Below, in pieces: positions 1 through 64,000 of a stretch of DNA of 64,000 nt. The stretch covers positions 62,001 to 126,000 of the forward strand of contig JAUXTT010000010.1 in assembly GCA_030684395.1 (NCBI GenBank), written 5' to 3'. Each line of letters starts with the position of its first letter. Position 1 is the first letter of the stretch. The stretch comes from Bacteroidota bacterium. Lineage in GTDB: Bacteria; Bacteroidota; Bacteroidia; B-17B0; Aurantibacillaceae. The notes beneath the pieces were generated by a model that saw nothing but the letters and a program-made list of their open reading frames with translations, was not told where the DNA came from and did no database searches. The translations under genes were made by a program, and so were the position numbers.

Positions 1-2136
1 AAGATCTATTTCTGTGGTTTTTTCACTTAGTATGGACGAATAAATCAAGACTCCTTGCATGTCGTAAATATGTATTGGCGAGACTTCATTTGTAACAATA
101 TTAAATGTATTACTAAAGGGGTTCGGGTAAACTTTTATTTTTTTAGTTGTGGTATATTCTATAGTGCTTACCTCATCTGCCAACACGTATACTATTTGAA
201 TAACTGTATCTGAACAATCGTTAAATTCAGCAATCAGGATAATCGCATAGGTGCCACTTGAATCATAATGGTGGGCAGGAGGAATAAAAGAATTATTGGT
301 AACACTTCCATCTCCAAAATCCCATAAATACGAGGAGGCACCTGTTGAAGTGTTTTGTAAAACAAGACTATCGTTACTGCCTGCAAATAGGGTGTCATTT
401 AAGTAGGTGAATCCGGCATAAACCGGTGCAGGCTCGGTAACAGTTATTTCTTTTGTAAAATAACCACATATGCTGTTTATATCCTGTATTTGCACGGAAT
501 AAAGACCGGCTGCTAAATTCTGAAGAGTATCCTCAAGAAAAGTATTCAAAGTTTGTTGGATGAGGTTGTTTGTGCTGTTAAACCATAAATAATCCCATGG
601 CCCTATGCCTTTTCCTGCCGCTATAGCTTTCCCATCCATATAATTGTTACAGCTAGCACTTATGGCACTTGTTTTATTGGTTGCGGAAACATGCAGTATA
701 AATCTGGCTGTAGCAGTTGTATCGGAAATAAAAAAAGTATAGTTTGAAGAATCATTAAGAATAGTTTTTATTCCGGTTGTAATATCTTCAAGTACTATGC
801 AAAAATTGGAAAGAATTAGTGAGGAAGAATCTACACTTATAGTGTAATTACCCGATACACCAACTAATGTTTTTACCGGTATTTGAGTTGCAGAAGTTAT
901 TAAAGGCAAGCTGTTAATAGACATGTCTGTTTTTAAAGAATCCAATGTACTAATGGCGGGAACCTGAAGATTTGAACTAAATAGTTTTCTGGCATCCATG
1001 GAAGCATCATAACTATTAGTTGCCAAATCATCAAACAGTAAAATCGTTTCATCTTTAAAATTATTACCGTTTATGGTTAATTTTAAGGACTGATTGGAAA
1101 GAAGAGTGGGCTCCAAAAAGGGCTGATTCGAGGAAATTTTAATGTTTTCGGTACATGATAACAATGGACCTATTCCGTTTGTTTGTATCCAGAAAGATTG
1201 GGAAGAGGCAATCATATTTGATCCGCCGTTAGTAGATACACCTGCTACCCAACTGGCGTATTGCTGATTAGCAGAATTCCAGATATAAATAGCGTCATTG
1301 ATGTTGTTTTTTGTCCATGCAGCCGAACTCCAATCAATAGCAGAAGGATATGGATTTCCTATCATAACCCAACCGTCTTGCGTAATATCTCCACTTGGAG
1401 AATAAGTTACGGGAAATGTTTGATTAAATTTTACCGGAGGTCCGGTAACGTCTATTGTTAATGGAACAGGCCCAATGTAACACTGATATCCTTGTCCGGG
1501 AATTATCGGATCATTTGAACTTGGTGCAGGATTATATCCGTTATCACTAATACCTGGTACGGTTTCATCGTAAGTATAAACAGAAGTAAAAGAAAAATTT
1601 GGATACGTTGATCCGGGAAAACCGCTCGTAACAAAATTATCCTGCCAATCGTTAATTGTAACACCTGAAACAGGTGAAGCCAGAAATCTCCACGAAGTTG
1701 GGCCGGCTTCGAGATATCTTTGCATCGTGATATTTCCTGAGAAACTTCCTAGGATTGGTGCAATGTATGCTGTTCCAAGTGAATCGGAGACTAGTGTAAA
1801 GTCATATCCTGTAGTAGTGAAAGTACCGGAGGTGATTTTTAATTCGCCTGTTATTTTTTCGTTGGCACTTAAATATGAGCCCGCGCTATTATTTAATGTG
1901 AGATTTTTGAAAGATGTGAGAGAGCTTCCTGCAATTTTTTGAGCACTGCTACCGGCTAAAGTAATTGCCTCGCCTGAATCGATCAAAGATCCATTATTGA
2001 TAAAATCTCCAAAGAAAGAAATACTCCCACCGGCATGGATTTTAAAGTTACCATTGTTTGTGAATTGTTCTTGTGCTTTAGTCGGATTAAAAAACGAAAG
2101 AAAACATAATATGGTTATATGTGTAAAGTTTTTCAT
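1..2136 (-). CDS. Secreted T9SS protein with PKD-like domain (3' end cut by window)
   Basis: An open frame of 712 codons reads on the minus strand from ATG at 2136 to base 1 without a stop, so the C-terminus lies outside the window. It starts with a Sec signal peptide (MKNFTHITILCFLSFFNP, then ...TKAQEQF). The middle is rich in Gly, Ser, Thr and Asn, as in Bacteroidota extracellular adhesins. A PKD-like stretch (YLWDFGDGS) lies near residues 600-615, and a type A sorting domain (KVYPNPFSNTFNI) begins near residue 664. About 20 residues of that domain should be missing. The product is inferred to be exported through the outer membrane by the type IX system and attached or released at the surface. 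No enzyme motif was recognised. Confidence 0.85.
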   Translation of the reverse strand, partial: MKNFTHITILCFLSFFNPTKAQEQFTNNGNFKIHAGGSISFFGDFINNGSLIDSGEAITLAGSSAQKIAGSSLTSFKNLTLNNSAGSYLSANEKITGELKITSGTFTTTGYDFTLVSDSLGTAYIAPILGSFSGNITMQRYLEAGPTSWRFLASPVSGVTINDWQDNFVTSGFPGSTYPNFSFTSVYTYDETVPGISDNGYNPAPSSNDPIIPGQGYQCYIGPVPLTIDVTGPPVKFNQTFPVTYSPSGDITQDGWVMIGNPYPSAIDWSSAAWTKNNINDAIYIWNSANQQYASWVAGVSTNGGSNMIASSQSFWIQTNGIGPLLSCTENIKISSNQPFLEPTLLSNQSLKLTINGNNFKDETILLFDDLATNSYDASMDARKLFSSNLQVPAISTLDSLKTDMSINSLPLITSATQIPVKTLVGVSGNYTISVDSSSLILSNFCIVLEDITTGIKTILNDSSNYTFFISDTTATARFILHVSATNKTSAISASCNNYMDGKAIAAGKGIGPWDYLWFNSTNNLIQQTLNTFLEDTLQNLAAGLYSVQIQDINSICGYFTKEITVTEPAPVYAGFTYLNDTLFAGSNDSLVLQNTSTGASSYLWDFGDGSVTNNSFIPPAHHYDSSGTYAIILIAEFNDCSDTVIQIVYVLADEVSTIEYTTTKKIKVYPNPFSNTFNIVTNEVSPIHIYDMQGVLIYSSILSEKTTEIDL

Positions 2137-2139
2137 GAT

Positions 2140-2286
2140 TTATTTTATTGAGAAGTTCATATGGTTTATGGCCAAACTAGTATTATCTGTATTGTTTTCA
2201 ACCCAAATTTCTATTTAACCATTAGTGCCTAATGCAATTGTGGGCATAATCGTAACTACACCCTCACTGCCCGACACCTGTTCATT
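2140..2286 (-). pseudogene. Decayed C-terminal fragment of a paralog of the 2305-3117 gene
   Basis: Read on the minus strand, this stretch gives a peptide containing IEIWVENNTD and INHMNFSIK. It lines up with the C-terminus of the neighbouring secreted protein (LELWITNSV... TEMNLFAI). The frame holds an in-frame TAA where a tyrosine codon is expected, and no start lies upstream. It is best read as the tail of a duplicated gene that has otherwise been lost. The similarity was judged by eye over about 48 codons. Confidence 0.5.
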
Positions 2287-2304
2287 GTTTATTAATTTTT
2301 AGAT

Positions 2305-3117
2305 CTAATCCATTCCCATGGTAAAGCCAATGGCAAAAAGATTCATTTCTGTCACAGTAAAATCTGAACTACTTACCGAGTTGGTAATCCACAATTCAAG
2401 ATAATCATTTGTGGAAAGATCGGTCATTACATGTATTGCTGTTGAAACAATATCAGAAGAACTGCCCATTTTGGCTTGTACAAGACCAGTAGTAAGAGCC
2501 ACTCCATTTTTATAGAGAACAGCTTTAAGATTGCTGCCAGTTGAAGTAGACTTTACCGAAATAGTACAGCCTATATGACACATCTTTGGTTTCAAACCTG
2601 TATATTTTAGTCTGTTGTTTACACCGCCATTTGAAAATAAGTATGCTACACTTGAAGAAAAGCTACTAGTACCCGCTACTTTTACCCATGAATTGGCAGC
2701 CGGAATATTTGTTGTGGTTGTGTTTCCTAGCATTGATAGTTCGCCCATAGGGAATTTGGTTAAGGCTATTACATCTCCCGACGGGGTAACAGTTTTTACT
2801 ACCGAATCGTTTGTACTTACTAGTTTAACCCACTGAGCAGATGTTGTTGTGCCGGAATTATAGTAATAACCTAAACCTGGTGATAGAGCTGCATTGGTGT
2901 TATAAATTAGTAAACTTGTTGCCGGAGTTGGAATTGTAGTAACATCAGTAAGGGATGCCAAACTAATTCTTGGTGGTAAAAACCCTTTTGTACCGCTTTC
3001 CATTTCAAAGAGTGAACTGGCATTAATAGTATTGGGATTGTCGCCAATTTTCACTTGCGCTTTTATGGAAACACCAGTAATTGCTGTTAAACATAAACAT
3101 AAAATAATTTTTTTCAT
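2305..3117 (-). CDS. Secreted protein of unknown function
   Basis: 270 residues with a clear signal peptide (MKKIILCLCLTAITGVSIKA, cleavage before QVKIG). The N-terminal part (INASSLFEMES, GFLPPRISLASL, LLIYNT) is a pattern seen at the start of many Bacteroidota secreted proteins, where it precedes a variable surface domain. The C-terminal half looks like a beta-sandwich (alternating hydrophobics, no Cys pair). There is no sorting domain, so it may stay in the periplasm or be a structural surface component. It lies upstream of the T9SS gene on the same strand, separated by a paralog remnant. Function unknown. Confidence 0.8.
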   Translation of the reverse strand: MKKIILCLCLTAITGVSIKAQVKIGDNPNTINASSLFEMESGTKGFLPPRISLASLTDVTTIPTPATSLLIYNTNAALSPGLGYYYNSGTTTSAQWVKLVSTNDSVVKTVTPSGDVIALTKFPMGELSMLGNTTTTNIPAANSWVKVAGTSSFSSSVAYLFSNGGVNNRLKYTGLKPKMCHIGCTISVKSTSTGSNLKAVLYKNGVALTTGLVQAKMGSSSDIVSTAIHVMTDLSTNDYLELWITNSVSSSDFTVTEMNLFAIGFTMGMD

Positions 3118-3943
3118 AATTTCTTTATTTAAAATAGTTTAATTTAGATTGCACTCTGCGCTGCTTTTTCATGATAATTTGCAGTTTCAATATGATGCTT
3201 CGAAGCTGATTCTTAATGAGTCGCAATTTTTTTGTGGTTCTCACTGTTTTTTTTATTTTCTTCGGGAGCTACTTTTTCACTTCTGTTTTTGTTAGAGCCC
3301 TTGTAATTGGCATATTTTTGTTTTTTAAATGGTTTATAAATCGAAACAAAGTTGGCAAACTAATCGGTTTTATATCTTACACAATTCTTTTAAAGAATTA
3401 CATAATTCCCATGTCTTTCAAGATACTTTTCACTTCACCCCTGAAGTGTGAATATTTTAATTTATTTTAAAGATTACGTAATTATTCGCATTAGTATTAG
3501 AAAGGTTCTGACATTCAAGTTTGGGGCAGCAGTAACTTATTCAGCTGTTACTTAAGAATGACTTAGTGGGCGACCTTTGGCTCAAAATTTACCCCCCTGG
3601 CTCTTGGTGAAGGAAAAAATTGTTTGACAATGGTTCGATTCTGACAGCATTTACATTAATAGAGAGTACTGTTACACCAAGTGGAGTAATTATTGCCTAT
3701 TACAAGTGAACTGAAAAAATCAAGACGGGGACTATTGGAGCTTAAGGCTGAAATAAAATATAATTCACAGGTTGAAACATTATCACTTCTATTTTACGAA
3801 CACTATCAAAAAACAATTCAGCAAAAGGAAATATTAAAAACATTTTCGGGGATACAAGAGAAATAACTCTCTGCTTTTGGTCGTTCGTTGAATTATTGGC
3901 AAAAAAATATTTTCAAAAAAAGAATTGAAAGTAAATTTTTATT
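3118..3943. other. Long intergenic stretch without a convincing gene
   Basis: About 830 bases separate the divergent secreted-protein and marR genes. Short frames occur but none has a credible start and composition. One frame from TTG 3693 to TAA 3866 gives a 57-residue, Lys- and Glu-rich, helix-prone peptide (SRRGLLELKAEIKYNSQVET). It could be the last part of a lost gene, but I cannot name it. The rest shows no repeat or RNA that I could recognise. Confidence 0.4.
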
Positions 3944-3966
3944 TATCTTTGCAACTAAGATACTTA
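3944..3966 (+). promoter_or_regulatory. Promoter and possible operator of the marR-arr pair
   Basis: TATCTTTG at 3944-3951 fits the Bacteroidota -7 box TAnnTTTG. The palindrome TAAGATACTTA (3956-3966) covers the expected transcription start, 17 bases before the ATG. Its position suits autorepression by the MarR protein encoded just downstream. Confidence 0.45.
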
Positions 3967-3982
3967 ATAACTAAGAAATAAG

Positions 3983-4435
3983 ATGGCTAATGATAAAATC
4001 ACAGAATTAAGAAGGCTGAGTCAACAATATGCCTATAGCTCGATTCAAATGCACGAAACCATTGCACGCAAAGCTGGATTTCCAGGGACTGATCACAAAT
4101 ATTTAGGTTTTTTTCTGCAAAAAGGTGAATTAACAGCAGGTGAACTTGCTGATTTAACCGGACTAACCACAGGAGCTGTTACAGGCTTAATAGACAGATT
4201 CGAGAGGAAAAAACTTGTAAAAAGACAGTTTGATACAAATGACAGACGAAAGATTATTGTTGTGCCCAACTCGAAAAAGATAATAGCCTTATTAGAATCA
4301 TTTTATAAAGAATTCCAGGACGAGTCAGAAAAATTGATTGCTACATTTTCAATCAAAGAAAGAAAACTTATTGAATCGTATTTCGTAAAAGCGTTAAAAT
4401 TAATAGATAATACAAATAATAAATTAAAACAATAA
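3983..4435 (+). CDS. MarR-family transcriptional regulator
   Basis: 150 residues, the usual MarR length. The winged helix-turn-helix is visible as LTAGELADLTGLTTGAVTGL (residues about 51-70) followed by the wing KKLVKRQFDTNDRRK with the family DxRxK signature. N- and C-terminal helices would form the dimer interface. The stop codon is followed directly by the ATG of an Arr-type gene, so the two are translated together and the regulator probably controls the resistance gene. A palindrome at its own promoter suggests autoregulation. Ligand unknown. Confidence 0.9.
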   Translation: MANDKITELRRLSQQYAYSSIQMHETIARKAGFPGTDHKYLGFFLQKGELTAGELADLTGLTTGAVTGLIDRFERKKLVKRQFDTNDRRKIIVVPNSKKIIALLESFYKEFQDESEKLIATFSIKERKLIESYFVKALKLIDNTNNKLKQ

Positions 4436-4891
4436 ATGTTTAAGGAAATGGGAAAAAGTATTAATGACAATTCATTTGAGAATTCGAACAGTCGGTTTTC
4501 AGAGAAGTTCTATCATGGAACAAAAGTAAATCTGAAACAAGGAGACTTGATTGAACCCGGCTTTAATTCAAACTACGGACAAAGAAATAAAGCAAAATAT
4601 ATATATTTAACAGCAACCCTAGAAGCAGCGGTTTGGGGTGCTGAACTTGCCCTGGGAGAAGGGCGTGAAAGAATTTATATTGTAGAGCCAACCGGGGCAA
4701 TTGAGGACGATCCCAACTTAACTGACAAAAAATTTCCGGGCAATCCAACCAAGTCATACCGTTCTTTGTATCCCTTTAGGGTGATTGGCGAGATTACGGA
4801 ATGGCAAGGACACTCACCGGAGCAACTCAAAGTAATGAAGGATAACCTTGAACGACTGAAACAACAAGGCATTGAAGCAATAGAGGACTAA
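4436..4891 (+). CDS. arr: Rifamycin ADP-ribosyltransferase (Arr family)
   Basis: 151 residues. Arr enzymes transfer ADP-ribose from NAD+ to the ansa-chain hydroxyl of rifamycins and so inactivate them. The family core is present: FYHGTK (His27), KYIYLTATLEAAVWGAELA (Tyr57), YIVEPTGAIEDDPN (Asp92). The His-Tyr-Asp spacing of 30 and 35 residues equals that of the H19/Y49/D84 triad of the mycobacterial enzyme. The ATG at 4436 abuts the MarR stop; an ATG at 4448 is possible but less well placed. The cytoplasmic enzyme probably gives rifamycin resistance, though chromosomal Arr proteins may have other natural substrates. Confidence 0.9.
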   Translation: MFKEMGKSINDNSFENSNSRFSEKFYHGTKVNLKQGDLIEPGFNSNYGQRNKAKYIYLTATLEAAVWGAELALGEGRERIYIVEPTGAIEDDPNLTDKKFPGNPTKSYRSLYPFRVIGEITEWQGHSPEQLKVMKDNLERLKQQGIEAIED

Positions 4892-5352
4892 TTTAAGCTA
4901 GCTCGGTAGTTATTTGAATTAAAAATCTCAAGAGCTCAGGAGTATTCTAAGGACTTGGAAATCATCTATAAAGTCCGATAAGTTCAACCTGCAGGTACTT
5001 AACAGAAAATCCCTTGGTAAGGCTTATTTATTAATTTTTTTGTTCGACAAATTATCACTGAATTAACAAAATAATTTATCTTCAATTAGTTATGCGTTAG
5101 AGTTTGCCAGCTGAGTAAGAAAAATTAAAATTTAATTTCTGAACTTTCTGATTCCTTCTTTTGCGTTTTTTACTTAAAGGAAGCCGCAGCGGATATTACA
5201 GATGCAGTTTCGGTTTGCTTTCAAAAAGAAAGTTTCGGCAAGAATCTTAAAAATCGAATTAGTGTATCATAGGAGATATCATTTTTTTAGTCACATTTCG
5301 AGTTTAATATTAAAAGTATCTTTTACAAAGTAATTAGTAAATTTGAAGACAA
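4892..5352. other. Intergenic stretch of about 460 bases
   Basis: No gene is supported on either strand. The last bases carry TAAATTTG (5338-5345), a possible -7 box only 7 bases before the next ATG, which would make that message leaderless or nearly so. I saw no recognisable RNA or mobile-element end. Confidence 0.35.
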
Positions 5353-5775
5353 ATGAATTCAGACTCTGCTTTATTAGACAATGGCGCCGCTGAAATATTT
5401 ATTATTGAACGAAACATATTGTTTTGGAAATACAAACCTGACAATTATGTTTCTAAAAAGGATTTTCTTGAAATGCTAACTATAACGAATGCCTACGTTG
5501 AAAAATACGGAAAGTGTTATTTTATTGTAGAAGCTCCCGTTTCTATGAATTTCGAAGTAGAAATGTGGAGATATGTTAGTAAAACAAATTATGAAGATAG
5601 AATAGCTTTGGCGATTGCAATGTATACAACAGGTATACAACATAACATGATGGGTAAATCTTATGAAAGGAAAGTTACTCCATTGCTTCCTTTTAAAATT
5701 TTTAATAATTTTAGTGAATCCTTGAATTGGATCAAAACTATCTCTCTTGAACAATTGAGTGGCTTACAAACCTAA
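5353..5775 (+). CDS. Hypothetical protein, possible STAS-like fold
   Basis: 140 residues without signal peptide or membrane segment. It has short beta strands and helices (EIFIIERNILFWKY, CYFIVEAPVSMNFE, RIALAIAMYTTGIQ) in an order that recalls SpoIIAA/STAS-like proteins common in Bacteroidota. That resemblance is an impression and not a motif match. It stands alone between intergenic stretches. A candidate -7 box lies at 5338-5345, which would give almost no 5' leader. Function unknown. Confidence 0.65.
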   Translation: MNSDSALLDNGAAEIFIIERNILFWKYKPDNYVSKKDFLEMLTITNAYVEKYGKCYFIVEAPVSMNFEVEMWRYVSKTNYEDRIALAIAMYTTGIQHNMMGKSYERKVTPLLPFKIFNNFSESLNWIKTISLEQLSGLQT

Positions 5776-5892
5776 AATCCTAGCAAGGTCCCTTATATCT
5801 TCAAGGAGTTCGTTTATATTTGGATTGGGAAGGAGTACGGATAAGGAACAAATTAATTTATTAAAAACTGAATACCAAAAATTAGAAAAACA

Positions 5893-6915
5893 TCAATACC
5901 TCCTTCCACAAATTCTTTCCCATAGATCAACAAAACCTTCTTTTAGTTTCATGTTTTTTTCATTGCCCCGCTCCATACCCATCATTTCCTCATTGTTTTG
6001 TTGATATAGTTTGTAATGAAAAACAAATGTTTTTTGCATTTCGCTTTCCAGCATGTTGGTTCTGCCAAATTTTACTGCGTACATATTAAGTGTATCGCCA
6101 TTGGTTTGCGCAATGGTGTAAGGATCGCCAAACCATTTGAGTATTGCTATATCTTTTTTGCTTTTACATTCCTTCATTAAATGCTGATTACGCGGGTAGC
6201 TGTGCCATGTGATTGGATTCTGCCTGTGTAACAAACTAAATTCTCCAATGAAAACGCTGCTATCGTTGCTTCCTACTGAATACCACAAAACATTATTAAG
6301 CATGGTTGGATTGGTCATATGAGCTGTTACCGGAATATTATTTTTTGCAATCGATTCCTGAACAATGTTCTCTGCCTGAGCCTTGTTAATAAAAGTAAAT
6401 CCCAAATAAACACCGCAATAAATTAAAGTGGCTTTCGCAAGCTTATTTCTTCGTACTTCATTTCTTTTGTAAAAAATCGCGATCAAAATCATTATTAACA
6501 TAGGCAAAGTAAATAACAGATCAACAATCGCAAGCGTGTTTAATGAATAATTTTCATTGGTGAAGGGTAGTAAAAGTTGTGTACCAAAGTTCGTGCACCA
6601 ATCAAGAAGCGAATGACCCCACAAACAAGCCAGCATAAATACTAACATCCTTTGAAATGAAACTTTTTGCTTAAAAAGTTTAACTAAGACCCAGGCTATA
6701 GGAATAGCGTAAAGTGTTTCAATAAATAGGGAATGTGTATGCGCCCTGTGTTCGCACATGTAGGCTCGTGGATCGCCTAATCCTGTGTAAAACAAATCAA
6801 AATCAGGTACACTTTTCGCGATTGCTCCTAATAGCATTCCCCAACGCCCTATTTTTTTTCCTAAAAGCGTTTCGCCAATTGCAGCGCCAATAATAATGTG
6901 TGATACCGAATCCAT
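5893..6915 (-). CDS. YdjM/DUF457-type inner-membrane metal-dependent hydrolase
   Basis: 340 residues. The N-terminal 160 residues match the LexA-binding/YdjM-like membrane family: MDSVSHIIIGAAIGE, VPDFDLFYTG, CEHRAHTHSLF and WGHSLLDWCTNFGTQLLLPF, with conserved His and Asp residues likely to bind metal, and four to five membrane helices. The C-terminal half is a soluble domain of unknown role. Members are annotated as metal-dependent hydrolases without a proven substrate. The start ATG at 6915 gives the family N-terminus exactly. It is a single gene behind the GH25 gene on the same strand. Confidence 0.85.
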   Translation of the reverse strand: MDSVSHIIIGAAIGETLLGKKIGRWGMLLGAIAKSVPDFDLFYTGLGDPRAYMCEHRAHTHSLFIETLYAIPIAWVLVKLFKQKVSFQRMLVFMLACLWGHSLLDWCTNFGTQLLLPFTNENYSLNTLAIVDLLFTLPMLIMILIAIFYKRNEVRRNKLAKATLIYCGVYLGFTFINKAQAENIVQESIAKNNIPVTAHMTNPTMLNNVLWYSVGSNDSSVFIGEFSLLHRQNPITWHSYPRNQHLMKECKSKKDIAILKWFGDPYTIAQTNGDTLNMYAVKFGRTNMLESEMQKTFVFHYKLYQQNNEEMMGMERGNEKNMKLKEGFVDLWERICGRRY

Positions 6916-6966
6916 TTAAAGCTCTTTAATGTATTTATGTGTTTAAGCCTCAAATATCCGAAAAAC

Positions 6967-7075
6967 TAGTCGCCCCTCAAAAAGTATCCTGATAAGTGTC
7001 CCTGCAATATGAACAATACAAGTTTGACTGAATCTCTTTATTAATGAGGTTTGTGAAGTATTTGATGGGCGACTA
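6967..7075. repeat. Short inverted repeat bounding an intergenic segment
   Basis: TAGTCGCCC (6967-6975) is matched by its exact complement GGGCGACTA at 7067-7075. The 109-base segment fills the gap between two minus-strand genes. It could be a decayed miniature element or a long-range hairpin. No transposase or target duplication was seen. Confidence 0.3.
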
Positions 7076-7076
7076 A

Positions 7077-7847
7077 TTAATGAGTTCTTATATAGTTAAG
7101 AAAATTTACCTTATTGCCACTAAAAATATCAAAATCAGTAGTATCACTTTCAATATTATAGTGATCGGTTTTTTGCCACATCAGGTATCCTTTGTCTTTC
7201 CAGTTGTCCGGAACTCTGGGTTTTTCCTTGCCATTATATTCAGCTAACCACAAATCGTATACGGCCAGTTCCTCGCTTATCAGGTATTTATTGGAAAAGG
7301 ATAAACCACTGTAAATTATAGGTTTTTTCTTGCAGAGCTTTTCGACTTCTTTCAAAAACGCGAGTAGGTCTTTTTGCAAATTTTTAGGGTCTACTGCTCC
7401 AACCAGGCTTCCTCCTTCAATATCAAGAATAGGAGGAAGATCCATGCTGTCAAGGCCTTTGAGTGTTTGAACAAAAAACTGCGCTTGTTTGGCGGGGTCA
7501 TCATTGCTGCGGTAAAAATGATAGGAGCCCCTGATAAGTCCTTTGGTTTTTATCGTTTTCCAGTTGTTCTCAAAATCAGGGTCTGTGTAAGTTTCACCTT
7601 CAGTAGCTTTGCAGATAATAAAATCCAGCTTGTCTTCCGGACCTATTTCTGTAGTAAGATCTCCCTGGTATTTAGCTATATCAATTCCAAAAACAGGGCT
7701 TGTGTCTACAACAATTACAGGCTTTACATTATTTATAACAGTGTCTTTAACCGGCAGTGTGGCTGATGCTTCCGTCGGTTTTTTGGGATTACATGAAGCC
7801 ACACTAACACAAAAAGTAAGGAATAGAAAATTACGCATGCATTTCAT
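7077..7847 (-). CDS. GH25 lysozyme-like lipoprotein
   Basis: 256 residues. The N-terminus is a lipoprotein signal with lipobox SVASC. The rest is a glycoside hydrolase family 25 barrel: FGIDIAKYQG (first catalytic-face Asp), FIICKATEGETYTDPDF, GSYHFYRSNDD, PPILDIEGG (the DxE pair of the active site), PIIYSGLSF and LWLAEYNG. The family cleaves the beta-1,4 bond of peptidoglycan. A cell-attached member could serve in wall remodelling or against prey or competitors. An alternative ATG lies three codons in. Confidence 0.9.
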   Translation of the reverse strand: MKCMRNFLFLTFCVSVASCNPKKPTEASATLPVKDTVINNVKPVIVVDTSPVFGIDIAKYQGDLTTEIGPEDKLDFIICKATEGETYTDPDFENNWKTIKTKGLIRGSYHFYRSNDDPAKQAQFFVQTLKGLDSMDLPPILDIEGGSLVGAVDPKNLQKDLLAFLKEVEKLCKKKPIIYSGLSFSNKYLISEELAVYDLWLAEYNGKEKPRVPDNWKDKGYLMWQKTDHYNIESDTTDFDIFSGNKVNFLNYIRTH

Positions 7848-7932
7848 ATTTTATAGATAAAAATAGAAAAAATTCCGTTGAAAATCATCAAAAAAAATCG
7901 AGATACCCTACCTGCAGGGATACTGTATGGAT

Positions 7933-7975
7933 AAAGAAAAAGTCTGTTCTCAATTTTGGAGACTGCTTTTTCTTT
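7933..7975 (-). terminator. Hairpin terminator behind the SET gene
   Basis: AAAGAAAAAG (7933-7942) pairs with CTTTTTCTTT (7966-7975), with an inner GTCT/AGAC stem. It lies between the SET gene end and the GH25 gene, and on the minus strand the outer arm ends in a T-rich tract. Confidence 0.5.
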
Positions 7976-8009
7976 GTTTACAGTAAAACATAAAGCTTTG
8001 TAAGTAAAT

Positions 8010-8423
8010 TCACAAAAGCTTTTTTTTCTTCATCCGTTTCTTCATATAGTTCCAGTAATGATCTGTATAATTCACAAATATCTCCTCCCCTGCTTTTATA
8101 TCACGCGAAGCCACAATAAAACATTTGTCTCCAAAGATCATATAATCACTGTTATTGCGAATACCTTTCACCCGGGTAAGACCTGCAGCATCGTTTGCAT
8201 AACGCGCTTTGTACTGTGGAGTATGCATAGCGTCAATGCAAAGGTCGCGTCTTACAAAAAATAAATACTGGTCTACTTCATTCCTTGCACGGCGGCGATA
8301 TTCGTTATACCCAATGATCTCGCCCCGGTATTCGATGATCTTACTGTCCTTGCGAATGGCTTTTGTGGTGAATAAACCTTTTCCACATCCCGGTAATCTT
8401 GATTTTTTGACAATTAGTGCCAT
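8010..8423 (-). CDS. SET-domain protein
   Basis: 137 residues, essentially one SET domain. Visible are the N-terminal RLPGCGKGLFTTKAI, IIEYRGEII, the RYANDAAG segment (where eukaryotic SET proteins have RFINHSC) and the closing GEEIFVNYTDHYW. SET proteins transfer methyl groups from S-adenosylmethionine to lysine. Bacterial single-domain members are widespread and mostly lack known targets. The pre- and post-SET cysteines are absent, as is usual in bacteria. Monocistronic. Confidence 0.88.
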   Translation of the reverse strand: MALIVKKSRLPGCGKGLFTTKAIRKDSKIIEYRGEIIGYNEYRRRARNEVDQYLFFVRRDLCIDAMHTPQYKARYANDAAGLTRVKGIRNNSDYMIFGDKCFIVASRDIKAGEEIFVNYTDHYWNYMKKRMKKKKLL

Positions 8424-8530
8424 TTATTAAATTGAACAAAAATACTAAAATGTTTCGTGTAAACTTGAGCTTTGAGAATAAAGAATAACTTAAGAGCACT
8501 TTATACTTCAAAATAGTATTATATTTGAGT

Positions 8531-8746
8531 ATGACTGAGCATTACGAAAATATAAAAAACAAAACCGTTTGCACTGAATGCGGCGGAAAAGAAATGGGCT
8601 TCGCTTACCTCTATGAAAAAAGTGGTACAGTTAAGGGCCATAGCAAGGTTCTTGGGATGCATGCATTTACAGGAAAGGCTAATATGCTAATGATAGTCTG
8701 CAATACCTGTGGATTCATAGCCAAGAGCTTTGCCATTGCAAAGTAA
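8531..8746 (+). CDS. Small zinc-ribbon-like protein
   Basis: 71 residues with two CxxC pairs (CTECGGK and CNTCGF) 45 residues apart, a spacing that would form one zinc ribbon. No signal peptide. The ATG at 8531 is preferred to the TTG two codons upstream. TATATTTG at 8520-8527 fits a -7 box and would give a leaderless message. Function unknown; nucleic-acid or protein binding is a guess from the fold. Confidence 0.7.
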   Translation: MTEHYENIKNKTVCTECGGKEMGFAYLYEKSGTVKGHSKVLGMHAFTGKANMLMIVCNTCGFIAKSFAIAK

Positions 8747-8772
8747 TAGCGCAAAGGCCTTTTGATACTTAA

Positions 8773-9192
8773 CTATTTTGCTTGCGTTGCTTTTATCGCT
8801 AGAACATATTTATAAACAGCATCTTTTTCCGGATCCGATATTCTTGCTTTCTGAGCCATATCATCAATAATTCCTTCCCATTGATCTTCCGTATGTGCAT
8901 ATATGTTTTCGGCGCCGTGGCAGTTGATACAAGCACCTTGAGTATAAATTTTATAACCTTCCTGTAATTTCTCTAAGGTAACATCTTTATGCTTTACCTG
9001 AATTGCAGTTAATTCTTCATTACCCGGAGGATAAATTCCATTAGCAGGTTTTCCAACTACAAATGGAGTTGCAGGTGTATTAGCTGGAGTAGACGATGAG
9101 GAAACAACCGTTGTGTTAGCTTTTTTAGACGAGCTGCATGCTGTAATCAGTGCAATAGTAATTGTGAGGAAAGCTAGTTGAGTTGTTTTCAT
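8773..9192 (-). CDS. Cytochrome c lipoprotein, monohaem
   Basis: 139 residues from ATG 9192, chosen because it begins the lipoprotein signal MKTTQLAFLTITIALITAC. One haem motif CINCHG lies in the second half, with a possible distal Met in DDMAQKAR. A Ser/Thr/Pro linker separates the lipid anchor from the haem domain. It faces the periplasm and probably shuttles electrons. No neighbouring oxidase is present, so its partner is unknown. Confidence 0.85.
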   Translation of the reverse strand: MKTTQLAFLTITIALITACSSSKKANTTVVSSSSTPANTPATPFVVGKPANGIYPPGNEELTAIQVKHKDVTLEKLQEGYKIYTQGACINCHGAENIYAHTEDQWEGIIDDMAQKARISDPEKDAVYKYVLAIKATQAK

Positions 9193-9242
9193 ATTTAGTT
9201 GTGTGGTCAAATTTATAAAAAATGATTTGTTATTTTAATTCA

Positions 9243-9476
9243 TTAACAGCCTTCCTTTTTCGAATTTAGATAAGCCATATTAAAATCGTTATAACAAAAA
9301 GGCTTTATTTTCAAACGCTGATATCCGGTTGTCTTTTTATCTTCAAGAGGTTTTACAAGAACGTGAGTATCAGCAGCAGGTAATATTTCCGGTATTGGTC
9401 CTTTTTTACACCCAACAGCTAGTGGGAACAATAAGGAAAGAATAACAAATGACGGGATTAAAAAATGTGTTTTCAT
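9243..9476 (-). CDS. Small lipoprotein
   Basis: 77 residues from ATG 9476, with a lipoprotein signal (MKTHFLIPSFVILSLLF, lipobox LAVGC). The short mature part is Lys- and Pro-rich with a C-terminal cysteine. The TTG upstream at 9506 would add ten residues ahead of the signal and is unlikely. Function unknown. Confidence 0.6.
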   Translation of the reverse strand: MKTHFLIPSFVILSLLFPLAVGCKKGPIPEILPAADTHVLVKPLEDKKTTGYQRLKIKPFCYNDFNMAYLNSKKEGC

Positions 9477-9502
9477 GGTATTGTTTTTTAATTGCTTTTT
9501 CT

Positions 9503-9745
9503 TCAACAGTCTTCATTTTTGAACTCAGTTTTGTTTCCGGGCAATTCAAAGATAAATATCGTTCTGAGCTGAGGACCTGTATGCACCGATCGCATTCGGA
9601 GCGGAGTAACATTTTTTTCATTGTTTATAGTAATTCCGGAAGAAGGTGTATTGGCAGTCTGTATTTGTGAACTGGTTTTTGTTTCTTCTTTGTAACCGTA
9701 TGAGAAGATAACAACTAATGACATTATTAAAATAGGTGTTTTCAT
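9503..9745 (-). CDS. Small exported protein, possible degenerate lipoprotein
   Basis: 80 residues with a hydrophobic N-terminus (MKTPILIMSLVVIFSYGY). It begins like the next gene on this strand, but where a lipobox Cys would sit there is a Tyr (SYGYKEE). It is either a sorted periplasmic protein or a lipoprotein that lost its cysteine. The 9476 gene follows 26 bases downstream. Confidence 0.5.
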   Translation of the reverse strand: MKTPILIMSLVVIFSYGYKEETKTSSQIQTANTPSSGITINNEKNVTPLRMRSVHTGPQLRTIFIFELPGNKTEFKNEDC

Positions 9746-9882
9746 TATGCTAAGATTAAATTTATACTACAAAGATAATTCCCGTATAAAATGAATTTTG
9801 TTACTGAGTAGTTATTGGCTTGTTAACGACTTGTTAATGCTAACGATTTGCCATATAAATTGGCTAATTTTGTGGTACTCAA

Positions 9883-11208
9883 ATGCAAAAGAACAGAACC
9901 AACATATTTATTGCCATTTCTTCTATTGCATTAGTAATAGTACTGATCATTCAGGTAAACTGGATTCTGGAAACCGCAAAAGTAAAAGAAGAGTTATTTA
10001 ATGAAAAAGCGAATATGGTTCTCACCAGAACTTCTGAAGCACTTTTTGCAGATACACTAACCTGTAAGAATTTAGAAAAGCTTTTAGGAAAAAATGAGAT
10101 CCATAAAATAGATTCCTTGTTCAGCTATTACATGAAATTCTATAATTTTCCCATTGAATATTCTTTTGAAGTCATAAGGCCAATTCCGGCCATGTATTTA
10201 AGACCGGGAACATACGTAACGATTAATGATTCCGTTAGTTCCGCTAATCAAGTGACCGATACTATAAACATTAGTCCTCCAACCGAACCACAATGCTCTC
10301 AAATAAATTTAGAAAAAGTAGCCAATAAAAATGGATTTGAATTGAAACTTCTTTTCCCAAAGAAAGAAGAATACATTAGAGCGGAAATGGGAACCGTATT
10401 CATCACTTCGGTTATTCTGATCCTTATTGTTCTTATCTTGTTTTGGAGAACCACTGTATCCTTGATGAAGGAAAAAGAAATATCAGAACATACAACAGAT
10501 TTTTTAAATAACATGACCCATGAATTTAAAACACCTTTAACAAACATTGCATTAGCAGGGAAGATGATTGCAAAGGACTCTAACCTGAAAACCCGTCTGC
10601 CGGGCGGGCAGGAAGATAAAATAAAATATTACTCAGAGATAATACTCGAAGAAAACGAGAAATTAAGATTGCAGGTTGAGCAGGTGTTGAGTATGACAGC
10701 TTTGGAAAGGGGGGAAATTCCCGTTCACAAAACCGAATTGGATTTTCATCAACTCATTCATGATTCTATAAAATCTATAAGTGTACAGATCGAGAATAAG
10801 CAAGGAGATCTAAAATTAGATCTGGCAGCAGATAAGTTTATGGTAATGGGAGATAAAACCCATCTTACAAATGCTTTGTGCAACCTGATCGATAACTCCA
10901 TTAAATACTCGAAGGAAAAACCGGAAATAACAATTCAAACATTTAATAAGGAACAAAATTTAATTATCATTGTTTCTGATAAAGGGATTGGAATAGAAAA
11001 AGAACATTATAAGAAAGTGTTCGATAAATTTTTCAGAGTTCCAACGGGAGATGTGCATGATGTGAAAGGATTTGGCTTGGGCTTAGCTTATATTAAAAAG
11101 ATTGTAGAACTTCACAGTGGAACAATTGAACTGCAAAGTGAAAAAACGACAGACCTGCCTACCGGACAGGCAGGAACAACATTCATAATTGCTTTACCAA
11201 ATGTCTAA
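9883..11208 (+). CDS. Two-component sensor histidine kinase
   Basis: 441 residues. Membrane helix at about 8-30, periplasmic sensor to about 165, second helix about 168-190, then the kinase core. The phospho-acceptor His213 lies in MTHEFKTPLTNIAL, the N box is NALCNLIDNSIKYS and the G boxes are DKGIGI and GFGLGLAYI. Two short GC-rich palindromes are embedded in the coding sequence. They add LPGGQ near residue 239 and LPTGQAG near residue 425 without breaking the frame. The response-regulator gene overlaps the 3' end by 8 bases. TAATTTTG just upstream (about 9862) is a likely -7 box. Signal unknown. Confidence 0.92.
   Translation: MQKNRTNIFIAISSIALVIVLIIQVNWILETAKVKEELFNEKANMVLTRTSEALFADTLTCKNLEKLLGKNEIHKIDSLFSYYMKFYNFPIEYSFEVIRPIPAMYLRPGTYVTINDSVSSANQVTDTINISPPTEPQCSQINLEKVANKNGFELKLLFPKKEEYIRAEMGTVFITSVILILIVLILFWRTTVSLMKEKEISEHTTDFLNNMTHEFKTPLTNIALAGKMIAKDSNLKTRLPGGQEDKIKYYSEIILEENEKLRLQVEQVLSMTALERGEIPVHKTELDFHQLIHDSIKSISVQIENKQGDLKLDLAADKFMVMGDKTHLTNALCNLIDNSIKYSKEKPEITIQTFNKEQNLIIIVSDKGIGIEKEHYKKVFDKFFRVPTGDVHDVKGFGLGLAYIKKIVELHSGTIELQSEKTTDLPTGQAGTTFIIALPNV
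10597..10611. repeat. REP-like GC palindrome inside the kinase gene, copy 1
   Basis: CTGCC and GGCAG enclose the loop GGGCG. It is much more GC-rich than its surroundings and encodes LPGGQ. It belongs to the same family as the elements at 11154 and 31556. Confidence 0.5.
11154..11174. repeat. REP-like GC palindrome inside the kinase gene, copy 2
   Basis: CCTGCCT pairs perfectly with AGGCAGG around a 7-base loop (ACCGGAC). The element adds seven codons just before the last strand of the ATPase domain, where other kinases read GKGTTF. Confidence 0.6.
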
Positions 11209-11908
11209 AGAAAAGCATAAAATATTGCTTGCAGAGGATGACCTTAATTTGGGAGTCCTTTTAGTTGATTTTCTGGAAGCGGAAGGTTTTGATGTGAAAC
11301 TTTGTAAAGATGGGGAGTTGGCATTGAAAGCATTTCATAGCAACTCTTTTGATCTTTGTTTGCTCGATGTGATGATGCCAAAAATGGATGGTTTCGCCCT
11401 TGCAGAAGTAATGAGACTAAAGGACAAAAGAATTCCTATCATTTTTATTACGGCAAAATCTTTAAAGGAAGATAAACTAAAAGGTTATGATCTAGGTGCT
11501 GATGATTATATCACTAAACCCTTTGATGAAGAAGAATTACTTTGGAAAATCAAAGCTGTTATTCGAAGAATCCCGGAAAATAACTCTTCAGGTAAAACAG
11601 AAATAATTTCAATAGGCCAATACTTGTTTGATTTCACAAATCAATCTTTAAGCATAGATGGCAAAACAAAAAGAATAACGGAAAGAGAAAGTGATATCCT
11701 CAACTATTTATCAAACCACCGCAATAAAGTAATAAAACGAGAAGAACTCCTGAAAGATCTTTGGGGAGAAAACGATTACTTTCTAGGAAGAAGTTTGGAC
11801 GTATTCATCACCAAGACCCGTAAATACCTCAAAGAAGATCCAAGCTTAAGCATTGAGAATGTTTTTGGAGTGGGGTTCATTTTTAATGTTCCAACAGGAA
11901 AGATATAA
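11201..11908 (+). CDS. OmpR-family response regulator
   Basis: 235 residues from ATG 11201, inside the end of the kinase gene. The receiver domain (1-120) has ILLAEDD, the phospho-Asp in CLLDVMMPKMDGF, ITAKS and DYITKPFD. The winged-helix effector (135-235) ends with SLDVFITKTRKYL and the wing IENVFGVGFIF. It should be phosphorylated by the overlapping kinase and bind DNA near its targets, which the sequence does not show. Confidence 0.93.
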   Translation: MSKEKHKILLAEDDLNLGVLLVDFLEAEGFDVKLCKDGELALKAFHSNSFDLCLLDVMMPKMDGFALAEVMRLKDKRIPIIFITAKSLKEDKLKGYDLGADDYITKPFDEEELLWKIKAVIRRIPENNSSGKTEIISIGQYLFDFTNQSLSIDGKTKRITERESDILNYLSNHRNKVIKREELLKDLWGENDYFLGRSLDVFITKTRKYLKEDPSLSIENVFGVGFIFNVPTGKI

Positions 11909-11976
11909 TAATAGTTTTCGAAGTGTTTTATCAATTTAGCGCAAGGAACGTATATTTTATCTAATTTTGCCTAAAC

Positions 11977-12729
11977 ATGTTTTCAGAACAATTCATATTC
12001 TTTTCTGTGTTTACCATCCTTCTTTTAGGGGTGATAGTTTATTTAGTATACCGAAACAACGCCATTAATAAAAAGAATCAGCAATTAACCACCGATTATA
12101 AACTATTGGAAAGTAAAGTTAATGATATTGATATGGAAGGAATCAAATACAAAATGAATCCTCATTTGTTTAAGAATATTCTCAACTCCATTCAATCTCA
12201 TGCCTATCAGACTTATTTTTCTCTGGATAAATTAAGCAATGTATTAGATTACATACTTTATGAAACCGACAAAAAATATGTAACCGTAAAAGAGGAGCTC
12301 GAGTTTGCCTTAAGTTTAATTGAAATAAACAAATTAAAATTAAGTCCCTTATTTGACTTACAGATAAAAAACAAAGTAGATGAGAATCATGTGTTTTATG
12401 ATCAGGAACTCCTTGCGCCAATGGTTACCGTTGATTTAATAGAAAATGCGTTTAAACATGCGGATACTCAAAGTGGTGATTCCTTTATTTCAATAACTTT
12501 CGAGTTAAAAGATGATTTTTTTACGCTGACTGTTGCTAATAAGATCAGTTCCAAACCTGCCCTGAAAAAAACTCATAGCGGGCTCGGAAGAGAAAATACA
12601 AAAAGACGCTTGGATATTATTTACAAAGACTGTTATCAACTCGATCAGTTCGAGGAAAAAGATGTATTTATTTCATACCTAAAAATAAATTTGTTTGAAT
12701 ATAAAGCTAAAATGCTTGCTATTGGATGA
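11977..12729 (+). CDS. LytS-type sensor histidine kinase
   Basis: 250 residues: a single N-terminal membrane helix (FFSVFTILLLGVIVYLVY), a short coiled coil, then the His_kinase motif MNPHLFKNILNSI (family form NPHFLFNxLN) and an ATPase domain with LIENAFKHA. The second glycine box is short. It is followed by a LytTR regulator that overlaps it by 35 bases. TAATTTTG shortly upstream of the start is a plausible -7 box. There is no extracellular domain, so it may sense a membrane or cytoplasmic cue. Confidence 0.88.
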   Translation: MFSEQFIFFSVFTILLLGVIVYLVYRNNAINKKNQQLTTDYKLLESKVNDIDMEGIKYKMNPHLFKNILNSIQSHAYQTYFSLDKLSNVLDYILYETDKKYVTVKEELEFALSLIEINKLKLSPLFDLQIKNKVDENHVFYDQELLAPMVTVDLIENAFKHADTQSGDSFISITFELKDDFFTLTVANKISSKPALKKTHSGLGRENTKRRLDIIYKDCYQLDQFEEKDVFISYLKINLFEYKAKMLAIG

Positions 12730-13411
12730 TGAACTTCCGGGCTTAAGTTACCTACGTATATTGTGTGAACAAATTCCAAACGTGGAAGTTGTAAAGGCGT
12801 TTGACGACTCCGAAAAATTTGTTGCGGCATTATCTACGCTTGACTACAACTTATGTATTCTGGATATTGAAATGCCTAAATTAAATGGCATGGAGGTAGC
12901 TAAATTAATAAAAGATAAGCCTATTATTTTTACCACGGCATACAAAGAATATGCTGCAGAAGCTTTTGATTTAAATGCGGTAGATTACATTAGGAAACCA
13001 ATACAAAAAGAAAGACTTGAAAAAGCAATATCCAAAGCAGCTGTCATACTAAACAGTTCACCGGGCCAAAAGCAATACGCACAGTTTAATACCGATAAAG
13101 GAAAGTCCTTACTGCTATTTAATGAGATAATGTATATCACATCATCGGATACGGATAAGCGTGACAAAATAATTTACCTGGAAAACGAACAACGTCTGAC
13201 TTTAAAAAACATAAGCTATGATCAGCTATTATCTATACTTCCAGCAAGTAAATTTTGCAGGATAAATAAAAAGGATGTGATCTCATTAAAGGCAGTGCAA
13301 TTTTATTCACACGAAGAAATCTCAACAAAGTTATTTACAAAAACCGGGGAAGCACTAAAACTTCCTTTGAATGACACCTACAGGGCAGAATTTAGGTCCA
13401 GGTTTTCTTAG
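12695..13411 (+). CDS. LytTR-family response regulator
   Basis: 238 residues. The receiver domain has CLLLDDE, phospho-Asp in CILDIEMPKLNG and FTTAYKEYAAEAF...DYIRKP. The LytTR DNA-binding domain (about 140-238) contains DKIIYLENEQRLTLKN and FCRINKKDVISL. TTG at 12695 is taken as the start because it supplies a normal number of residues before LLLDDE and no in-frame ATG is near. Partner of the LytS-type kinase. Confidence 0.88.
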   Translation: MNIKLKCLLLDDELPGLSYLRILCEQIPNVEVVKAFDDSEKFVAALSTLDYNLCILDIEMPKLNGMEVAKLIKDKPIIFTTAYKEYAAEAFDLNAVDYIRKPIQKERLEKAISKAAVILNSSPGQKQYAQFNTDKGKSLLLFNEIMYITSSDTDKRDKIIYLENEQRLTLKNISYDQLLSILPASKFCRINKKDVISLKAVQFYSHEEISTKLFTKTGEALKLPLNDTYRAEFRSRFS

Positions 13412-13520
13412 TATACAGCTTCTTACATTTTTTCTCCCTTTTGTTACATATTAATCATTCCTGAGCATTTTCTTAAAAATACAAAGCTATTTTTGCAATA
13501 GCGATACTGCCTGGAATTTT

Positions 13521-14015
13521 ATGAAAAGTGTTGTAACAACAATAATTCTGATTTTTACTTGCCACATTTTGATAGGGCAAACAGGCGTTGGTCTTGGTTT
13601 ATACCCAACAGGTACAGAATCCGGTTTAGGATTCAGATTGAATAAAGATAAAAAAGTATATCTTGATGCACGTGTAACCCGTGCTAATTTTTATAGCGAC
13701 AAAACAACAGGCCAAACCAATTTTTTAACTGAACTATCCGCTATTTACAGACTTATTTTATTGGAGAAAGTGCGATTTCATATGGGGCTTGGATTCAGAG
13801 GAGATTGGAACCTGGTTACATCTCATAAATATGGAGTCGTTATGCCAATAGGTGTGGAAGCATTTCCCTTTCCTTTTCAAAATGCCGGATTAATCTTTGA
13901 AACAGCGCCTTTTTGTGTTTCTGATTCAAATTCAAAACTATCAGGAGGGATCCGAACAATAGCGGGCTTTGTTTTCTATTTTCCAACAAACAAAAACAGT
14001 AAAAAAGACAAATGA
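13521..14015 (+). CDS. Predicted outer-membrane beta-barrel protein
   Basis: 164 residues with a signal peptide (MKSVVTTIILIFTCHILIGQ) and alternating strands (GVGLGLYPTG, GLGFRLNKDKKVYLDARV, FHMGLGFRGDW) ending in FVFYF before a basic tail. This suggests a small barrel. It overlaps the antiporter gene by four bases (ATGA), so the two form an operon. Function unknown. TATTTTTG about 30 bases before the start fits a -7 box. Confidence 0.7.
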   Translation: MKSVVTTIILIFTCHILIGQTGVGLGLYPTGTESGLGFRLNKDKKVYLDARVTRANFYSDKTTGQTNFLTELSAIYRLILLEKVRFHMGLGFRGDWNLVTSHKYGVVMPIGVEAFPFPFQNAGLIFETAPFCVSDSNSKLSGGIRTIAGFVFYFPTNKNSKKDK

Positions 14016-16288
14016 AAAAACTAAGGAATATTTTATTTTATGTTGGCGTAATTGGGGGCCTTACTTTTATCATGTACCTGATCGTAAAATCGGGCGAACC
14101 ACAAGAATTAATTAAAGTAAAGAATATAAAGGTTCAACCGGTAACAAGTGGGCTCGACCAAATAAAAGATACCCTGCATCATAATGTAACACATCCGCTT
14201 GCCATATTAATTCTGCAAATAATTACGATCATTGTTGCTGCAAGGATATTCGGTTTTTTGTTAAGAAAAATCGGACAACCTTCTGTTATTGGTGAAATAT
14301 TAGCAGGTATACTTTTGGGGCCATCTTTTGTTGGAATGTATTTCCCGGAGTTTTCTCTTTTTTTATTTCCCAAAAACTCTCTTCCCAATCTTCAGTTCTT
14401 CAGTCAGATCGGTTTAATTCTGTTTATGTTCATTGTAGGAATGGAATTAGATCTTAAGATCCTGAAAAAGAAAGCGCACGAAGCATTTATAATAAGTCAT
14501 GCCAGTATTATTTTTCCTTTTGCTTTAGGAATAGGCCTGGCTTATTTCATGTACCTTACTTATGCGCCAGCAGATGTGAATTTCCTTTCTTTCTCATTGT
14601 TTATTGGAATATCGCTTAGTATAACTGCCTTTCCTGTATTGGCAAGGATAGTTCAGGAAAGACAACTTACAAAAACAAAAGCCGGAGCTATTGCAATTAC
14701 ATGTGCCGCAGTAGATGATATAACAGCCTGGTGCATTTTGGCCGCTGTAATAGCAATTGTTAAAGCAGGTTCTATTGTGAGCGCCATTTACACTGTGATT
14801 TTAGCAGTTGCCTTCGTTGTATTCATGTTAAAACTAATTCGCCCGTTTTTGAAACGACTAGGTGATATTTATTCACATCATGATACACTGAGCAAACCCG
14901 TTGTAGCAATTTTTTTTGTTACCCTGTTAGCATCTGCGTATTTAGCTGAAACAATTGGAATCCATGCTTTATTCGGGGCATTCCTGGCCGGGGTTATTAT
15001 GCCACAAAATTTGCATTTCCGAAATCTGTTCATTGAAAAAGTAGAAGATGTTTCGCTCGTGCTATTATTGCCCTTGTTTTTTGTTCTTACAGGTTTACGA
15101 ACCGAAATTGGTTTACTTAATGACCTTAATCAATGGGGGATGTGTGCGATCATTATTTTAATTGCAACTGTCGGAAAGTTTGTTGGTAGTGCTCTTGCCT
15201 CCAGATTTACAAAACAAAGCTGGAGGGATAGTTTAATGATAGGTGCATTAATGAATACAAGAGGTTTAATGGAATTAATTGTGCTCAACATAGGTTTCGA
15301 TCTGGGGATGCTAACTCCACAAGTTTTTGCAATGATGGTGATAATGGCATTGGTAACTACTTTTATGACCGGACCGGCTTTGGATTTTATTAATTATATA
15401 CTGCCTGAAAAGAAATCCCAAGCCGGAGAAGAAGATATTCAGTCTTATAAAAAATTTAAAATATTATTTTCATTTAGCGACACAGAGCATGGGAAAAACA
15501 TGGTTCGTTTGGCTAACAGCTTTGTAAATAAAACTCAGGAAAACACACTCGTATCTGCTTTGCATATGGTACCAAGCCATGAGATACATCAATACAATCT
15601 TAAAGAAATGGAGAGAGACAGTCTTAAGCCTATCAAGCGGGAAGCTAATAAACACAACCTTCCTATTCATACATACTTTAAACCTACATTGGATTTTCAA
15701 AAAGAAATTATTGAAACTGCAAATGAAGGAGAATACGATCTACTCATAGTTGGTTTAGGAAAATCAATATATGAAGGAAGTTTTTTGGGCAGATTACTTG
15801 GCGTTACCAGTAAAATCATTAATCCCGAAAAATTGTACAAAACAATTACTGGTAAAGAAAAAATATTGGAAGAAAATGGCTTTGATGACAAAACCAATGC
15901 AGTATTAAAATCTGCCAAAGGTCCTGTTGGCGTTTTTGCTGACAAAGGGCTAAAAAAAGTAGACGTTGTAGTTTTAATTGTTACTTCTGATGAAGATGTT
16001 TTTTTGATGCATTACGCCCAAAAACTTATTAGCAATAACGAGTCCCGGATTGCTGTTATTGACTACAACGGAAAAGTAAAACAAAACACAGCGTTTAAAG
16101 AAAGCATAAGAGCAATTGAACAAACAGCACCCAATCACATCGCCCTTTACGATAAAAGCAAAATCAACCAGGAATTTCTCTCAGGCACGGATCTAACGCT
16201 TATGAGTGTAAACGCCTGGAAAGAATTTGTGGAAATGGAACCGGAATGGTTTTCAAATGTTCCTTCCGTCTTAATATTGAAAGGGTAG
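14012..16288 (+). CDS. CPA2-family cation/proton antiporter with C-terminal UspA-like region
   Basis: 758 residues. One N-terminal helix is followed by about 12 membrane helices of the Na+/H+ exchanger family (residues about 55-470): RKIGQPSVIGEILAGILLGP, FMFIVGMELDL, SLSITAFPVLARI, CAAVDDITAWC (the ion-binding Asp pair) and GALMNTRGLMELIVLN. The cytoplasmic C-terminal 280 residues resemble two universal-stress-type domains (TLDFQKEIIETANEGEYDLLIVGLG), which probably gate transport. The transported ion (Na+ or K+) cannot be told from sequence alone. Confidence 0.92.
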   Translation: MKKLRNILFYVGVIGGLTFIMYLIVKSGEPQELIKVKNIKVQPVTSGLDQIKDTLHHNVTHPLAILILQIITIIVAARIFGFLLRKIGQPSVIGEILAGILLGPSFVGMYFPEFSLFLFPKNSLPNLQFFSQIGLILFMFIVGMELDLKILKKKAHEAFIISHASIIFPFALGIGLAYFMYLTYAPADVNFLSFSLFIGISLSITAFPVLARIVQERQLTKTKAGAIAITCAAVDDITAWCILAAVIAIVKAGSIVSAIYTVILAVAFVVFMLKLIRPFLKRLGDIYSHHDTLSKPVVAIFFVTLLASAYLAETIGIHALFGAFLAGVIMPQNLHFRNLFIEKVEDVSLVLLLPLFFVLTGLRTEIGLLNDLNQWGMCAIIILIATVGKFVGSALASRFTKQSWRDSLMIGALMNTRGLMELIVLNIGFDLGMLTPQVFAMMVIMALVTTFMTGPALDFINYILPEKKSQAGEEDIQSYKKFKILFSFSDTEHGKNMVRLANSFVNKTQENTLVSALHMVPSHEIHQYNLKEMERDSLKPIKREANKHNLPIHTYFKPTLDFQKEIIETANEGEYDLLIVGLGKSIYEGSFLGRLLGVTSKIINPEKLYKTITGKEKILEENGFDDKTNAVLKSAKGPVGVFADKGLKKVDVVVLIVTSDEDVFLMHYAQKLISNNESRIAVIDYNGKVKQNTAFKESIRAIEQTAPNHIALYDKSKINQEFLSGTDLTLMSVNAWKEFVEMEPEWFSNVPSVLILKG

Positions 16289-16500
16289 ACGATAAACTAC
16301 AAAAGGTTTATTTGGCTATTCTTAGGTTCATTTGAAAGAGTTTCATGTCAATTTCCAAATAAAACAAACCCTTAGTAACAACAAGCTACTTGCTTTTCTA
16401 ACTGATTAATGTCATACCTCCTCCTGACCTCTCTCACATCTGAATATTTCATTTTCATTCAACTTTGTTGCACTGCTTACTTAATTAATAATTCCGACCT

Positions 16501-19500
16501 ATGTACTTCAAAAAATATTTTTCCGCTCTTTTTATCACTATTATTTTATCCGTTTTTTTTACTCCTGTTTTCGCTCAATGCATGATGACACCTGTATCTC
16601 TTCTACAAAGAGCTACAAATTCAGAATTGATTGTACTAGGGAAACTGAAGGAAAAAAAATGCTACTGGGATTTCGCGCATCAGAATATTTTTACCGTGAA
16701 TATTATTCAGGTTAGTGCCTATTTGAAAGGATATGATACCCGAAAAAACTTTTCCGGTCTTGCAGATACACTTATTAGTGTAATTAGTGAAGGCGGTATT
16801 GTAGGGAATCAGGCGCAACAAACTTTCCCGAGTCTTTCAATAGAGAATTTTGGAGAGTATATTTTCTTCCTTAATAAGGACGCAACAAATTTGGATAAAG
16901 CAAGTAGTAAAAATGAAAATACAGGCATTCTTCAAACCCATACATACGCAAGTTCTCAGGGAGTCATTGCAAAACAATTTGGTCTTTATCGCGATATTTT
17001 AAGTGAACCGAAGTGCCTTGAAGATGTCATTTTTAGTAAAATTAAAAAAATAACTAAGGAGCAAGCAAAGAATTGCAATGGGGCAATTTATTTAACCGGA
17101 AATGATAATGCACTGCGCAATGGCCCGCCACCATCAACGCAAGCAATAGCAAGTTTTTCACCTTCTACCACAAATGGCGGAACAATTGCAGCCGGTGATT
17201 TTATTACTATTTCCGGTTCAGGATTTGGAGCCACGGCAGGAACAGTTTTTTACACGAATGCAGATGATGGTGGTGCGACTTTTATATCATCAGGAATCGC
17301 ATCTGATAACATATCCTGGTCAGCAACTTCCATTACAAACAAGCCGCCGCAAAATGCAGGAACAGGTCCTATTAACATTAATGGTGCAATGACTTCTGCA
17401 AGCAACCTCACTGTAGATTATACACACTCCTGTATCAATAGTACCTTCAGTGGTTTTGGATCGAATACTCGTCAGCGTTATTATCATGTAAATAAAAATG
17501 GTTCCGGCGGATATACACTAACCTACAATACAGCTTTTGCATCAAATACCTTAGCGAAAGCTTCTTTCGAACGTGCATTGCAAACGTGGAGATGCGCAAC
17601 TTATTCAAATATCTTTACTTCAACATCAACTTCCTCAATCACTTCTTCCGCAGTGGATGGTGTAAACCTGATTCTTTTTGACGCAACACTTCCTGTAGGA
17701 GTACATTCAAAAGCAACCTTGCGTTATAACGGTTCATCCACAGCGGGGTGCACTTTGGAAAATACTGTTTGGCGGGTAGACGAAATTGATTTTCAGTTTG
17801 CATCTGATCCGCCAAGCGCGGGATTTCCCTGGGAATATGGGCCTGCTTTACCTTCATTTACAGAATATGATTTTGAATCTGCTGTTATGCATGAGATAGG
17901 ACATGCACTCGGATTACAACATCGCCTTTCAGCGGGTGAGGTTATGCATTTTAGCATTGCAAATGGGGCAACAGCTCGTACGCCTTCTGCTACTGAAGTT
18001 ACAGGAGCGATAGCAAGGGTAACATATAGTTCATTGCCACTTTGCGTTGTTCCTGCAACAGTATCAGGTCCAATGATTCCACTTACATCAATGAATTGTA
18101 TGTTGGGCGTGCCGGAAATTAATGTTCTCGGAAATGGGTTGACCATTGCAGATGGTGATCTCATCCCAACAACTGCTGATCACACCGATTTTGGTTCTGT
18201 TCTGGCCTGCAACGGAACAATTACCCGCACATTTTCAATTCAAAACCTTGGTACTACAGATTTGAATATATCTAATGTTGTTATTTCAGGTACAAACCCA
18301 ACCGACTTCAATGTTACATTGCCGCCTGCACCAACTGTTACAGCGGGAAGTTCATCTATCTTTCAAGTCACCTTTGATCCTTCGGCTACAGGAATGCGAA
18401 GTGCTTTGATTACTATTAATAATGATGATGCTGATGAAGCTGTTTATGATTTCAAAATACAGGGAACTGGAAACTCTGACATTGTGAATCCGGTTATTAG
18501 TTGCCCGGGAAATATTGATGTAAACAATGACCCGGGGCAATGTGGTGCAATTGTGAATTACACTGCACCAATTGGAACTGACAATTGTCCAAGCTCTACC
18601 ACAGCACAAATCGCAGGGCTTCCTAGTGGTTCTTTATTCCCGGTTGGGGTAACTGTGAATACATTCAGAGTGACTGATGGAAGCGGTAATACTGCTACTT
18701 GTTCATTTTCTGTCACGGTTACTGATACAGAAAGTCCGTTGTTGTACACAATGAATTGTGTTAGCAGTAACGCTTCTGCACTTGCTTATAGCGATGGTTG
18801 GCAAACCGGTGATAATGATGGTTCAGGTTTTTCTTCTTGGGTATTAACAGCGTCGGGTGGACCGGCGGTATCTGGATTTTTATTGGGGTCTTCAATCACT
18901 AATGGTGCAGGAATTGATAGCAACGGAGATCAGGATATAAATACGGGAGGGTTTGCCTGGGGTATGTATTCTAATTCAGGTCATGCGGCTGAGGCGGTGC
19001 GTTCACTTACCTCTCCTCTTTCAATTAGTAGCAGTATAGTTGCTGAAATTGACAATGGCTTTGTTGACAATGGTCAAATTGCAAGTTTCATAGTAAAAAA
19101 TTCTTCAGGTAGTAATCTTTGCGAAGTTCGTTATCGCGGAAATCAGGTTGGATATGAATTGGTAGATAATAATGGAATTACTCCGTTTGGTTCTATTCCA
19201 TTTACAGATGAAGGTCTTATTATTGAGGTCACTTCTGTTTCAATAGGTCAGGCAAGTATTAAACTTACACGTAAGCTGGATGGTGCTACTCAAACTATTA
19301 TTTCTACATTATTGCCAGGAGGTGGAAATCAATCTATTTCACAAATAAAAATATCAAGTAATAATGTTGGATCCGGAGATTCCAAAAATTTATATGTAAA
19401 TAAATTGCAAGTATGTTCACCTTCTTTAGGTTGTCCTGCTACTATCAGCGTATCTAATGACACTGGAGTGTGCGGCACTACTGTAGTGTACAATTCAGTA

Positions 19501-21783
19501 TTGGCGAGTGACAATTGTGCAAGTTCTCTGCCTGTTATTCAGACTGCAGGTCTCCCAAGCGGATCAGTGTTTCAAATTGGGACTACAACAAATTCCTTTT
19601 CGGTTACGGATGCTGTGGGTCACACTGCAACTTGTTCCTTCAACATTACAGTGAGTGATGTTGAACCACCAATTGCAATTTGTCGAAATGTCACTGTTCA
19701 TCTTGATAATACTACAGGAACTATTAGCATAACTCCCGGAATGATCGATGATGGATCGACTGATAATTGTAGCATTGTATCCAGGAGTATTAGTCCAACT
19801 TCGTTTAATTGTTCCAATATCGGCCCGAACACTGTTACGCTCACTGTAACAGATGCCGGAGGAAACAGCTCAATATGTAGTTCAGTAGTTACAGTTTTAG
19901 ACTCCATGCGACCAATTGCAAATTGCTACGCCCAAACTATTTATTTAGACAACGCTACCGGAACAATAAACTTAGTTCCGGGGATGATTGACAATGGTTC
20001 AACTGACAATTGTGGAATTGTTTCCAGGAGTATTAACCCAAATAGTTTTACCTGTGCTAATCTTGGTCCAAATACCGTTACACTTACGGTTACAGATGCC
20101 AGTGGAAATAGTTCAACCTGCACTTCCCTATTAACAGTGTTAGATTCTATGCGCCCTACTGCTATATGTCAAAATCTTACACTTTATCTGAACCCTCCTT
20201 TTGCAACTGCAAACATTATTCCCGCTATGCTCAATAATGGATCTTTTGATAATTGCGGAATAGCGTCAATGTCCGTTAGCCCTAATAGTGTTGATTGTTC
20301 AAACATTGGATCTACTAACGTTACTTTAACAGTAACCGACAATAGTGGAAATAGTTCCACCTGCACATCTGTTGTTACAGTAGTGGATTCAATACGACCG
20401 GTTGCGAATTGTCAAAACATAACAGTAACATTAAACGCTTCAGGAACTGCAAGTATAACCGGAGCTATGGTAGATAATGGTTCAACTGATTTATGTGGAA
20501 TAGCATCACTGCTCGTAAGCCCAAATATTTTCAATTGTTCAAATGTTGGTGCAAATAATGTTGTATTTACAGTTACAGACATTAACGGGAACTCTGCCAC
20601 TTGTAATACAATAGTAACTGTTGTAAGTGATTTATCCGCAACAATAACAGTAAACAATCATGTGAAATGTTTTGGAGGCAACGATGGACAAGCAATAGCG
20701 ATTCCTTCCAATGGTTCTGCACCTTATACTTATACGTGGTTACCATTCGGTGGCACCGGAGCAACTTCAACAGGGCTTTCCAGCGGAACATATACATGTA
20801 TTGTTAATGATGTTAACGGTTGTATTGCAGAACAAACAATCACTATTTCCGAGCCAACAGTTCTCTCTTCAGCTTCATCTGCAACACCAATTCTTTGTAA
20901 CGGAGGAAACGCAGTAGTAACCGTAACGGGTTCCGGAGGAACATCTCCTTACAATGGAACAGGAAATTTTACTGTGACTGCCGGAGGTCCTTATTCATAC
21001 AGTATAACAGATGACAATGGTTGTATAAGTGCAACCATAATTACGGTTACTGAACCTGATTCACTTTCCGTATCTATTACTTCTGTAACGAACCCCATAA
21101 CATGCGGAGGAACAGATGGAACTATTGATATTACAGTAGACGGAGGAACTTTAAATTATAATTTCCTTTGGAGCAATGCTGATATTTCAGAAGATCTTTT
21201 TAATGTTGCAGCCGGAACATACAACTGCTTAATTACAGATGCAAACGGATGTTCAACTTCTATTAATGCAAACCTCAGTGATCCAAGTGGACCAACTGTA
21301 ACACTTGATCTTGCAATCGACAGTGTGTGTAAGACTACCACAGCACCATTTATTTTAACAGGAGAATCCCCATCCGGTGGGAGCTTTTCAGGATCAGGTG
21401 TTATAGGAAATACTTTTGATCCAATGACAGTAAATATTGGTTTCAACGTGATTTCATATTCGTTTACATCTATTAATGGTTGCACTGCAAATGCTATTGA
21501 TTCAATCTTTGTCGATGCTTGTTTAGGCATAAAAGATCAGGGCGTTGTTAATGATTTTGTAATAATGCCAAATCCAAACAACGGAACATTTATGATGCAA
21601 TTAAATGCTAATGAGGCCGCGTCGGTTATGATCTATGATGCATTGGGAAAACTCATAAGTGTGCAAGAAATCCAACCACGTGTTCAGCAACAAATGAATA
21701 TTTTGAGCCCGGGTGTGTATTTCATTTCTGTAATTACTAATAACGGCAACCGTAGTATTCAGCGAGTGGTTGTAGACCGGTAA
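16501..21783 (+). CDS. Giant T9SS metalloprotease with IPT, HYR-like and SprB-like repeats
   Basis: 1760 residues. In order: signal peptide (1-26); a Cys-containing N-terminal region; an IPT/TIG-like domain near 220-310 (SGSGFGATAG); a zincin protease domain with HEIGHALGLQH at 464-474 and a Met at 482 suited to the Met-turn; an Ig-like domain (about 540-660); an HYR domain (SCPGNIDVNNDPGQCGA, about 668 on); a sandwich insert (about 750-975); a second HYR domain; four 81-residue repeats (about 1057-1380); SprB-like repeats (CFGGNDGQA, LCNGGNAVV, about 1385-1600); and a type A sorting domain (NDFVIMPNPNNGTFMMQ) at the end. It is probably surface-bound and may cleave matrix or host proteins. 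Monocistronic. Confidence 0.9.
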   Translation: MYFKKYFSALFITIILSVFFTPVFAQCMMTPVSLLQRATNSELIVLGKLKEKKCYWDFAHQNIFTVNIIQVSAYLKGYDTRKNFSGLADTLISVISEGGIVGNQAQQTFPSLSIENFGEYIFFLNKDATNLDKASSKNENTGILQTHTYASSQGVIAKQFGLYRDILSEPKCLEDVIFSKIKKITKEQAKNCNGAIYLTGNDNALRNGPPPSTQAIASFSPSTTNGGTIAAGDFITISGSGFGATAGTVFYTNADDGGATFISSGIASDNISWSATSITNKPPQNAGTGPININGAMTSASNLTVDYTHSCINSTFSGFGSNTRQRYYHVNKNGSGGYTLTYNTAFASNTLAKASFERALQTWRCATYSNIFTSTSTSSITSSAVDGVNLILFDATLPVGVHSKATLRYNGSSTAGCTLENTVWRVDEIDFQFASDPPSAGFPWEYGPALPSFTEYDFESAVMHEIGHALGLQHRLSAGEVMHFSIANGATARTPSATEVTGAIARVTYSSLPLCVVPATVSGPMIPLTSMNCMLGVPEINVLGNGLTIADGDLIPTTADHTDFGSVLACNGTITRTFSIQNLGTTDLNISNVVISGTNPTDFNVTLPPAPTVTAGSSSIFQVTFDPSATGMRSALITINNDDADEAVYDFKIQGTGNSDIVNPVISCPGNIDVNNDPGQCGAIVNYTAPIGTDNCPSSTTAQIAGLPSGSLFPVGVTVNTFRVTDGSGNTATCSFSVTVTDTESPLLYTMNCVSSNASALAYSDGWQTGDNDGSGFSSWVLTASGGPAVSGFLLGSSITNGAGIDSNGDQDINTGGFAWGMYSNSGHAAEAVRSLTSPLSISSSIVAEIDNGFVDNGQIASFIVKNSSGSNLCEVRYRGNQVGYELVDNNGITPFGSIPFTDEGLIIEVTSVSIGQASIKLTRKLDGATQTIISTLLPGGGNQSISQIKISSNNVGSGDSKNLYVNKLQVCSPSLGCPATISVSNDTGVCGTTVVYNSVLASDNCASSLPVIQTAGLPSGSVFQIGTTTNSFSVTDAVGHTATCSFNITVSDVEPPIAICRNVTVHLDNTTGTISITPGMIDDGSTDNCSIVSRSISPTSFNCSNIGPNTVTLTVTDAGGNSSICSSVVTVLDSMRPIANCYAQTIYLDNATGTINLVPGMIDNGSTDNCGIVSRSINPNSFTCANLGPNTVTLTVTDASGNSSTCTSLLTVLDSMRPTAICQNLTLYLNPPFATANIIPAMLNNGSFDNCGIASMSVSPNSVDCSNIGSTNVTLTVTDNSGNSSTCTSVVTVVDSIRPVANCQNITVTLNASGTASITGAMVDNGSTDLCGIASLLVSPNIFNCSNVGANNVVFTVTDINGNSATCNTIVTVVSDLSATITVNNHVKCFGGNDGQAIAIPSNGSAPYTYTWLPFGGTGATSTGLSSGTYTCIVNDVNGCIAEQTITISEPTVLSSASSATPILCNGGNAVVTVTGSGGTSPYNGTGNFTVTAGGPYSYSITDDNGCISATIITVTEPDSLSVSITSVTNPITCGGTDGTIDITVDGGTLNYNFLWSNADISEDLFNVAAGTYNCLITDANGCSTSINANLSDPSGPTVTLDLAIDSVCKTTTAPFILTGESPSGGSFSGSGVIGNTFDPMTVNIGFNVISYSFTSINGCTANAIDSIFVDACLGIKDQGVVNDFVIMPNPNNGTFMMQLNANEAASVMIYDALGKLISVQEIQPRVQQQMNILSPGVYFISVITNNGNRSIQRVVVDR
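19669..20640 (+). repeat. Four tandem 243-base coding repeats
   Basis: Units start at 19669, 19912, 20155 and 20398. The period is exactly 243 bases (81 codons). Each encodes a Cys-paired HYR-like module with DNGSTDNCGI and TVTDxSGNSSTC. The units differ by many substitutions, so the array is not recent, but the fixed period invites recombination. Confidence 0.8.
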
Positions 21784-21855
21784 TTTATGCCAGCTAATTT
21801 CCAAAAATCAAATTAGTAAGCAATTCTTAACTGATTCGACTAAAATAATTCAAAA

Positions 21856-21922
21856 TAAATTTGCGCAACCGAATAATTGCGTATATATTTGTGCAACCAA
21901 TTAGTTTCATATAATTAATTGG
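21856..21922 (+). promoter_or_regulatory. Tandem promoter and candidate operator of the arsR-type gene
   Basis: Two -7-type boxes lie 28 bases apart: TAAATTTG at 21856-21863 and TATATTTG at 21884-21891. Each continues into a repeat (TTGCGCAACC at 21861 and TTGTGCAACC at 21889). A dyad CCAATTA (21897-21903) / TAATTGG (21916-21922) covers the likely transcription start and would suit autorepression. Confidence 0.45.
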
Positions 21923-21928
21923 CCACTA

Positions 21929-22249
21929 ATGAGAAGAGATGTTTTTCAGGCAATTGCCGACCCAACAAGAAGAGCTATCATATTACTGGTAGCATCTCAG
22001 GCAATGACACCAAACGCACTTGCCGAACATTTTGATAGCAGCAGGCAAGCTGTTTCCAAGCACCTTCGCATATTAACAGAATGTGAACTTTTAAAGCAGG
22101 AGTATTCCGGTAGAGAAATATACTACGAACTTAATGTTACAAAAATGCAAGAAGTTGACAAGTGGCTCGAACAATACAAGAAGATCTGGGAAAACCGTTT
22201 CAATGAATTGGATAAGGTTTTAGCAACAATAAAAAGTAAAAAGAAGTAG
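21929..22249 (+). CDS. ArsR-family autorepressor (SdpR-like)
   Basis: 106 residues of winged helix: [38 protein letters not shown] (recognition helix) and the wing [15 protein letters not shown]. The metal-binding Cys motifs of ArsR or SmtB are absent. This matches the SdpR/YceB-type branch that sits next to AHSA1-domain genes, as here. It probably represses its own operon with the downstream SRPBCC gene. The signal is unknown. Confidence 0.9.
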
Positions 22250-22268
22250 CAGCGATAGAGAATATATC

Positions 22269-22380
22269 AACCAATAAATCACCACAATTAGCATTGCTTC
22301 CAATAAAAAAATAATAACCATAAAATCACCACGAAGTAGCATTGATACCATTATAATTAACCAATAAATCGATAATAACA
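22269..22380 (+). repeat. Imperfect direct repeats between arsR-type and AHSA1 genes
   Basis: Units starting at 22269, 22316 and 22359 share AACCAATAAATC or AACCATAAAATC. The first two also share ACCAC and TAGCATTG. The units are 47 and 43 bases long and the third is cut short. They fill the whole spacer up to the ATG. Confidence 0.45.
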
Positions 22381-22381
22381 A

Positions 22382-22885
22382 ATGAAAGCCAATTTAATGT
22401 TCGATTTTTCCGTAAACAAGGAAAATAAAACAATCACAGTAAAAAGAGAATTTGCGGCAGAAGTCGCTTTGGTTTGGGATGCTTACACAAAAAGTGAGAT
22501 CCTTGACCAATGGTGGGCACCAAAACCCTGGAAAACCAAAACAAAAGTAATGGACTTCAGGGAAGGTGGACATTGGATCTACGCAATGGTTGGGTCACAA
22601 GGCGAAGAGCATTGGGCAATTGCAAATTACATAAGCATTCAGGTTCAAAAGAGATTCACCGGACTAGATGCTTTTGCAGACGCAGATGGCAACGTAAATA
22701 AAGCAATGCCTCAATCTAAATGGGAAGTAACTTTTACCGACAAGGGGCAACTAACACTGGTAGAATTTAAGATCTCCTATGATGACCTGGCTCAACTGGA
22801 AGCAACAATTGAAATGGGATTCAAAGAGGGATTGTCAATGGCAATGGAAGGTTTAGACGAGTTGTTGCCTTCTTTAAAAAAATAG
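22382..22885 (+). CDS. AHSA1/SRPBCC-domain protein
   Basis: 167 residues of the START-like hydrophobic-pocket fold: FAAEVALVWDAYTKSEILDQ, WWAPKPWKTK, FREGGHWIYAM, LVEFKISYDDLAQLEATIE and EGLDELLPSL. Family members bind small hydrophobic ligands or act as stress proteins; substrates are mostly unknown. It lies behind an ArsR-type repressor, the usual arrangement. A decayed copy of its 3' end is found at 49231-49356. Confidence 0.88.
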   Translation: MKANLMFDFSVNKENKTITVKREFAAEVALVWDAYTKSEILDQWWAPKPWKTKTKVMDFREGGHWIYAMVGSQGEEHWAIANYISIQVQKRFTGLDAFADADGNVNKAMPQSKWEVTFTDKGQLTLVEFKISYDDLAQLEATIEMGFKEGLSMAMEGLDELLPSLKK

Positions 22886-22959
22886 AAAAGCTACAGCGTT
22901 CCTTGCTATTGGGTTCAGCGATAAGTGCAACTGATCCATTAAGGTTCTGAAGACCAAAA

Positions 22960-22990
22960 GGTAGCTGAATCTAATTTAGCTACCTTTTTT
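22960..22990 (+). terminator. Rho-independent terminator behind the AHSA1 gene
   Basis: GGTAGCT (22960-22966) pairs with AGCTACC (22978-22984), extended by A/T pairs towards a 3-base loop and followed by six T. It ends the arsR-AHSA1 transcript. Confidence 0.8.
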
Positions 22991-23134
22991 GTCTTTTCTA
23001 TCTATACAAGTCCAGTATCTGACCTCCTGAATGAAAAGAATAAAATGAGCCCAATTATACCTAATGCCAATTTTTCGGGACCGTTATTTTAAATATTTTT
23101 TTTAACTTGGTACCTAATAGTATAACTTAGTTCT

Positions 23135-23833
23135 ATGTTTTCAAATAAATTATTTAAAAAGTATTGTTCGAATGAATGGTTACCCATATTTGACATAAAT
23201 AAGCAAACTATTCATGTAAGGGCCAAACAAAGAATATTTAATGAAGGAGATCCTGTAAAAGGTGTTTACTTTATTGAACAAGGTAAAGTAAAAGTATTAT
23301 CGAAATTTAATGCAAAAGATGAAAAAATAGTGCGTATTGCCGGCAATGACACGATTTTGGGACATCGAGGGATTCATTATAAACATTACCACATTTCTGC
23401 TGAAGCTTTAACTGAAACAACCTTAACCTTTTTACCTATAGATATATTTATCAAAATTATAAAAGCTAATCCAAACATGGCTATTTATCTCCTCGATTTT
23501 ATTATTGAGGAATTGCGTGAAGCAGAAGAACGTTTGAAAGGCTTATTAATTTTTGATCCTAAAAAAAGAGTTGCTCTAATTCTGATAAAACTAATTGATT
23601 GTTTTGGCTATGCTGATAAAAACAGTAATCTACTGTCTTATACCCTTTCCCGGGCAGATATTGCCAACATGGCAGGAACAACATATGAAACTATCATTAG
23701 AACTTTAGCCAATTTTGAAAAGTTAAAGTTAATTGAATTAGTGGGCAAAGAAATTGCAATAAAAAACGTAACAAAATTGCAAGAAATTGTAACTGATAAA
23801 ATTTCCATAAAAAAAGCAAAAGCAATCAAATAG
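23135..23833 (+). CDS. Crp/Fnr-family transcriptional regulator
   Basis: 232 residues: a cyclic-nucleotide-binding-type beta barrel (about 25-115), a dimer helix and a C-terminal helix-turn-helix (SRADIANMAGTTYETIIRTL). The recognition helix keeps the Glu and Arg of the ExxxR signature that reads TGA half-sites. The FNR-type N-terminal Cys cluster is absent, so an oxygen-sensing 4Fe-4S cluster is unlikely; DNR-like haem sensing of NO is possible. It precedes the nos operon by about 280 bases and is the natural candidate to bind the TGAT-N4-ATCA dyad found there. No such dyad was seen before this gene itself. Confidence 0.9.
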   Translation: MFSNKLFKKYCSNEWLPIFDINKQTIHVRAKQRIFNEGDPVKGVYFIEQGKVKVLSKFNAKDEKIVRIAGNDTILGHRGIHYKHYHISAEALTETTLTFLPIDIFIKIIKANPNMAIYLLDFIIEELREAEERLKGLLIFDPKKRVALILIKLIDCFGYADKNSNLLSYTLSRADIANMAGTTYETIIRTLANFEKLKLIELVGKEIAIKNVTKLQEIVTDKISIKKAKAIK

Positions 23834-24024
23834 ATCATTGCTTTTGGTCCCCCCTCCTTCTCCTATATTTCAGGAATATCATTCACATTATTCAGTAGTA
23901 GTTCCGCAGGATTGAGTATCAATCAGGGAATGATTGTGTAAAATTGAAATAGCACGATTTAATTTATGATTATTATCACATTTTATCTCAATGACTATGA
24001 CTAATATTACATGTATAACTTACA

Positions 24025-24072
24025 TTTTATGATTGCAATCATAAAAAAACCATCATTATACAGCCAAATTTG
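24025..24072 (+). promoter_or_regulatory. FNR-like site and promoter of the nos operon
   Basis: A perfect 22-base palindrome fills 24025-24046, with arms TTTTATGAT and centre TGCA. Its core is TGAT-N4-ATCA. CAAATTTG at 24065-24072 is a one-mismatch -7 box. The dyad centre is 29.5 bases before the box, close to -41 from the likely start, the position of a class II activator. Confidence 0.75.
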
Positions 24073-24113
24073 TACCCGGGAATTAACATTAGTAATTAAT
24101 AATCTATAAAATC

Positions 24114-24602
24114 ATGAAAACACGTACAGTCCTTGCATCAATTATGATTGCAGCTATTTTCTCTTCCTGTGGAGGAGGCGAAACAAAAAAAACTGAATCA
24201 CAAACCACTCAAGAACCAGCTCAAAGTATGGTGGCTGATCCGGCAACTTATGACCCCAAAAGAGGTGAAGGGAAGTACACCGCAGAATCTTTAGCTTTAA
24301 CAACCAAATTAGATGAAGCGCAAGCAACAACCGGAGAAAATGTTTCTAATGTAAAATGCACGTCTTGTCACAAAATGAGCGCCGAAAAGTTGGTTGGACC
24401 AGGTTGGAAAGGAGTTACAGAAAGAAGAACCGGAGAATGGATTATGAATTTTATTACAAACCCGGATCCTATGTTAGATAAAGACCCCGAAGCACAAGCA
24501 ATGCTGGAAATATGTTTGGTTAGAATGCCAAATCAAAGTTTATCAGATGAAGATGCCAGGGCAATTTTAGAATACATGAGAAAAAATGATGGTTTAAAAT
24601 AA
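24114..24602 (+). CDS. Cytochrome c lipoprotein of the nos cluster
   Basis: 162 residues with a lipoprotein signal (MKTRTVLASIMIAAIFSSC). The haem motif is CTSCH at residues 82-86, VGPGWKGV follows, and the distal Met is probably in LVRMPNQSLS. Small monohaem cytochromes directly upstream of nosZ are typical of clade II nos clusters. This one probably delivers electrons from the quinol side to nitrous oxide reductase in the periplasm. It leads the operon, 20 bases before nosZ, under an FNR-like site. Confidence 0.9.
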   Translation: MKTRTVLASIMIAAIFSSCGGGETKKTESQTTQEPAQSMVADPATYDPKRGEGKYTAESLALTTKLDEAQATTGENVSNVKCTSCHKMSAEKLVGPGWKGVTERRTGEWIMNFITNPDPMLDKDPEAQAMLEICLVRMPNQSLSDEDARAILEYMRKNDGLK

Positions 24603-24622
24603 AATAACTCAAAAGAAGAAAT

Positions 24623-26608
24623 ATGAAAAACTTAATAAAAATAGTAGCAGTAACCGGGTTAATCGCGACCACATCCTTGCAATCATGTAAGCCTAAAGAT
24701 ACAGGTAATGCTGTTAGTGGCGATGCCGGGATTAAAACCTACGTTGCTCCGGGAAAATATGATGAAATATACAATTTTGTAAGTGGTGGATTTAGTGGAC
24801 AAATGAGTGTTTATGGTTTACCCTCAGGTCGTTTATTAAGAGTAATACCTGTATTCTCTGTAGACCCTGAAAAAGGATGGGGATATAGTGAAGAAACCAA
24901 ACCAATGTTAAACACATCTCATGGCATGGTTCCCTGGGACGATTTACATCACGTTCAACTTTCTAAAACAAACGGAGAATATGATGGCAAATGGGTTTTT
25001 GGTAATGCCAATAACACTCCCCGAATAGCACGTATTGACTTAACTACATTCCGTACTCAGGAAATAATTGAAATACCAAATAGTGGCGGTAATCACTCCT
25101 CACCTTTTATTACTGAAAATACTGAGTATGTAGTTGCAGGTACCCGTTTTAGTGTCCCAATGGATGATGCTAATGGTGATGTAGCTATTGATACTTACAA
25201 AGAGAACTTCAAGGGAACTTTGAGTTTTATTAGCGTAGGTAAAGAAGATGGTAAAATGGATATCGCTTTCCAAATCAAATGCCCGGGAGTTAACTTCGAT
25301 TTAAGTCGTGCCGGTAAAGGGGTTTCTAACGGTTGGTTTTTCTTTTCTTGTTATAATACAGAACAAGCAAACACTTTATTAGAGGTAAACGCTTCTCAAA
25401 GAGATAAGGATTTTATAATGGCTGTCAACTGGAAAAAAGCGGAAGAATATTTGAAAGCAGGAAAAGGGAAAAAACAAGCAGTGAGATATGCTCATAATAC
25501 TTATAACGAAAAAACACATTCTGCAACTTCCGAAATTAAAACCGAAGTGATTGTTCTAGATTCAAAAGAACTAAAAGATATTTGTTATTTCATACCTTGT
25601 CCTAAATCTCCTCATGGATGTGATGTATCTCCAACCGGGGAATACATTGTTGCCAGTGGTAAATTAGCGGCTGTAATTCCTGTATTTAGTTATGACAAAA
25701 TAATAAAAGCAATTGCCGCAAAAAGCTTTGATGGTGAATTTGATGGTATTCCTGTAATTAAATACGAATCTGCATTGTATGGTGAAGTAAAAAAACCAGG
25801 ATTAGGGCCTTTGCATACAGAATTTGATGCTGATGGAAACGCATACACTTCCATGTTTGTGTCTTCAGAAGTTGTTAAATGGAATATCAAAGAATTAAAA
25901 GTAATTGACAGACAGCCTACGTTTTATTCAATTGGCCATTTATGTGTAGTTGGTGGAGACACAAAAAAACCAACAGGTAAATATTTAATTGCTTATAATA
26001 AAATTACAAAAGATCGTTATTTACCAACTGGTCCAGAGTTATCCCAAAGCGCACAGTTATTTGATATCAGTGGTGAAAAAATGAAATTACTTTTAGACTT
26101 TCCAACAATTGGAGAGCCTCACTATGCTCAAGCTGTGTTAGCAGATGTAATTAAGAATAAATCCTTGAAAATGTTTAAGATTGAAGAAAACATGCATCCA
26201 TACGTTGCAAAGGGAGAGAAAGAAACCAAAGTTGTGAGAGAAGGAAAAAAAGTTCATGTATACATGACAGCAATTCGTTCGCATTTAACTCCTGATAATA
26301 TTGAAGGAATTAAAATGGGAGACGAGGTTTATTTTCACGTAACAAATCTTGAACAAGATTGGGATGTTCCTCATGGTTTCGCAATTAAAGGTGCCGACAA
26401 TGCGGAATTATTAATTATGCCCGGTGAAACCCAAACATTAAAATGGATTCCAACAAAAGTGGGCATTTCCCCAATGTATTGTACAGATTTTTGCAGTGCT
26501 CTACATCAGGAAATGACGGGATATGTAAGAGTATCTCCGGCCGGAAGCAACGTTCCAATTAAATTTGGAACGGGTGTTACCACACCGGAAGTTGCTGCTA
26601 CGAAATAA
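24623..26608 (+). CDS. nosZ: Nitrous oxide reductase, clade II
   Basis: 661 residues. NosZ reduces N2O to N2 in the periplasm with the tetranuclear CuZ and dinuclear CuA centres. The N-terminus is a Sec lipoprotein-type signal (TSLQSC) and not a twin-arginine one, which marks clade II. Seven CuZ histidines can be traced: DDLHHVQ (109, 110), SGGNHS, KSPHGCDVSP, GPLHTEFD, SIGHLCVV and GEPHYAQ. The CuA loop is CTDFCSALHQEM, with Cys620, Cys624, His628 and Met631, in a cupredoxin domain that starts near residue 550. A strong terminator follows, so downstream nos genes are probably expressed less or from readthrough. Confidence 0.98.
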   Translation: MKNLIKIVAVTGLIATTSLQSCKPKDTGNAVSGDAGIKTYVAPGKYDEIYNFVSGGFSGQMSVYGLPSGRLLRVIPVFSVDPEKGWGYSEETKPMLNTSHGMVPWDDLHHVQLSKTNGEYDGKWVFGNANNTPRIARIDLTTFRTQEIIEIPNSGGNHSSPFITENTEYVVAGTRFSVPMDDANGDVAIDTYKENFKGTLSFISVGKEDGKMDIAFQIKCPGVNFDLSRAGKGVSNGWFFFSCYNTEQANTLLEVNASQRDKDFIMAVNWKKAEEYLKAGKGKKQAVRYAHNTYNEKTHSATSEIKTEVIVLDSKELKDICYFIPCPKSPHGCDVSPTGEYIVASGKLAAVIPVFSYDKIIKAIAAKSFDGEFDGIPVIKYESALYGEVKKPGLGPLHTEFDADGNAYTSMFVSSEVVKWNIKELKVIDRQPTFYSIGHLCVVGGDTKKPTGKYLIAYNKITKDRYLPTGPELSQSAQLFDISGEKMKLLLDFPTIGEPHYAQAVLADVIKNKSLKMFKIEENMHPYVAKGEKETKVVREGKKVHVYMTAIRSHLTPDNIEGIKMGDEVYFHVTNLEQDWDVPHGFAIKGADNAELLIMPGETQTLKWIPTKVGISPMYCTDFCSALHQEMTGYVRVSPAGSNVPIKFGTGVTTPEVAATK

Positions 26609-26627
26609 TAAACACGATTTATCATAA

Positions 26628-26661
26628 GGGAGCAGAGAATCAATTCATCTGCTCCCTTTTT
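26628..26661 (+). terminator. Terminator or attenuator between nosZ and nosL
   Basis: GGGAGCAGA (26628-26636) pairs perfectly with TCTGCTCCC (26648-26656), followed by five T. The maturation genes start only 23 bases beyond it. No separate promoter is obvious, so partial readthrough would lower expression of the maturation genes relative to nosZ. Confidence 0.8.
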
Positions 26662-26683
26662 GTTTAATCACAAATAATTACTT

Positions 26684-27706
26684 ATGAAGACAACTGAAAA
26701 AAATATTGGAATAATCTCAAAAGGATTACTCTTGCTTTCAGGAGCGTTACTTGTACTTTCTTTATTTAACCCAATTTGGAGAATTGAGTTAGATGCACCC
26801 CAATATCCCGAAGGACTGGCATTAACCATCCATGCAAACAAATTGGCGGGTGATGTAAATATTATAAATGGCTTAAATCACTATATAGGAATGAAAACAC
26901 TTCATGAAGAAGAATTTGTTGAGTTTACCGTTTTGCCATATATAATTAGCTTTTATGCATTAGCGTGCGTACTTGTAATATTTATTAAAAACAAGAAAGC
27001 GCTCACTATTTTATTTACAGGATTTGTTCTATTTGGAATAATTGCAATGATAGATTTTTGGAGATGGGAGTATAATTATGGACATAACCTTGACCCAAAT
27101 GCTGCTATCATAGTGCCTGAAATGGCTTATCAACCGCCACTTATCGGCTTTAAACAATTACTGAATTTTGGAGCCTATTCGATTCCTGATATTGGAGGCT
27201 GGTTATTTATTTCAAGTGGCTTGTTAATGGCAATAGCTGTTTTTATCGAATTCATGAACACCAGAAAACTAAAAAAACAAAACATAACAATGATTCTTTT
27301 ACCCATTTTATTGTTTTCCTTTACTGCCTGTGAACCAACAAAACCTGAACCAATAAAATTAAACGCAGATAATTGCAATAACTGTGGAATGACAATTTCA
27401 AATCCAAAATTTGCCGCTGAATTATTCACCCAAAAAGGAAGAGCTTATAAATTTGACGACATTTCCTGTATGGTCAATTATAAAATTGATAATAAAGATA
27501 AAGCAAATGGCGCAAGTTTTTTTGTTGCGGATTTTTTAGGAGATAACCACTTAATTCCTGCTGAAACAGCCGTTTATATAACAAGCGAAAATGTAAAAAG
27601 TCCAATGGGAGGTAATACCGCAGCCTTTAGCAATAAAGAAAGTTCAACCAAATATGCTACTGATTTTATGGCAGAGTATACAACATGGAATGATATAAAT
27701 AAATAG
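26684..27706 (+). CDS. nosL: Membrane protein fused to NosL copper chaperone
   Basis: 340 residues. Residues 1-200 form a four-helix membrane protein with periplasmic loops (LFNPIWRIELDAPQYPEGL, DFWRWEYNYGHNLDP). From residue 203 a complete NosL begins with its own lipoprotein-like signal (MILLPILLFSFTAC), followed by NCNNCGMTISNP and YKFDDISCMVNY. The C-x2-C-G-M motif and the later Met residues bind Cu(I). NosL delivers copper for CuZ assembly. The two parts are separate genes in many nos clusters. Translation could also restart at the in-frame ATG at 27290, which would give free NosL lipoprotein. Confidence 0.9.
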   Translation: MKTTEKNIGIISKGLLLLSGALLVLSLFNPIWRIELDAPQYPEGLALTIHANKLAGDVNIINGLNHYIGMKTLHEEEFVEFTVLPYIISFYALACVLVIFIKNKKALTILFTGFVLFGIIAMIDFWRWEYNYGHNLDPNAAIIVPEMAYQPPLIGFKQLLNFGAYSIPDIGGWLFISSGLLMAIAVFIEFMNTRKLKKQNITMILLPILLFSFTACEPTKPEPIKLNADNCNNCGMTISNPKFAAELFTQKGRAYKFDDISCMVNYKIDNKDKANGASFFVADFLGDNHLIPAETAVYITSENVKSPMGGNTAAFSNKESSTKYATDFMAEYTTWNDINK

Positions 27707-28941
27707 TGAAATCAAAATTATTTATACTCCTTTTTTGCTCTGCTTCGTTTTTTGTTTTTGCAAAAAAATACGAAGTTGGAGTTAACCGTTCTTTTAAAAC
27801 CATCAAGGCAGCATTAGCTCAAATTCAAAATGGTGACTCTGTGCTTGTTTATGAAGGGTTATACAAAGAAGGAAATATTGTGCTGGATAAAGAAGTTAAA
27901 TTAATAGGAATCAATTTTCCTGTTTTGGATGGTCAAAAAAAATATGAAGTATTATCCATAAAAGCAGCAAATGTGTTGGTTTGTGGATTCAAAGTACAAC
28001 ATTCAGGCTACGCAACATTAGAGGATCCGGGAGGAATTAAAGTTTATAATACCAGAAATGTTGTTATCAGAGATAACATATTAGATGATAATTTTTTTGC
28101 CATCTACCTGCAATATTGTTCAAATTGTATTATAAAAAACAATCGCATTAAGGCATACGGGATAGAAGAACAGCAGATCGGCAATGGCATCCACTGTTGG
28201 AAAAGTGATAGCTTACAAATAATCGGTAATACTATTTCCGGGCATAGAGATGGTATTTATTTTGAATTTGTCACCAATTCCATTATCTGGAGAAACATTT
28301 CAGCCACAAATATCCGTTACGGGTTACATTTTATGTTTTCCAATAATGATTCCTATATATCAAATGTATTTAAAAATAACGGTGCCGGTGTTGCTGTTAT
28401 GTTTACAAATAAAGTTAAGATGTTTAATAATACATTCACTGAAAACTGGGGGGACGCTGCCTACGGGCTATTTTTAAAAGAAATATCTGACAGCTATATT
28501 TTTGGAAATAAATTCTTAAAAAACACAGAAGCAATACACATGGAAGGCACCAGTAGAATTAAAGTTGAAAAAAATGTTTTTGAAGCAAATGGTTGGGGAA
28601 TGAAAATTCAGGCTAGTTGTATGGAGAATGAGATTGTATCAAATAATTTTGTGGGAAATACATTTGACATAAGCACAAATGGTTCACTCGTGTTAAACAC
28701 ATTTAATGGAAACTATTGGGACAAATATGAAGGATATGATTTAGACAAAAATAAAATAGGAGATGTGCCCTATCATCCACTTAGTTTGTTTTCTGTGATA
28801 GTTGAAAAAAATCCTCCGGCTATGCTTTTATTCAGAAGCTTCATGGTGACTTTATTGGATAAGTCAGAAAAGATAATGCCCAGCTTAACTCCTGATAATT
28901 TTATTGACAATACTCCATTAATGCATTCTTTAAAATTATGA
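27706..28941 (+). CDS. nosD: NosD, periplasmic copper-site maturation protein
   Basis: 411 residues, start GTG sharing a base with the nosL stop. A signal peptide (FILLFCSASFFVFA) precedes a right-handed beta-helix of CASH repeats (VVIRDNILDDNFFAIYLQ, IIKNNRI, LQIIGNTISGHRDGIYFEF). NosD works with the NosFY ABC transporter to build the CuZ cluster of NosZ, and its family length is about 400-450. The nosF gene overlaps its stop (ATGA). Confidence 0.95.
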   Translation: MKSKLFILLFCSASFFVFAKKYEVGVNRSFKTIKAALAQIQNGDSVLVYEGLYKEGNIVLDKEVKLIGINFPVLDGQKKYEVLSIKAANVLVCGFKVQHSGYATLEDPGGIKVYNTRNVVIRDNILDDNFFAIYLQYCSNCIIKNNRIKAYGIEEQQIGNGIHCWKSDSLQIIGNTISGHRDGIYFEFVTNSIIWRNISATNIRYGLHFMFSNNDSYISNVFKNNGAGVAVMFTNKVKMFNNTFTENWGDAAYGLFLKEISDSYIFGNKFLKNTEAIHMEGTSRIKVEKNVFEANGWGMKIQASCMENEIVSNNFVGNTFDISTNGSLVLNTFNGNYWDKYEGYDLDKNKIGDVPYHPLSLFSVIVEKNPPAMLLFRSFMVTLLDKSEKIMPSLTPDNFIDNTPLMHSLKL

Positions 28942-29651
28942 TTGAAATTAATAATCTATCAAAAAATTTCGGTAAGCTAAAAGTTATAAATAACGTTAGT
29001 TTATCATGCAATCAGGGGGAATGCATTGCTCTTATCGGACCCAACGGGTGTGGTAAAACTACTTTAATAAAAACCATTTTAGGAATGGTTATTCCATCAA
29101 AAGGAACTATAAAATTTAAAGGAGAGTATGTTTCCAAAAATTTCGAATACAGAAAATACATCGGATATATGCCTCAAATTGGGAGATACCCCGATAACAT
29201 GACGATTGGACAAATTTTAGAAATGATTAAAGAAATCAGGAAATCAGATCTTGACCTGGACGAAGATTTATTGCATCAATTTAAACTAAAAGATCTGTTT
29301 AATAAACGTATGAGGACTCTTTCGGGTGGAACAACACAGAAAGTAAGTGCCACACTGGCATTTTTATTTAACCCTGATGTATTGATACTAGATGAACCAA
29401 CAGCAGGATTAGATCCTCTTGCATCTGAAATATTAAAGGAAAAAATCATAGCTGAAAAACAAAAAGGCAAATTAATATTAATTACCTCCCATTTGTTGAG
29501 TGAGTTGGATGACTTAATAACTCAAATTATTTTCATGCAGGATGGTGAAGTTCAATTTCATAAAACCATTGCTGATCTTAAAGCATCTACCGGCGAGGAA
29601 AAAATATCAAAAGCCATTGCAACTATTTTAAAAGCAAAGAACAATGAATAG
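28938..29651 (+). CDS. nosF: NosF, ABC transporter ATPase
   Basis: 237 residues with Walker A GPNGCGKTT, Q loop YMPQIG, signature LSGGTTQKV, Walker B VLILDEPTAGLD and switch His in ITSHLLSELD. It is the cytoplasmic ATPase that drives NosY and NosD during CuZ biogenesis. It overlaps nosD by four and nosY by eight bases. Confidence 0.95.
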   Translation: MIEINNLSKNFGKLKVINNVSLSCNQGECIALIGPNGCGKTTLIKTILGMVIPSKGTIKFKGEYVSKNFEYRKYIGYMPQIGRYPDNMTIGQILEMIKEIRKSDLDLDEDLLHQFKLKDLFNKRMRTLSGGTTQKVSATLAFLFNPDVLILDEPTAGLDPLASEILKEKIIAEKQKGKLILITSHLLSELDDLITQIIFMQDGEVQFHKTIADLKASTGEEKISKAIATILKAKNNE

Positions 29652-30411
29652 AATTATAAAATTTATTGTTTTAGACATACTGAAAAACAAAATTGTTTTA
29701 GTGTACACTGCTATTCTATCAATCCTATCCTGGAGTGTATTTAGTTTAGAGGACAATAGCACCAAAGGTCTCCTCACCTTATTAAATGTTATTCTATTAA
29801 CTGTTCCGCTTATATCAGTTGTGTTCTCTACAATTTATATTTACAATAGTTCGGAATTCATAGAACTGCTATTAAGTCAACCTATAAAAAGAAGTAAAAT
29901 CTGGTGGAGCTTATTTTTTGGACTGACCTTATCTTTATTGCTTTCGTTTTTTATTGGAACAGGCATACCTATTTTATTTTATGCACCTTCCGATGTTGGG
30001 ATCATGATGCTCCTGGTAGGTTTTTTTATTACTACTGTTTTTGTTGCAATTGCCTTTTTAAGTTCAATACTTACCAGAGATAAAGCTAAGGGAATTGGTA
30101 TAGCAATTATGTTATGGCTATTTTTCGCATTGCTATTTGATGGAATTGTATTATTCCTGTTATTTCAATTGTCAGATTATCCTATCGAAAAGATGATGGT
30201 CGGGATTACTGCATTTAACCCTATTGATTTAGCCAGAATTTTGATTTTACTGCATTTAGATGTTTCTGCTATGATGGGATATACCGGGGCAATATTCAAA
30301 GATTTTTTCGGCACATCCATTGGAATTTTCATAGCATTTATCATACTGTTTCTGTGGATCATTGTTCCATTTTTGGTCTCTCTCATTAAATTTAACAGAA
30401 AAGATTTATAA
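29644..30411 (+). CDS. nosY: NosY, ABC transporter permease
   Basis: 255 residues with about six membrane helices, of ABC-2 permease type (LLLSQPIKRSKIWWSLFFGL in the loop after helix 2). It pairs with NosF and contacts NosD across the membrane. Last maturation gene of the cluster; the PAS gene follows after 11 bases. Confidence 0.93.
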   Translation: MNRIIKFIVLDILKNKIVLVYTAILSILSWSVFSLEDNSTKGLLTLLNVILLTVPLISVVFSTIYIYNSSEFIELLLSQPIKRSKIWWSLFFGLTLSLLLSFFIGTGIPILFYAPSDVGIMMLLVGFFITTVFVAIAFLSSILTRDKAKGIGIAIMLWLFFALLFDGIVLFLLFQLSDYPIEKMMVGITAFNPIDLARILILLHLDVSAMMGYTGAIFKDFFGTSIGIFIAFIILFLWIIVPFLVSLIKFNRKDL

Positions 30412-30422
30412 AAATCATAGCG

Positions 30423-31124
30423 ATGAAGTCTAATAGTAGCATTGGTGAGTTTTTTGATTTAATAAAACAATCCAACATGAGTTTGTTGCAAATTTCTCTT
30501 GCCTATCAGAAAGCAACAAATGAAAAAATGTTTTGTTCAATTACTGATACAAACGGCATAATACTTTATGTTAACGAAAATTTTTGCAAAACATCACAAT
30601 ACTCAAAAGAAGAATTGATAGGAAAGTCCCACAATATTGTTAATGCCGGGCACCATTCTCCTGATTTTTTTAATCAATTATGGGAAACCATTAAAAGTGG
30701 GGATGTATGGCATGGAGAAGTAAAAAACAGAGCAAAAGATGGGGCCTATTACTGGTTAGATTCAGTAATAATTCCGGTAAAGAACATTGACGGTGAAATA
30801 ATTCATTTTTTTTCATTAAGAACTTTAATAAATGAGAAAAAACAAAAGGAAGAAGAAATTGAGAGGAATTTAAAAATTCTTCAAGAAATCCTTTTTATGC
30901 TTTCACACAAAATCAGGCAGCCTATTGCTACCATTATTGGATTATCAAACCTTCTCCGAAATTGCACTGATTCGGAAAAAGCAAGCAAAATAGTATCTTA
31001 TATAAAAGATTCTTCGGTTGTACTTGATGATTTTACTAGGGAGTTAACCTTATATATAAATGAAGCTTCAACCACCGAAATAAATAGATTAAAAAACAAT
31101 GAAAAAAGATATTTCCAACAATAA
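30423..31124 (+). CDS. PAS protein with histidine-kinase dimerisation domain but no ATPase domain
   Basis: 233 residues. A PAS domain (about 30-140) has ITDTNGIILYVNENFC, YSKEELIGKSHNIVNAG and a PAC-like segment (DGAYYWLDSVIIPV). A HisKA-like helix pair follows with LSHKIRQPIATIIGLSNLL, in which the His sits in an HxxRxP context. The protein then ends with no N or G box. It may act as a sensor that scaffolds or accepts phosphate from another kinase, or it may be a cut-down kinase. It lies within the nos operon and overlaps the haemoglobin gene by 26 bases, suggesting a nitrogen-oxide or redox input. Confidence 0.85.
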   Translation: MKSNSSIGEFFDLIKQSNMSLLQISLAYQKATNEKMFCSITDTNGIILYVNENFCKTSQYSKEELIGKSHNIVNAGHHSPDFFNQLWETIKSGDVWHGEVKNRAKDGAYYWLDSVIIPVKNIDGEIIHFFSLRTLINEKKQKEEEIERNLKILQEILFMLSHKIRQPIATIIGLSNLLRNCTDSEKASKIVSYIKDSSVVLDDFTRELTLYINEASTTEINRLKNNEKRYFQQ

Positions 31125-31467
31125 GGATATAGAGAAACTAGTTAATCTATTTTACAAAAAAGTAAAAAAAGACCCAACCTTAAGCCCCTTTTTCATAGAT
31201 GGCTTTGACTGGAACAAACATTTGCAAATTATGTATAAGTTTTGGGAAAATGTACTTTTTTATACCGGAAATTATGGTGGAAATCCTATGCAAAAACATT
31301 TTGATATTCACTCAAAACAGCCTTTAACCATGAAGCATTTCCACCAATGGACAACGCTCTTTAATGAATCTGTTGATGAATTATTTCAAGGAGAAAAAGC
31401 TGATTCGATTAAATTAAAGGCTTCAAATATTGCTACAGTTATGCAAATAAAAATTATTAGAGCATAA
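31099..31467 (+). CDS. Group III truncated haemoglobin
   Basis: 122 residues. Group III features are LVNLFYKKVKKDPTLSPFF, the proximal His region HFDIHSKQPLTMKHFHQW, and FWENVLFYTGNYGGNP. Such globins bind NO or oxygen and are linked to NO detoxification or redox sensing. The start ATG lies within the PAS gene. As the last gene of the nos operon it probably protects against NO formed during denitrification. Confidence 0.9.
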   Translation: MKKDISNNKDIEKLVNLFYKKVKKDPTLSPFFIDGFDWNKHLQIMYKFWENVLFYTGNYGGNPMQKHFDIHSKQPLTMKHFHQWTTLFNESVDELFQGEKADSIKLKASNIATVMQIKIIRA

Positions 31468-31555
31468 ATAGGTCTTTCGTTTTTCCAAGTGATTTGAAAA
31501 ACGGCGTAAAAAAACATTAAAAGAATATCAGGGACTGCAGATTCTAACATCCCCG

Positions 31556-31572
31556 CCTGCCGGACGGGCAGG
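31556..31572. repeat. REP-like GC palindrome, intergenic copy
   Basis: CCTGCC (31556-31561) and GGCAGG (31567-31572) enclose GGACG. It is the same element type as the two in the kinase gene at 10.6 and 11.2 kb, here between convergent genes. Confidence 0.6.
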
Positions 31573-31573
31573 G

Positions 31574-31638
31574 ATAGAAAGTTGAAGTTTCAACTTTCTA
31601 TTTTGGGTTTAAACAGACCCACTGTATCGGGTCTGTTT
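31574..31638. terminator. Two hairpins between convergent genes, bidirectional terminator
   Basis: A 13-base perfect arm (31574-31586, ATAGAAAGTTGAA) pairs with 31589-31601 around two bases. Then AAACAGACCC (31611-31620) pairs with GGGTCTGTTT (31629-31638). The second hairpin has a T-rich exit on both strands and would stop the nos-globin and ric transcripts. Confidence 0.75.
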
Positions 31639-31648
31639 CGTTAACTAA

Positions 31649-32593
31649 TTACAATTGATTTTCTAATTCTATACTTTTCGGAAAAAGAATATTGTTTTCC
31701 AGGTGAATATGTTGATGTAAATCTTCTTCAAATTCTTTGAGTTTTAGAAATGAAACTTTGTAAGTAGCACAACAATCCTCCGGTGGAGTATAATTGCTTG
31801 ATAACTCCCTGATTGTTTTAAAAATATCGCCTACCAAATCATGCTCATGTTCCATCATTTCAATTGGGTTTTTAACTGCCCCAAAAGCTGTATATGGCAC
31901 ATTTTGATTAGTGGACTTCGCTAAAACCAATTGTTTTATATAGGGAAATAAAATTTGTTCTTCTTTACACATGTGCCCATTTAATTCATCAGCTGCGGCA
32001 TTAAATTTTTCTGAAATGGTTATAACTTCAGGATGAGTATGACCATGCACCTTGGCTACTTTAGTAGTATATTCCAACAATAATGGGATAGTTTTTTTTA
32101 CGTAGTTATGATGTGTATTTAGAATGTAATCAATCAAAAAATCTAAATTCCATTCGTCAAATTTTTGCTCTACCCTACTAACAATAGCATCAATTTCATT
32201 TAATTCCTTTTCTACCATCAGGTAATCTACCTTTTTATCATTACAGGCCTGGTTAACAGTTTTTTTGCCGCCACAACAAAAATCTATATTATACTTTTTA
32301 AAGATTTCTGCTTTTCTAAAATCCTTAGCTACTAATTCTCCAATGGTTGGCTCTGAAGAGGAATTATTTTTTTTGATTTTCACTTCCCAAATTTCAGGCC
32401 CCGACAGGAGATATTCCCACGAAAAAACATTCCCTCTTTCCTCTATTAATTGATAATACAAGGTTTTTGGGTCATGATCAGTGTGAATTATGAAAGCTTC
32501 TCCTTCCAATAATTTGTCGAAATTTCCGAAAATTGTAGGGTGCATTAATTTTGGTTCAATGACCGTCACGTCTAAAGTTTCAATTGTCTCCAT
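31649..32593 (-). CDS. Ric/ScdA/YtfE-type iron-sulfur cluster repair protein with extra N-terminal domain
   Basis: 314 residues in three parts. Residues 1-75 are a DUF2249-like domain (EAFIIHTDHDPKTLYYQL, WEYLLSGPEIWEVKI). About 83-140 is the DUF542 domain with IFKKYNIDFCCGGKKTVNQAC. About 150-312 is a hemerythrin-like di-iron domain whose ligands lie in THHNYV, HGHTHPE, HMCKEEQILFPY, MMEHEHD and HIHLENNILFPKS. Ric proteins restore Fe-S clusters damaged by NO or peroxide. It has its own FNR-like promoter. Confidence 0.93.
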   Translation of the reverse strand: METIETLDVTVIEPKLMHPTIFGNFDKLLEGEAFIIHTDHDPKTLYYQLIEERGNVFSWEYLLSGPEIWEVKIKKNNSSSEPTIGELVAKDFRKAEIFKKYNIDFCCGGKKTVNQACNDKKVDYLMVEKELNEIDAIVSRVEQKFDEWNLDFLIDYILNTHHNYVKKTIPLLLEYTTKVAKVHGHTHPEVITISEKFNAAADELNGHMCKEEQILFPYIKQLVLAKSTNQNVPYTAFGAVKNPIEMMEHEHDLVGDIFKTIRELSSNYTPPEDCCATYKVSFLKLKEFEEDLHQHIHLENNILFPKSIELENQL

Positions 32594-32626
32594 TTTTCTA
32601 TTTTTTAATTGATATTATTTATGGCA

Positions 32627-32670
32627 CAAAGTTAGGTGAGGCACAATGGCTATTTAATGATTTGAATCAT
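32627..32670 (-). promoter_or_regulatory. FNR-like site and promoter of the ric gene
   Basis: ATGATTTGAATCAT at 32657-32670 carries the TGAT-N4-ATCA core and is identical to the 14-mer before the second crp gene. TAACTTTG on the minus strand (32634 to 32627) is a perfect -7 box. Centre to box is 29.5 bases. The site lies just beyond the end of the upstream thioredoxin-like gene. Confidence 0.75.
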
Positions 32671-32674
32671 ATAA

Positions 32675-33283
32675 TCAGTTTATTAATTTGTTTAACAAAA
32701 CAATGAATTCTGATTGAATAGATTTTGTTTTATCCTGTGCATACCATAAGTGAATATTTTTCACTAGTTCCTCATGGGTAACTTCCGGAAAATTCTTTTT
32801 GAATTCGGTTACCATGTCCTGTATTGCTTGTGGTCTGGGTCCCCAGGTGTCAACAATTTTATCTTTCAATTCATTTATGCATATTAGTTTTGGAATAGAG
32901 CGAGAACCCCTGGTTAAAAAGTGCTCCATCAATTCTAAGTTTTCATCCCTAAAAATTAATTCCAATCGTATATTCGCACTTTGAGCTGCAATTTTTGCTA
33001 TAACAGGAGCGCACTGAGCACCATCACCACACCATGATTCTACAATTAATATCCACTTTTGCTGCCCGGAAAAACTCTTAATGGCTGAACTTAAATCATC
33101 ATTAATAGTGCATTGCTTATCTATACGTTTTATTCGCTGTGCATTAATTAAAGTTGCAGCAATACGTTCTTCTGTTTGTTCTCCCGAGGTCTTTCCTTCC
33201 TGGGAATAGGAAAATATAAGCTTCTTATATTCGTCATAAGTATATGATCGGGAAATTTTTCTGATTTCAGTAATCTCTTCCAT
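32675..33283 (-). CDS. Thioredoxin-fold protein
   Basis: 202 residues, cytoplasmic. The thioredoxin fold is recognised from ILIVESWCGDGAQCAPVIAK followed by IRLELIFRDENLELME and the cis-Pro region SRSIPKLICI. The usual CxxC is replaced by a C-x5-C pair (CGDGAQC), so disulfide exchange, if any, is atypical. A degenerate GATTAAAATC dyad lies about 45 bases before its start. It is upstream of ric and could be cotranscribed with it. Role inferred only from fold and context. Confidence 0.8.
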   Translation of the reverse strand: MEEITEIRKISRSYTYDEYKKLIFSYSQEGKTSGEQTEERIAATLINAQRIKRIDKQCTINDDLSSAIKSFSGQQKWILIVESWCGDGAQCAPVIAKIAAQSANIRLELIFRDENLELMEHFLTRGSRSIPKLICINELKDKIVDTWGPRPQAIQDMVTEFKKNFPEVTHEELVKNIHLWYAQDKTKSIQSEFIVLLNKLIN

Positions 33284-33361
33284 TTTCTTATTTTAAAGTT
33301 TGATGTATTTAAATATATTCTTCACGATTAAAATCATATACTGGATTTATCTTTAATTGAC

Positions 33362-33387
33362 GAAGGCTACCTGCGGAGGTAGCCTTC
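33362..33387. terminator. Perfect hairpin after the fasciclin gene
   Basis: GAAGGCTACC (33362-33371) pairs with GGTAGCCTTC (33378-33387) around TGCGGA. It lies in the gap between two minus-strand genes. Only short T or A tracts flank it, so its strength as a terminator is uncertain. Confidence 0.55.
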
Positions 33388-33513
33388 TTACTAATCAAAA
33401 AAACCGAAACCTAACCTGAAAAAAGTATATATCTTATTCGGATCCAAAACATTTATGAATTCTACTATTTGTGGCTAAACAGTTTGTCATACACGTTTTT
33501 TTGATTAGATTAT

Positions 33514-34080
33514 TTATTCAGGCAACAATACTTCATCAATTACATGAATAATACCATTAGATGCTTTGATTGATGCTAAAATGTGAGCTTTTCCATTAAT
33601 CACCGGTTTCCCGTCAACAAAAGATATTTTAATATTTCCTCCATTAACTTCTCCCAGGGTTCTGCCATCTGTTAATCCCTCGGCTTCTATAACTCCAACA
33701 TATACGTGATACTCCAGTATGTCAATTAATACATCTTTCTTTTCAGGTTTTAATAATCCATCAACTGTACCAGCAGGTAGCTTTTCAAATGCTGCGTTGG
33801 TTGGTGCGAAAACAGTAAACGGACCGGCATTACTTAATACATCAACTAACTCGCCTGCTTTAACTGCCGCTACTAAAGTTGTATGGTCTTTACTGCCAAT
33901 TGCAACCTGAACTACATTTGGATTTGAAACAGCGTCCTGAACTGCGGATTGACCTGCACCATTAGCTTCTGTAGTTACTTCTGTGTTGTTTTCATTAACA
34001 CCGTTAGTTTCAGGTTGTGAGTTGCAGGAAAATAATCCAATGGATCCTGCTACGATTAAGTATTTTATTGTTGTTTTCAT
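33514..34080 (-). CDS. Fasciclin-domain lipoprotein
   Basis: 188 residues from ATG 34080, which starts the lipoprotein signal MKTTIKYLIVAGSIGLFSC. The mature protein has a Ser/Thr/Glu linker and one FAS1 domain (TTLVAAVKAGELVDVLSNAG, FTVFAPTNAAFEKL, and GIIHVIDEVLLPE at the C-terminus). FAS1 domains mediate adhesion or ligand binding. Its promoter carries the same FNR-like site at the same spacing as nos and ric, so it is probably induced under anoxia or NO. Confidence 0.9.
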   Translation of the reverse strand: MKTTIKYLIVAGSIGLFSCNSQPETNGVNENNTEVTTEANGAGQSAVQDAVSNPNVVQVAIGSKDHTTLVAAVKAGELVDVLSNAGPFTVFAPTNAAFEKLPAGTVDGLLKPEKKDVLIDILEYHVYVGVIEAEGLTDGRTLGEVNGGNIKISFVDGKPVINGKAHILASIKASNGIIHVIDEVLLPE

Positions 34081-34095
34081 CAGTATAATTTTAGG

Positions 34096-34141
34096 CAAAT
34101 GTACAGGGCCCATTCCAATGTGTTTATGATCTAAATCATAA
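34096..34141 (-). promoter_or_regulatory. FNR-like site and promoter of the fasciclin gene
   Basis: TTATGAT (34124-34130), CTAA and ATCATAA (34135-34141) form a dyad with perfect 7-base arms. On the minus strand TACATTTG (34103 to 34096) is a perfect -7 box, 29.5 bases from the dyad centre. The site also lies about 79 bases before the likely start of the divergent operon and could serve both. Confidence 0.75.
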
Positions 34142-34158
34142 TAATAAAAAATAGGTTT

Positions 34159-34205
34159 AATTAGGATAATTTTGTCCGAATTGAAAAATAAAGTGAATAT
34201 ATTTG
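34159..34205 (+). promoter_or_regulatory. Rrf2/NsrR-type operator and promoter of the tpl-nor operon
   Basis: AATTAGGA (34159-34166), 8 bases, TCCGAATT (34175-34182) form a dyad with one mismatch. The 24-base block matches 20 positions of the block before the rrf2 gene at 42.7 kb. TATATTTG (34198-34205) is a perfect -7 box. The dyad covers the -33 region, as expected for a repressor. Confidence 0.7.
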
Positions 34206-34230
34206 CAGAAAAATATTAAAAGAATAAATC

Positions 34231-36036
34231 ATGAAAACTACATCCCCCCACTCCTTTCATATCCCGGTTATGGGACTTGCTTATACTATTGATACACCCG
34301 TAAAGGTTGCTAAATATGGAATTACATCAGTAATTTCCATCATCGAGGATTACCTGGTTGAACAAATGCGGGAAGTTCTTTGCAAAAATGAGCAAATTGA
34401 ATATGTAAATATTCCTATTACTGAACGCGATTACAGGGCAAAAAGAATAACAGCTTATTTGGATTTAATACAAGAAATAATAGATAAACAAATTGAAGAA
34501 ATAAAAAACGAGGAATTTAGCACAGGGAAAAATATCACTCAATACTTTGAAATGTTGCCTGATGATTCAACAACTAAAGCATTGTATAATAAAATGCTTG
34601 CTTGCAACTCGAATGAAAAAAGTGAGCTGGAAAAAAAGTTACGTAAATCAATTACCGCTGGAAAAATCGATGTAAATATTATGACAAAATTAGATAAAAC
34701 TAATTATGATACCGACGGGAATGAATTACCAACACAATTTTCTGATGCTTTATCTGCCTTAAGAGGATATGCCACTAGTAAAATAAAATCTTCCATTATT
34801 TTCTCCGCAGGCCTGAATCCCAGGTTATTCAGTTACTGTGAGACATTCGAAGATTTTTATCCTAATCTACACGGTGTTATCAATAAAAAAATAATTTTAA
34901 AGGTTAGTGATTACCGCTCCGCATTAATTCAAGGAAAATACCTGGCAAAAAAGGGATTATGGATTTCTGAATTTAGAATAGAATCAGGTATTAATTGCGG
35001 TGGACATGCCTTTATTTCAAACGGAATTCCTTTAGGTCCAATATTAGAAGATTTTAAAAACAAGAGAGCTGAATTATATAATGAATTATATATTGAGTGC
35101 TCAAATGCATTAAAACAATTTGGGCGCAACCCTTTTATAAACAAACCTGAATTAAAGATTACTGCACAAGGGGGCATTGGGACAAGCGAGGAAAATGCTT
35201 TTCTGATAGATTATTACAATTTACATTCTACAGGTTGGGGAAGCCCATTTTTATTGGTTCCGGAAGCTACAAACGTTGACGATGATACACTAAGTAAATT
35301 AAAGAACGCAAAAAAAGAAGATTACTATTTAAGTCATTCATCTCCTCTTGGTGTCCCTTTTAGTAATTTTAGAAATAGTAGCTCTGAAGTTCAACGAAAA
35401 GCAAGAATTAATAAAAACAGGCCGGGAAGCCCCTGTTACAAAAAATTCCTGTCCATGGACACAGAATTTACTGATAAACCAATCTGCACTGCATCCAGAG
35501 AATACCAAAACTTAAAAATTCAGCAACTTAAAAATAACATCCCTAATCAGAATTTATTAGCTTACGAAATTGAAAAAGTAACAGAAAAAGATTGTTTATG
35601 CGAAGGGCTTGGAGCATCAGCGTTACTTAAAAATAAAGCGAAACTTTCTCACAAATTAAGCGCTGTTACAATCTGCCCGGGACCGAATTTAGCATACTTC
35701 TCCAACACATTTACCCTTAAGCAAATGGTCGATCACATATACGGTCGCATAAATATTTTGAATAATTTAAACAGACCTAATATTTTCATCAATGAATTAC
35801 AATTATACTTTGATTATCTAAAAAAAGAAATAGAAGATCAATATAATGTAATCACCAATAAAAAGTTAACCTATTTTCAAACTTTCAAAGACAATCTGAT
35901 AAAAGGAATTGATTATTACGAGGAGCTTATCCCAAAGATAAAACAAAGTAACGCGAATTTTAATGACACTATCATGAAACAGCTTGAAGAATTAAAAAAC
36001 TCTTTGAATCTATTGCCACTATTGCAAACAACATAA
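34231..36036 (+). CDS. Large protein with nitronate-monooxygenase-like barrel motifs
   Basis: 601 residues, no signal or membrane segment. The N-terminus FHIPVMGLAYTIDTPVKVAK and the central SGINCGGHAF and KITAQGGIGTSEENAF resemble FMN-binding TIM-barrel proteins of the nitronate monooxygenase/FabK type, where GGH and AAGGI motifs hold the flavin phosphate. The C-terminal 200 residues are helical with Cys-containing segments (KDCLCEGLGASAL, VTICPGPNLAYF). I do not recognise the family with certainty. It leads an operon with tyrosine phenol-lyase and nitric oxide reductase, behind an NsrR-type operator, so a role in nitro-compound or NO stress is an inference. Confidence 0.75.
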   Translation: MKTTSPHSFHIPVMGLAYTIDTPVKVAKYGITSVISIIEDYLVEQMREVLCKNEQIEYVNIPITERDYRAKRITAYLDLIQEIIDKQIEEIKNEEFSTGKNITQYFEMLPDDSTTKALYNKMLACNSNEKSELEKKLRKSITAGKIDVNIMTKLDKTNYDTDGNELPTQFSDALSALRGYATSKIKSSIIFSAGLNPRLFSYCETFEDFYPNLHGVINKKIILKVSDYRSALIQGKYLAKKGLWISEFRIESGINCGGHAFISNGIPLGPILEDFKNKRAELYNELYIECSNALKQFGRNPFINKPELKITAQGGIGTSEENAFLIDYYNLHSTGWGSPFLLVPEATNVDDDTLSKLKNAKKEDYYLSHSSPLGVPFSNFRNSSSEVQRKARINKNRPGSPCYKKFLSMDTEFTDKPICTASREYQNLKIQQLKNNIPNQNLLAYEIEKVTEKDCLCEGLGASALLKNKAKLSHKLSAVTICPGPNLAYFSNTFTLKQMVDHIYGRINILNNLNRPNIFINELQLYFDYLKKEIEDQYNVITNKKLTYFQTFKDNLIKGIDYYEELIPKIKQSNANFNDTIMKQLEELKNSLNLLPLLQTT

Positions 36037-36078
36037 TTGTATCAATTATCATATTTAAATACTATAAAAATAACTACT

Positions 36079-37470
36079 ATGAAAACAATAATTAAAAGAT
36101 CTTGGGCTGAACCTTATAAAATGAAGATGGTTGAATTAATTAAAATGGCAACTAAACAGCAACGCATCAAAGCTATTAAAGAAGCAGGATACAACACATT
36201 CCTTCTTAAGTCTGAGGATGTATATATTGATTTACTCACGGATAGTGGAACAAACTCTATGAGTGACCGACAATGGGGAGCGTTTATGACGGGAGATGAA
36301 GCTTATGCCGGAAGCAAAAGTTATTATAAATTAGAAGAAGCCATTCGAAAATATTATGGATACAAATATATTATACCAACACATCAGGGAAGGGCCGCTG
36401 AAAATATATTATCAAAAATATTAATTAAAAAAGGTGATGTAATTCCCGGAAACATGTACTTCACCACAACTCGCTTACATCAGGAATTAGTCGGTGGAAT
36501 TTTCACTGATATTATAATTGATGAAGCCCATGAACCGCTTAATGAACATCCCTTTAAAGGAAATGTAGATTTAGTGAAGTTGGATAAAGTAGTTAAAAAG
36601 TATGGGGCTAAAAAAATACCATACGTGAGTATCGCAACTAATGTTAACCTGGCGGGAGGACAACCAATTAGCATGGCAAACCTTAAAGAATTGAGATCCT
36701 ATACAAAAAAGAATAATATTCGTATTATACACGATATGACCAGAGTGGCTGAAAATGCATACTTTATTCAGCAAAGGGAGAAAGGTTATAACGAAAAAAC
36801 AATTAAAGAAATTGTTTTGGAAATATGTTCTTTAACTGACGGTGCAACCATGAGTGCAAAAAAAGATGCTTTGGTTAACATTGGTGGTTTCATGGCCACA
36901 AACGAATGGGATGTTTATGAGGAAGCGAGAAATTTAGTGGTAGTCTATGAAGGGCTACATACTTATGGTGGTTTAGCAGGAAGAGATATGGAAGCAATTG
37001 CTATTGGGATTGCAGAAAGCCTTGATGATAATCATCAACGTGCAAGAATTGGACAAGTGGAATACCTTGGACATAAAATGATGGAGTATAATATTCCAAT
37101 TGTACAACCAATTGGCGGGCATGGAATATTTGTAGATGCTAAAGCATTTTTGCCCCATCTAACACAGGATCAATATCCGGCTCAAACGCTGGCTGCTGAA
37201 ATATATATAGATTCCGGCGTAAGAACTATGGAACGGGGAATTGTTTCGGCGGGAAGAAAAGCTAATGGAGAAAATCATTATCCTAAACTTGAACTAGTTC
37301 GATTTACCATACCAAGAAGAGTTTATACACAAGCGCACATGGATGTAATTGCAGAATCCGCTGCAGCCGTGTACGAAAGAAGAAATTCTATAAAAGGCTT
37401 AAAAATGATTTATGAACCAAAATACCTTCGCTTTTTTCAGGCAAAATTTGAAATTTGTAAAGACCTATGA
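36079..37470 (+). CDS. tpl: Tyrosine phenol-lyase
   Basis: 463 residues. The PLP enzyme splits L-tyrosine into phenol, pyruvate and ammonia. ATG 36079 is chosen because it matches the family N-terminus (KRSWAEPYKMKMVELIKM); a TTG at 36037 right after the previous stop is unlikely. Lys262 in SAKKDALVNIGGF binds PLP. Residues that separate it from tryptophanase match the lyase: Thr129 in MYFTTTRLHQ, Arg386 in TMERGIVSAGR and Phe453 in RFFQAKF, all at a constant offset of five from Thr124, Arg381 and Phe448 of the Citrobacter enzyme. Its last bases overlap norC (ATGA), an unexpected partner. Confidence 0.9.
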   Translation: MKTIIKRSWAEPYKMKMVELIKMATKQQRIKAIKEAGYNTFLLKSEDVYIDLLTDSGTNSMSDRQWGAFMTGDEAYAGSKSYYKLEEAIRKYYGYKYIIPTHQGRAAENILSKILIKKGDVIPGNMYFTTTRLHQELVGGIFTDIIIDEAHEPLNEHPFKGNVDLVKLDKVVKKYGAKKIPYVSIATNVNLAGGQPISMANLKELRSYTKKNNIRIIHDMTRVAENAYFIQQREKGYNEKTIKEIVLEICSLTDGATMSAKKDALVNIGGFMATNEWDVYEEARNLVVVYEGLHTYGGLAGRDMEAIAIGIAESLDDNHQRARIGQVEYLGHKMMEYNIPIVQPIGGHGIFVDAKAFLPHLTQDQYPAQTLAAEIYIDSGVRTMERGIVSAGRKANGENHYPKLELVRFTIPRRVYTQAHMDVIAESAAAVYERRNSIKGLKMIYEPKYLRFFQAKFEICKDL

Positions 37471-37889
37471 AATTAAAACCTATCTACGTTTTTTTAATTC
37501 TAAGTGCTTCCTTTCTCTGGTATTCGTTTAGTATTTATATTAAACCACTATCTACAAAAGAGAATACCACATTCAATAAAAAGATGGCCTCTGATGGACA
37601 GCTTGTATGGCAATATTATAACTGTCAGAGCTGTCATCAACTGTATAATTTAGGAGGATATTTAGGCCCCGATTTAACCAACGTTATTTCAAATCCGGAT
37701 AAAGGCGAAAAGGTAATCAGAGCAATGGTTAAATCAGGAACAAAACAAATGCCTGCATTTACCTTATCAGATAATGAAATGGATTTATTGGTTGAGTATT
37801 TAAAATCTACTGATGCAAGTGGCTCAGCAGATCTAAGAAAACTTAAGATTAATAATTTTGGAATGATAGAAGAAGGTGAAAGAAAGTAA
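37467..37889 (+). CDS. norC: Nitric oxide reductase cytochrome c subunit
   Basis: 140 residues: an N-terminal membrane anchor (YVFLILSASFLWYSFSIYI), then one haem c domain with CQSCHQLYNLGGYLGPDLTN and the distal Met in TKQMPAFTLSDNE. NorC passes electrons to NorB in the membrane. It overlaps norB by 14 bases. The arrangement anchor-CxxCH-GPDLTN is that of NorC. Confidence 0.92.
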   Translation: MKLKPIYVFLILSASFLWYSFSIYIKPLSTKENTTFNKKMASDGQLVWQYYNCQSCHQLYNLGGYLGPDLTNVISNPDKGEKVIRAMVKSGTKQMPAFTLSDNEMDLLVEYLKSTDASGSADLRKLKINNFGMIEEGERK

Positions 37890-39219
37890 ATTTAATATCG
37901 GAAATCTTTTTTTAGCAACTGCACTATTTATGTTGGTGTCAGGATTGTGCTTTGGGGTATTGGCAGCACTGATTTATCTTTTCCCCGATTTTTTGAAACA
38001 AGAAATGGGTTTTGTTTCACTAAGGCCGCTGCACGTTTCCTCGGCAATGTTTTGGATAATTTTAGGAGCCACAGGCTGCGTTTATAACGGAATGAAAATT
38101 CTAATAAACGATTCCAAAATTAAAGTGATAGCAATAATTCAATGGGGGTTATGGATAGTTGCAATTATTGGAATTATGGGCTCCTATTTTATTAAAGATT
38201 TTGGAGGAAGAGAATATTGGGAGTTTAATCCCGTTTGGGCACTTCCAATAGCTTTAGCATGGCTTTTATTTTTGGCAAACTTTTACCAATTAGTAAAGAA
38301 AACAAAAAATTGGCCAGTGTATATTTGGATGTGGATGACAGGAATACTTTTTTTTCTATTCACGTTTTCTGAAAATTATTTATGGATGTTTCCCTATTTC
38401 CGTGAACATTTTATAACCGATATGACTATTCAGTGGAAAGTGAATGGATCGTTAGTTGGCTCCTGGAATCAAATCTTGTACGGTACAGCATTTTTTTTAA
38501 TGGATAAAATTTCCAATTCAAAAAGCACAGGGACAAGCAAACTTGCTTTCTTCATGTATTTTTTAGGGCTGTTTAACCTGATGTTTAACTGGGGGCATCA
38601 CATTTATACTCTCCCTACCGAAAAATATATCAGATACATCGGATATATAGTTAGCATGACAGAATGGGCTTTTTTCATAAAGATCATTTATGATTGGAGA
38701 GCCAGTGTTAATACAATTCAGAAACACTATCATTATTTCCCATATCGATTCTTAATGGCCGCAGATATATGGGTGGTTCTTAATATGGGTCAGGCAATAC
38801 TAATGTCGATCCCTGCAATAAATATTTATACACATGGAACACATGTAACAGTTGCACACGCCATGGGTACTACAATAGGAATTAACAGTATGATTTTATT
38901 TGCTGCTTGTTTTGAGTTTTTCAATTTTAATACTACAAATAATAAACGATTAAAATATTACAAAATTTTGTTTTGGGCACTGCAATTGAGTTTACTTATA
39001 TTCTGGTTATCATTAAATATTGCCGGAATAAAAAAAGGCATTTGGCAATTGAGCAGTAATCAATCAAGTTATTCAAAAATGATGGAATCCCTTAGACCCT
39101 ATTTTATCGCCTTTGTTTTTGCGGGGGTAGGTTTATTATTAACATTGGGTTCATTTGCTTTTGGTTTAATAAAAAGTTTGTTCACGAATAATCATCCCGA
39201 AGAAATAAAAACTCATTAA
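37876..39219 (+). CDS. norB: Nitric oxide reductase large subunit, atypical ligand set
   Basis: 447 residues, GTG start within norC, about 12 membrane helices of the haem-copper oxidase superfamily. It should reduce NO to N2O. His53 (RPLHVSSAMFWI) is the helix II haem ligand, His241-His242 (NWGHHIYTLP) the helix VII pair and His328 the helix X ligand in HGTHVTVAHAM. Two usual ligands look replaced. The helix VI position expected to be His reads Asn198 (VGSWNQILYG), and the second helix X His reads Met330. This form looks like a Bacteroidota NorB variant often annotated as cbb3-type subunit I. Its activity is inferred from norC and the nos/NO context. Confidence 0.88.
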   Translation: MKESKFNIGNLFLATALFMLVSGLCFGVLAALIYLFPDFLKQEMGFVSLRPLHVSSAMFWIILGATGCVYNGMKILINDSKIKVIAIIQWGLWIVAIIGIMGSYFIKDFGGREYWEFNPVWALPIALAWLLFLANFYQLVKKTKNWPVYIWMWMTGILFFLFTFSENYLWMFPYFREHFITDMTIQWKVNGSLVGSWNQILYGTAFFLMDKISNSKSTGTSKLAFFMYFLGLFNLMFNWGHHIYTLPTEKYIRYIGYIVSMTEWAFFIKIIYDWRASVNTIQKHYHYFPYRFLMAADIWVVLNMGQAILMSIPAINIYTHGTHVTVAHAMGTTIGINSMILFAACFEFFNFNTTNNKRLKYYKILFWALQLSLLIFWLSLNIAGIKKGIWQLSSNQSSYSKMMESLRPYFIAFVFAGVGLLLTLGSFAFGLIKSLFTNNHPEEIKTH

Positions 39220-39230
39220 ATTATTATACA

Positions 39231-40409
39231 ATGAAGAATAACGCAAATATAGAAGACTTAAAAATAGCTTACCGTTATAAGTCAAACAGAGATTTGAAAT
39301 TTACCTATTACATCTTTAAAATACTTCAACACCCTAATCTATTAAACATTCTGACTTCTTTAACTAATGGAATCATTAAGTATAATTTACCGTTTAAATT
39401 TTTAGTTAAAAACACGGTATTTAAATTATTTTGCGCTGGTGTAAATATTGACGAAGCATTTTCTAAAATTAACTATTTAAAAACATTTAAAGTAAAATCA
39501 GTATTGGATTATGTTTCTGAAGGAGAGAAAAGCGATGAAGCCTTTGATAATAATACAAAAACAATTGTTGCCAATATAATCAGAATCGGAAAAGAATGTC
39601 CCGGTAATTACGTGAGCATCAAAATTTCAGGATTAGAAAGCCCTGAATATTTAACTAATTGCAGTGGAATGGAATTTAATAAAGACCTGATAACGTCACC
39701 CAAGTTTGATAAATTGATGAGGCGCATGGATCTGATTTGTAATACCGCCTGTACTTCTCAGGTAGTAGTTTTTATTGATGCGGAAGACAGATGCATGCAA
39801 GACGTTTTTGATAGAATTACAGAAACCATGATGGAAAAATACAATAAAGAACATGCTATTGTATTTAACACCTTGCAAATGTATCTTAAAGACAGATTGA
39901 CTTACCTTAATTTTTTATTGCATGATTCAGAACGGAAGAATTATGTGCCTGGCATTAAGCTAGTGAGAGGGGCTTACGTAGAAAAGGAAAGGGAAAATGC
40001 TTTAAAAGAAGGTAAGCTATCGCCCGTATATGATACTAAAAAAGAAACGGATGATGCATTTAACGAAGCAGTAGAAATATGTTTAAGGGAGCACAAAAAA
40101 ATAGATGTATGTATTGCGACACATAATACTGAAAGTACGCTACACGCTATAAATTGCATTAATAAATATAATATTACCGATCATTATACTAAAGTGAGAT
40201 TTTCGCAACTCTATGGAATGAGTGATAATTTAACTTTTAACTTAAGTTCAAATGGCTACAACTCTTCGAAATATTTGCCTTATGGAGAAATAAAAAAGGC
40301 CATTCCTTATTTAATAAGAAGATCTGAAGAAAACTCATCTATTGATGGACAAATTATAGATGAAGTAGTAAGACTAAAAAAAGAACTTGATCGAAGGAAA
40401 ATTTGTTAA
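39231..40409 (+). CDS. Proline dehydrogenase
   Basis: 392 residues. FAD enzyme of the PRODH barrel family that oxidises proline to pyrroline-5-carboxylate and feeds electrons to the quinone pool. Family motifs: VSIKISGLESPEY, VVFIDAEDRCMQD, GIKLVRGAYVEKERE, CIATHNTEST, FSQLYGMSDN and YLPYGEIKKAIPYLIRR. It is monofunctional (no P5C dehydrogenase part). It follows norB by 11 bases, so proline oxidation may supply electrons during NO respiration. Confidence 0.92.
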   Translation: MKNNANIEDLKIAYRYKSNRDLKFTYYIFKILQHPNLLNILTSLTNGIIKYNLPFKFLVKNTVFKLFCAGVNIDEAFSKINYLKTFKVKSVLDYVSEGEKSDEAFDNNTKTIVANIIRIGKECPGNYVSIKISGLESPEYLTNCSGMEFNKDLITSPKFDKLMRRMDLICNTACTSQVVVFIDAEDRCMQDVFDRITETMMEKYNKEHAIVFNTLQMYLKDRLTYLNFLLHDSERKNYVPGIKLVRGAYVEKERENALKEGKLSPVYDTKKETDDAFNEAVEICLREHKKIDVCIATHNTESTLHAINCINKYNITDHYTKVRFSQLYGMSDNLTFNLSSNGYNSSKYLPYGEIKKAIPYLIRRSEENSSIDGQIIDEVVRLKKELDRRKIC

Positions 40410-40422
40410 AGAATATATAGCT

Positions 40423-40605
40423 ATGGGATTATTTTATTACTTCTTATTGGGCTTATTTTGGGTTGTTGTTTGTATTGTTCTTGGACTTTACATAAATGCC
40501 AGAGGGTTTGAAGGGAAGAAACATCATGTTATTGGGTTAAAGACAATTTTCATATCGTATTTAATAGGTGTTTCTATGCTCGTTGCCATCATTATTTTCT
40601 TATGA
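40423..40605 (+). CDS. Small two-helix membrane protein
   Basis: 60 residues from ATG 40423, with helices at about 2-22 and 38-60 (FYYFLLGLFWVVVCIVLGLY, TIFISYLIGVSMLVAIIIFL). The TTG at 40387, inside the previous gene, is a less likely start. Last gene of the nor operon. It could be an accessory subunit of NOR, but nothing in the sequence proves this. Confidence 0.6.
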   Translation: MGLFYYFLLGLFWVVVCIVLGLYINARGFEGKKHHVIGLKTIFISYLIGVSMLVAIIIFL

Positions 40606-40635
40606 TAAAGATTTTCTGGTTATTCTATTAAGGCA

Positions 40636-41064
40636 TTACGTCTTCCAGATGGTTTTATTACCAAATCCCAATGTATTATCTGTAAACTTAAGGAAGTCCA
40701 ATTTTGCAGCCCATATATAACCAAAGATTGCTACACTTAACGGATATTTTTTAATATACTTTGAACTTAATTTTAGGTTTTCTGCTTCTTTTGCATCAAT
40801 AAGGTTCCCGATAAACTGTATTCCTTTTATATTTAGTACGTCTACTGTCTCTGGTAATATAGTTCCTGATATGCAAGCGGATGGCTTAACGAAACCCTGA
40901 TGCGTGCTGCCTGCTGATGATTTAAATAATAACATGTTATTTTCTTCATCAAATACATAAAAACAATTTATGCAATATGGTTCATTGTTGTCATCAACAA
41001 AGCAAACGGTTGCTATTTTATTTTCCTGCAGAAAATTTTTGATTTTATCCGGAATAGTATTCAT
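40636..41064 (-). CDS. Pyridoxamine 5'-phosphate oxidase-like flavin-binding protein
   Basis: 142 residues of the split-barrel FMN-binding fold: IATVCFVDDNNEPYCINCFY, MLLFKSSAGSTHQGFVKP and IKGIQFIGNLIDAKEAE. Members bind FMN, F420 or haem. No catalytic specificity can be read. It follows the thioesterase-like gene by two bases on the same strand. Confidence 0.82.
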   Translation of the reverse strand: MNTIPDKIKNFLQENKIATVCFVDDNNEPYCINCFYVFDEENNMLLFKSSAGSTHQGFVKPSACISGTILPETVDVLNIKGIQFIGNLIDAKEAENLKLSSKYIKKYPLSVAIFGYIWAAKLDFLKFTDNTLGFGNKTIWKT

Positions 41065-41066
41065 AT

Positions 41067-41534
41067 TTACTTGGATTTTTTTATTCGGTCATTCTTTCTT
41101 TTTAAAGCATTTGCATATTCTTTCTTTTCAACCTCTGATAAAGGTTTAATTTCGGGAACTGATGTAGGCTTTGCGTTGTCGTCAATAGCTACAAAAGTAA
41201 AATAAGCTTCATTAATCAAATATGCTTTTTGACTGAGTATTTTCTTTGCCCAGGCCTGCACAAATATTTCCATGGATGAATTAAACGAACGGGTCATTTT
41301 TGCTTTAATTGTAATAATATCACCCACTTTAGCGGGAGTCTTAAACTTAACACTATCAATTGACGCCGTAACACATATGTGTTCCGCATGGTTTTGAGCA
41401 CAAATTGCAGATGCAATATCCATCCATTGAACCAATTTCCCTCCCTGCAAAATTCCCATGGGGTTAGTATCATTGGGGCAAACAATTTCCGTCATAATTG
41501 TTTCTGACTTTTTTGATGTTTTTATTTTTTTCAT
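41067..41534 (-). CDS. Acyl-CoA thioesterase, hotdog fold (YciA/ACOT-like)
   Basis: 155 residues. Hotdog motif: NPMGILQGGKLVQWMDIASA, where an Asp replaces the more common Glu or His region, then ASIDSVKFKTPAKVGDIITI. A Lys-rich C-terminal tail. The family hydrolyses fatty acyl-CoA in the cytoplasm. Middle gene of a three-gene minus-strand set with the radical SAM and flavin-binding genes. Confidence 0.88.
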   Translation of the reverse strand: MKKIKTSKKSETIMTEIVCPNDTNPMGILQGGKLVQWMDIASAICAQNHAEHICVTASIDSVKFKTPAKVGDIITIKAKMTRSFNSSMEIFVQAWAKKILSQKAYLINEAYFTFVAIDDNAKPTSVPEIKPLSEVEKKEYANALKRKNDRIKKSK

Positions 41535-41551
41535 AAATTCAGGCAGGATTT

Positions 41552-42325
41552 TTAATTATATACTTTAGCATCAATACCATTTGCTATAACCATATCACAA
41601 ATAGCGTTTAATTTTTCAATAGGTATTTTTTCAAGCGTTTTAACGGGAGTATCTCTATCAATGGTATAGATCATTACCGACTTTGGTTTTATTTCTTTCA
41701 GCGCCTTAATCCAGGCTACCAATTCTTCCGGAGTAGTGTTATCAATATATTCCCCATCATTAAATCCTTTCAAAAAAATGGTTTGGATAATTAATTCTCC
41801 TGATAATTCCTTTAATTTTTGAATATACCAATCAATATTTTTAGACGATAAAGGCCTATCTATTTTAATTAACATTTCAGTAGTTCCGGCATCCAGTTTC
41901 ATAACCTTCGCCTCTACTTTTTTTAAACTATCAAAAACCGATTGATTGCCTAAAAGAGTGGAGTTTGACAGCACGCTTATCTTTACACCCGGTAAATATA
42001 AGTTTCTTAATTTTATCACTTCATCAATAATTACCGAAAATTTTGGGTGCATGGTAGGCTCACCATTACCGGCAAAGGTAATGCTGTCAATGTGTATTTT
42101 ATCGGATGAAATTTGTTTAAATCGTTCTTCTATGGCGCTTATTATGTCACTTGCGCTAAAATAGCTGATATCAAAAGTCTTTAAATCTGTCCAACCACAC
42201 TCACAGTAAATGCAATTAAAATTACATACTTTATTTTTTAATGGCAACAAATTTATTCCTAACGAAACGCCAAAGCGCCGGCTATTTATTGGGCCAAAAA
42301 CAATACTATCAAATAAAATTGCCAT
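41552..42325 (-). CDS. Radical SAM protein
   Basis: 257 residues. The 4Fe-4S motif is CNFNCIYC (CxxxCxxC), followed by another Cys-x-Cys-like residue (CECGW), and the SAM-binding FAGNGEPTMHPKF and KLDAGTTEMLIKIDRP. It belongs to the COG0731-like group of small radical SAM enzymes whose substrates are unknown. First gene of the minus-strand set. An imperfect ATGAG-N4-GTCAT dyad at 42360-42373 lies 29.5 bases from a near-consensus box TACTATTG (42337 to 42330). Confidence 0.85.
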   Translation of the reverse strand: MAILFDSIVFGPINSRRFGVSLGINLLPLKNKVCNFNCIYCECGWTDLKTFDISYFSASDIISAIEERFKQISSDKIHIDSITFAGNGEPTMHPKFSVIIDEVIKLRNLYLPGVKISVLSNSTLLGNQSVFDSLKKVEAKVMKLDAGTTEMLIKIDRPLSSKNIDWYIQKLKELSGELIIQTIFLKGFNDGEYIDNTTPEELVAWIKALKEIKPKSVMIYTIDRDTPVKTLEKIPIEKLNAICDMVIANGIDAKVYN

Positions 42326-42741
42326 AATACAATAGTACTATATATTAAAGACTTTCAACATGAGTTGGGTCATATTGTGTTTTATAAAAAGGCAATATAA
42401 AAAGACCCGGTCAGCTAACAAAAATAGGCTACGCTAAATTTTACTTCACAACATTACATCTATTACTTTATGTACTTCATTTTAATACCAACTATATTTG
42501 TGTTGTTCGTTTAACATGAAACAAAGGATTATTTTGAAAGATCTCAATAAGTCTAAAATATTTTCTAAAAAATGACTTCAGTCATAATGCCAATAAATTA
42601 AGGAAACCTTTTTTTTAATCAATTATCGTATATAATACATACAACTCCTTATTGATAAGGGAGTGCAAGAGAAACTGGAGAATTTCATTTCCTGAAAAAC
42701 CTGAATAAAAACTCCTTTAAAATATCTACAGATGTTTGTTT
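42326..42741. other. Intergenic stretch with hairpins, no gene
   Basis: No frame is convincing. An ATGAC-N4-GTCAT dyad lies at 42572-42585. A bulged hairpin near 42645-42666 pairs ACTCCTTA with TAAGGGAGT. The AT-rich remainder could hold a long leader or a small RNA, but I cannot identify one. Confidence 0.35.
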
Positions 42742-42792
42742 AAAACTAATTCGGATAATAATGTCCGAGTTAGTTTTCTTAAACTACATTTG
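42742..42792 (+). promoter_or_regulatory. Rrf2/NsrR-type operator and promoter of rrf2-nrdDG
   Basis: A 36-base dyad: AAAACTAATTCGGA (42742-42755), 8 bases, TCCGAGTTAGTTTT (42764-42777), one mismatch in 14 pairs. TACATTTG (42785-42792) is a perfect -7 box. The dyad covers the -33 region, which suits autorepression by the Rrf2 protein encoded 16 bases beyond the box. Confidence 0.75.
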
Positions 42793-42808
42793 TAGCATAA
42801 ACTATATT

Positions 42809-43246
42809 ATGATTTTCACAAAAGCTTGCGAATACGGAATCAGGGCCATTATTTATGTCACTAAACAATCAATGAATGGCAAAAGATCAAGTCTTAAAGA
42901 CATTTCACGGGAAATTGATTCTCCTGAGGCGTTTACCGCCAAAATTTTACAGATGTTGGCGAAAAATGGAATTATAAACTCTGTTAAAGGAGCAATGGGT
43001 GGATTTGAAATTGAAGAAAAGAAGATTAAAAAAATAAAATTAGCTGATATTGTACATGCAATAGATGGAAAAAGTATCGATAAGATGTGTGTTATTGGAT
43101 TAAAAAAATGTTCAGAAATCCACCCATGCCCTGTTCATTATAAGTATAAACACATAAAAAAAGATTTTTTATCGATGCTGGAAAACACAAGCTTATTAGA
43201 AATGTCAACTAGCATCAATGATGGATTAACTTGTTTAAAATTATAA
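42809..43246 (+). CDS. Rrf2-family regulator, NsrR-like
   Basis: 145 residues from ATG 42809, which matches the family start (MIFTKACEYGIRAIIYV). Winged helix with SSLKDISREIDSPEAFTAKI and the wing VKGAMGGFEI. Three cysteines (Cys94, Cys101, Cys107) lie in the position of the Fe-S ligands of NsrR and IscR, with C-x6-C-x5-C spacing. NsrR clusters react with NO, which releases the operator. The matching dyad is found at its own promoter and at the tpl-nor operon. nrdD follows after three bases. Confidence 0.9.
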   Translation: MIFTKACEYGIRAIIYVTKQSMNGKRSSLKDISREIDSPEAFTAKILQMLAKNGIINSVKGAMGGFEIEEKKIKKIKLADIVHAIDGKSIDKMCVIGLKKCSEIHPCPVHYKYKHIKKDFLSMLENTSLLEMSTSINDGLTCLKL

Positions 43247-43249
43247 AAA

Positions 43250-45397
43250 ATGGAAAAATATGTAATTAAAAGAAACGGAGAGTACAGGCCTTTAGATTTA
43301 TTTAAAATTAAGGATGCAATTCTAAAAGGGTTTCAAAGTGTAAACGAAAAGTTTGAGGAAATAATTTTTAACGAAGTTGTTATAGAATTAAATTCTAAAG
43401 ATACCTGGAGTGTCGAAGAAATTCAGGACATCATAGAAAAGAAATTATTCGCAAAAAAGTATTTCGATGTAATGCGCTCTTTTATGTTATACAGGCATAC
43501 CCGCAAATTACAAAGAGAGTCAACCGAAAGTATAGACAGTAATACAACATATGTAAATAGTACCCAAACAATAGAAGAATATATAGGGCAAACTGATTGG
43601 CGTATCAATGCCAATGCAAATACAGCATATTCAAACGCCGGTTTAGTAAATAATGTGGCCGGCAAAGTGATAGCAAATTATTGGTTAGACAAAGTATACT
43701 CTCCGGAAGAAGGAGCTACACACAGAAATGGTGATGTGCATATACATGATTTAGATTGTTTAACCGGATATTGTGCAGGCTGGAGCCTAAGGGCATTATT
43801 AAACGATGGGTTTAATGGAGTAAGAGGAAGAGTGGAAAGTAAAGCTCCATCACATTTTAGGGAAGCTCTGGGGCAAATGGCAAATTTTTTGGGTATACTT
43901 CAAAGCGAATGGGCAGGAGCGCAAGCATTTAGTTCGTTTGATACCTATTTAGCACCATACATTTTTAAAGATAAATTACCTTATGAAGAAGTATTAAAAG
44001 CCGTACGTAGTTTTGTTTACAACCTAAATGTTCCTGCTCGTTGGGGGCAATCTCCTTTTACCAATATAACATTAGACTGGGTGGTTCCCGCTGATTTAAA
44101 AGAGCAAATTCCAACTAAAGACAACAACCATCTTTTTAAAACTGTTACCGATGATAAACTCATTAAACTCGCAAAAGAACGCGGTGTTGATAATCTTATA
44201 GATTTAAGATACGAACATTTCCAAACGGAGATGAACCTGATCAATAAAGCTTATTATACTGTAATGACGGAAGGTGATTCTAAAGGTCAACCATTCACCT
44301 TTCCAATTCCCACTGTAAATATTACTGAAGATTTTGATTGGTATGGAGAAAACACGGATTTACTATTTGAAAATACAGCTAAAATAGGCTCCTCCTATTT
44401 TCAAAATTTTATCGGCAGCCAATATATCTTAGATGATAACGGAAATAAAATTGAAAACGAAAAAGCCTACAAACCAAACGCAGTTAGAAGCATGTGTTGC
44501 CGATTGCAACTTGACTTGAGAGAGCTTTTAAAAAGAGGAAACGGGTTGTTTGGAAGCGCTGAAATGACAGGTAGTATAGGCGTTGTCACAATTAATATGG
44601 CCAGATTAGGTTATTTGTATAAAGGCAATATAACTGCTTTATACGAACGTCTTGATTTTCTTTTAGAGGTTTCAAAATCTACTTTAGAAAAAAAACGGGT
44701 ATTTATTCAAGACATGTATGATCGCGGATTATATCCATATACCAAAAGATATTTAAGTCACTTTAGAAATCATTTTTCCACAATAGGTGTAAATGGTATA
44801 AACGAAATGATTTTAAATTTCACTGACGAAAGAGACAACATTACAACGGAAAGCGGGATAGATTTTGCAGCCAAAGTATTAGAACATATCAGGGAAAAAA
44901 TGAAAGTGTTTCAGGAAGAAACAGGTAATCTATACAATTTAGAAGCAACGCCGGCAGAAGGAACAACTTATCGTTTTGCAAAAGAAGATAAAAAACGTTT
45001 CCCGAATATTATTCAGGCAGGGGTCGATGAAAATATTTATTATACAAATAGTTCTCAGGTTCCCGTAAACCATACTGACGACCCTTTTGAAGCCTTATTA
45101 TTACAGGACGAATTACAATGCAAGTATACCGGAGGAACAGTTTTACACTTATACATGCGCGAAAAATTAAGTTCACCGGAAGCTTGTAGAAATTTAGTCA
45201 AAAAAGTTCTCTCCAATTTCAGATTACCATACATTACTATAACGCCTGTGTTTAGTATCTGCCCAACACATGGCTATCTGTCAGGCGAGCATGAATATTG
45301 CCCAAAATGCGATGAACTATTATTAGAAAAATTAACCCTTAATTATACAGCACATGAGCGCACACAACAGCAACAGTCAGTTATTGCAAAATCATAA
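43250..45397 (+). CDS. nrdD: Anaerobic ribonucleoside-triphosphate reductase, frame interrupted before the glycyl-radical site
   Basis: 715 residues in this frame. An ATP-cone (1-90: YVIKRNGEYRPLDLFKIKDA) precedes the NrdD barrel (GDVHIHDLDCLTGYCAGW, TGSIGVVTINMARLGYL, EATPAEGTTYRFAKEDKKRF) and zinc-type cysteines (ICPTHGYLSGEHEYCPKC). The protein stops at TAA 45395-45397 without the C-terminal glycyl-radical motif that the enzyme needs. That motif (YTRVMGYHRPVESFN) is encoded directly downstream in the +1 frame and ends at 45527. So this is a frameshift mutation, a sequence error, or programmed +1 frameshifting. The enzyme makes dNTPs without oxygen. Confidence 0.93.
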   Translation: MEKYVIKRNGEYRPLDLFKIKDAILKGFQSVNEKFEEIIFNEVVIELNSKDTWSVEEIQDIIEKKLFAKKYFDVMRSFMLYRHTRKLQRESTESIDSNTTYVNSTQTIEEYIGQTDWRINANANTAYSNAGLVNNVAGKVIANYWLDKVYSPEEGATHRNGDVHIHDLDCLTGYCAGWSLRALLNDGFNGVRGRVESKAPSHFREALGQMANFLGILQSEWAGAQAFSSFDTYLAPYIFKDKLPYEEVLKAVRSFVYNLNVPARWGQSPFTNITLDWVVPADLKEQIPTKDNNHLFKTVTDDKLIKLAKERGVDNLIDLRYEHFQTEMNLINKAYYTVMTEGDSKGQPFTFPIPTVNITEDFDWYGENTDLLFENTAKIGSSYFQNFIGSQYILDDNGNKIENEKAYKPNAVRSMCCRLQLDLRELLKRGNGLFGSAEMTGSIGVVTINMARLGYLYKGNITALYERLDFLLEVSKSTLEKKRVFIQDMYDRGLYPYTKRYLSHFRNHFSTIGVNGINEMILNFTDERDNITTESGIDFAAKVLEHIREKMKVFQEETGNLYNLEATPAEGTTYRFAKEDKKRFPNIIQAGVDENIYYTNSSQVPVNHTDDPFEALLLQDELQCKYTGGTVLHLYMREKLSSPEACRNLVKKVLSNFRLPYITITPVFSICPTHGYLSGEHEYCPKCDELLLEKLTLNYTAHERTQQQQSVIAKS

Positions 45398-45527
45398 TTT
45401 GCAACGCACCAAATGCTTGGTTTATACCAGAGTAATGGGATATCACAGACCGGTAGAAAGTTTTAACATTGGAAAAAAAGGTGAACACAAACAGCGCATA
45501 CAATTTGAAGAGCAAAGATGCAGTTAA
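45396..45527 (+). other. nrdD: Glycyl-radical C-terminal tail of NrdD in the +1 frame
   Basis: Reading from 45396 in the +1 frame gives NLQRTKCLVYTRVMGYHR followed by PVESFNIGKKGEHKQR and a stop at 45525-45527. The Gly codon of RVMGY (45438-45440) is the expected radical site. Skipping one T of the TAA at 45395 joins the two frames without loss of residues (KS-NLQRTKC). The frame stays open upstream to 45336, so the shift could also lie a little earlier. Confidence 0.88.
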
Positions 45528-46197
45528 ACCTATTTACAGTATAACGCCATTTACTTTACTCGACTATCCTGATAAAACAGCCTGCATTATTTGGTTCGCA
45601 GGCTGTAATATGCGATGCGTATATTGTTATAATCCTGATATTGTTTTAGGTAAGGGTCAATTAACTTTTGAAAACATCTTATCCTTTTTAAAGAAAAGAA
45701 AGAGCTTGCTAGACGGCGTTGTGTTAAGTGGTGGAGAATGCACCATGCATCCTCAAATTGCTCATATTACAAAAGAAATTCAGCATTTGGGAATGAAAGT
45801 AAAGATCGATACTAACGGATCAAAACCCAATGTATTAAAAAAATTACTTGATGAAAACCTAATAAATTATGTAGCCCTGGATTTTAAAGCCTTGGAGCAG
45901 AATTATTTTAAAATCACGAAATCCTCACTTTTTAATCAATTCAAAGAATCATTAAAACTATTAATTCAATCCCTCATCCCATTTGAGGTAAGAACAACCA
46001 TACATTCTCATTTAATATGCAAGGAAGACATTCAAAAAATGCTCAACTTTCTTGAATCACAAAACTACTCGGGAAAATATTATTTGCAAGAATATGTAAA
46101 TAATGCTAAAACCATTGGAAACATAAAAAATTCAGAAAATAAATTTATTCAGGATGCAATTTTCAAATCTAAAATAGAAGTCGTCGTTAGAAATTAA
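45469..46197 (+). CDS. nrdG: Anaerobic ribonucleotide reductase activating protein
   Basis: 242 residues. Radical SAM enzyme that generates the glycyl radical on NrdD. Motifs: ITPFTLLDYPDKTACIIWFA, CNMRCVYC (CxxxCxxC), VVLSGGECTMHP and KIDTNGSKP. The start is TTG 45469 or GTG 45481, both inside the +1-frame nrdD tail; no ATG is in frame before the conserved part. The overlap with the nrdD tail shows that the operon is built for a full-length NrdD. Confidence 0.92.
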   Translation: MEKKVNTNSAYNLKSKDAVKPIYSITPFTLLDYPDKTACIIWFAGCNMRCVYCYNPDIVLGKGQLTFENILSFLKKRKSLLDGVVLSGGECTMHPQIAHITKEIQHLGMKVKIDTNGSKPNVLKKLLDENLINYVALDFKALEQNYFKITKSSLFNQFKESLKLLIQSLIPFEVRTTIHSHLICKEDIQKMLNFLESQNYSGKYYLQEYVNNAKTIGNIKNSENKFIQDAIFKSKIEVVVRN

Positions 46198-46207
46198 ATC
46201 AAACCAA

Positions 46208-47212
46208 ATGATTCGTTATACAGCTTATAGGAAATATCTTTATTATTTAAAAAACTATTCCTCCTTTAAAAAAGTAAATAATATACTACTTAATAATCGC
46301 GAATTTTATTTAAAGAAAACGACATTAAAAAGCCTGCCCTATCAAATTACCATTGACCCCGCCAGCCACTGTAATTTAAGATGTCCGGCATGCCACACCG
46401 GAACAAAGTTTTCAGAAATGGTAAAACCATCATTTCTAAAATTTAAAGATTTTCAAACCATTCTAAACCAGGTAAAAGATCACACCTTAAGTATTGCGCT
46501 CTATAACTGGGGAGAGCCGTTTTTAAATAAAGAAATATTTGATATCATATCTTTCGCTACCGAAAATAAAGTTGGCACAACAATGCATTCAAACTTTAAT
46601 CATTTTAATGAAAAAATGGCCGACAATTTAGTTCGCTCAGGCTTAACTCATCTCTATTTATCAATTGATGGCGCTACACAGGAAGTGTACGAACAATACA
46701 GGGTGAAAGGAAAATTAAACAATGTACTGCATAACATTCAACTACTAAATGACGCGAAAAAAAAACACAATAGTCAATTACCATTTATTACATGGAAGTA
46801 TTTAAAATTTGCTCACAATGAGCATGAAATTTTGGATGCCCATAAAATTGCTAAAACTTTAAATGTAAATAATTTTGAAGTTTTTGCTGCACAGCCTGTT
46901 CTCAGGGATATATACGATGAAGCCAAAGAGTATGAATTAAACCCGGGTAAATTACAACAATTAAAACATGACTGTAAAAGTTTGTGGGCCAGTTTGTATA
47001 TAACTCCGGATGGAACTACCTTTCCTTGCTCACTATCATTCAGGCCATCAGAATCTTTCGGCAATATACTTAATGAAGATCTTTCGAACATTTGGAACAA
47101 TATCAGTTACAGAAATGCCAGAAGCCTTTTTACTCCGGGTTTTTCAAAAGGTGATGTTCCTCTTCCCTGCAAAGGTTGTAAATTTTATTTGAGGAATTGT
47201 GCGAAAAATTAA
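46208..47212 (+). CDS. Radical SAM/SPASM-domain protein
   Basis: 334 residues. Radical SAM motif CNLRCPAC (CxxxCxxC) near residue 59, GEPFLNKEIFDII, a substrate barrel, and a C-terminal SPASM-like region with Cys in FPCSLSF, PCKGCKFYLRNC. SPASM enzymes carry extra Fe-S clusters and modify peptides, proteins or cofactors. No precursor peptide is visible nearby. It follows nrdG by ten bases, so it may support an anaerobic cofactor or protein modification. Specific role unknown. Confidence 0.85.
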   Translation: MIRYTAYRKYLYYLKNYSSFKKVNNILLNNREFYLKKTTLKSLPYQITIDPASHCNLRCPACHTGTKFSEMVKPSFLKFKDFQTILNQVKDHTLSIALYNWGEPFLNKEIFDIISFATENKVGTTMHSNFNHFNEKMADNLVRSGLTHLYLSIDGATQEVYEQYRVKGKLNNVLHNIQLLNDAKKKHNSQLPFITWKYLKFAHNEHEILDAHKIAKTLNVNNFEVFAAQPVLRDIYDEAKEYELNPGKLQQLKHDCKSLWASLYITPDGTTFPCSLSFRPSESFGNILNEDLSNIWNNISYRNARSLFTPGFSKGDVPLPCKGCKFYLRNCAKN

Positions 47213-47281
47213 TTTTCCAATTATTTGTTGGAAGGGTCTTTAGTAAAGATTGTCAGAAACATAAGCTAAATCCGACATTCA

Positions 47282-48508
47282 CTATTCAACAAGTGTTTCT
47301 GTGCTTTTTCTTTGAGAAGAAACCATTAGAATAGCTCCTAAAAGCAAAATTAAAGAAACTCCAAATAGTATTTCATTTACATATTTTACAACTATATAAC
47401 TAAATGCCAGCACGCCTTGTATGGCCAAAACCAATTCATTTAAAAAGACGCCAATTGTAAATACGCAAAATGCAATCAGAGTTAATCTACCTGTTAAAAT
47501 TAATTTAAACGTATACATATACGAAAGAATAAAAACGGAGACAACGGCTAATAACACTAAATGTAAATAGGCAATAACTATGGGCCTGAATCCAAAAGCA
47601 AGAGTGCTAACAGCAGGTATAGTTGAACCTAATTGTAAAAGTAATTTTATTGTAAAAGAAATTGCTACAAATAAAAACAAATACATTTGGAATTTAGTTA
47701 AAGTTGTTCCTGATTTTGCCGCTACTTTAATTTCTTTTATAATCTTATACCATGCCCATAATTGTGCAAAAGCAGCAAATACAACTATAATATACAACCA
47801 TAAGGGAAGCTTTGCCCATAGTGTTGACAAAAAATAGGTTGGAATAATTGACAAAAAAAACAACCTGAAAAATAATTTGTTGTATTTAAATTGTGGGAAT
47901 ACCGTTACACTTTTATTAAAAAACAGACCAAGGCATGTGAAAATAAAAAAGCCATTATATTGAAAGTGCAAATAAAAGTATACTGCACCTAAATACCAAT
48001 GCTCATTAAAATTTCCGGAAGCCATCATATAAGCTAAATAAAAAGTTCCTACAGAAGAAACAATATTAAACCATAGAGCGGCTTTAAACCAAGACACGGA
48101 AGGGTGGGATTTTTCTATTTTTTTGAGGTCTCTAAAATAAAAAAATGCAAAAACACAAGCTATAACGATGCTAATCGTTGATAGTATGATTGATAAAATA
48201 CTATATCCCTGGAAAAAAAACGAAAACAACATGCCATACGAACAAATTATATTTGCAAAAATAATTCGGTTATAATTTTTAGTATTTACTTCCGGAACCC
48301 TTTTCAAGATAAAATGTATCATTAATACATAAAGGGAGTGTGTAATCCAACCTGCAAAGGCGAAATGAGAATGCGCATGCTGTATGTTTTTTTGGCTGAA
48401 ATAAGGGAAATCAAACCCAATTTTGTACCTCATCAAAACTCCAAGGCTAGCTACAATGAGTAAGTTAATCAATGACAATTTTAACCAGAATTTTGTATTA
48501 AAGGGCAT
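47282..48508 (-). CDS. Twelve-helix membrane protein resembling haem-copper oxidase subunit I
   Basis: 408 residues and about 12 membrane helices. Histidines sit where haem-copper oxidases place ligands: HAHSHFAFAGW at helix II, YFYLHFQYNGFF in helix VI and YLHLVLLAV in helix X. The helix VII His pair and the HxH of helix X are missing, so a full haem-copper centre is unlikely. It follows a Crp/Fnr gene by two bases, and that operon has an FNR-like site. It might bind haem as a sensor or assembly factor, or be a relic oxidase. Function unknown. Confidence 0.75.
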   Translation of the reverse strand: MPFNTKFWLKLSLINLLIVASLGVLMRYKIGFDFPYFSQKNIQHAHSHFAFAGWITHSLYVLMIHFILKRVPEVNTKNYNRIIFANIICSYGMLFSFFFQGYSILSIILSTISIVIACVFAFFYFRDLKKIEKSHPSVSWFKAALWFNIVSSVGTFYLAYMMASGNFNEHWYLGAVYFYLHFQYNGFFIFTCLGLFFNKSVTVFPQFKYNKLFFRLFFLSIIPTYFLSTLWAKLPLWLYIIVVFAAFAQLWAWYKIIKEIKVAAKSGTTLTKFQMYLFLFVAISFTIKLLLQLGSTIPAVSTLAFGFRPIVIAYLHLVLLAVVSVFILSYMYTFKLILTGRLTLIAFCVFTIGVFLNELVLAIQGVLAFSYIVVKYVNEILFGVSLILLLGAILMVSSQRKSTETLVE

Positions 48509-48510
48509 AA

Positions 48511-49104
48511 TTAATATATTAATTTGCGTTCTACAATTTGCACCATTTTTTTTGTTTTCATTTTAGACAATGTTCTGATAACTGTTTCCACTCTTAACCC
48601 GGTGTAATTCGCAATTTCCTGACGGGTATATGGAATTTCAATTTTCTCGTTTTCCTTGCAATTTTTTTTCTTAAAATCCTTCAGAAAACCAATTATTCGC
48701 GTTTCAGGAGTGTTATTAATAATTTCTCTAAGAGTATTGGATTTACTATAAATTCGTTTAGCAAAAAGAACAATCATTTGTTTTTGAAACATAGGATATT
48801 CATCCAAAACTTCCAAAAATTTTTCTTTTGATAATTTTAAAATTATTGAATCCTGATTTGCAATTGCTGAAGAGGGATAGATTTCATCAACAAATAAAGG
48901 AGGTTCCCCAAAACTATGCCCAACTTTAAATTCCGCTTGGGTAAATTCCTTTCCATCCGAATTTGTATTAAACATTTTAACTGACCCTTCCAGTATTTGA
49001 TAATAAAACCGGGCATGATCACCTTCAAGAAATATACTCTCCCCTTTTTTAAATTTTTTGGCGATCCCTCCCCATGTTATTAATATATCAGCGTCAATTT
49101 GCAT
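48511..49104 (-). CDS. Crp/Fnr-family transcriptional regulator (second)
   Basis: 197 residues: effector barrel (about 15-105; GESIFLEGDHARFYYQILEG), dimer helix and HTH (TRQEIANYTGLRVETVIRTL). Like the 23-kb regulator it keeps Glu and Arg of the ExxxR recognition signature and lacks an Fe-S Cys cluster. It is preceded by an FNR-like dyad at activator distance, so it may be autoactivated or driven by the other regulator. Leads an operon with the 12-helix membrane protein. Confidence 0.9.
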   Translation of the reverse strand: MQIDADILITWGGIAKKFKKGESIFLEGDHARFYYQILEGSVKMFNTNSDGKEFTQAEFKVGHSFGEPPLFVDEIYPSSAIANQDSIILKLSKEKFLEVLDEYPMFQKQMIVLFAKRIYSKSNTLREIINNTPETRIIGFLKDFKKKNCKENEKIEIPYTRQEIANYTGLRVETVIRTLSKMKTKKMVQIVERKLIY

Positions 49105-49153
49105 ACAAGGATTTCTTATCCTCTAAAGTTACCAAAAAAAGAAATTAGTGTTA

Positions 49154-49197
49154 CAAATTTATTTCTAATTAGTTTCTCTTTTTATGATTTGAATCAT
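49154..49197 (-). promoter_or_regulatory. FNR-like site and promoter of the second crp gene
   Basis: ATGATTTGAATCAT (49184-49197) is the same 14-mer as before ric. On the minus strand TAAATTTG (49161 to 49154) is a perfect -7 box. The centre-to-box distance is again 29.5 bases. Confidence 0.75.
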
Positions 49198-49230
49198 TAA
49201 AAGTATACTTCAATAAAACATGTACATATT

Positions 49231-49356
49231 GAACTCAAGACCTCTTATAATGATCTGGCTCAATTGGAAACAACCATTAAAATAGGTTTTAAATAAAGAT
49301 TAATAATAGCAACGGAAGAATTAGATGAGTTGTTGCCTTCATTTAAATTAAGTTAA
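49231..49356 (+). pseudogene. Decayed 3' fragment of an AHSA1-type gene
   Basis: About 40 codons align with the end of the AHSA1 gene at 22.8 kb: SYNDLAQLETTIKIGFK and EELDELLPSF against SYDDLAQLEATIEMGFK and EGLDELLPSL. A TAA interrupts the frame after GFK and no 5' part remains. A T-rich tract following CGACC at about 49388 resembles the end of the terminator behind the parent gene. This is a relic of a duplication. Confidence 0.8.
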
Positions 49357-49581
49357 TACATAAATTTTTAATTGTTCTAATGTAAAAGATCGCTTGTTTA
49401 ATTTAACGACCTTTTTTGCATACAGAAGTAAAATCAGTCAAAATTTTTAAACCGGAGGGAATTACACAAATCAGGATTAAAGCAGTTTGTCGTAAGATTT
49501 ATTTAATTCATAGGTTATTTTTTTAGGTTTGTGAGAATTATTTTCTATTTTTACTTTCAATTAAATAAAAACAAACCTATT

Positions 49582-50619
49582 ATGAAGAAAAAAGTAGTTG
49601 CTGCTTCATTCCTATTGATGACCTCCATGTTATCATACGCTCAGGAAACAAAACTGGGTGATGGTGAAGCATTAAAAAACAAAAAAGGGAGGGAGATCAT
49701 GCCCGTTAAGGGAGATGTGGCATTAGGATTTAATACCGTGCCTGTAATTGATTTCCTTTTAAATGCTGCAAGTCTTGGAGGATTTACCGGTAATGCTACC
49801 AATGTAGCAGGTAATGCCGTTCAGTACACTTCCAACACAAATAACCAGATTTATGGGAAGTATTTTTTAGATGTTAACTCAGCTATACGCGTAAGACTGG
49901 GTGTTAATAGCCGCACAGGGTCAATTACCAATCCGGTTCAGGATGCAAAAGCAATGCACGATGCATTAGTTGGTGGTACACCTGATGATATTGAAACCGC
50001 TTCTCACATGACTGTTGATGACAAAGTGAAATTTCACCGATCTAACGTTTTGCTTGCTGCAGGATATGAAAAAAGAAGAGGATATGGTCGTTTAATAGGA
50101 TTTTATGGGGCAGAGCTTGGAATTGGACGCTCTAATGCTAATCAAACTGTAACCTATGGCAATGAATTTTCAGATCTGTACCTGTCAGATTATACGAGTA
50201 ACTTTAATGCACCGGCTACTGTTTCAACGTTAAACCCAGCTACACCAACCACCGTTTCAAGAAACCTTAAAACAACTTATGGTGGAACATGGCGTTTTGG
50301 CCTTAGGGCTTTTGTAGGTGTTGAATATTTTGTTTTCCCTAAAATATCTGTGGGAGCTGAATATGGATGGGGTTTTGTTCATACCAGACAAAAAGGAAGT
50401 GTTGAAACAAACCAGCTATATTTTAACGGACAATCGGGCCCTGTTGTTGCTGAAGAGACAAAAGAAACAGGCGGCGCAAGTATCAACTCTGGATTTTCAG
50501 TAGATAATAATAACGGAGGTCCTACTTATTCATTAAATAATCCTTTAAGTAATAGCACAAATGGAAATACTGCTTTAAGCGGCGGCACAGGTGCAATTAC
50601 TTTACTTTTCCATTTTTAA
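49582..50619 (+). CDS. Predicted outer-membrane beta-barrel protein
   Basis: 345 residues from ATG 49582, which starts the signal peptide MKKKVVAASFLLMTSMLSYA. The longer frame from 49531 has no other support. The mature protein alternates strands (YFLDVNSAIRVRLGVNSR, LLAAGYEKRRGYGRLIGFYG, FGLRAFVGVEYFVFPKISVG) and ends in Phe (ITLLFHF), as barrel proteins inserted by BAM do. Role unknown. A lipoprotein gene follows 47 bases downstream, a probable operon. TAGGTTTG (49524-49531) may be the -7 box. Confidence 0.8.
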   Translation: MKKKVVAASFLLMTSMLSYAQETKLGDGEALKNKKGREIMPVKGDVALGFNTVPVIDFLLNAASLGGFTGNATNVAGNAVQYTSNTNNQIYGKYFLDVNSAIRVRLGVNSRTGSITNPVQDAKAMHDALVGGTPDDIETASHMTVDDKVKFHRSNVLLAAGYEKRRGYGRLIGFYGAELGIGRSNANQTVTYGNEFSDLYLSDYTSNFNAPATVSTLNPATPTTVSRNLKTTYGGTWRFGLRAFVGVEYFVFPKISVGAEYGWGFVHTRQKGSVETNQLYFNGQSGPVVAEETKETGGASINSGFSVDNNNGGPTYSLNNPLSNSTNGNTALSGGTGAITLLFHF

Positions 50620-50666
50620 AATAAATTTCAGAAAAATATTATTAAAACAATTTTAAACAAAAAGCC

Positions 50667-51545
50667 ATGAAAAAATCAATTTTAATACTAGCATTTATAG
50701 GTGTTTTAGTTTCCTGTAAAAAAGAAGAAGTAGCAGAAGAGTTTGAAGCAACAGACCAAACCGGATCAACCGTAATCAAAGGAATGATCACCAAACCACA
50801 ATCAACAGGTTCAAACGTTCCTGCTGCAGGTGTATCTATTTCCGTAAAAGTTAACAACACCGAGTTATATCCAAATTCACCAACGGCAACAGGCTCGCAG
50901 GTTTTCTCAGGCACAACAGATGTTAATGGATATTACAGTATTTCTGTAAAAACTGTTGGTGGAAACGGTGTTAATGCACTTGTTACAATTAACAACAGTG
51001 TTGGTACATTTGACCCTATAAATGGTACACAGGCTTTATTCAGTGGAACATCTACCAACTTTCAATTAATAAGCAATGTCACCAAAGATTATAATTATCT
51101 AATGACAAGTACTACTATCGGTAGTCCTGTAGTAACAGGTACAGCAGTAGTTAGCGGAACTCTAAAAGTAATGCATTATAAAGAGGCACCGGCCGGAGTT
51201 TATACATTAACAGCCTATACTCTTGCAAATCATACAGTACTATTGGATTTTGACAAAGACCCGACTACGCAACTAGTAAAAACTTACAGCACTACTACTG
51301 ATGCTTCAGGTAATTACTCTTTCACAGTAACAACTACTGCTGCTGCAGGTTATAACAATACAGCAAAACTATATGCAATTGATTATCCTACAACTCAGGA
51401 TACTATCAAAATTAGCGGTGGAACAGTTACAGGAAAAACAGGTTATTTCGGTAATACATCAATGAATGTACCGGGTGGTCCTATTAACCCAACTGAAATA
51501 AGAAATGCAAATACACTTACTTACGGTTCTTTCTTCCCTAACTAA
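50667..51545 (+). CDS. Lipoprotein with carboxypeptidase-regulatory-like beta domains
   Basis: 292 residues. Lipoprotein signal MKKSILILAFIGVLVSC followed by KKEE. The mature part has GSTVIKGMITKP and VNGYYSISVKTVGGNG, then a similar TDASGNYSFTVTTTA. These are two CarboxypepD_reg-like sandwich modules that often carry surface or binding functions in Bacteroidota. It follows the barrel protein and may form a complex with it. No enzyme motif. Confidence 0.78.
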   Translation: MKKSILILAFIGVLVSCKKEEVAEEFEATDQTGSTVIKGMITKPQSTGSNVPAAGVSISVKVNNTELYPNSPTATGSQVFSGTTDVNGYYSISVKTVGGNGVNALVTINNSVGTFDPINGTQALFSGTSTNFQLISNVTKDYNYLMTSTTIGSPVVTGTAVVSGTLKVMHYKEAPAGVYTLTAYTLANHTVLLDFDKDPTTQLVKTYSTTTDASGNYSFTVTTTAAAGYNNTAKLYAIDYPTTQDTIKISGGTVTGKTGYFGNTSMNVPGGPINPTEIRNANTLTYGSFFPN

Positions 51546-51570
51546 ATTTTATTTTTTTCCTTTAAAGAGA

Positions 51571-51596
51571 GGCTTCCGTTTTTCGGGAGCCTTTTT
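51571..51596 (+). terminator. Rho-independent terminator
   Basis: GGCTTCCG (51571-51578) pairs with CGGGAGCC (51584-51591), one G-T pair, loop of five T, followed by five T. It ends the barrel-lipoprotein operon. Confidence 0.85.
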
Positions 51597-51819
51597 GGTT
51601 TTCATTCTATTTGAAACTTCTTCGTTATAACGTTCAACCGCAATTAGGCAGTAGAAGTAAACAGAAAAGGTAATAATACCGTTCAATAATTAGGTTTCGC
51701 AATTCTCAAATACTTGTAAATAGTTGACTTTAATCAGCTTTTAACATTTTACTAACCTCTAAAGTAGTACGCTTCATTAATTTGAAACAATATTTTGTAC
51801 ATTTGTCTATAATAAATTA

Positions 51820-52206
51820 ATGAAAAAGCTATTCATATTATTACTTGCTTCATTTTACCTGATTATAGCATCCGGCTTAACAGTAAGTTTGCATTATTGT
51901 GGCGGAAAATTAAAAAAAATTTCCTTTTTTACTGTCAATGATGAAGCCGGTTGTTGCGGTACTAAAGAGAAAAGTAAAGATTGTTGCCATGAAAAAACAG
52001 CATTCATTAAAGTGAATTCCAATCATTTCTCAAATTCAAATCTTCAGATTGACTTATGCAATATAAAATGTACTGATGCGGTTGTTTTGTATCAATTTTT
52101 TGAACTAAACTGTAAAAACACAAAGTTCATTGTATCAAATTATCACTCTCCCCCTGTCTTATACGACAATCCAATTTACCTTAAACATAGGGTATTAATT
52201 ATTTGA
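51820..52206 (+). CDS. HYC_CC_PP-family Cys-rich exported protein
   Basis: 128 residues with a signal peptide (FILLLASFYLIIASGLTVS) and the three marks that name the family: HYCGG, paired cysteines (GCCG, DCCHE) and a SPPVL segment near the C-terminus. The family is restricted to Bacteroidota and found near copper and heavy-metal genes, as here. The Cys and His residues suggest metal binding. Function not established. Confidence 0.85.
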   Translation: MKKLFILLLASFYLIIASGLTVSLHYCGGKLKKISFFTVNDEAGCCGTKEKSKDCCHEKTAFIKVNSNHFSNSNLQIDLCNIKCTDAVVLYQFFELNCKNTKFIVSNYHSPPVLYDNPIYLKHRVLII

Positions 52207-52314
52207 TCTTTTCGTTGATTTTCACCATGCCTGCTATTATATAGTTTTGACGTGATTCCTTTTTGCACATATTACGTGCGGTTGCTTATTTATACATTAA
52301 ACTTAAAGAATAAA

Positions 52315-53205
52315 ATGAAAAAAATTTTTTTATCAATAATTTCTGTACTGTGTTTTACAGCTACAACTTTTGCTCAGGTACCAAATAATGGATTTGAAAC
52401 ATGGACATCAATGGGTTCCTATAATAATCCCGACGGTTGGGGAACTTTAAACAACACAACAGCTATTGCGAGTGTTTATACTGCAAATAAAGGCACACCG
52501 GGTAGTCCGGGGACAGCTTATTTAAAGCTTACTTCAAAAACGGTTAGTACTGCTGTAGTAAATGGAATTGCAGTAAGTGGCGTTTTAGATTCAACTACCA
52601 TGCTCCCAAAATCAGGTTTTGCATTTGCACAACGCCCTGCTAGTTTTACTGGTAAATGGCAACACATGATTTATGGATCCAGTCAGGGTTCAATCAGAGT
52701 TACGCTAACACGTTGGGACAATACATTAAATCAAAGAATTGCAGTTGCAACCGCTAATCAAACATTATCCGGAATGGCAATGAGCTGGGCCAATTTCACA
52801 ATTCCATTCACCTACACTGATGGAGGTACTCCTGATACCTGCATAATTATTTTAAAAGCAAGTGGGGCTAACCCAACTAACAATGACTATCTATGGGTTG
52901 ATAATCTTGGATTCTCAGGTTCAGTTATTGGAATCGAAAAACATGATTTCTTCTTAACTGACCTGATGATTTTTCCTAACCCTTCAAGCGAAACAATTAA
53001 CGTTAATCTGAATTTAAAAGTGCCACAAAAAGTAAGCATCGAGTTAACTGATATAAGCGGAAAATTAATTAGCTCAAAAAATGTGGGAATACTGCAAGGT
53101 GAATCAATCCAAGTAATCAATATTACAGGAATTGCAAAAGGAATTTACTTCGTAAATGTAATTGGAGAGCAAGGCTCCGAAACAAGAAAAATTGTAATTG
53201 AATAA
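52315..53205 (+). CDS. T9SS-sorted secreted protein
   Basis: 296 residues from ATG 52315, which begins the signal peptide MKKIFLSIISVLCFTATTFA; the upstream in-frame ATG is not needed. The body is a carbohydrate-binding-like sandwich (PNNGFETWTSMGSYNNPDGW). The end is a type A sorting domain (LMIFPNPSSETINVNLNL). It precedes the multicopper oxidase gene by 37 bases and is probably in one operon with it. Function unknown. Confidence 0.85.
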   Translation: MKKIFLSIISVLCFTATTFAQVPNNGFETWTSMGSYNNPDGWGTLNNTTAIASVYTANKGTPGSPGTAYLKLTSKTVSTAVVNGIAVSGVLDSTTMLPKSGFAFAQRPASFTGKWQHMIYGSSQGSIRVTLTRWDNTLNQRIAVATANQTLSGMAMSWANFTIPFTYTDGGTPDTCIIILKASGANPTNNDYLWVDNLGFSGSVIGIEKHDFFLTDLMIFPNPSSETINVNLNLKVPQKVSIELTDISGKLISSKNVGILQGESIQVINITGIAKGIYFVNVIGEQGSETRKIVIE

Positions 53206-53242
53206 TTTTTTGTGTTTCGCAAATATTTTAACCATTTGATCC

Positions 53243-54955
53243 ATGACAAAAACACTCATAATCTGTTTGATAGCATTAACTCTTCATGGTTTTGCACAAA
53301 CTCAGTTATTTATTCCTGATACGCTTGTTGGGCCAAACTATACGCTAAGCATGCATAAAGATAGTGTGCAGTTCTTTCCATCCGGAAACATTTCTCACAC
53401 TTACGCCTTTAATGCAAATCAATATTTAGGACCAACGTTAATTTTCAATAAAGGGACTAGTATAAACATTACTGTAAATAATCAAATTGATGACACCACC
53501 ACTGTTCATTGGCATGGTATCCACCTCCCTTCAAAATGGGATGGTGGACCACATACATCCATATCACCCGGTAATACGTGGAATCCCCAATTCACAGTAA
53601 TGGACAATGCAGCAACATATTGGTATCACCCACATCTCCACATGAAAACTGCCGAACAAGCCATAAAAGGAGCAGCAGGATTAATCATTGTGCGAGACCC
53701 CCTGGAAGCAGCGTTAACCTTACCAAGGAAATATGGTATTGATGATTTTCCATTAGTTGTTCAGTGTCAACAATACGATGTAAACAATCAAGCAATGCCT
53801 CTTGGAATGCAGGATAGTACTGTATTGGTAAACGGGGCGAGAGCAAATAATGGTTATTCTGTTTTTGGAAATTTCCCGGCGCAGCTAGTGAGAATGCGCA
53901 TACTAAATGCTTCAGGAGAACGGGCTTTTAATTTTGGCTTCAGCGGCAACATGTCATTTTATCAAATTGCTTCTGACGGTGGTTTGTTGGATGCTCCCTA
54001 TTCAACTACAAGAGTTCGTTTAGGACCTGGAGAGCGCGCAGAAATAATATTAAACTTAACAGGAATGAATGGGCAATCTTTTTATTTGATGAGCTATGCA
54101 TCCGAATTATCAATGGGAATACAAGGTGGCCCTACTATGCCTATGCCCGGAGGACCACCAATGGATAGTCCTTTAAATGGAATTGATTTTAATATCATGC
54201 AAATTAATGTTGTGCCGCAAACGGTTAACCCTGTAACAAACATTCCCTCCGTTCTTACAACTAATAACCCCTATTCAACTGGTTCCGCAAACATTACAAG
54301 AACAATTCGCTTCACTGCAGACAGTGCAATGGTAATGGACGGTCCGTTTTATTTTAATGACAGTACTTTTAATATGATGCGGATGGATTATGAAATTCCG
54401 TTAGGCAATATTGAAATTTGGAAATTAGTGAACGAAACAATGGTGGCACATCCTTTTCATATTCATGATGTTCAGTTTTTTGTGATTGATAGAAATGGAA
54501 GCCCTCCTACACCTGAAGAAAGAGGAAGAAAAGATGTGGTGTTGATACCACCCGGAGATTCATTGATGTTCATTACAAAATTTGAAGATTTTGCTGATAC
54601 GATCGTTCCGTTCATGTATCATTGTCATATACTTATGCATGAAGATGATGGAATGATGGGGCAGTTTATCGTAAAACCAAACCCAACAAGTACAAGCGAA
54701 ATTATGCTGAATAATTCAATCATAAATATTTATCCAAACCCTGCTAAAAACTCACTAACTGTCAGCATAAATGGAAATGATTCTTTTACACCTTTTGAAA
54801 TAAAGGTGTACGATCTGATCGGTAAATTGATTTATTCGGAAACGGCCGGTAAAAGCAGGACGGTAATAAATTCTTCGAATTGGAATAGCGGGCTCTACAG
54901 TATTATAATAAAACAAGGTAAAAACAGTATTCACAAAAAAACAATTATAGAATGA
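53243..54955 (+). CDS. T9SS-sorted multicopper oxidase
   Basis: 570 residues: signal peptide, three cupredoxin domains and a sorting domain (INIYPNPAKNSLTVSING). Copper ligands are in HWHGIHLP and WYHPHLHMK (domain 1) and in HPFHIHDVQFF and YHCHILMHEDDGMMGQF (domain 3; the last gives the type 1 Cys, His and Met). The Met-rich stretch GGPTMPMPGGPPMDSPL recalls cuprous oxidases such as CueO. It would oxidise Cu(I) or organic substrates outside the cell. It overlaps the HMA gene by four bases. Confidence 0.93.
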   Translation: MTKTLIICLIALTLHGFAQTQLFIPDTLVGPNYTLSMHKDSVQFFPSGNISHTYAFNANQYLGPTLIFNKGTSINITVNNQIDDTTTVHWHGIHLPSKWDGGPHTSISPGNTWNPQFTVMDNAATYWYHPHLHMKTAEQAIKGAAGLIIVRDPLEAALTLPRKYGIDDFPLVVQCQQYDVNNQAMPLGMQDSTVLVNGARANNGYSVFGNFPAQLVRMRILNASGERAFNFGFSGNMSFYQIASDGGLLDAPYSTTRVRLGPGERAEIILNLTGMNGQSFYLMSYASELSMGIQGGPTMPMPGGPPMDSPLNGIDFNIMQINVVPQTVNPVTNIPSVLTTNNPYSTGSANITRTIRFTADSAMVMDGPFYFNDSTFNMMRMDYEIPLGNIEIWKLVNETMVAHPFHIHDVQFFVIDRNGSPPTPEERGRKDVVLIPPGDSLMFITKFEDFADTIVPFMYHCHILMHEDDGMMGQFIVKPNPTSTSEIMLNNSIINIYPNPAKNSLTVSINGNDSFTPFEIKVYDLIGKLIYSETAGKSRTVINSSNWNSGLYSIIIKQGKNSIHKKTIIE

Positions 54956-55332
54956 AAACGAGCATAAAAAAAATCATAGCACTTATTATCATAGTATCAT
55001 CAATTACTGCTTGCGGAAACAAAACCGAGTCAGAAGCCGCCACTACAAAAACCGAAGTAACAAATGGGGAAGCAACATCTACTTTTAAAGTTTGGGGTAA
55101 TTGCGAAATGTGTAAGGAAACCATTGAGGGGTCGTTAAAAGTTGAAGGAATAACTAAAGCGGACTGGAACGTAGATTCAAAAATAATTACCGTAACATAC
55201 GACACCACAAAAATCACTTTGGATCAAATACAAAAAAATATCGCTTCAGTTGGTTACGATAATGAAAAGTATAAAGGTGACGACAAAGCTTACAATGAAT
55301 TAGCAGGCTGTTGTCAATACGATAGGAAATAA
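54952..55332 (+). CDS. HMA-domain lipoprotein
   Basis: 126 residues. Lipoprotein signal (IIALIIIVSSITACG), short linker, then a heavy-metal-associated domain: FKVWGNCEMCKETIEGSL (CxxC), VDSKIITVTYDTTKITLDQI, VGYDNE. A second Cys pair lies in the C-terminal GCCQYDRK. It probably binds Cu(I) in the periplasm and hands it to the pump or oxidase of the same cluster. ATGA overlap with the oxidase gene. Confidence 0.9.
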   Translation: MKTSIKKIIALIIIVSSITACGNKTESEAATTKTEVTNGEATSTFKVWGNCEMCKETIEGSLKVEGITKADWNVDSKIITVTYDTTKITLDQIQKNIASVGYDNEKYKGDDKAYNELAGCCQYDRK

Positions 55333-55388
55333 AACAAGCTAATTAACGTTTGTTTTAAAATTTAATTAATAGAATTCGTATCTTTGCA

Positions 55389-55802
55389 GTGTTGAAAAAG
55401 GTACTAGTCATATTTTTACTTCTTCAGGTCATAACCAACAATACTTTTGCGGAAGAATTGGTTAAGATGCCGCGACTTTTTACCCATTATTATCATCATG
55501 CGCGCGAGCATAAAGACACTAAAGATTTTTTCGATTTCCTTCACAAACATTATTCGGATCACCACCAAAACGACAACCATTCTAAAAACCATAGTGAGGA
55601 AGATACTGATTGCGCTTTGCCATTTAAACATTGTGGAGGCTGTTGCGTTGGCACTCATGCTCCCGTTGTAGGTTTCGTTCCTTCTTTTCAAATTGCAGAC
55701 TACACTTGCTTTCAAGTAAAAGATTTGGGCTTTCCGGCAGAGAACGACCGAATCGAAAGCACTGATGGTCGTACTATCTGGCAACCCCCAAAGCTTGCAT
55801 AA
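55389..55802 (+). CDS. His- and Cys-rich exported protein
   Basis: 137 residues, GTG start with a TTG one codon on. Signal peptide (LVIFLLLQVITNNTFA), a His-rich middle (HYYHHAREH, HYSDHHQNDNHSKNHSEED) and HCGGCCVGTH near the C-terminal third. This composition suits a periplasmic metal-binding protein. It stands directly before the metal-efflux RND gene. Family name not recognised. Confidence 0.75.
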   Translation: MLKKVLVIFLLLQVITNNTFAEELVKMPRLFTHYYHHAREHKDTKDFFDFLHKHYSDHHQNDNHSKNHSEEDTDCALPFKHCGGCCVGTHAPVVGFVPSFQIADYTCFQVKDLGFPAENDRIESTDGRTIWQPPKLA

Positions 55803-55918
55803 TTACACGTCCAGTTAATTACTGGCCTGTTGCAGAAATTCCTCTGCACATTTTTCATTTTATTTATTAACCAATATAAACAAAGCATTCGCTTGGTTTA
55901 TGTTATTCATTATAAATT

Positions 55919-58900
55919 ATGCTAGATAAAGTCATACACTTTTCTATAAAGAATAAGCTCATTATCGGATTGCTCACTCTTGTGCTGATAATTTGGGGCA
56001 GCTATTCTTTAACTAAACTGCCTATTGATGCAGTACCCGATATTACCAACAATCAGGTTCAGGTCATAACCGTTTCGCCATCCCTGGCTGCTGAGGATAT
56101 TGAAAGGCTGGTAACTTTTCCGGTGGAACAAACTATGGCAAACATTCCCGGGATTGAAGAAGTACGTTCTTTCTCAAGGTTCGGTTTATCAGTTGTAACT
56201 TTGGTTTTCAAAGACAACATTGACGTATACTGGGCAAGGCAACAGGTAAACGAAAGATTGAATGAAGCCAAAACAATTATCCCAAAAGGTGTTGGTATTC
56301 CCGAATTGGCGCCTGTTACAACAGGATTAGGAGAAATCTATCAATATGTGATTCGTCCGGAAAAAGGGTATGAAAAAAAATACTCTCCAATGGAATTACG
56401 AACCATTCAGGATTGGATCATTCGCCGACAATTACTGGGAACAGAGGGTGTAGCAGATGTAAGCAGTTTTGGAGGTTACCTGAAACAATATGAAATTGCA
56501 TTGAATCCGGATAAACTAAGAAGCATGAATATTAGCATCAATGAGGTGTTTAGTGCTTTACAAAAAAACAATCAAAACACGGGAGGGGCTTATATTGATA
56601 AAAAACCAAACGCTTATTTCATCAGAAGCGAAGGTTTGATAGAAACCAAAGAAGATATTGAAAAAATCGTCGTAAAGGTAAACGCCAATGGTATTCCTGT
56701 TTTAATCAGAAATGTTGCAACAGTGGATTTTGGACATGCAACACGTTACGGGGCAATGACTCGAAATGATGAAGGCGAAGTAGTTGGAGCTGTTGTAATG
56801 ATGCTAAAAGGAGCTAATTCTTCAAAAGTAATTTACAGCGTAAAAGAGCGCATTAAACAAATCGAAAAAAATTTACCTAAAGGTGTTGTAATTGAACCCT
56901 TCCTCGACAGGACCAAATTGGTAGACAATGCTATCGGTACGGTTACGAAAAATTTAGCAGAAGGAGCACTGATTGTCATCTTTGTATTGGTATTACTACT
57001 TGGTAATTTCCGTGCAGGATTAATTGTTGCCTCAGTTATTCCGTTGGCTATGTTATTTGCTATTGCATTAATGAACTTGTTTGGAGTATCAGGTAATTTA
57101 ATGAGTTTGGGAGCAATCGATTTTGGTTTAATTGTAGATGGCGCAGTTATTATTGTTGAAGCAACACTACATCATTTAACCGGTCGAAAACTCTTTCAAA
57201 AATTTGGAGGCAGAAAACTTACGCAGGAAGAAATGAATCATGAGGTATATGATTCTGCTTCAAAAATTAGAAATTCAGCTGCTTTCGGTGAGATCATTAT
57301 TTTAATAGTTTACCTGCCGATTCTTGCTTTGGTTGGTGTGGAAGGAAAAATGTTCAGGCCAATGGCACAAACGGTTTCATTTGCTATTTTGGGCGCTTTT
57401 ATCTTATCTCTTACTTATGTTCCAATGATCACTTCTTTGTTTTTAAGTAAAAACACCGTGCATAAACGAAACATTTCAGATAGATTGATGGGGCTTTTTC
57501 AAAAAGCTTACAATCCAATTATTCGTTTTGCGCTCAAAAGAAAAATGCTTGTTTTAATAACCGCAGTAGTACTGTTTGTTATAAGTATTACAATATTTAT
57601 GAAAATGGGCGGAGAATTTATTCCAACATTGGACGAAGGGGATTTTGCAGTAGAGACCCGAACATTGCAAGGCAGTTCCATTTCACAAACCATTGAAGCC
57701 GCTTTAAGGGCAAGCAAAATTCTGAAAGATAAATTTCCTGAAGTAAAAGAAGTAATAGGTAAAGTTGGTTCTTCAGAAATTCCAACAGATCCAATGCCTG
57801 TTGAAGCATGTGACCTGATGATCATCCTTAAAGATAAGTCGGAATGGACAAGTGCAGATACCCGTGATGAATTGGCAGAAAAAATGGGAGATGCCTTAAA
57901 AGTTATTCCGGGAGTAACTTTTGGTTTCCAACAACCTATCCAAATGCGTTTTAATGAATTGATGACCGGAGCCAGGCAGGATGTAGTAATTAAAATTTAT
58001 GGAGAAAATCTGAATACCTTAACCGACTACGCCAACAAAATAGGAAAAATCGCATCAGGAGTGGAAGGTGCGCAGGATATATATATAGAAGAGGTTACGG
58101 GTCAATCGCAAATTGTGGTGAAATTCAACAGAGATAAAATTGCGCAATTCGGATTAAATATTGAAGATGTGAATACGATTATAAAATCTGGTTTTGCAGG
58201 CGAATCAGCAGGTTATGTTTATGAAGGAGAAAAACGTTTTGATTTAGTCGTCCGGCTGGAAAAAGATAATAGGCAAGGATTAGACGACATCAAAAACTTA
58301 TTTGTTACCACCCCGAATGGGAATCAAGTCCCCATAACGCAATTGGCAGAAGTTGAATTTAAGATCAGTCCTAATCAAATCCAACGTGATGATGCTAAAC
58401 GAAGAATTACCGTTGGTTTTAATGTTCGTGGAAAAGATGTGGAAAGCGTTGTAAAAGAGATGCAGCAAAAAATTGATAAGGGAGTGAAATTCAGTGCAGG
58501 TTATTATCCAACTTATGGCGGAACATTTAAAAATCTGATAGAGGCTCGTCAGCGTTTGTCAATAGCTGTTCCCGTTGCGTTACTGTTGATTTTCATGCTA
58601 TTGTTCTTTACTTTTCATTCATTCAAACAAAGTATTCTCATTTTTTCTGCAATACCACTTTCCGCTATCGGAGGTGTATTTGCTTTGTGGTTAAGAGATA
58701 TGCCCTTCAGTATTTCAGCAGGAGTTGGTTTCATTGCATTATTTGGAGTGGCCGTATTAAACGGCATTGTTTTGATCGCAGAATTTAATCGTTTAAAAAC
58801 AGAAGGTATGACAGATATTAAAGAAATCATCCTGAAAGGAACATCGGTGCGTTTACGCCCGGTAATTATGACTGCATTAGTTGCGTCATTAGGCTTTTTG

Positions 58901-60298
58901 CCAATGGCATTATCCCATGGATCAGGAGCGGAGGTTCAAAAACCTCTGGCAACCGTTGTGATTGGTGGATTGATAACTGCAACCCTGCTTACACTTTTGG
59001 TGCTACCTGTTTTGTATTGGTTCTTTGAAAAAATGGGGAAATCAAAACCAACTATTCCAGCGAGTGTTACCCTCGTAGTATTAGCTATGCTGATTCCTTC
59101 ATTTAGTAATGCTCAATCAAACACTGCACCTGTTACTTTACAACAAGTAATTGACGCGGCATTAAAAAATAATGCAGGTATTAAAGCCGGTAACTACGAA
59201 ATTGACTACAGTACTACGCTAAGAAAAACATCCAGCGACATTGGGAAAACACATATATCCCTGATGTATGGTCAATACAACTCTCTTAATAATGATAACA
59301 ATATTTCTATATCGCAGGTTATTCCTTTTCCAACTTTGTTCTCCAGTCAGAGCCAACTTACCAAAGCGAATGTGAAAGGAAGTGAGTTAAAATTGAAGGT
59401 AACAGAAAATGAATTGATCAATCAGGTAAAATCTGTTTATGAAGATATAGAATACTTGAAATCAGAAAGAAAACTATTGATGAGTCAGGATAGCATTTAT
59501 ACTTCGTTTTCTAAAGCGGCAAACAGCAGATTTAAAGCAGGTGAAAGTAACTTACTGGAGAAAACAACTGCAGAAACCCAGTTGATGGAAGTAAAAAATC
59601 TACTGGCGCAAAATCAATCAATCATTCTTATTTACCAGTCTCAATTGCAAGCATTGATGAATAGTAAGGTTCCTATAGATATTGAACAAAAAACACTAAG
59701 CAAGATGGAATTAAGTATCCCGGTTGATAGTGGCGCTTATTCCCAAAATCCATATTTACTTTATTTGAAACAACAAATTGAAATTAGCAATAAACAAAAG
59801 AAAGTTGAAACAGCAAAAGTATTACCCGATTTCACTATTGGCTATTTTAATCAGTCATTGGTTGGTTACCAAAACATCAATGGCACCGATCAATACTTTA
59901 ACCCTTCAAAACGTTTTAGCGGCTTGCAGCTTGGTGTTTCCATTCCATTGTGGTTTGTGCCGCAAACTGCTAAAGTAAAAGCTGCAGGCATAAATCAAAA
60001 AGTAATAGAGAGCAATACAGAGCAATATCAAACAAGTGTTCAAAGTAAGTATATTCAATACTTTCAGGAATATCTACAAAATAAAAGCACTTTGGAATAT
60101 TACGAAAAAAGCGCTCTGCCCAATGCTGAGTTGATAATAAAACAAGCAGATTCAGGTTTCAAAAACGGAGAGATCGGATATGTGGAATACCTTCAGGGTA
60201 TAAAGGGTGCATTAGCAATTAAATCAAATTACCTCAGTAGTTTGAACCAATACAATCAAAGCATTATTAAACTTGAATTTTTATTAGGTAAAAAATAA
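55919..60298 (+). CDS. HME-RND metal efflux pump fused to TolC-like channel
   Basis: 1459 residues. Residues 1-1040 form a complete CzcA/CusA-type pump with 12 membrane helices (IDAVPDITNNQVQVIT near the start; helix IV IDFGLIVDGAVIIVEAT). The D401-FG-x3-D407-GA-x3-VE signature is that of divalent-cation HME pumps; copper/silver pumps usually lack it. Residues 1045-1064 look like a signal peptide (VTLVVLAMLIPSFSNAQ), and from there to the end runs an outer-membrane efflux protein with helical hairpins (LQQVIDAALKNNAGIKAGNY). The neighbours point to copper; the metal is therefore uncertain. The adaptor gene follows after 18 bases. Confidence 0.93.
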   Translation: MLDKVIHFSIKNKLIIGLLTLVLIIWGSYSLTKLPIDAVPDITNNQVQVITVSPSLAAEDIERLVTFPVEQTMANIPGIEEVRSFSRFGLSVVTLVFKDNIDVYWARQQVNERLNEAKTIIPKGVGIPELAPVTTGLGEIYQYVIRPEKGYEKKYSPMELRTIQDWIIRRQLLGTEGVADVSSFGGYLKQYEIALNPDKLRSMNISINEVFSALQKNNQNTGGAYIDKKPNAYFIRSEGLIETKEDIEKIVVKVNANGIPVLIRNVATVDFGHATRYGAMTRNDEGEVVGAVVMMLKGANSSKVIYSVKERIKQIEKNLPKGVVIEPFLDRTKLVDNAIGTVTKNLAEGALIVIFVLVLLLGNFRAGLIVASVIPLAMLFAIALMNLFGVSGNLMSLGAIDFGLIVDGAVIIVEATLHHLTGRKLFQKFGGRKLTQEEMNHEVYDSASKIRNSAAFGEIIILIVYLPILALVGVEGKMFRPMAQTVSFAILGAFILSLTYVPMITSLFLSKNTVHKRNISDRLMGLFQKAYNPIIRFALKRKMLVLITAVVLFVISITIFMKMGGEFIPTLDEGDFAVETRTLQGSSISQTIEAALRASKILKDKFPEVKEVIGKVGSSEIPTDPMPVEACDLMIILKDKSEWTSADTRDELAEKMGDALKVIPGVTFGFQQPIQMRFNELMTGARQDVVIKIYGENLNTLTDYANKIGKIASGVEGAQDIYIEEVTGQSQIVVKFNRDKIAQFGLNIEDVNTIIKSGFAGESAGYVYEGEKRFDLVVRLEKDNRQGLDDIKNLFVTTPNGNQVPITQLAEVEFKISPNQIQRDDAKRRITVGFNVRGKDVESVVKEMQQKIDKGVKFSAGYYPTYGGTFKNLIEARQRLSIAVPVALLLIFMLLFFTFHSFKQSILIFSAIPLSAIGGVFALWLRDMPFSISAGVGFIALFGVAVLNGIVLIAEFNRLKTEGMTDIKEIILKGTSVRLRPVIMTALVASLGFLPMALSHGSGAEVQKPLATVVIGGLITATLLTLLVLPVLYWFFEKMGKSKPTIPASVTLVVLAMLIPSFSNAQSNTAPVTLQQVIDAALKNNAGIKAGNYEIDYSTTLRKTSSDIGKTHISLMYGQYNSLNNDNNISISQVIPFPTLFSSQSQLTKANVKGSELKLKVTENELINQVKSVYEDIEYLKSERKLLMSQDSIYTSFSKAANSRFKAGESNLLEKTTAETQLMEVKNLLAQNQSIILIYQSQLQALMNSKVPIDIEQKTLSKMELSIPVDSGAYSQNPYLLYLKQQIEISNKQKKVETAKVLPDFTIGYFNQSLVGYQNINGTDQYFNPSKRFSGLQLGVSIPLWFVPQTAKVKAAGINQKVIESNTEQYQTSVQSKYIQYFQEYLQNKSTLEYYEKSALPNAELIIKQADSGFKNGEIGYVEYLQGIKGALAIKSNYLSSLNQYNQSIIKLEFLLGKK

Positions 60299-60316
60299 TA
60301 TTTAAACAGAAAAAAT

Positions 60317-61474
60317 ATGAAAAATAAAAAAATCATTACTCAAGTACTTGTGCTGTTATGCATAATAATAACAGCAAGTTCATGTGGAAATAAACCGGAA
60401 GAACTGGCTATGAAGGAAAATCGCAAAGAAGAAATAAGTGTGATCGAATTATCTCCGGAACAAGCAAAAATCATTGACCTAAAATTAGGTAAAGTTGAAA
60501 TGAAAGACCTGAGTGGTGCCATTAAGGTAAACGGAATGCTGGATGTACCGCCGCAAAACTTAGTCAGTATTTCAGCCCCATTAGGTGGATTTGTAAAAAG
60601 CACAGAGCTTCTGCAAGGAATGAAAGTAACAAAAGGGCAAGTAATTGTAGTAATGCAACATACTGACTACATTCAAATTCAACAGGAATACCTCGAAACG
60701 AAAAGTCAGTTGGAGTATTTGGACTTGGAATACAAACGTCAACAGGAATTATCCAAAGAAAATGTAAACTCCCAAAAAACACTGCAACAAGCCAGGTCAC
60801 AATATGAAAGTATGTTAGCGAAAAATTCAGGCTTAAAATCAAAACTCATGTTGGTTGGTATTAACTCCGAAAAATTAACAAGCCAAAGTATTCAGAACTC
60901 AATATCCATTACGACCCCTATTAGCGGATATGTAACTCATGTAAATGTAAACATTGGAGCTTATGTTAATCCAACAGATGTGATGTTTAAAATTGTTGAT
61001 ACAGAACATTTACATGCTGAGTTAACCGTTTTTGAAAAGGATATTCCAAAAATTAAACTGGGACAAAAAGTTCGTTTCACCCTGGCAAATGAAACAGAGG
61101 AACGCATTGCAACCGTTTTTCTGATAGGCAGGGAAATTAGTGAAGACAGAACCGTTCGTATTCATTGTCACCTGGATAAAGAAGACATGGAATTGCTGCC
61201 CGGAATGTATTTAAAGGCTTATGTGGAGGCCGGAACAAAAAGCCTCCCTGCCCTACCCGATCAGGCAATTGTAAATTTTGAAGGTAAAGATTACATTTTT
61301 GTTGCAGGCAAAGAAGTAAATCATTATAAAATGCTGGAAGTAACAAAAGGAATCAGCGAACTGGGGTTTACAGAAGTTACTTTAGGAAATGAGCTTAGTA
61401 GCCAAACTATGATAGTAATAAAAGGAGCATACGATCTTCTTGCCAAATTAAAAAACAGCGATGATGAAGGTTGA
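60317..61474 (+). CDS. RND efflux periplasmic adaptor (CusB/CzcB type)
   Basis: 385 residues. Lipoprotein signal (LLCIIITASSCG), barrel-sandwich parts (VSISAPLGGFVKSTELLQGM and ITTPISGYVTHVNVNIGAYV), a long helical hairpin between them, a beta-barrel (AELTVFEKDIPKIKLGQKV) and the membrane-proximal domain. It links the inner-membrane pump to the outer-membrane channel. No N-terminal Met-rich copper motif and no C-terminal metal domain. Confidence 0.92.
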   Translation: MKNKKIITQVLVLLCIIITASSCGNKPEELAMKENRKEEISVIELSPEQAKIIDLKLGKVEMKDLSGAIKVNGMLDVPPQNLVSISAPLGGFVKSTELLQGMKVTKGQVIVVMQHTDYIQIQQEYLETKSQLEYLDLEYKRQQELSKENVNSQKTLQQARSQYESMLAKNSGLKSKLMLVGINSEKLTSQSIQNSISITTPISGYVTHVNVNIGAYVNPTDVMFKIVDTEHLHAELTVFEKDIPKIKLGQKVRFTLANETEERIATVFLIGREISEDRTVRIHCHLDKEDMELLPGMYLKAYVEAGTKSLPALPDQAIVNFEGKDYIFVAGKEVNHYKMLEVTKGISELGFTEVTLGNELSSQTMIVIKGAYDLLAKLKNSDDEG

Positions 61475-61545
61475 AATACGGATTAGTTAAATACATTCAG
61501 AATTAGAAAAAAATACACTAACTTACTATTTCCAAAATAAACATC

Positions 61546-61914
61546 ATGAGTGCAAATAAAATCATCAAAATCATGACTATTGCCTTACTATTGGTATCTG
61601 TATCCACCTTTGCGCAAAAGGGTAAGGCCAAGAAAATTCAAACGGCTGTAATTAAAACCATGATCTATTGTGATCACTGCAAAAAATGTGAAACCTGTGG
61701 TGATAAATTTCAAAAAGAATTATATGGCGAGGCCGGAATCAAAAGGGTTGACGTTGACCCTAAAGCGATGACAATTACTGTTACTTACGATACACGTAAA
61801 ACAGATCCGGATAAGATCAGGAAATCCATTTCAAAGCTTGGATATGATGCCGACGACATAAAAGCCGATCCTGAAGGTGTTGCAAAACTGGACGGTTGTT
61901 GTAAGAAAAAATAA
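61546..61914 (+). CDS. HMA-domain exported protein
   Basis: 122 residues with signal peptide (ITMALL-like segment ending STFAQ). The HMA domain has a modified Cys motif (MIYCDHCKKCETC) and KAMTITVTYDTRKTDPDKI, followed by LGYDADD. A Cys pair ends the protein (DGCCKKK), as in the 54.9-kb HMA lipoprotein. Probable periplasmic metal chaperone of the efflux cluster. Confidence 0.85.
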   Translation: MSANKIIKIMTIALLLVSVSTFAQKGKAKKIQTAVIKTMIYCDHCKKCETCGDKFQKELYGEAGIKRVDVDPKAMTITVTYDTRKTDPDKIRKSISKLGYDADDIKADPEGVAKLDGCCKKK

Positions 61915-61923
61915 TATTGCCGA

Positions 61924-62244
61924 ATGAAAACATTTATCTATAAGGGTGTATTATTGGTTTTGGCTGTTTTGGTGATCACGGCCTGTGAAAATAATGCAGA
62001 AAAAGAAAAGCAAGAGTTTGTGAAATCAGAAAAAATTGAAACTAAAATTAAAGGCGAAAAAATTAAAGTAAACTCTGAAATAACTTGTCCTAAGTGTGAA
62101 TATAAAAAAACAGAAGTCCTCCCTACCGACGTTTGTTTATTATCTTATACCTGCGAAAAATGTAAAACAGTTTTGCACCCCAAAAGTGGTGATTGCTGCG
62201 TGTTTTGTACTTACGGTGATGTAAAATGCCCCTCAATGCAATAA
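61924..62244 (+). CDS. GDCCVFC-family Cys-rich lipoprotein
   Basis: 106 residues. Lipoprotein signal (LLVLAVLVITAC), then a charged linker and a Cys-rich domain: ITCPKCEYKK, YTCEKCKTVL and GDCCVFCTYGDVKCP. The GDCCVFC motif defines a small family found with mercury, copper and other metal genes. Metal binding is likely but not proven. Ten bases behind the HMA gene, last gene of the cluster. Confidence 0.85.
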   Translation: MKTFIYKGVLLVLAVLVITACENNAEKEKQEFVKSEKIETKIKGEKIKVNSEITCPKCEYKKTEVLPTDVCLLSYTCEKCKTVLHPKSGDCCVFCTYGDVKCPSMQ

Positions 62245-62342
62245 TGATAGCCAATTTTTTTTGAAATGAAGCTTCTCATTTAATTTTTTGAAATTACATC
62301 CGTCTTTCAGAAGAAAACGATCGATTGAATCGCAATTGATGA

Positions 62343-63020
62343 CTACCTCAAATTAATCTCATGAAACACCTTATAATTACTCATTATTCCATTCTCGTAT
62401 TTTCTTTCTAAGATCGTGATCTTATTGCACTGAAACTGCTCCATTAAACGATCCTGATGAATGATGCGCATGGCCTTTTCGGAAAGTGCTATTTCTAATG
62501 AACGGGCAATGGTTAAATGTGGAACAAATTCCTTGTTGGGAATATTCATCAGTTCAGCAATTTGTTTTCTTATGTTTTCAATATGGTTTGTATTCTCAAT
62601 TCTGGAGTAAATTGTTTTTTTGTTTGTATCGGAATCAAACAATCCAAAACCATTCAGTTTTACTGCAAAAGAAGAACTTTGCGATAACACCTGTTGTAAG
62701 GCAGAAAGGAAATAAGGACTCATTGGAACCGACTGATGAAATGAATGCAAAGAAATGTGAGCAATTGAGTACAGGTTTTCCCGGGACAGCCCGATCGTTT
62801 TATTTAAGGTGATCTTCATTCCTTTTACCTTTTTCTTAATAGTATCCGGCGGTGAGATCAGCATAAAATACTGGTAAAAAGCTTTTGGACTTACCGCTTC
62901 TTTCTTGCCTGCCACAATTGACGAAACGGGTTTAGCCGGAGTCTTGGCAGCACTTTGCGCATCTGAGAACAGCGACAATTGAGTGCTTTCATTTTTTGGA
63001 GATGTAATACTTGTTTTCAT
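62343..63020 (-). CDS. 2H phosphoesterase (2'-5' RNA ligase-like) with beta-clamp-like motif
   Basis: 225 residues. The two HxS/T motifs of the 2H fold are AHISLHSF (His88) and PHLTIAR (His168), about 80 residues apart as usual. Members cleave 2',3'-cyclic phosphates or related bonds in RNA. The first 45 residues are an unstructured extension with QLSLF (14-18), the consensus by which DNA polymerases and repair proteins bind the sliding clamp. TAATTTTG on the minus strand is a -7 box, and two palindromes overlap the promoter. A DNA-repair link is an inference from the motif. Confidence 0.85.
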   Translation of the reverse strand: MKTSITSPKNESTQLSLFSDAQSAAKTPAKPVSSIVAGKKEAVSPKAFYQYFMLISPPDTIKKKVKGMKITLNKTIGLSRENLYSIAHISLHSFHQSVPMSPYFLSALQQVLSQSSSFAVKLNGFGLFDSDTNKKTIYSRIENTNHIENIRKQIAELMNIPNKEFVPHLTIARSLEIALSEKAMRIIHQDRLMEQFQCNKITILERKYENGIMSNYKVFHEINLR

Positions 63021-63047
63021 TCCCTTTGATTTTATTAAAACAAAATT

Positions 63048-63085
63048 ACTACTTTTTGTAGTTATTGATTGCTACTTTACGTAGC
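63048..63085 (-). promoter_or_regulatory. Twin CTAC-N5-GTAG operators before the 2H phosphoesterase gene
   Basis: ACTAC-TTTTT-GTAGT (63048-63062) and GCTAC-TTTAC-GTAGC (63071-63085) are two perfect 5-base-arm palindromes with centres 23 bases apart. The first adjoins the -7 box TAATTTTG of the minus-strand gene. The layout suits a dimeric repressor covering the promoter. Confidence 0.6.
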
Positions 63086-63389
63086 ATTATGAAAATGACA
63101 ATAAAATCAAAGCTTTCGAAGGGAAATGAGGCTAAAATAATTGACTTTTTGAGAGGATGATATTTGATTTTACAAGAAAACAGGCTGAATATATATTTAT
63201 GTCGGCAGAAAGAGGGTTCGGAAGATAGTATCTCCTTTTGATAGTTTATGATAAATGGTTAAATTCGTGAAAGCAAATAGGAACATAAAAACTAATGGAA
63301 CATTGCAAAAACTGCAATATAACATCATAAAAACTGGCCCTATAAGTACGTTGGGTGCAAGCGTAGTTAGACATATATAAAAGCAAAAC
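63086..63389. other. Intergenic stretch before the last gene
   Basis: It holds only a 23-codon frame from ATG 63089 to TGA 63160 (MKMTIKSKLSKGNEAKIIDF), which starts right at the operator pair and may be a leader peptide or chance. A hydrophobic minus-strand frame at 63197-63409 has no supporting motif. Nothing else was recognised. Confidence 0.35.
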
Positions 63390-64000
63390 ATGACCATTAA
63401 AAGAATCATATTATTTTTTATCGTATATTTTACAAGTAATCTCAGCTTTTGTCAAAGTTTGACCGATTCTTATTATTCATCATGGAAAGGAATCATTGAG
63501 AGGAACTTTACAACAAAAAATAAAGACACATTAAAACTGATTATTGCCGAATGGGAAAAATCAAATTCTTACTATATTAAGGACAGCCTGCATAGCCAAG
63601 AAGTATTTATCAAAGAAACTTATATTCTCTTCCCAAAACTTGTTGAGGTATTCTACAACAATTTTTGGTCTAATTTTTCAAAAGAATTTCAACCAGATGA
63701 AATTTACTATTACCTCCCTACAAATATTACAATCCAATTCTCAAATAAAGTATTACCTAAAGATATGCTCTCATATCAATCAGAGTTTTCTGGAATTCAT
63801 AAAGACTCTTTAAAAAAACACCCTAATGCAATGATTAATGAAATTACTGATAGTCGTTTTTATGATGACTTTATTAAATATGATCCTAATGACCACTTAG
63901 TAGAGCTTAATAACTTCAAACCTTATTTGCTAGACAGCTCTTTTAGAATAATTTATGACGTTCAGAATAATTACTTTCAAAATTCAATTGAAAAAGAATT
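63390..64000 (+). CDS. Secreted protein of unknown function (3' end cut by window)
   Basis: The frame is open from ATG 63390 to the window end, 203 codons. A signal peptide is clear (MTIKRIILFFIVYFTSNLSF, then CQSLTD). The mature part is rich in aromatic, Asn and Lys residues (EVFYNNFWSNFSKEFQPDEI). No domain recognised. It may be a periplasmic or outer-membrane-attached protein. Confidence 0.75.
   Translation, partial: MTIKRIILFFIVYFTSNLSFCQSLTDSYYSSWKGIIERNFTTKNKDTLKLIIAEWEKSNSYYIKDSLHSQEVFIKETYILFPKLVEVFYNNFWSNFSKEFQPDEIYYYLPTNITIQFSNKVLPKDMLSYQSEFSGIHKDSLKKHPNAMINEITDSRFYDDFIKYDPNDHLVELNNFKPYLLDSSFRIIYDVQNNYFQNSIEKE

Follow-up and report, generated by a model that had tools for sequence, protein, structure and literature searches.

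In the passages of PMC8626469 that describe it, FabX of Helicobacter pylori is an acyl-ACP dehydrogenase/isomerase with FMN and a [4Fe-4S] cluster, and its electron acceptor is oxygen. The same passages name C300, C304, C308 and C320 as the cluster ligands, H182 as the catalytic residue, and N99, E175, S179, G180, G220, G221, F339, T340 and G341 among the FMN contacts. A second report (PMC11300592) describes a gonococcal FabX homologue that is essential for making unsaturated fatty acids without oxygen and whose acceptor is unknown, and a passage of a third (PMC4549310) also treats UfaA in anaerobic unsaturated fatty acid synthesis.

A protein of 601 residues is encoded in a stretch of 64,000 nucleotides from a Bacteroidota genome (contig JAUXTT010000010.1; hereafter the window, whose positions are used throughout, with genes on the plus strand unless stated otherwise). 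With FabX (HP0773; PDB 7e1q, 9lt5) it has in common a TIM barrel, with nearly the whole length of FabX matched, the GGH catalytic loop, the VNxM and GGI motifs and a cysteine-rich C-terminal region that replaces the NAD(P)H site. It differs in length (601 versus 363 residues, the additions being a helical insertion and a tail), in a further pair of invariant cysteines next to the predicted flavin site, in having no direct sequence match to FabX, and in its candidate cluster ligands, C402, C419, C455 and C457, which do not reproduce the FabX cysteine spacing. FabX-like proteins of 418–426 amino acids from other Bacteroidota share a K-x-CLC motif and co-linear barrel motifs with it, but are about 180 residues shorter, 23–24% identical over the profile alignment and found in different genomes. 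FabK and nitronate monooxygenase (NMO; PF03060) share the fold and the catalytic histidine, but have no cysteine cluster region and give neither a Pfam match nor a profile signal with the 601-residue family. A further related system is UfaA (Neisseria gonorrhoeae NGO1024), a FabX homologue needed to make unsaturated fatty acids anaerobically.

A widespread family without a library name

The open reading frame is intact from its ATG at 34231 to the stop codon at 36036. Full-length homologues with 47–70% identity, in which GGH and QGG(I/V)G are kept, mark the frame as a real gene, and together with the predicted model and the fold searches they are the basis for annotating 34231..36036 as a FabX-branch flavo-iron-sulphur protein. 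Homologues occurred in 14 of 59 other genomes in a first sample of relatives and in 142 of 395 sampled Bacteroidota species, where one of the 142 has a C-terminal fragment alone. Searching genome contigs with the single sequence found no relative, while an alignment used as query recovered at least 588 confirmed stretches in contigs of GTDB species; named records among the matches listed include Bacteroidota, Omnitrophota, Ignavibacteria and one record of the Syntrophobacteraceae. A few genomes depart from a single intact copy: G208 has two full copies (contigs C25 and C31), G151 has pieces of a second, broken copy (C1:4371161-4372137) and G346 has only a C-terminal fragment (C30:7854-8267).

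The original prediction had assigned the protein to no clear family, and this holds for the libraries searched (Pfam, NCBIfam and phmmer against PDB sequences), yet a widespread, unnamed family exists. Pfam gave no match to the protein at E ≤ 1 and unrelated weak matches only for the other members of a 15-sequence alignment. PF03060 matched none of the 15 members at E ≤ 1 or at its curated cut-off, and a search of the window's own genome with it found three other places and not 34231-36036. The FabK model TIGR03151 was likewise without a match among the 15 members at E ≤ 1, and phmmer found no solved structure in the PDB at E ≤ 10. In NCBIfam, one of the 15 members had a partial match to TIGR01703 (residues 108–169; 17.5 bits against a cut-off of 360.8), beside other weak, scattered matches; identity as a hydroxylamine reductase or hybrid cluster protein was considered and the match taken as chance. 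Matches of the C-terminal helices to apolipoproteins in Pfam and the PDB were put down to helix composition. Literature searches on FabX, UfaA and NMO with nosZ in Bacteroidetes showed no paper on the family among those listed. About one third of the sampled Bacteroidota species thus possess a protein that is unnamed in every profile library searched.

Predicted fold, flavin site and cysteines

AlphaFold2 models were built from 15 relatives (pLDDT 81.5) and from 70 relatives (alignment A2; mean pLDDT 91.9, pTM 0.92). The order of elements in the model is that of a TIM barrel, with DSSP strands at residues 9–11, 32–36, 146–151, 188–192, 220–225, 245–251, 309–313 and 333–335, and the predicted fold is near certain. 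The flavin-barrel idea of the original prediction, which a fold other than a TIM barrel would have contradicted, is therefore borne out by a high-confidence model. Strands 1 and 2 carry the conserved motif HxFHIPVMG (about residues 9–37; 34255..34341) and are followed by a helical insertion of about residues 55–140 (34393..34650), which FabX-type sequences match in part. Strand 3 (IDVNIM, residues 146–151; 34666..34683) contains N149. Strand 6 and its loop ISEFRIESGINCGGHAF (residues 245–261; 34963..35013) include the invariant C256 and H259, whose function is predicted by comparison, and strand 7 leads into the flavin-phosphate-type motif KITAQGGIGTSEE (residues 309–321; 35155..35193). The helices at residues 518–593 (35782..36009) contain no cysteine and lie beyond the part matching FabX.

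With both models the top Foldseek match was H. pylori FabX (E of 5.2e-9 with the first and 1.8e-10 with the second), ahead of PfaD, trans-acting enoyl reductases, FabK and NMO; with the second model all matches at E ≤ 1e-5 were to these proteins or to a yeast fatty-acid-synthase subunit. In VIA-align, whose ranges give only the first and last aligned residue, the first model scored Z 26.5 against FabX (331 aligned residues, rmsd 3.2, model residues 2–506), 23.0 against PfaD and 21.3 against FabK. The second model scored Z 23.2 against FabX (rmsd 3.1, 335 of 363 residues aligned, model 1–506 on FabX 6–363), and 21.3 for the best row other than FabX, which was FabK; in this better model the margin of FabX over FabK is no more than about 2 Z units, and NMO structures fell at about 16–20. 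The FabX match reaches model residue 506 and so spans the cysteine region, leaving the final helices outside. The protein is a variant of the FabX kind and not a new fold.

Profile comparison points the same way. A search of 61 Bacteroidota genomes with PF03060 yielded the FabX-like type of 418 residues (L209-L215), for one of which FabX was the best solved match by phmmer (E of 8.6e-27). A profile of seven such proteins (A3) found the type in 88 of 395 genomes, including five shorter proteins (355–368 residues) with the cysteine pattern CPxxCxxxC...PYC. The longer form, of 418–426 residues (L209-L215, L251-L253), has six C-terminal cysteines in the pattern NC..KC..CLC..CWTC, occurs in about 83 of the 395 Bacteroidota genomes and is distinct from both FabX and the 601-residue family. 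Aligned by hhalign with 15 FabX-like sequences (ten long and five short), A2 scored 60.0 (E of 7.4e-7, probability 91.8, 269 columns), against 25.2 for a reversed alignment and 27.3 for the best of 20 column shuffles. The long type alone gave 33.7 (shuffle maximum 24.0), whereas the five short sequences alone gave 25.9, below the shuffle maximum of 27.1 and not significant; a signal emerges only when the long or the combined profile is used. Against 24 FabK and NMO sequences the score was 15.2, no better than shuffles (mean 18.6). A 70-sequence profile did not find FabX among PDB sequences at E ≤ 10 with hmmsearch, and the relation is therefore visible only by fold and by profile-profile comparison. 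The kinship to NMO and FabK that had been read from the motifs stands at the level of the superfamily, but by fold searches and profile comparison the nearest solved relative is FabX.

Twelve residues were unchanged in 167 of 167 sequences: N149, E251, C256, H259, G315, C402, C419, C455, C457, C482, G484 and N486. Duplicates between records were removed from this set for two loci only (L030 and L032), and a few more may be present. In a joint MAFFT alignment, which covered 11 of the 70 A2 sequences and the FabX-like proteins of the long (ten) and short (five) type, N149 falls on the Asn of VNIM/NCM, GGH on GGH and QGG on AGG; N149, the GG pair and the Ser/Thr in the strand-8 loop are retained. 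The motifs first picked out as flavin-barrel motifs, GGHAF (residues 257–261) and AQGGIGTSEE (residues 312–321), are thus both present, align with the GGH and AGG of FabX-type proteins, and place a catalytic-type His after strand 6 and a GG(I/V) after strand 7. N149 would be the counterpart of the FMN-binding N99 and H259 that of the catalytic H182 of FabX, and FMN binding by the barrel is likely.

A [4Fe-4S] cluster is also likely. C402 and C419 fall on short-type cysteines, and C419, C455 and C457 on cysteines of the 418-residue long type; based on this alignment and on the ligands and FMN contacts of FabX, C402, C419, C455 and C457 (35434..35601) are the most economical candidate ligands. 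C482-P-G-P-N aligns with F-(S/A)-G-A-N of the short type, which puts the CPGPN loop (residues 482–486; 35674..35688) with its C482-P-G at the place of F339-T340-G341 in FabX; residues 490–492, an earlier candidate for this position, were dropped after the joint alignment. C256, just before GGH, and C482, at the place of F339, should by this alignment lie at the flavin. The C-terminus had been described as a new, helical region containing cysteine. Conserved cysteines are present, but at residues 402–482, and the last 90 or so residues are helical without cysteine; nor is the cysteine region new, as it corresponds to the [4Fe-4S] subdomain of FabX with a different spacing.

Operon, upstream palindromes and genomic neighbours

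The gene leads an operon that continues with tyrosine phenol-lyase (36079..37470; TIGR02618, 724.5 bits against a cut-off of 720.7), a cytochrome c that appears norC-like (37467..37889; Pfam), a haem-copper oxidase family protein that is norB-like and presumably an NO reductase (37876..39219; PF00115) and proline dehydrogenase (39231..40409; PF01619). Proline dehydrogenase is the last operon gene in the window and in close relatives, and two Pontibacter loci (L073 and L091) have a like palindrome before it. On the other side of the gene lie a Ric/ScdA-type protein with DUF542, DUF2249 and hemerythrin domains (31649..32593, minus strand; Pfam and pattern search) and nosZ (24734..26539, the coordinates of the TIGR04246 match), beside which are nosD-like genes and genes probably corresponding to nosF and nosY (27706-30411). 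Next after the nos genes, at 30423-31467, come a PAS-HisKA protein and one that resembles truncated globins (PF01152).

The palindrome ATGATCTAAATCAT (34126..34139; pattern search), which we take from its TGA-N6-TCA form to be of Crp/Fnr type, ends 91 bp before the start codon. The window contains five ATGAYN4RTCAT sites, this one included, where 0.43 are expected by shuffling; the others are at 24029 (before the nos region), 32657 (before the Ric-type gene), 42572 (upstream of an Rrf2 gene) and 49184 (before a Crp-type regulator). The pattern is not enriched genome-wide (27 sites in the 4.87-Mb genome versus 32 for the backwards control), and with five of the 27 inside 64 kb this is a local cluster rather than a genome-wide excess. 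Upstream of family members, TGAYN4RTCA occurs in 74 of 164 cases, compared to 102 of 818 controls drawn from those loci (Fisher p of 1.3e-19). Among the controls are further genes of the regulon, and the family members are phylogenetically non-independent. Most of these sites lie 40–133 bases before the gene start. The 164 upstream regions leave out two of 166 loci with fewer than 150 bases, and L026 is outside the set. The looser TGAN6TCA was found upstream of 82 of the 164 members and 155 of the 818 matched controls, a count that supersedes a first test against random 300-mers (68 of 94 versus 12.8%). The original prediction had placed the gene at the head of an NO-linked operon directly behind an operator, and both parts agree with the norC- and norB-like genes that follow and with the palindrome located upstream.

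A second palindrome, TAGGATAATTTTGTCCG (34162..34178), resembles a site at an Rrf2-family gene (42761-43246); the shared GGATAAT..GTCC form occupies 42751-42767 there and 34162-34178 before the 601-residue gene. The type is present in 12 of 166 upstream regions of the family and 31 of 1545 controls, and the paired sites suggest that an Rrf2-type regulator may bind its own gene and this operon.

Among the gene clusters that recur within five genes of the family member across 166 loci are tyrosine phenol-lyase/tryptophanase (17), Ric (16), Crp/Fnr-type regulators (13), radical SAM proteins that we take to be HemN-type (13), norC-like proteins (11), NadA (11), Rrf2 (11), norB-like proteins (10) and nosD-like proteins (10), where the labels Ric, HemN, NadA/B and those of cbb3 parts are provisional and come in part from the Pfam matches of single examples. 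An ABC-type ATPase cluster near the gene in 19 of the 166 loci is unspecific. In L018, L019 and L020 the tyrosine phenol-lyase adjoins a second, tryptophanase-like gene that is 43–46% identical, and in L024 and L045 like palindromes precede genes of the tyrosine phenol-lyase/tryptophanase cluster. Six Omnitrophota loci (L074, L077, L087, L090, L092 and L106) have the 601-residue gene near genes that are presumably ThiC-like and 2-oxoacid oxidoreductase-like, often with a BioB-like gene (radical SAM and BATS).

Carriers of the gene possess nosZ in 68 of 142 genomes, compared to 61 of 253 other genomes, and in 20 of the 68 genomes with both the two genes lie within 15 kb. The co-occurrence is significant over the 395 genomes (p of 2e-6) and weakens to p of 0.06 after leaving out 88 genomes with the FabX-like type. 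With nosZ lacking in 74 of the 142 carriers, or about half, the protein is not in itself a denitrification enzyme.

Proposed reaction and alternatives

The best explanation, which we hold at about even confidence, is a long, divergent flavo-iron-sulphur dehydrogenase of the FabX branch that acts on acyl thioesters and is made under low oxygen or NO. The barrel (about residues 9–350) would bind FMN, with H259 of the CGGH loop corresponding to the catalytic His in FabX and FabK, and the region 395–485, at the place of the FabK NAD(P)H site, would hold the [4Fe-4S] cluster. H259 may deprotonate an acyl thioester (acyl-ACP or acyl-CoA) at C2, a hydride would pass to FMN, and an electron may be parked on the cluster or leave through it to an acceptor. 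The product would be an enoyl thioester, perhaps a cis-3-enoyl one. Expression would be switched on by a Crp/Fnr-type regulator in response to low oxygen or NO, as oxygen-dependent desaturases stall. The acyl substrate, the direction, the acceptor and the physiological role are all proposed by analogy, and for the substrate we see an even chance once the FabX branch is granted.

The genome of the window has five matches to the FA_desaturase family, which requires oxygen, and UfaA is under Fnr control; an anaerobic backup under Fnr-type control would fit. Against a fatty-acid role, the genomic neighbours are respiratory and include no fatty-acid genes, and the neighbour in close relatives is tyrosine phenol-lyase. 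Given these respiratory neighbours and the large barrel insertion, the substrate could be a different one, with the insertion of about 85 residues and the 90-residue tail pointing to that possibility. If the protein is an anaerobic acyl dehydrogenase, it would explain unsaturated lipids in facultative Bacteroidota once oxygen-dependent desaturases stop, and would open the question, left open by the FabX and UfaA reports, of the electron acceptor where oxygen is lacking.

Three features are unusual: an unnamed family that is so widespread, a cluster spacing that differs from that of FabX, and a pair of invariant cysteines on the flavin side. More tentatively, they may define a distinct flavo-iron-sulphur class with a FabX barrel, a four-cysteine cluster of new spacing, the C256/C482 pair and control of Fnr type and, in close relatives, Rrf2 type. 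Such a class, which we consider possible though doubtful, would be either an oxygen-independent desaturation route of facultatively anaerobic Bacteroidota with an acceptor other than oxygen, or a thiol-flavin enzyme acting on NO-derived species. Should the flavin-side cysteines be catalytic, this would be new chemistry on a well-studied barrel.

Other reactions known or imaginable for the superfamily were weighed against the FabX-branch dehydrogenase. The cysteine region occupies the place of the NAD(P)H region and FabK is the next best structural match, as expected of a FabK-type enoyl-thioester reductase that takes electrons from ferredoxin or another Fe-S donor instead of NAD(P)H and runs in the reverse direction to FabX; presumed 2-oxoacid oxidoreductase-like genes adjoin in Emticicia and several Omnitrophota. 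This reading is unlikely, as FabX ranks above FabK with both models and the best-counted cluster of such neighbours is near the gene in only 5 of 166 loci. The fold, the catalytic His and the NO-linked operon are equally what a nitronate monooxygenase clearing nitro compounds formed under NO stress would present. The lower Z scores of NMO structures, the PF03060 result (0 of 15 members) and the lack of a profile signal against the 24 FabK/NMO sequences make this very unlikely, and a passage of PMC8626469 describes an Fe-S cluster as absent from other characterised NMO-family members.

The operon, its neighbours and the alignment of two invariant cysteines to loops that touch FMN in FabX would suit a redox enzyme of NO metabolism in which C256 and C482 are the sites of reaction with NO, nitrosothiols or some other small molecule and electrons travel via the cluster. 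That we regard as distinctly unlikely, since the gene is also present in genomes without nosZ and in named Omnitrophota and Ignavibacteria records, and to our knowledge no barrel of the NMO/FabK/FabX superfamily reacts its cysteines with NO or nitrosothiols. That the enzyme works together with tyrosine phenol-lyase in a step of phenol or aromatic amino-acid metabolism is the most improbable of these readings: the 17 loci counted above have a gene of the tyrosine phenol-lyase/tryptophanase type no more than five genes away, and the other 149 of 166 are without such a neighbour in that range.

The 601-residue family and the 418-residue FabX-like type were never found together (0 of 395 genomes). 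This complementary distribution is not taken as proof of a shared function because it is confounded by lineage, with 81 of the 88 carriers of the FabX-like type belonging to a single family and nosZ present in none of the 88.
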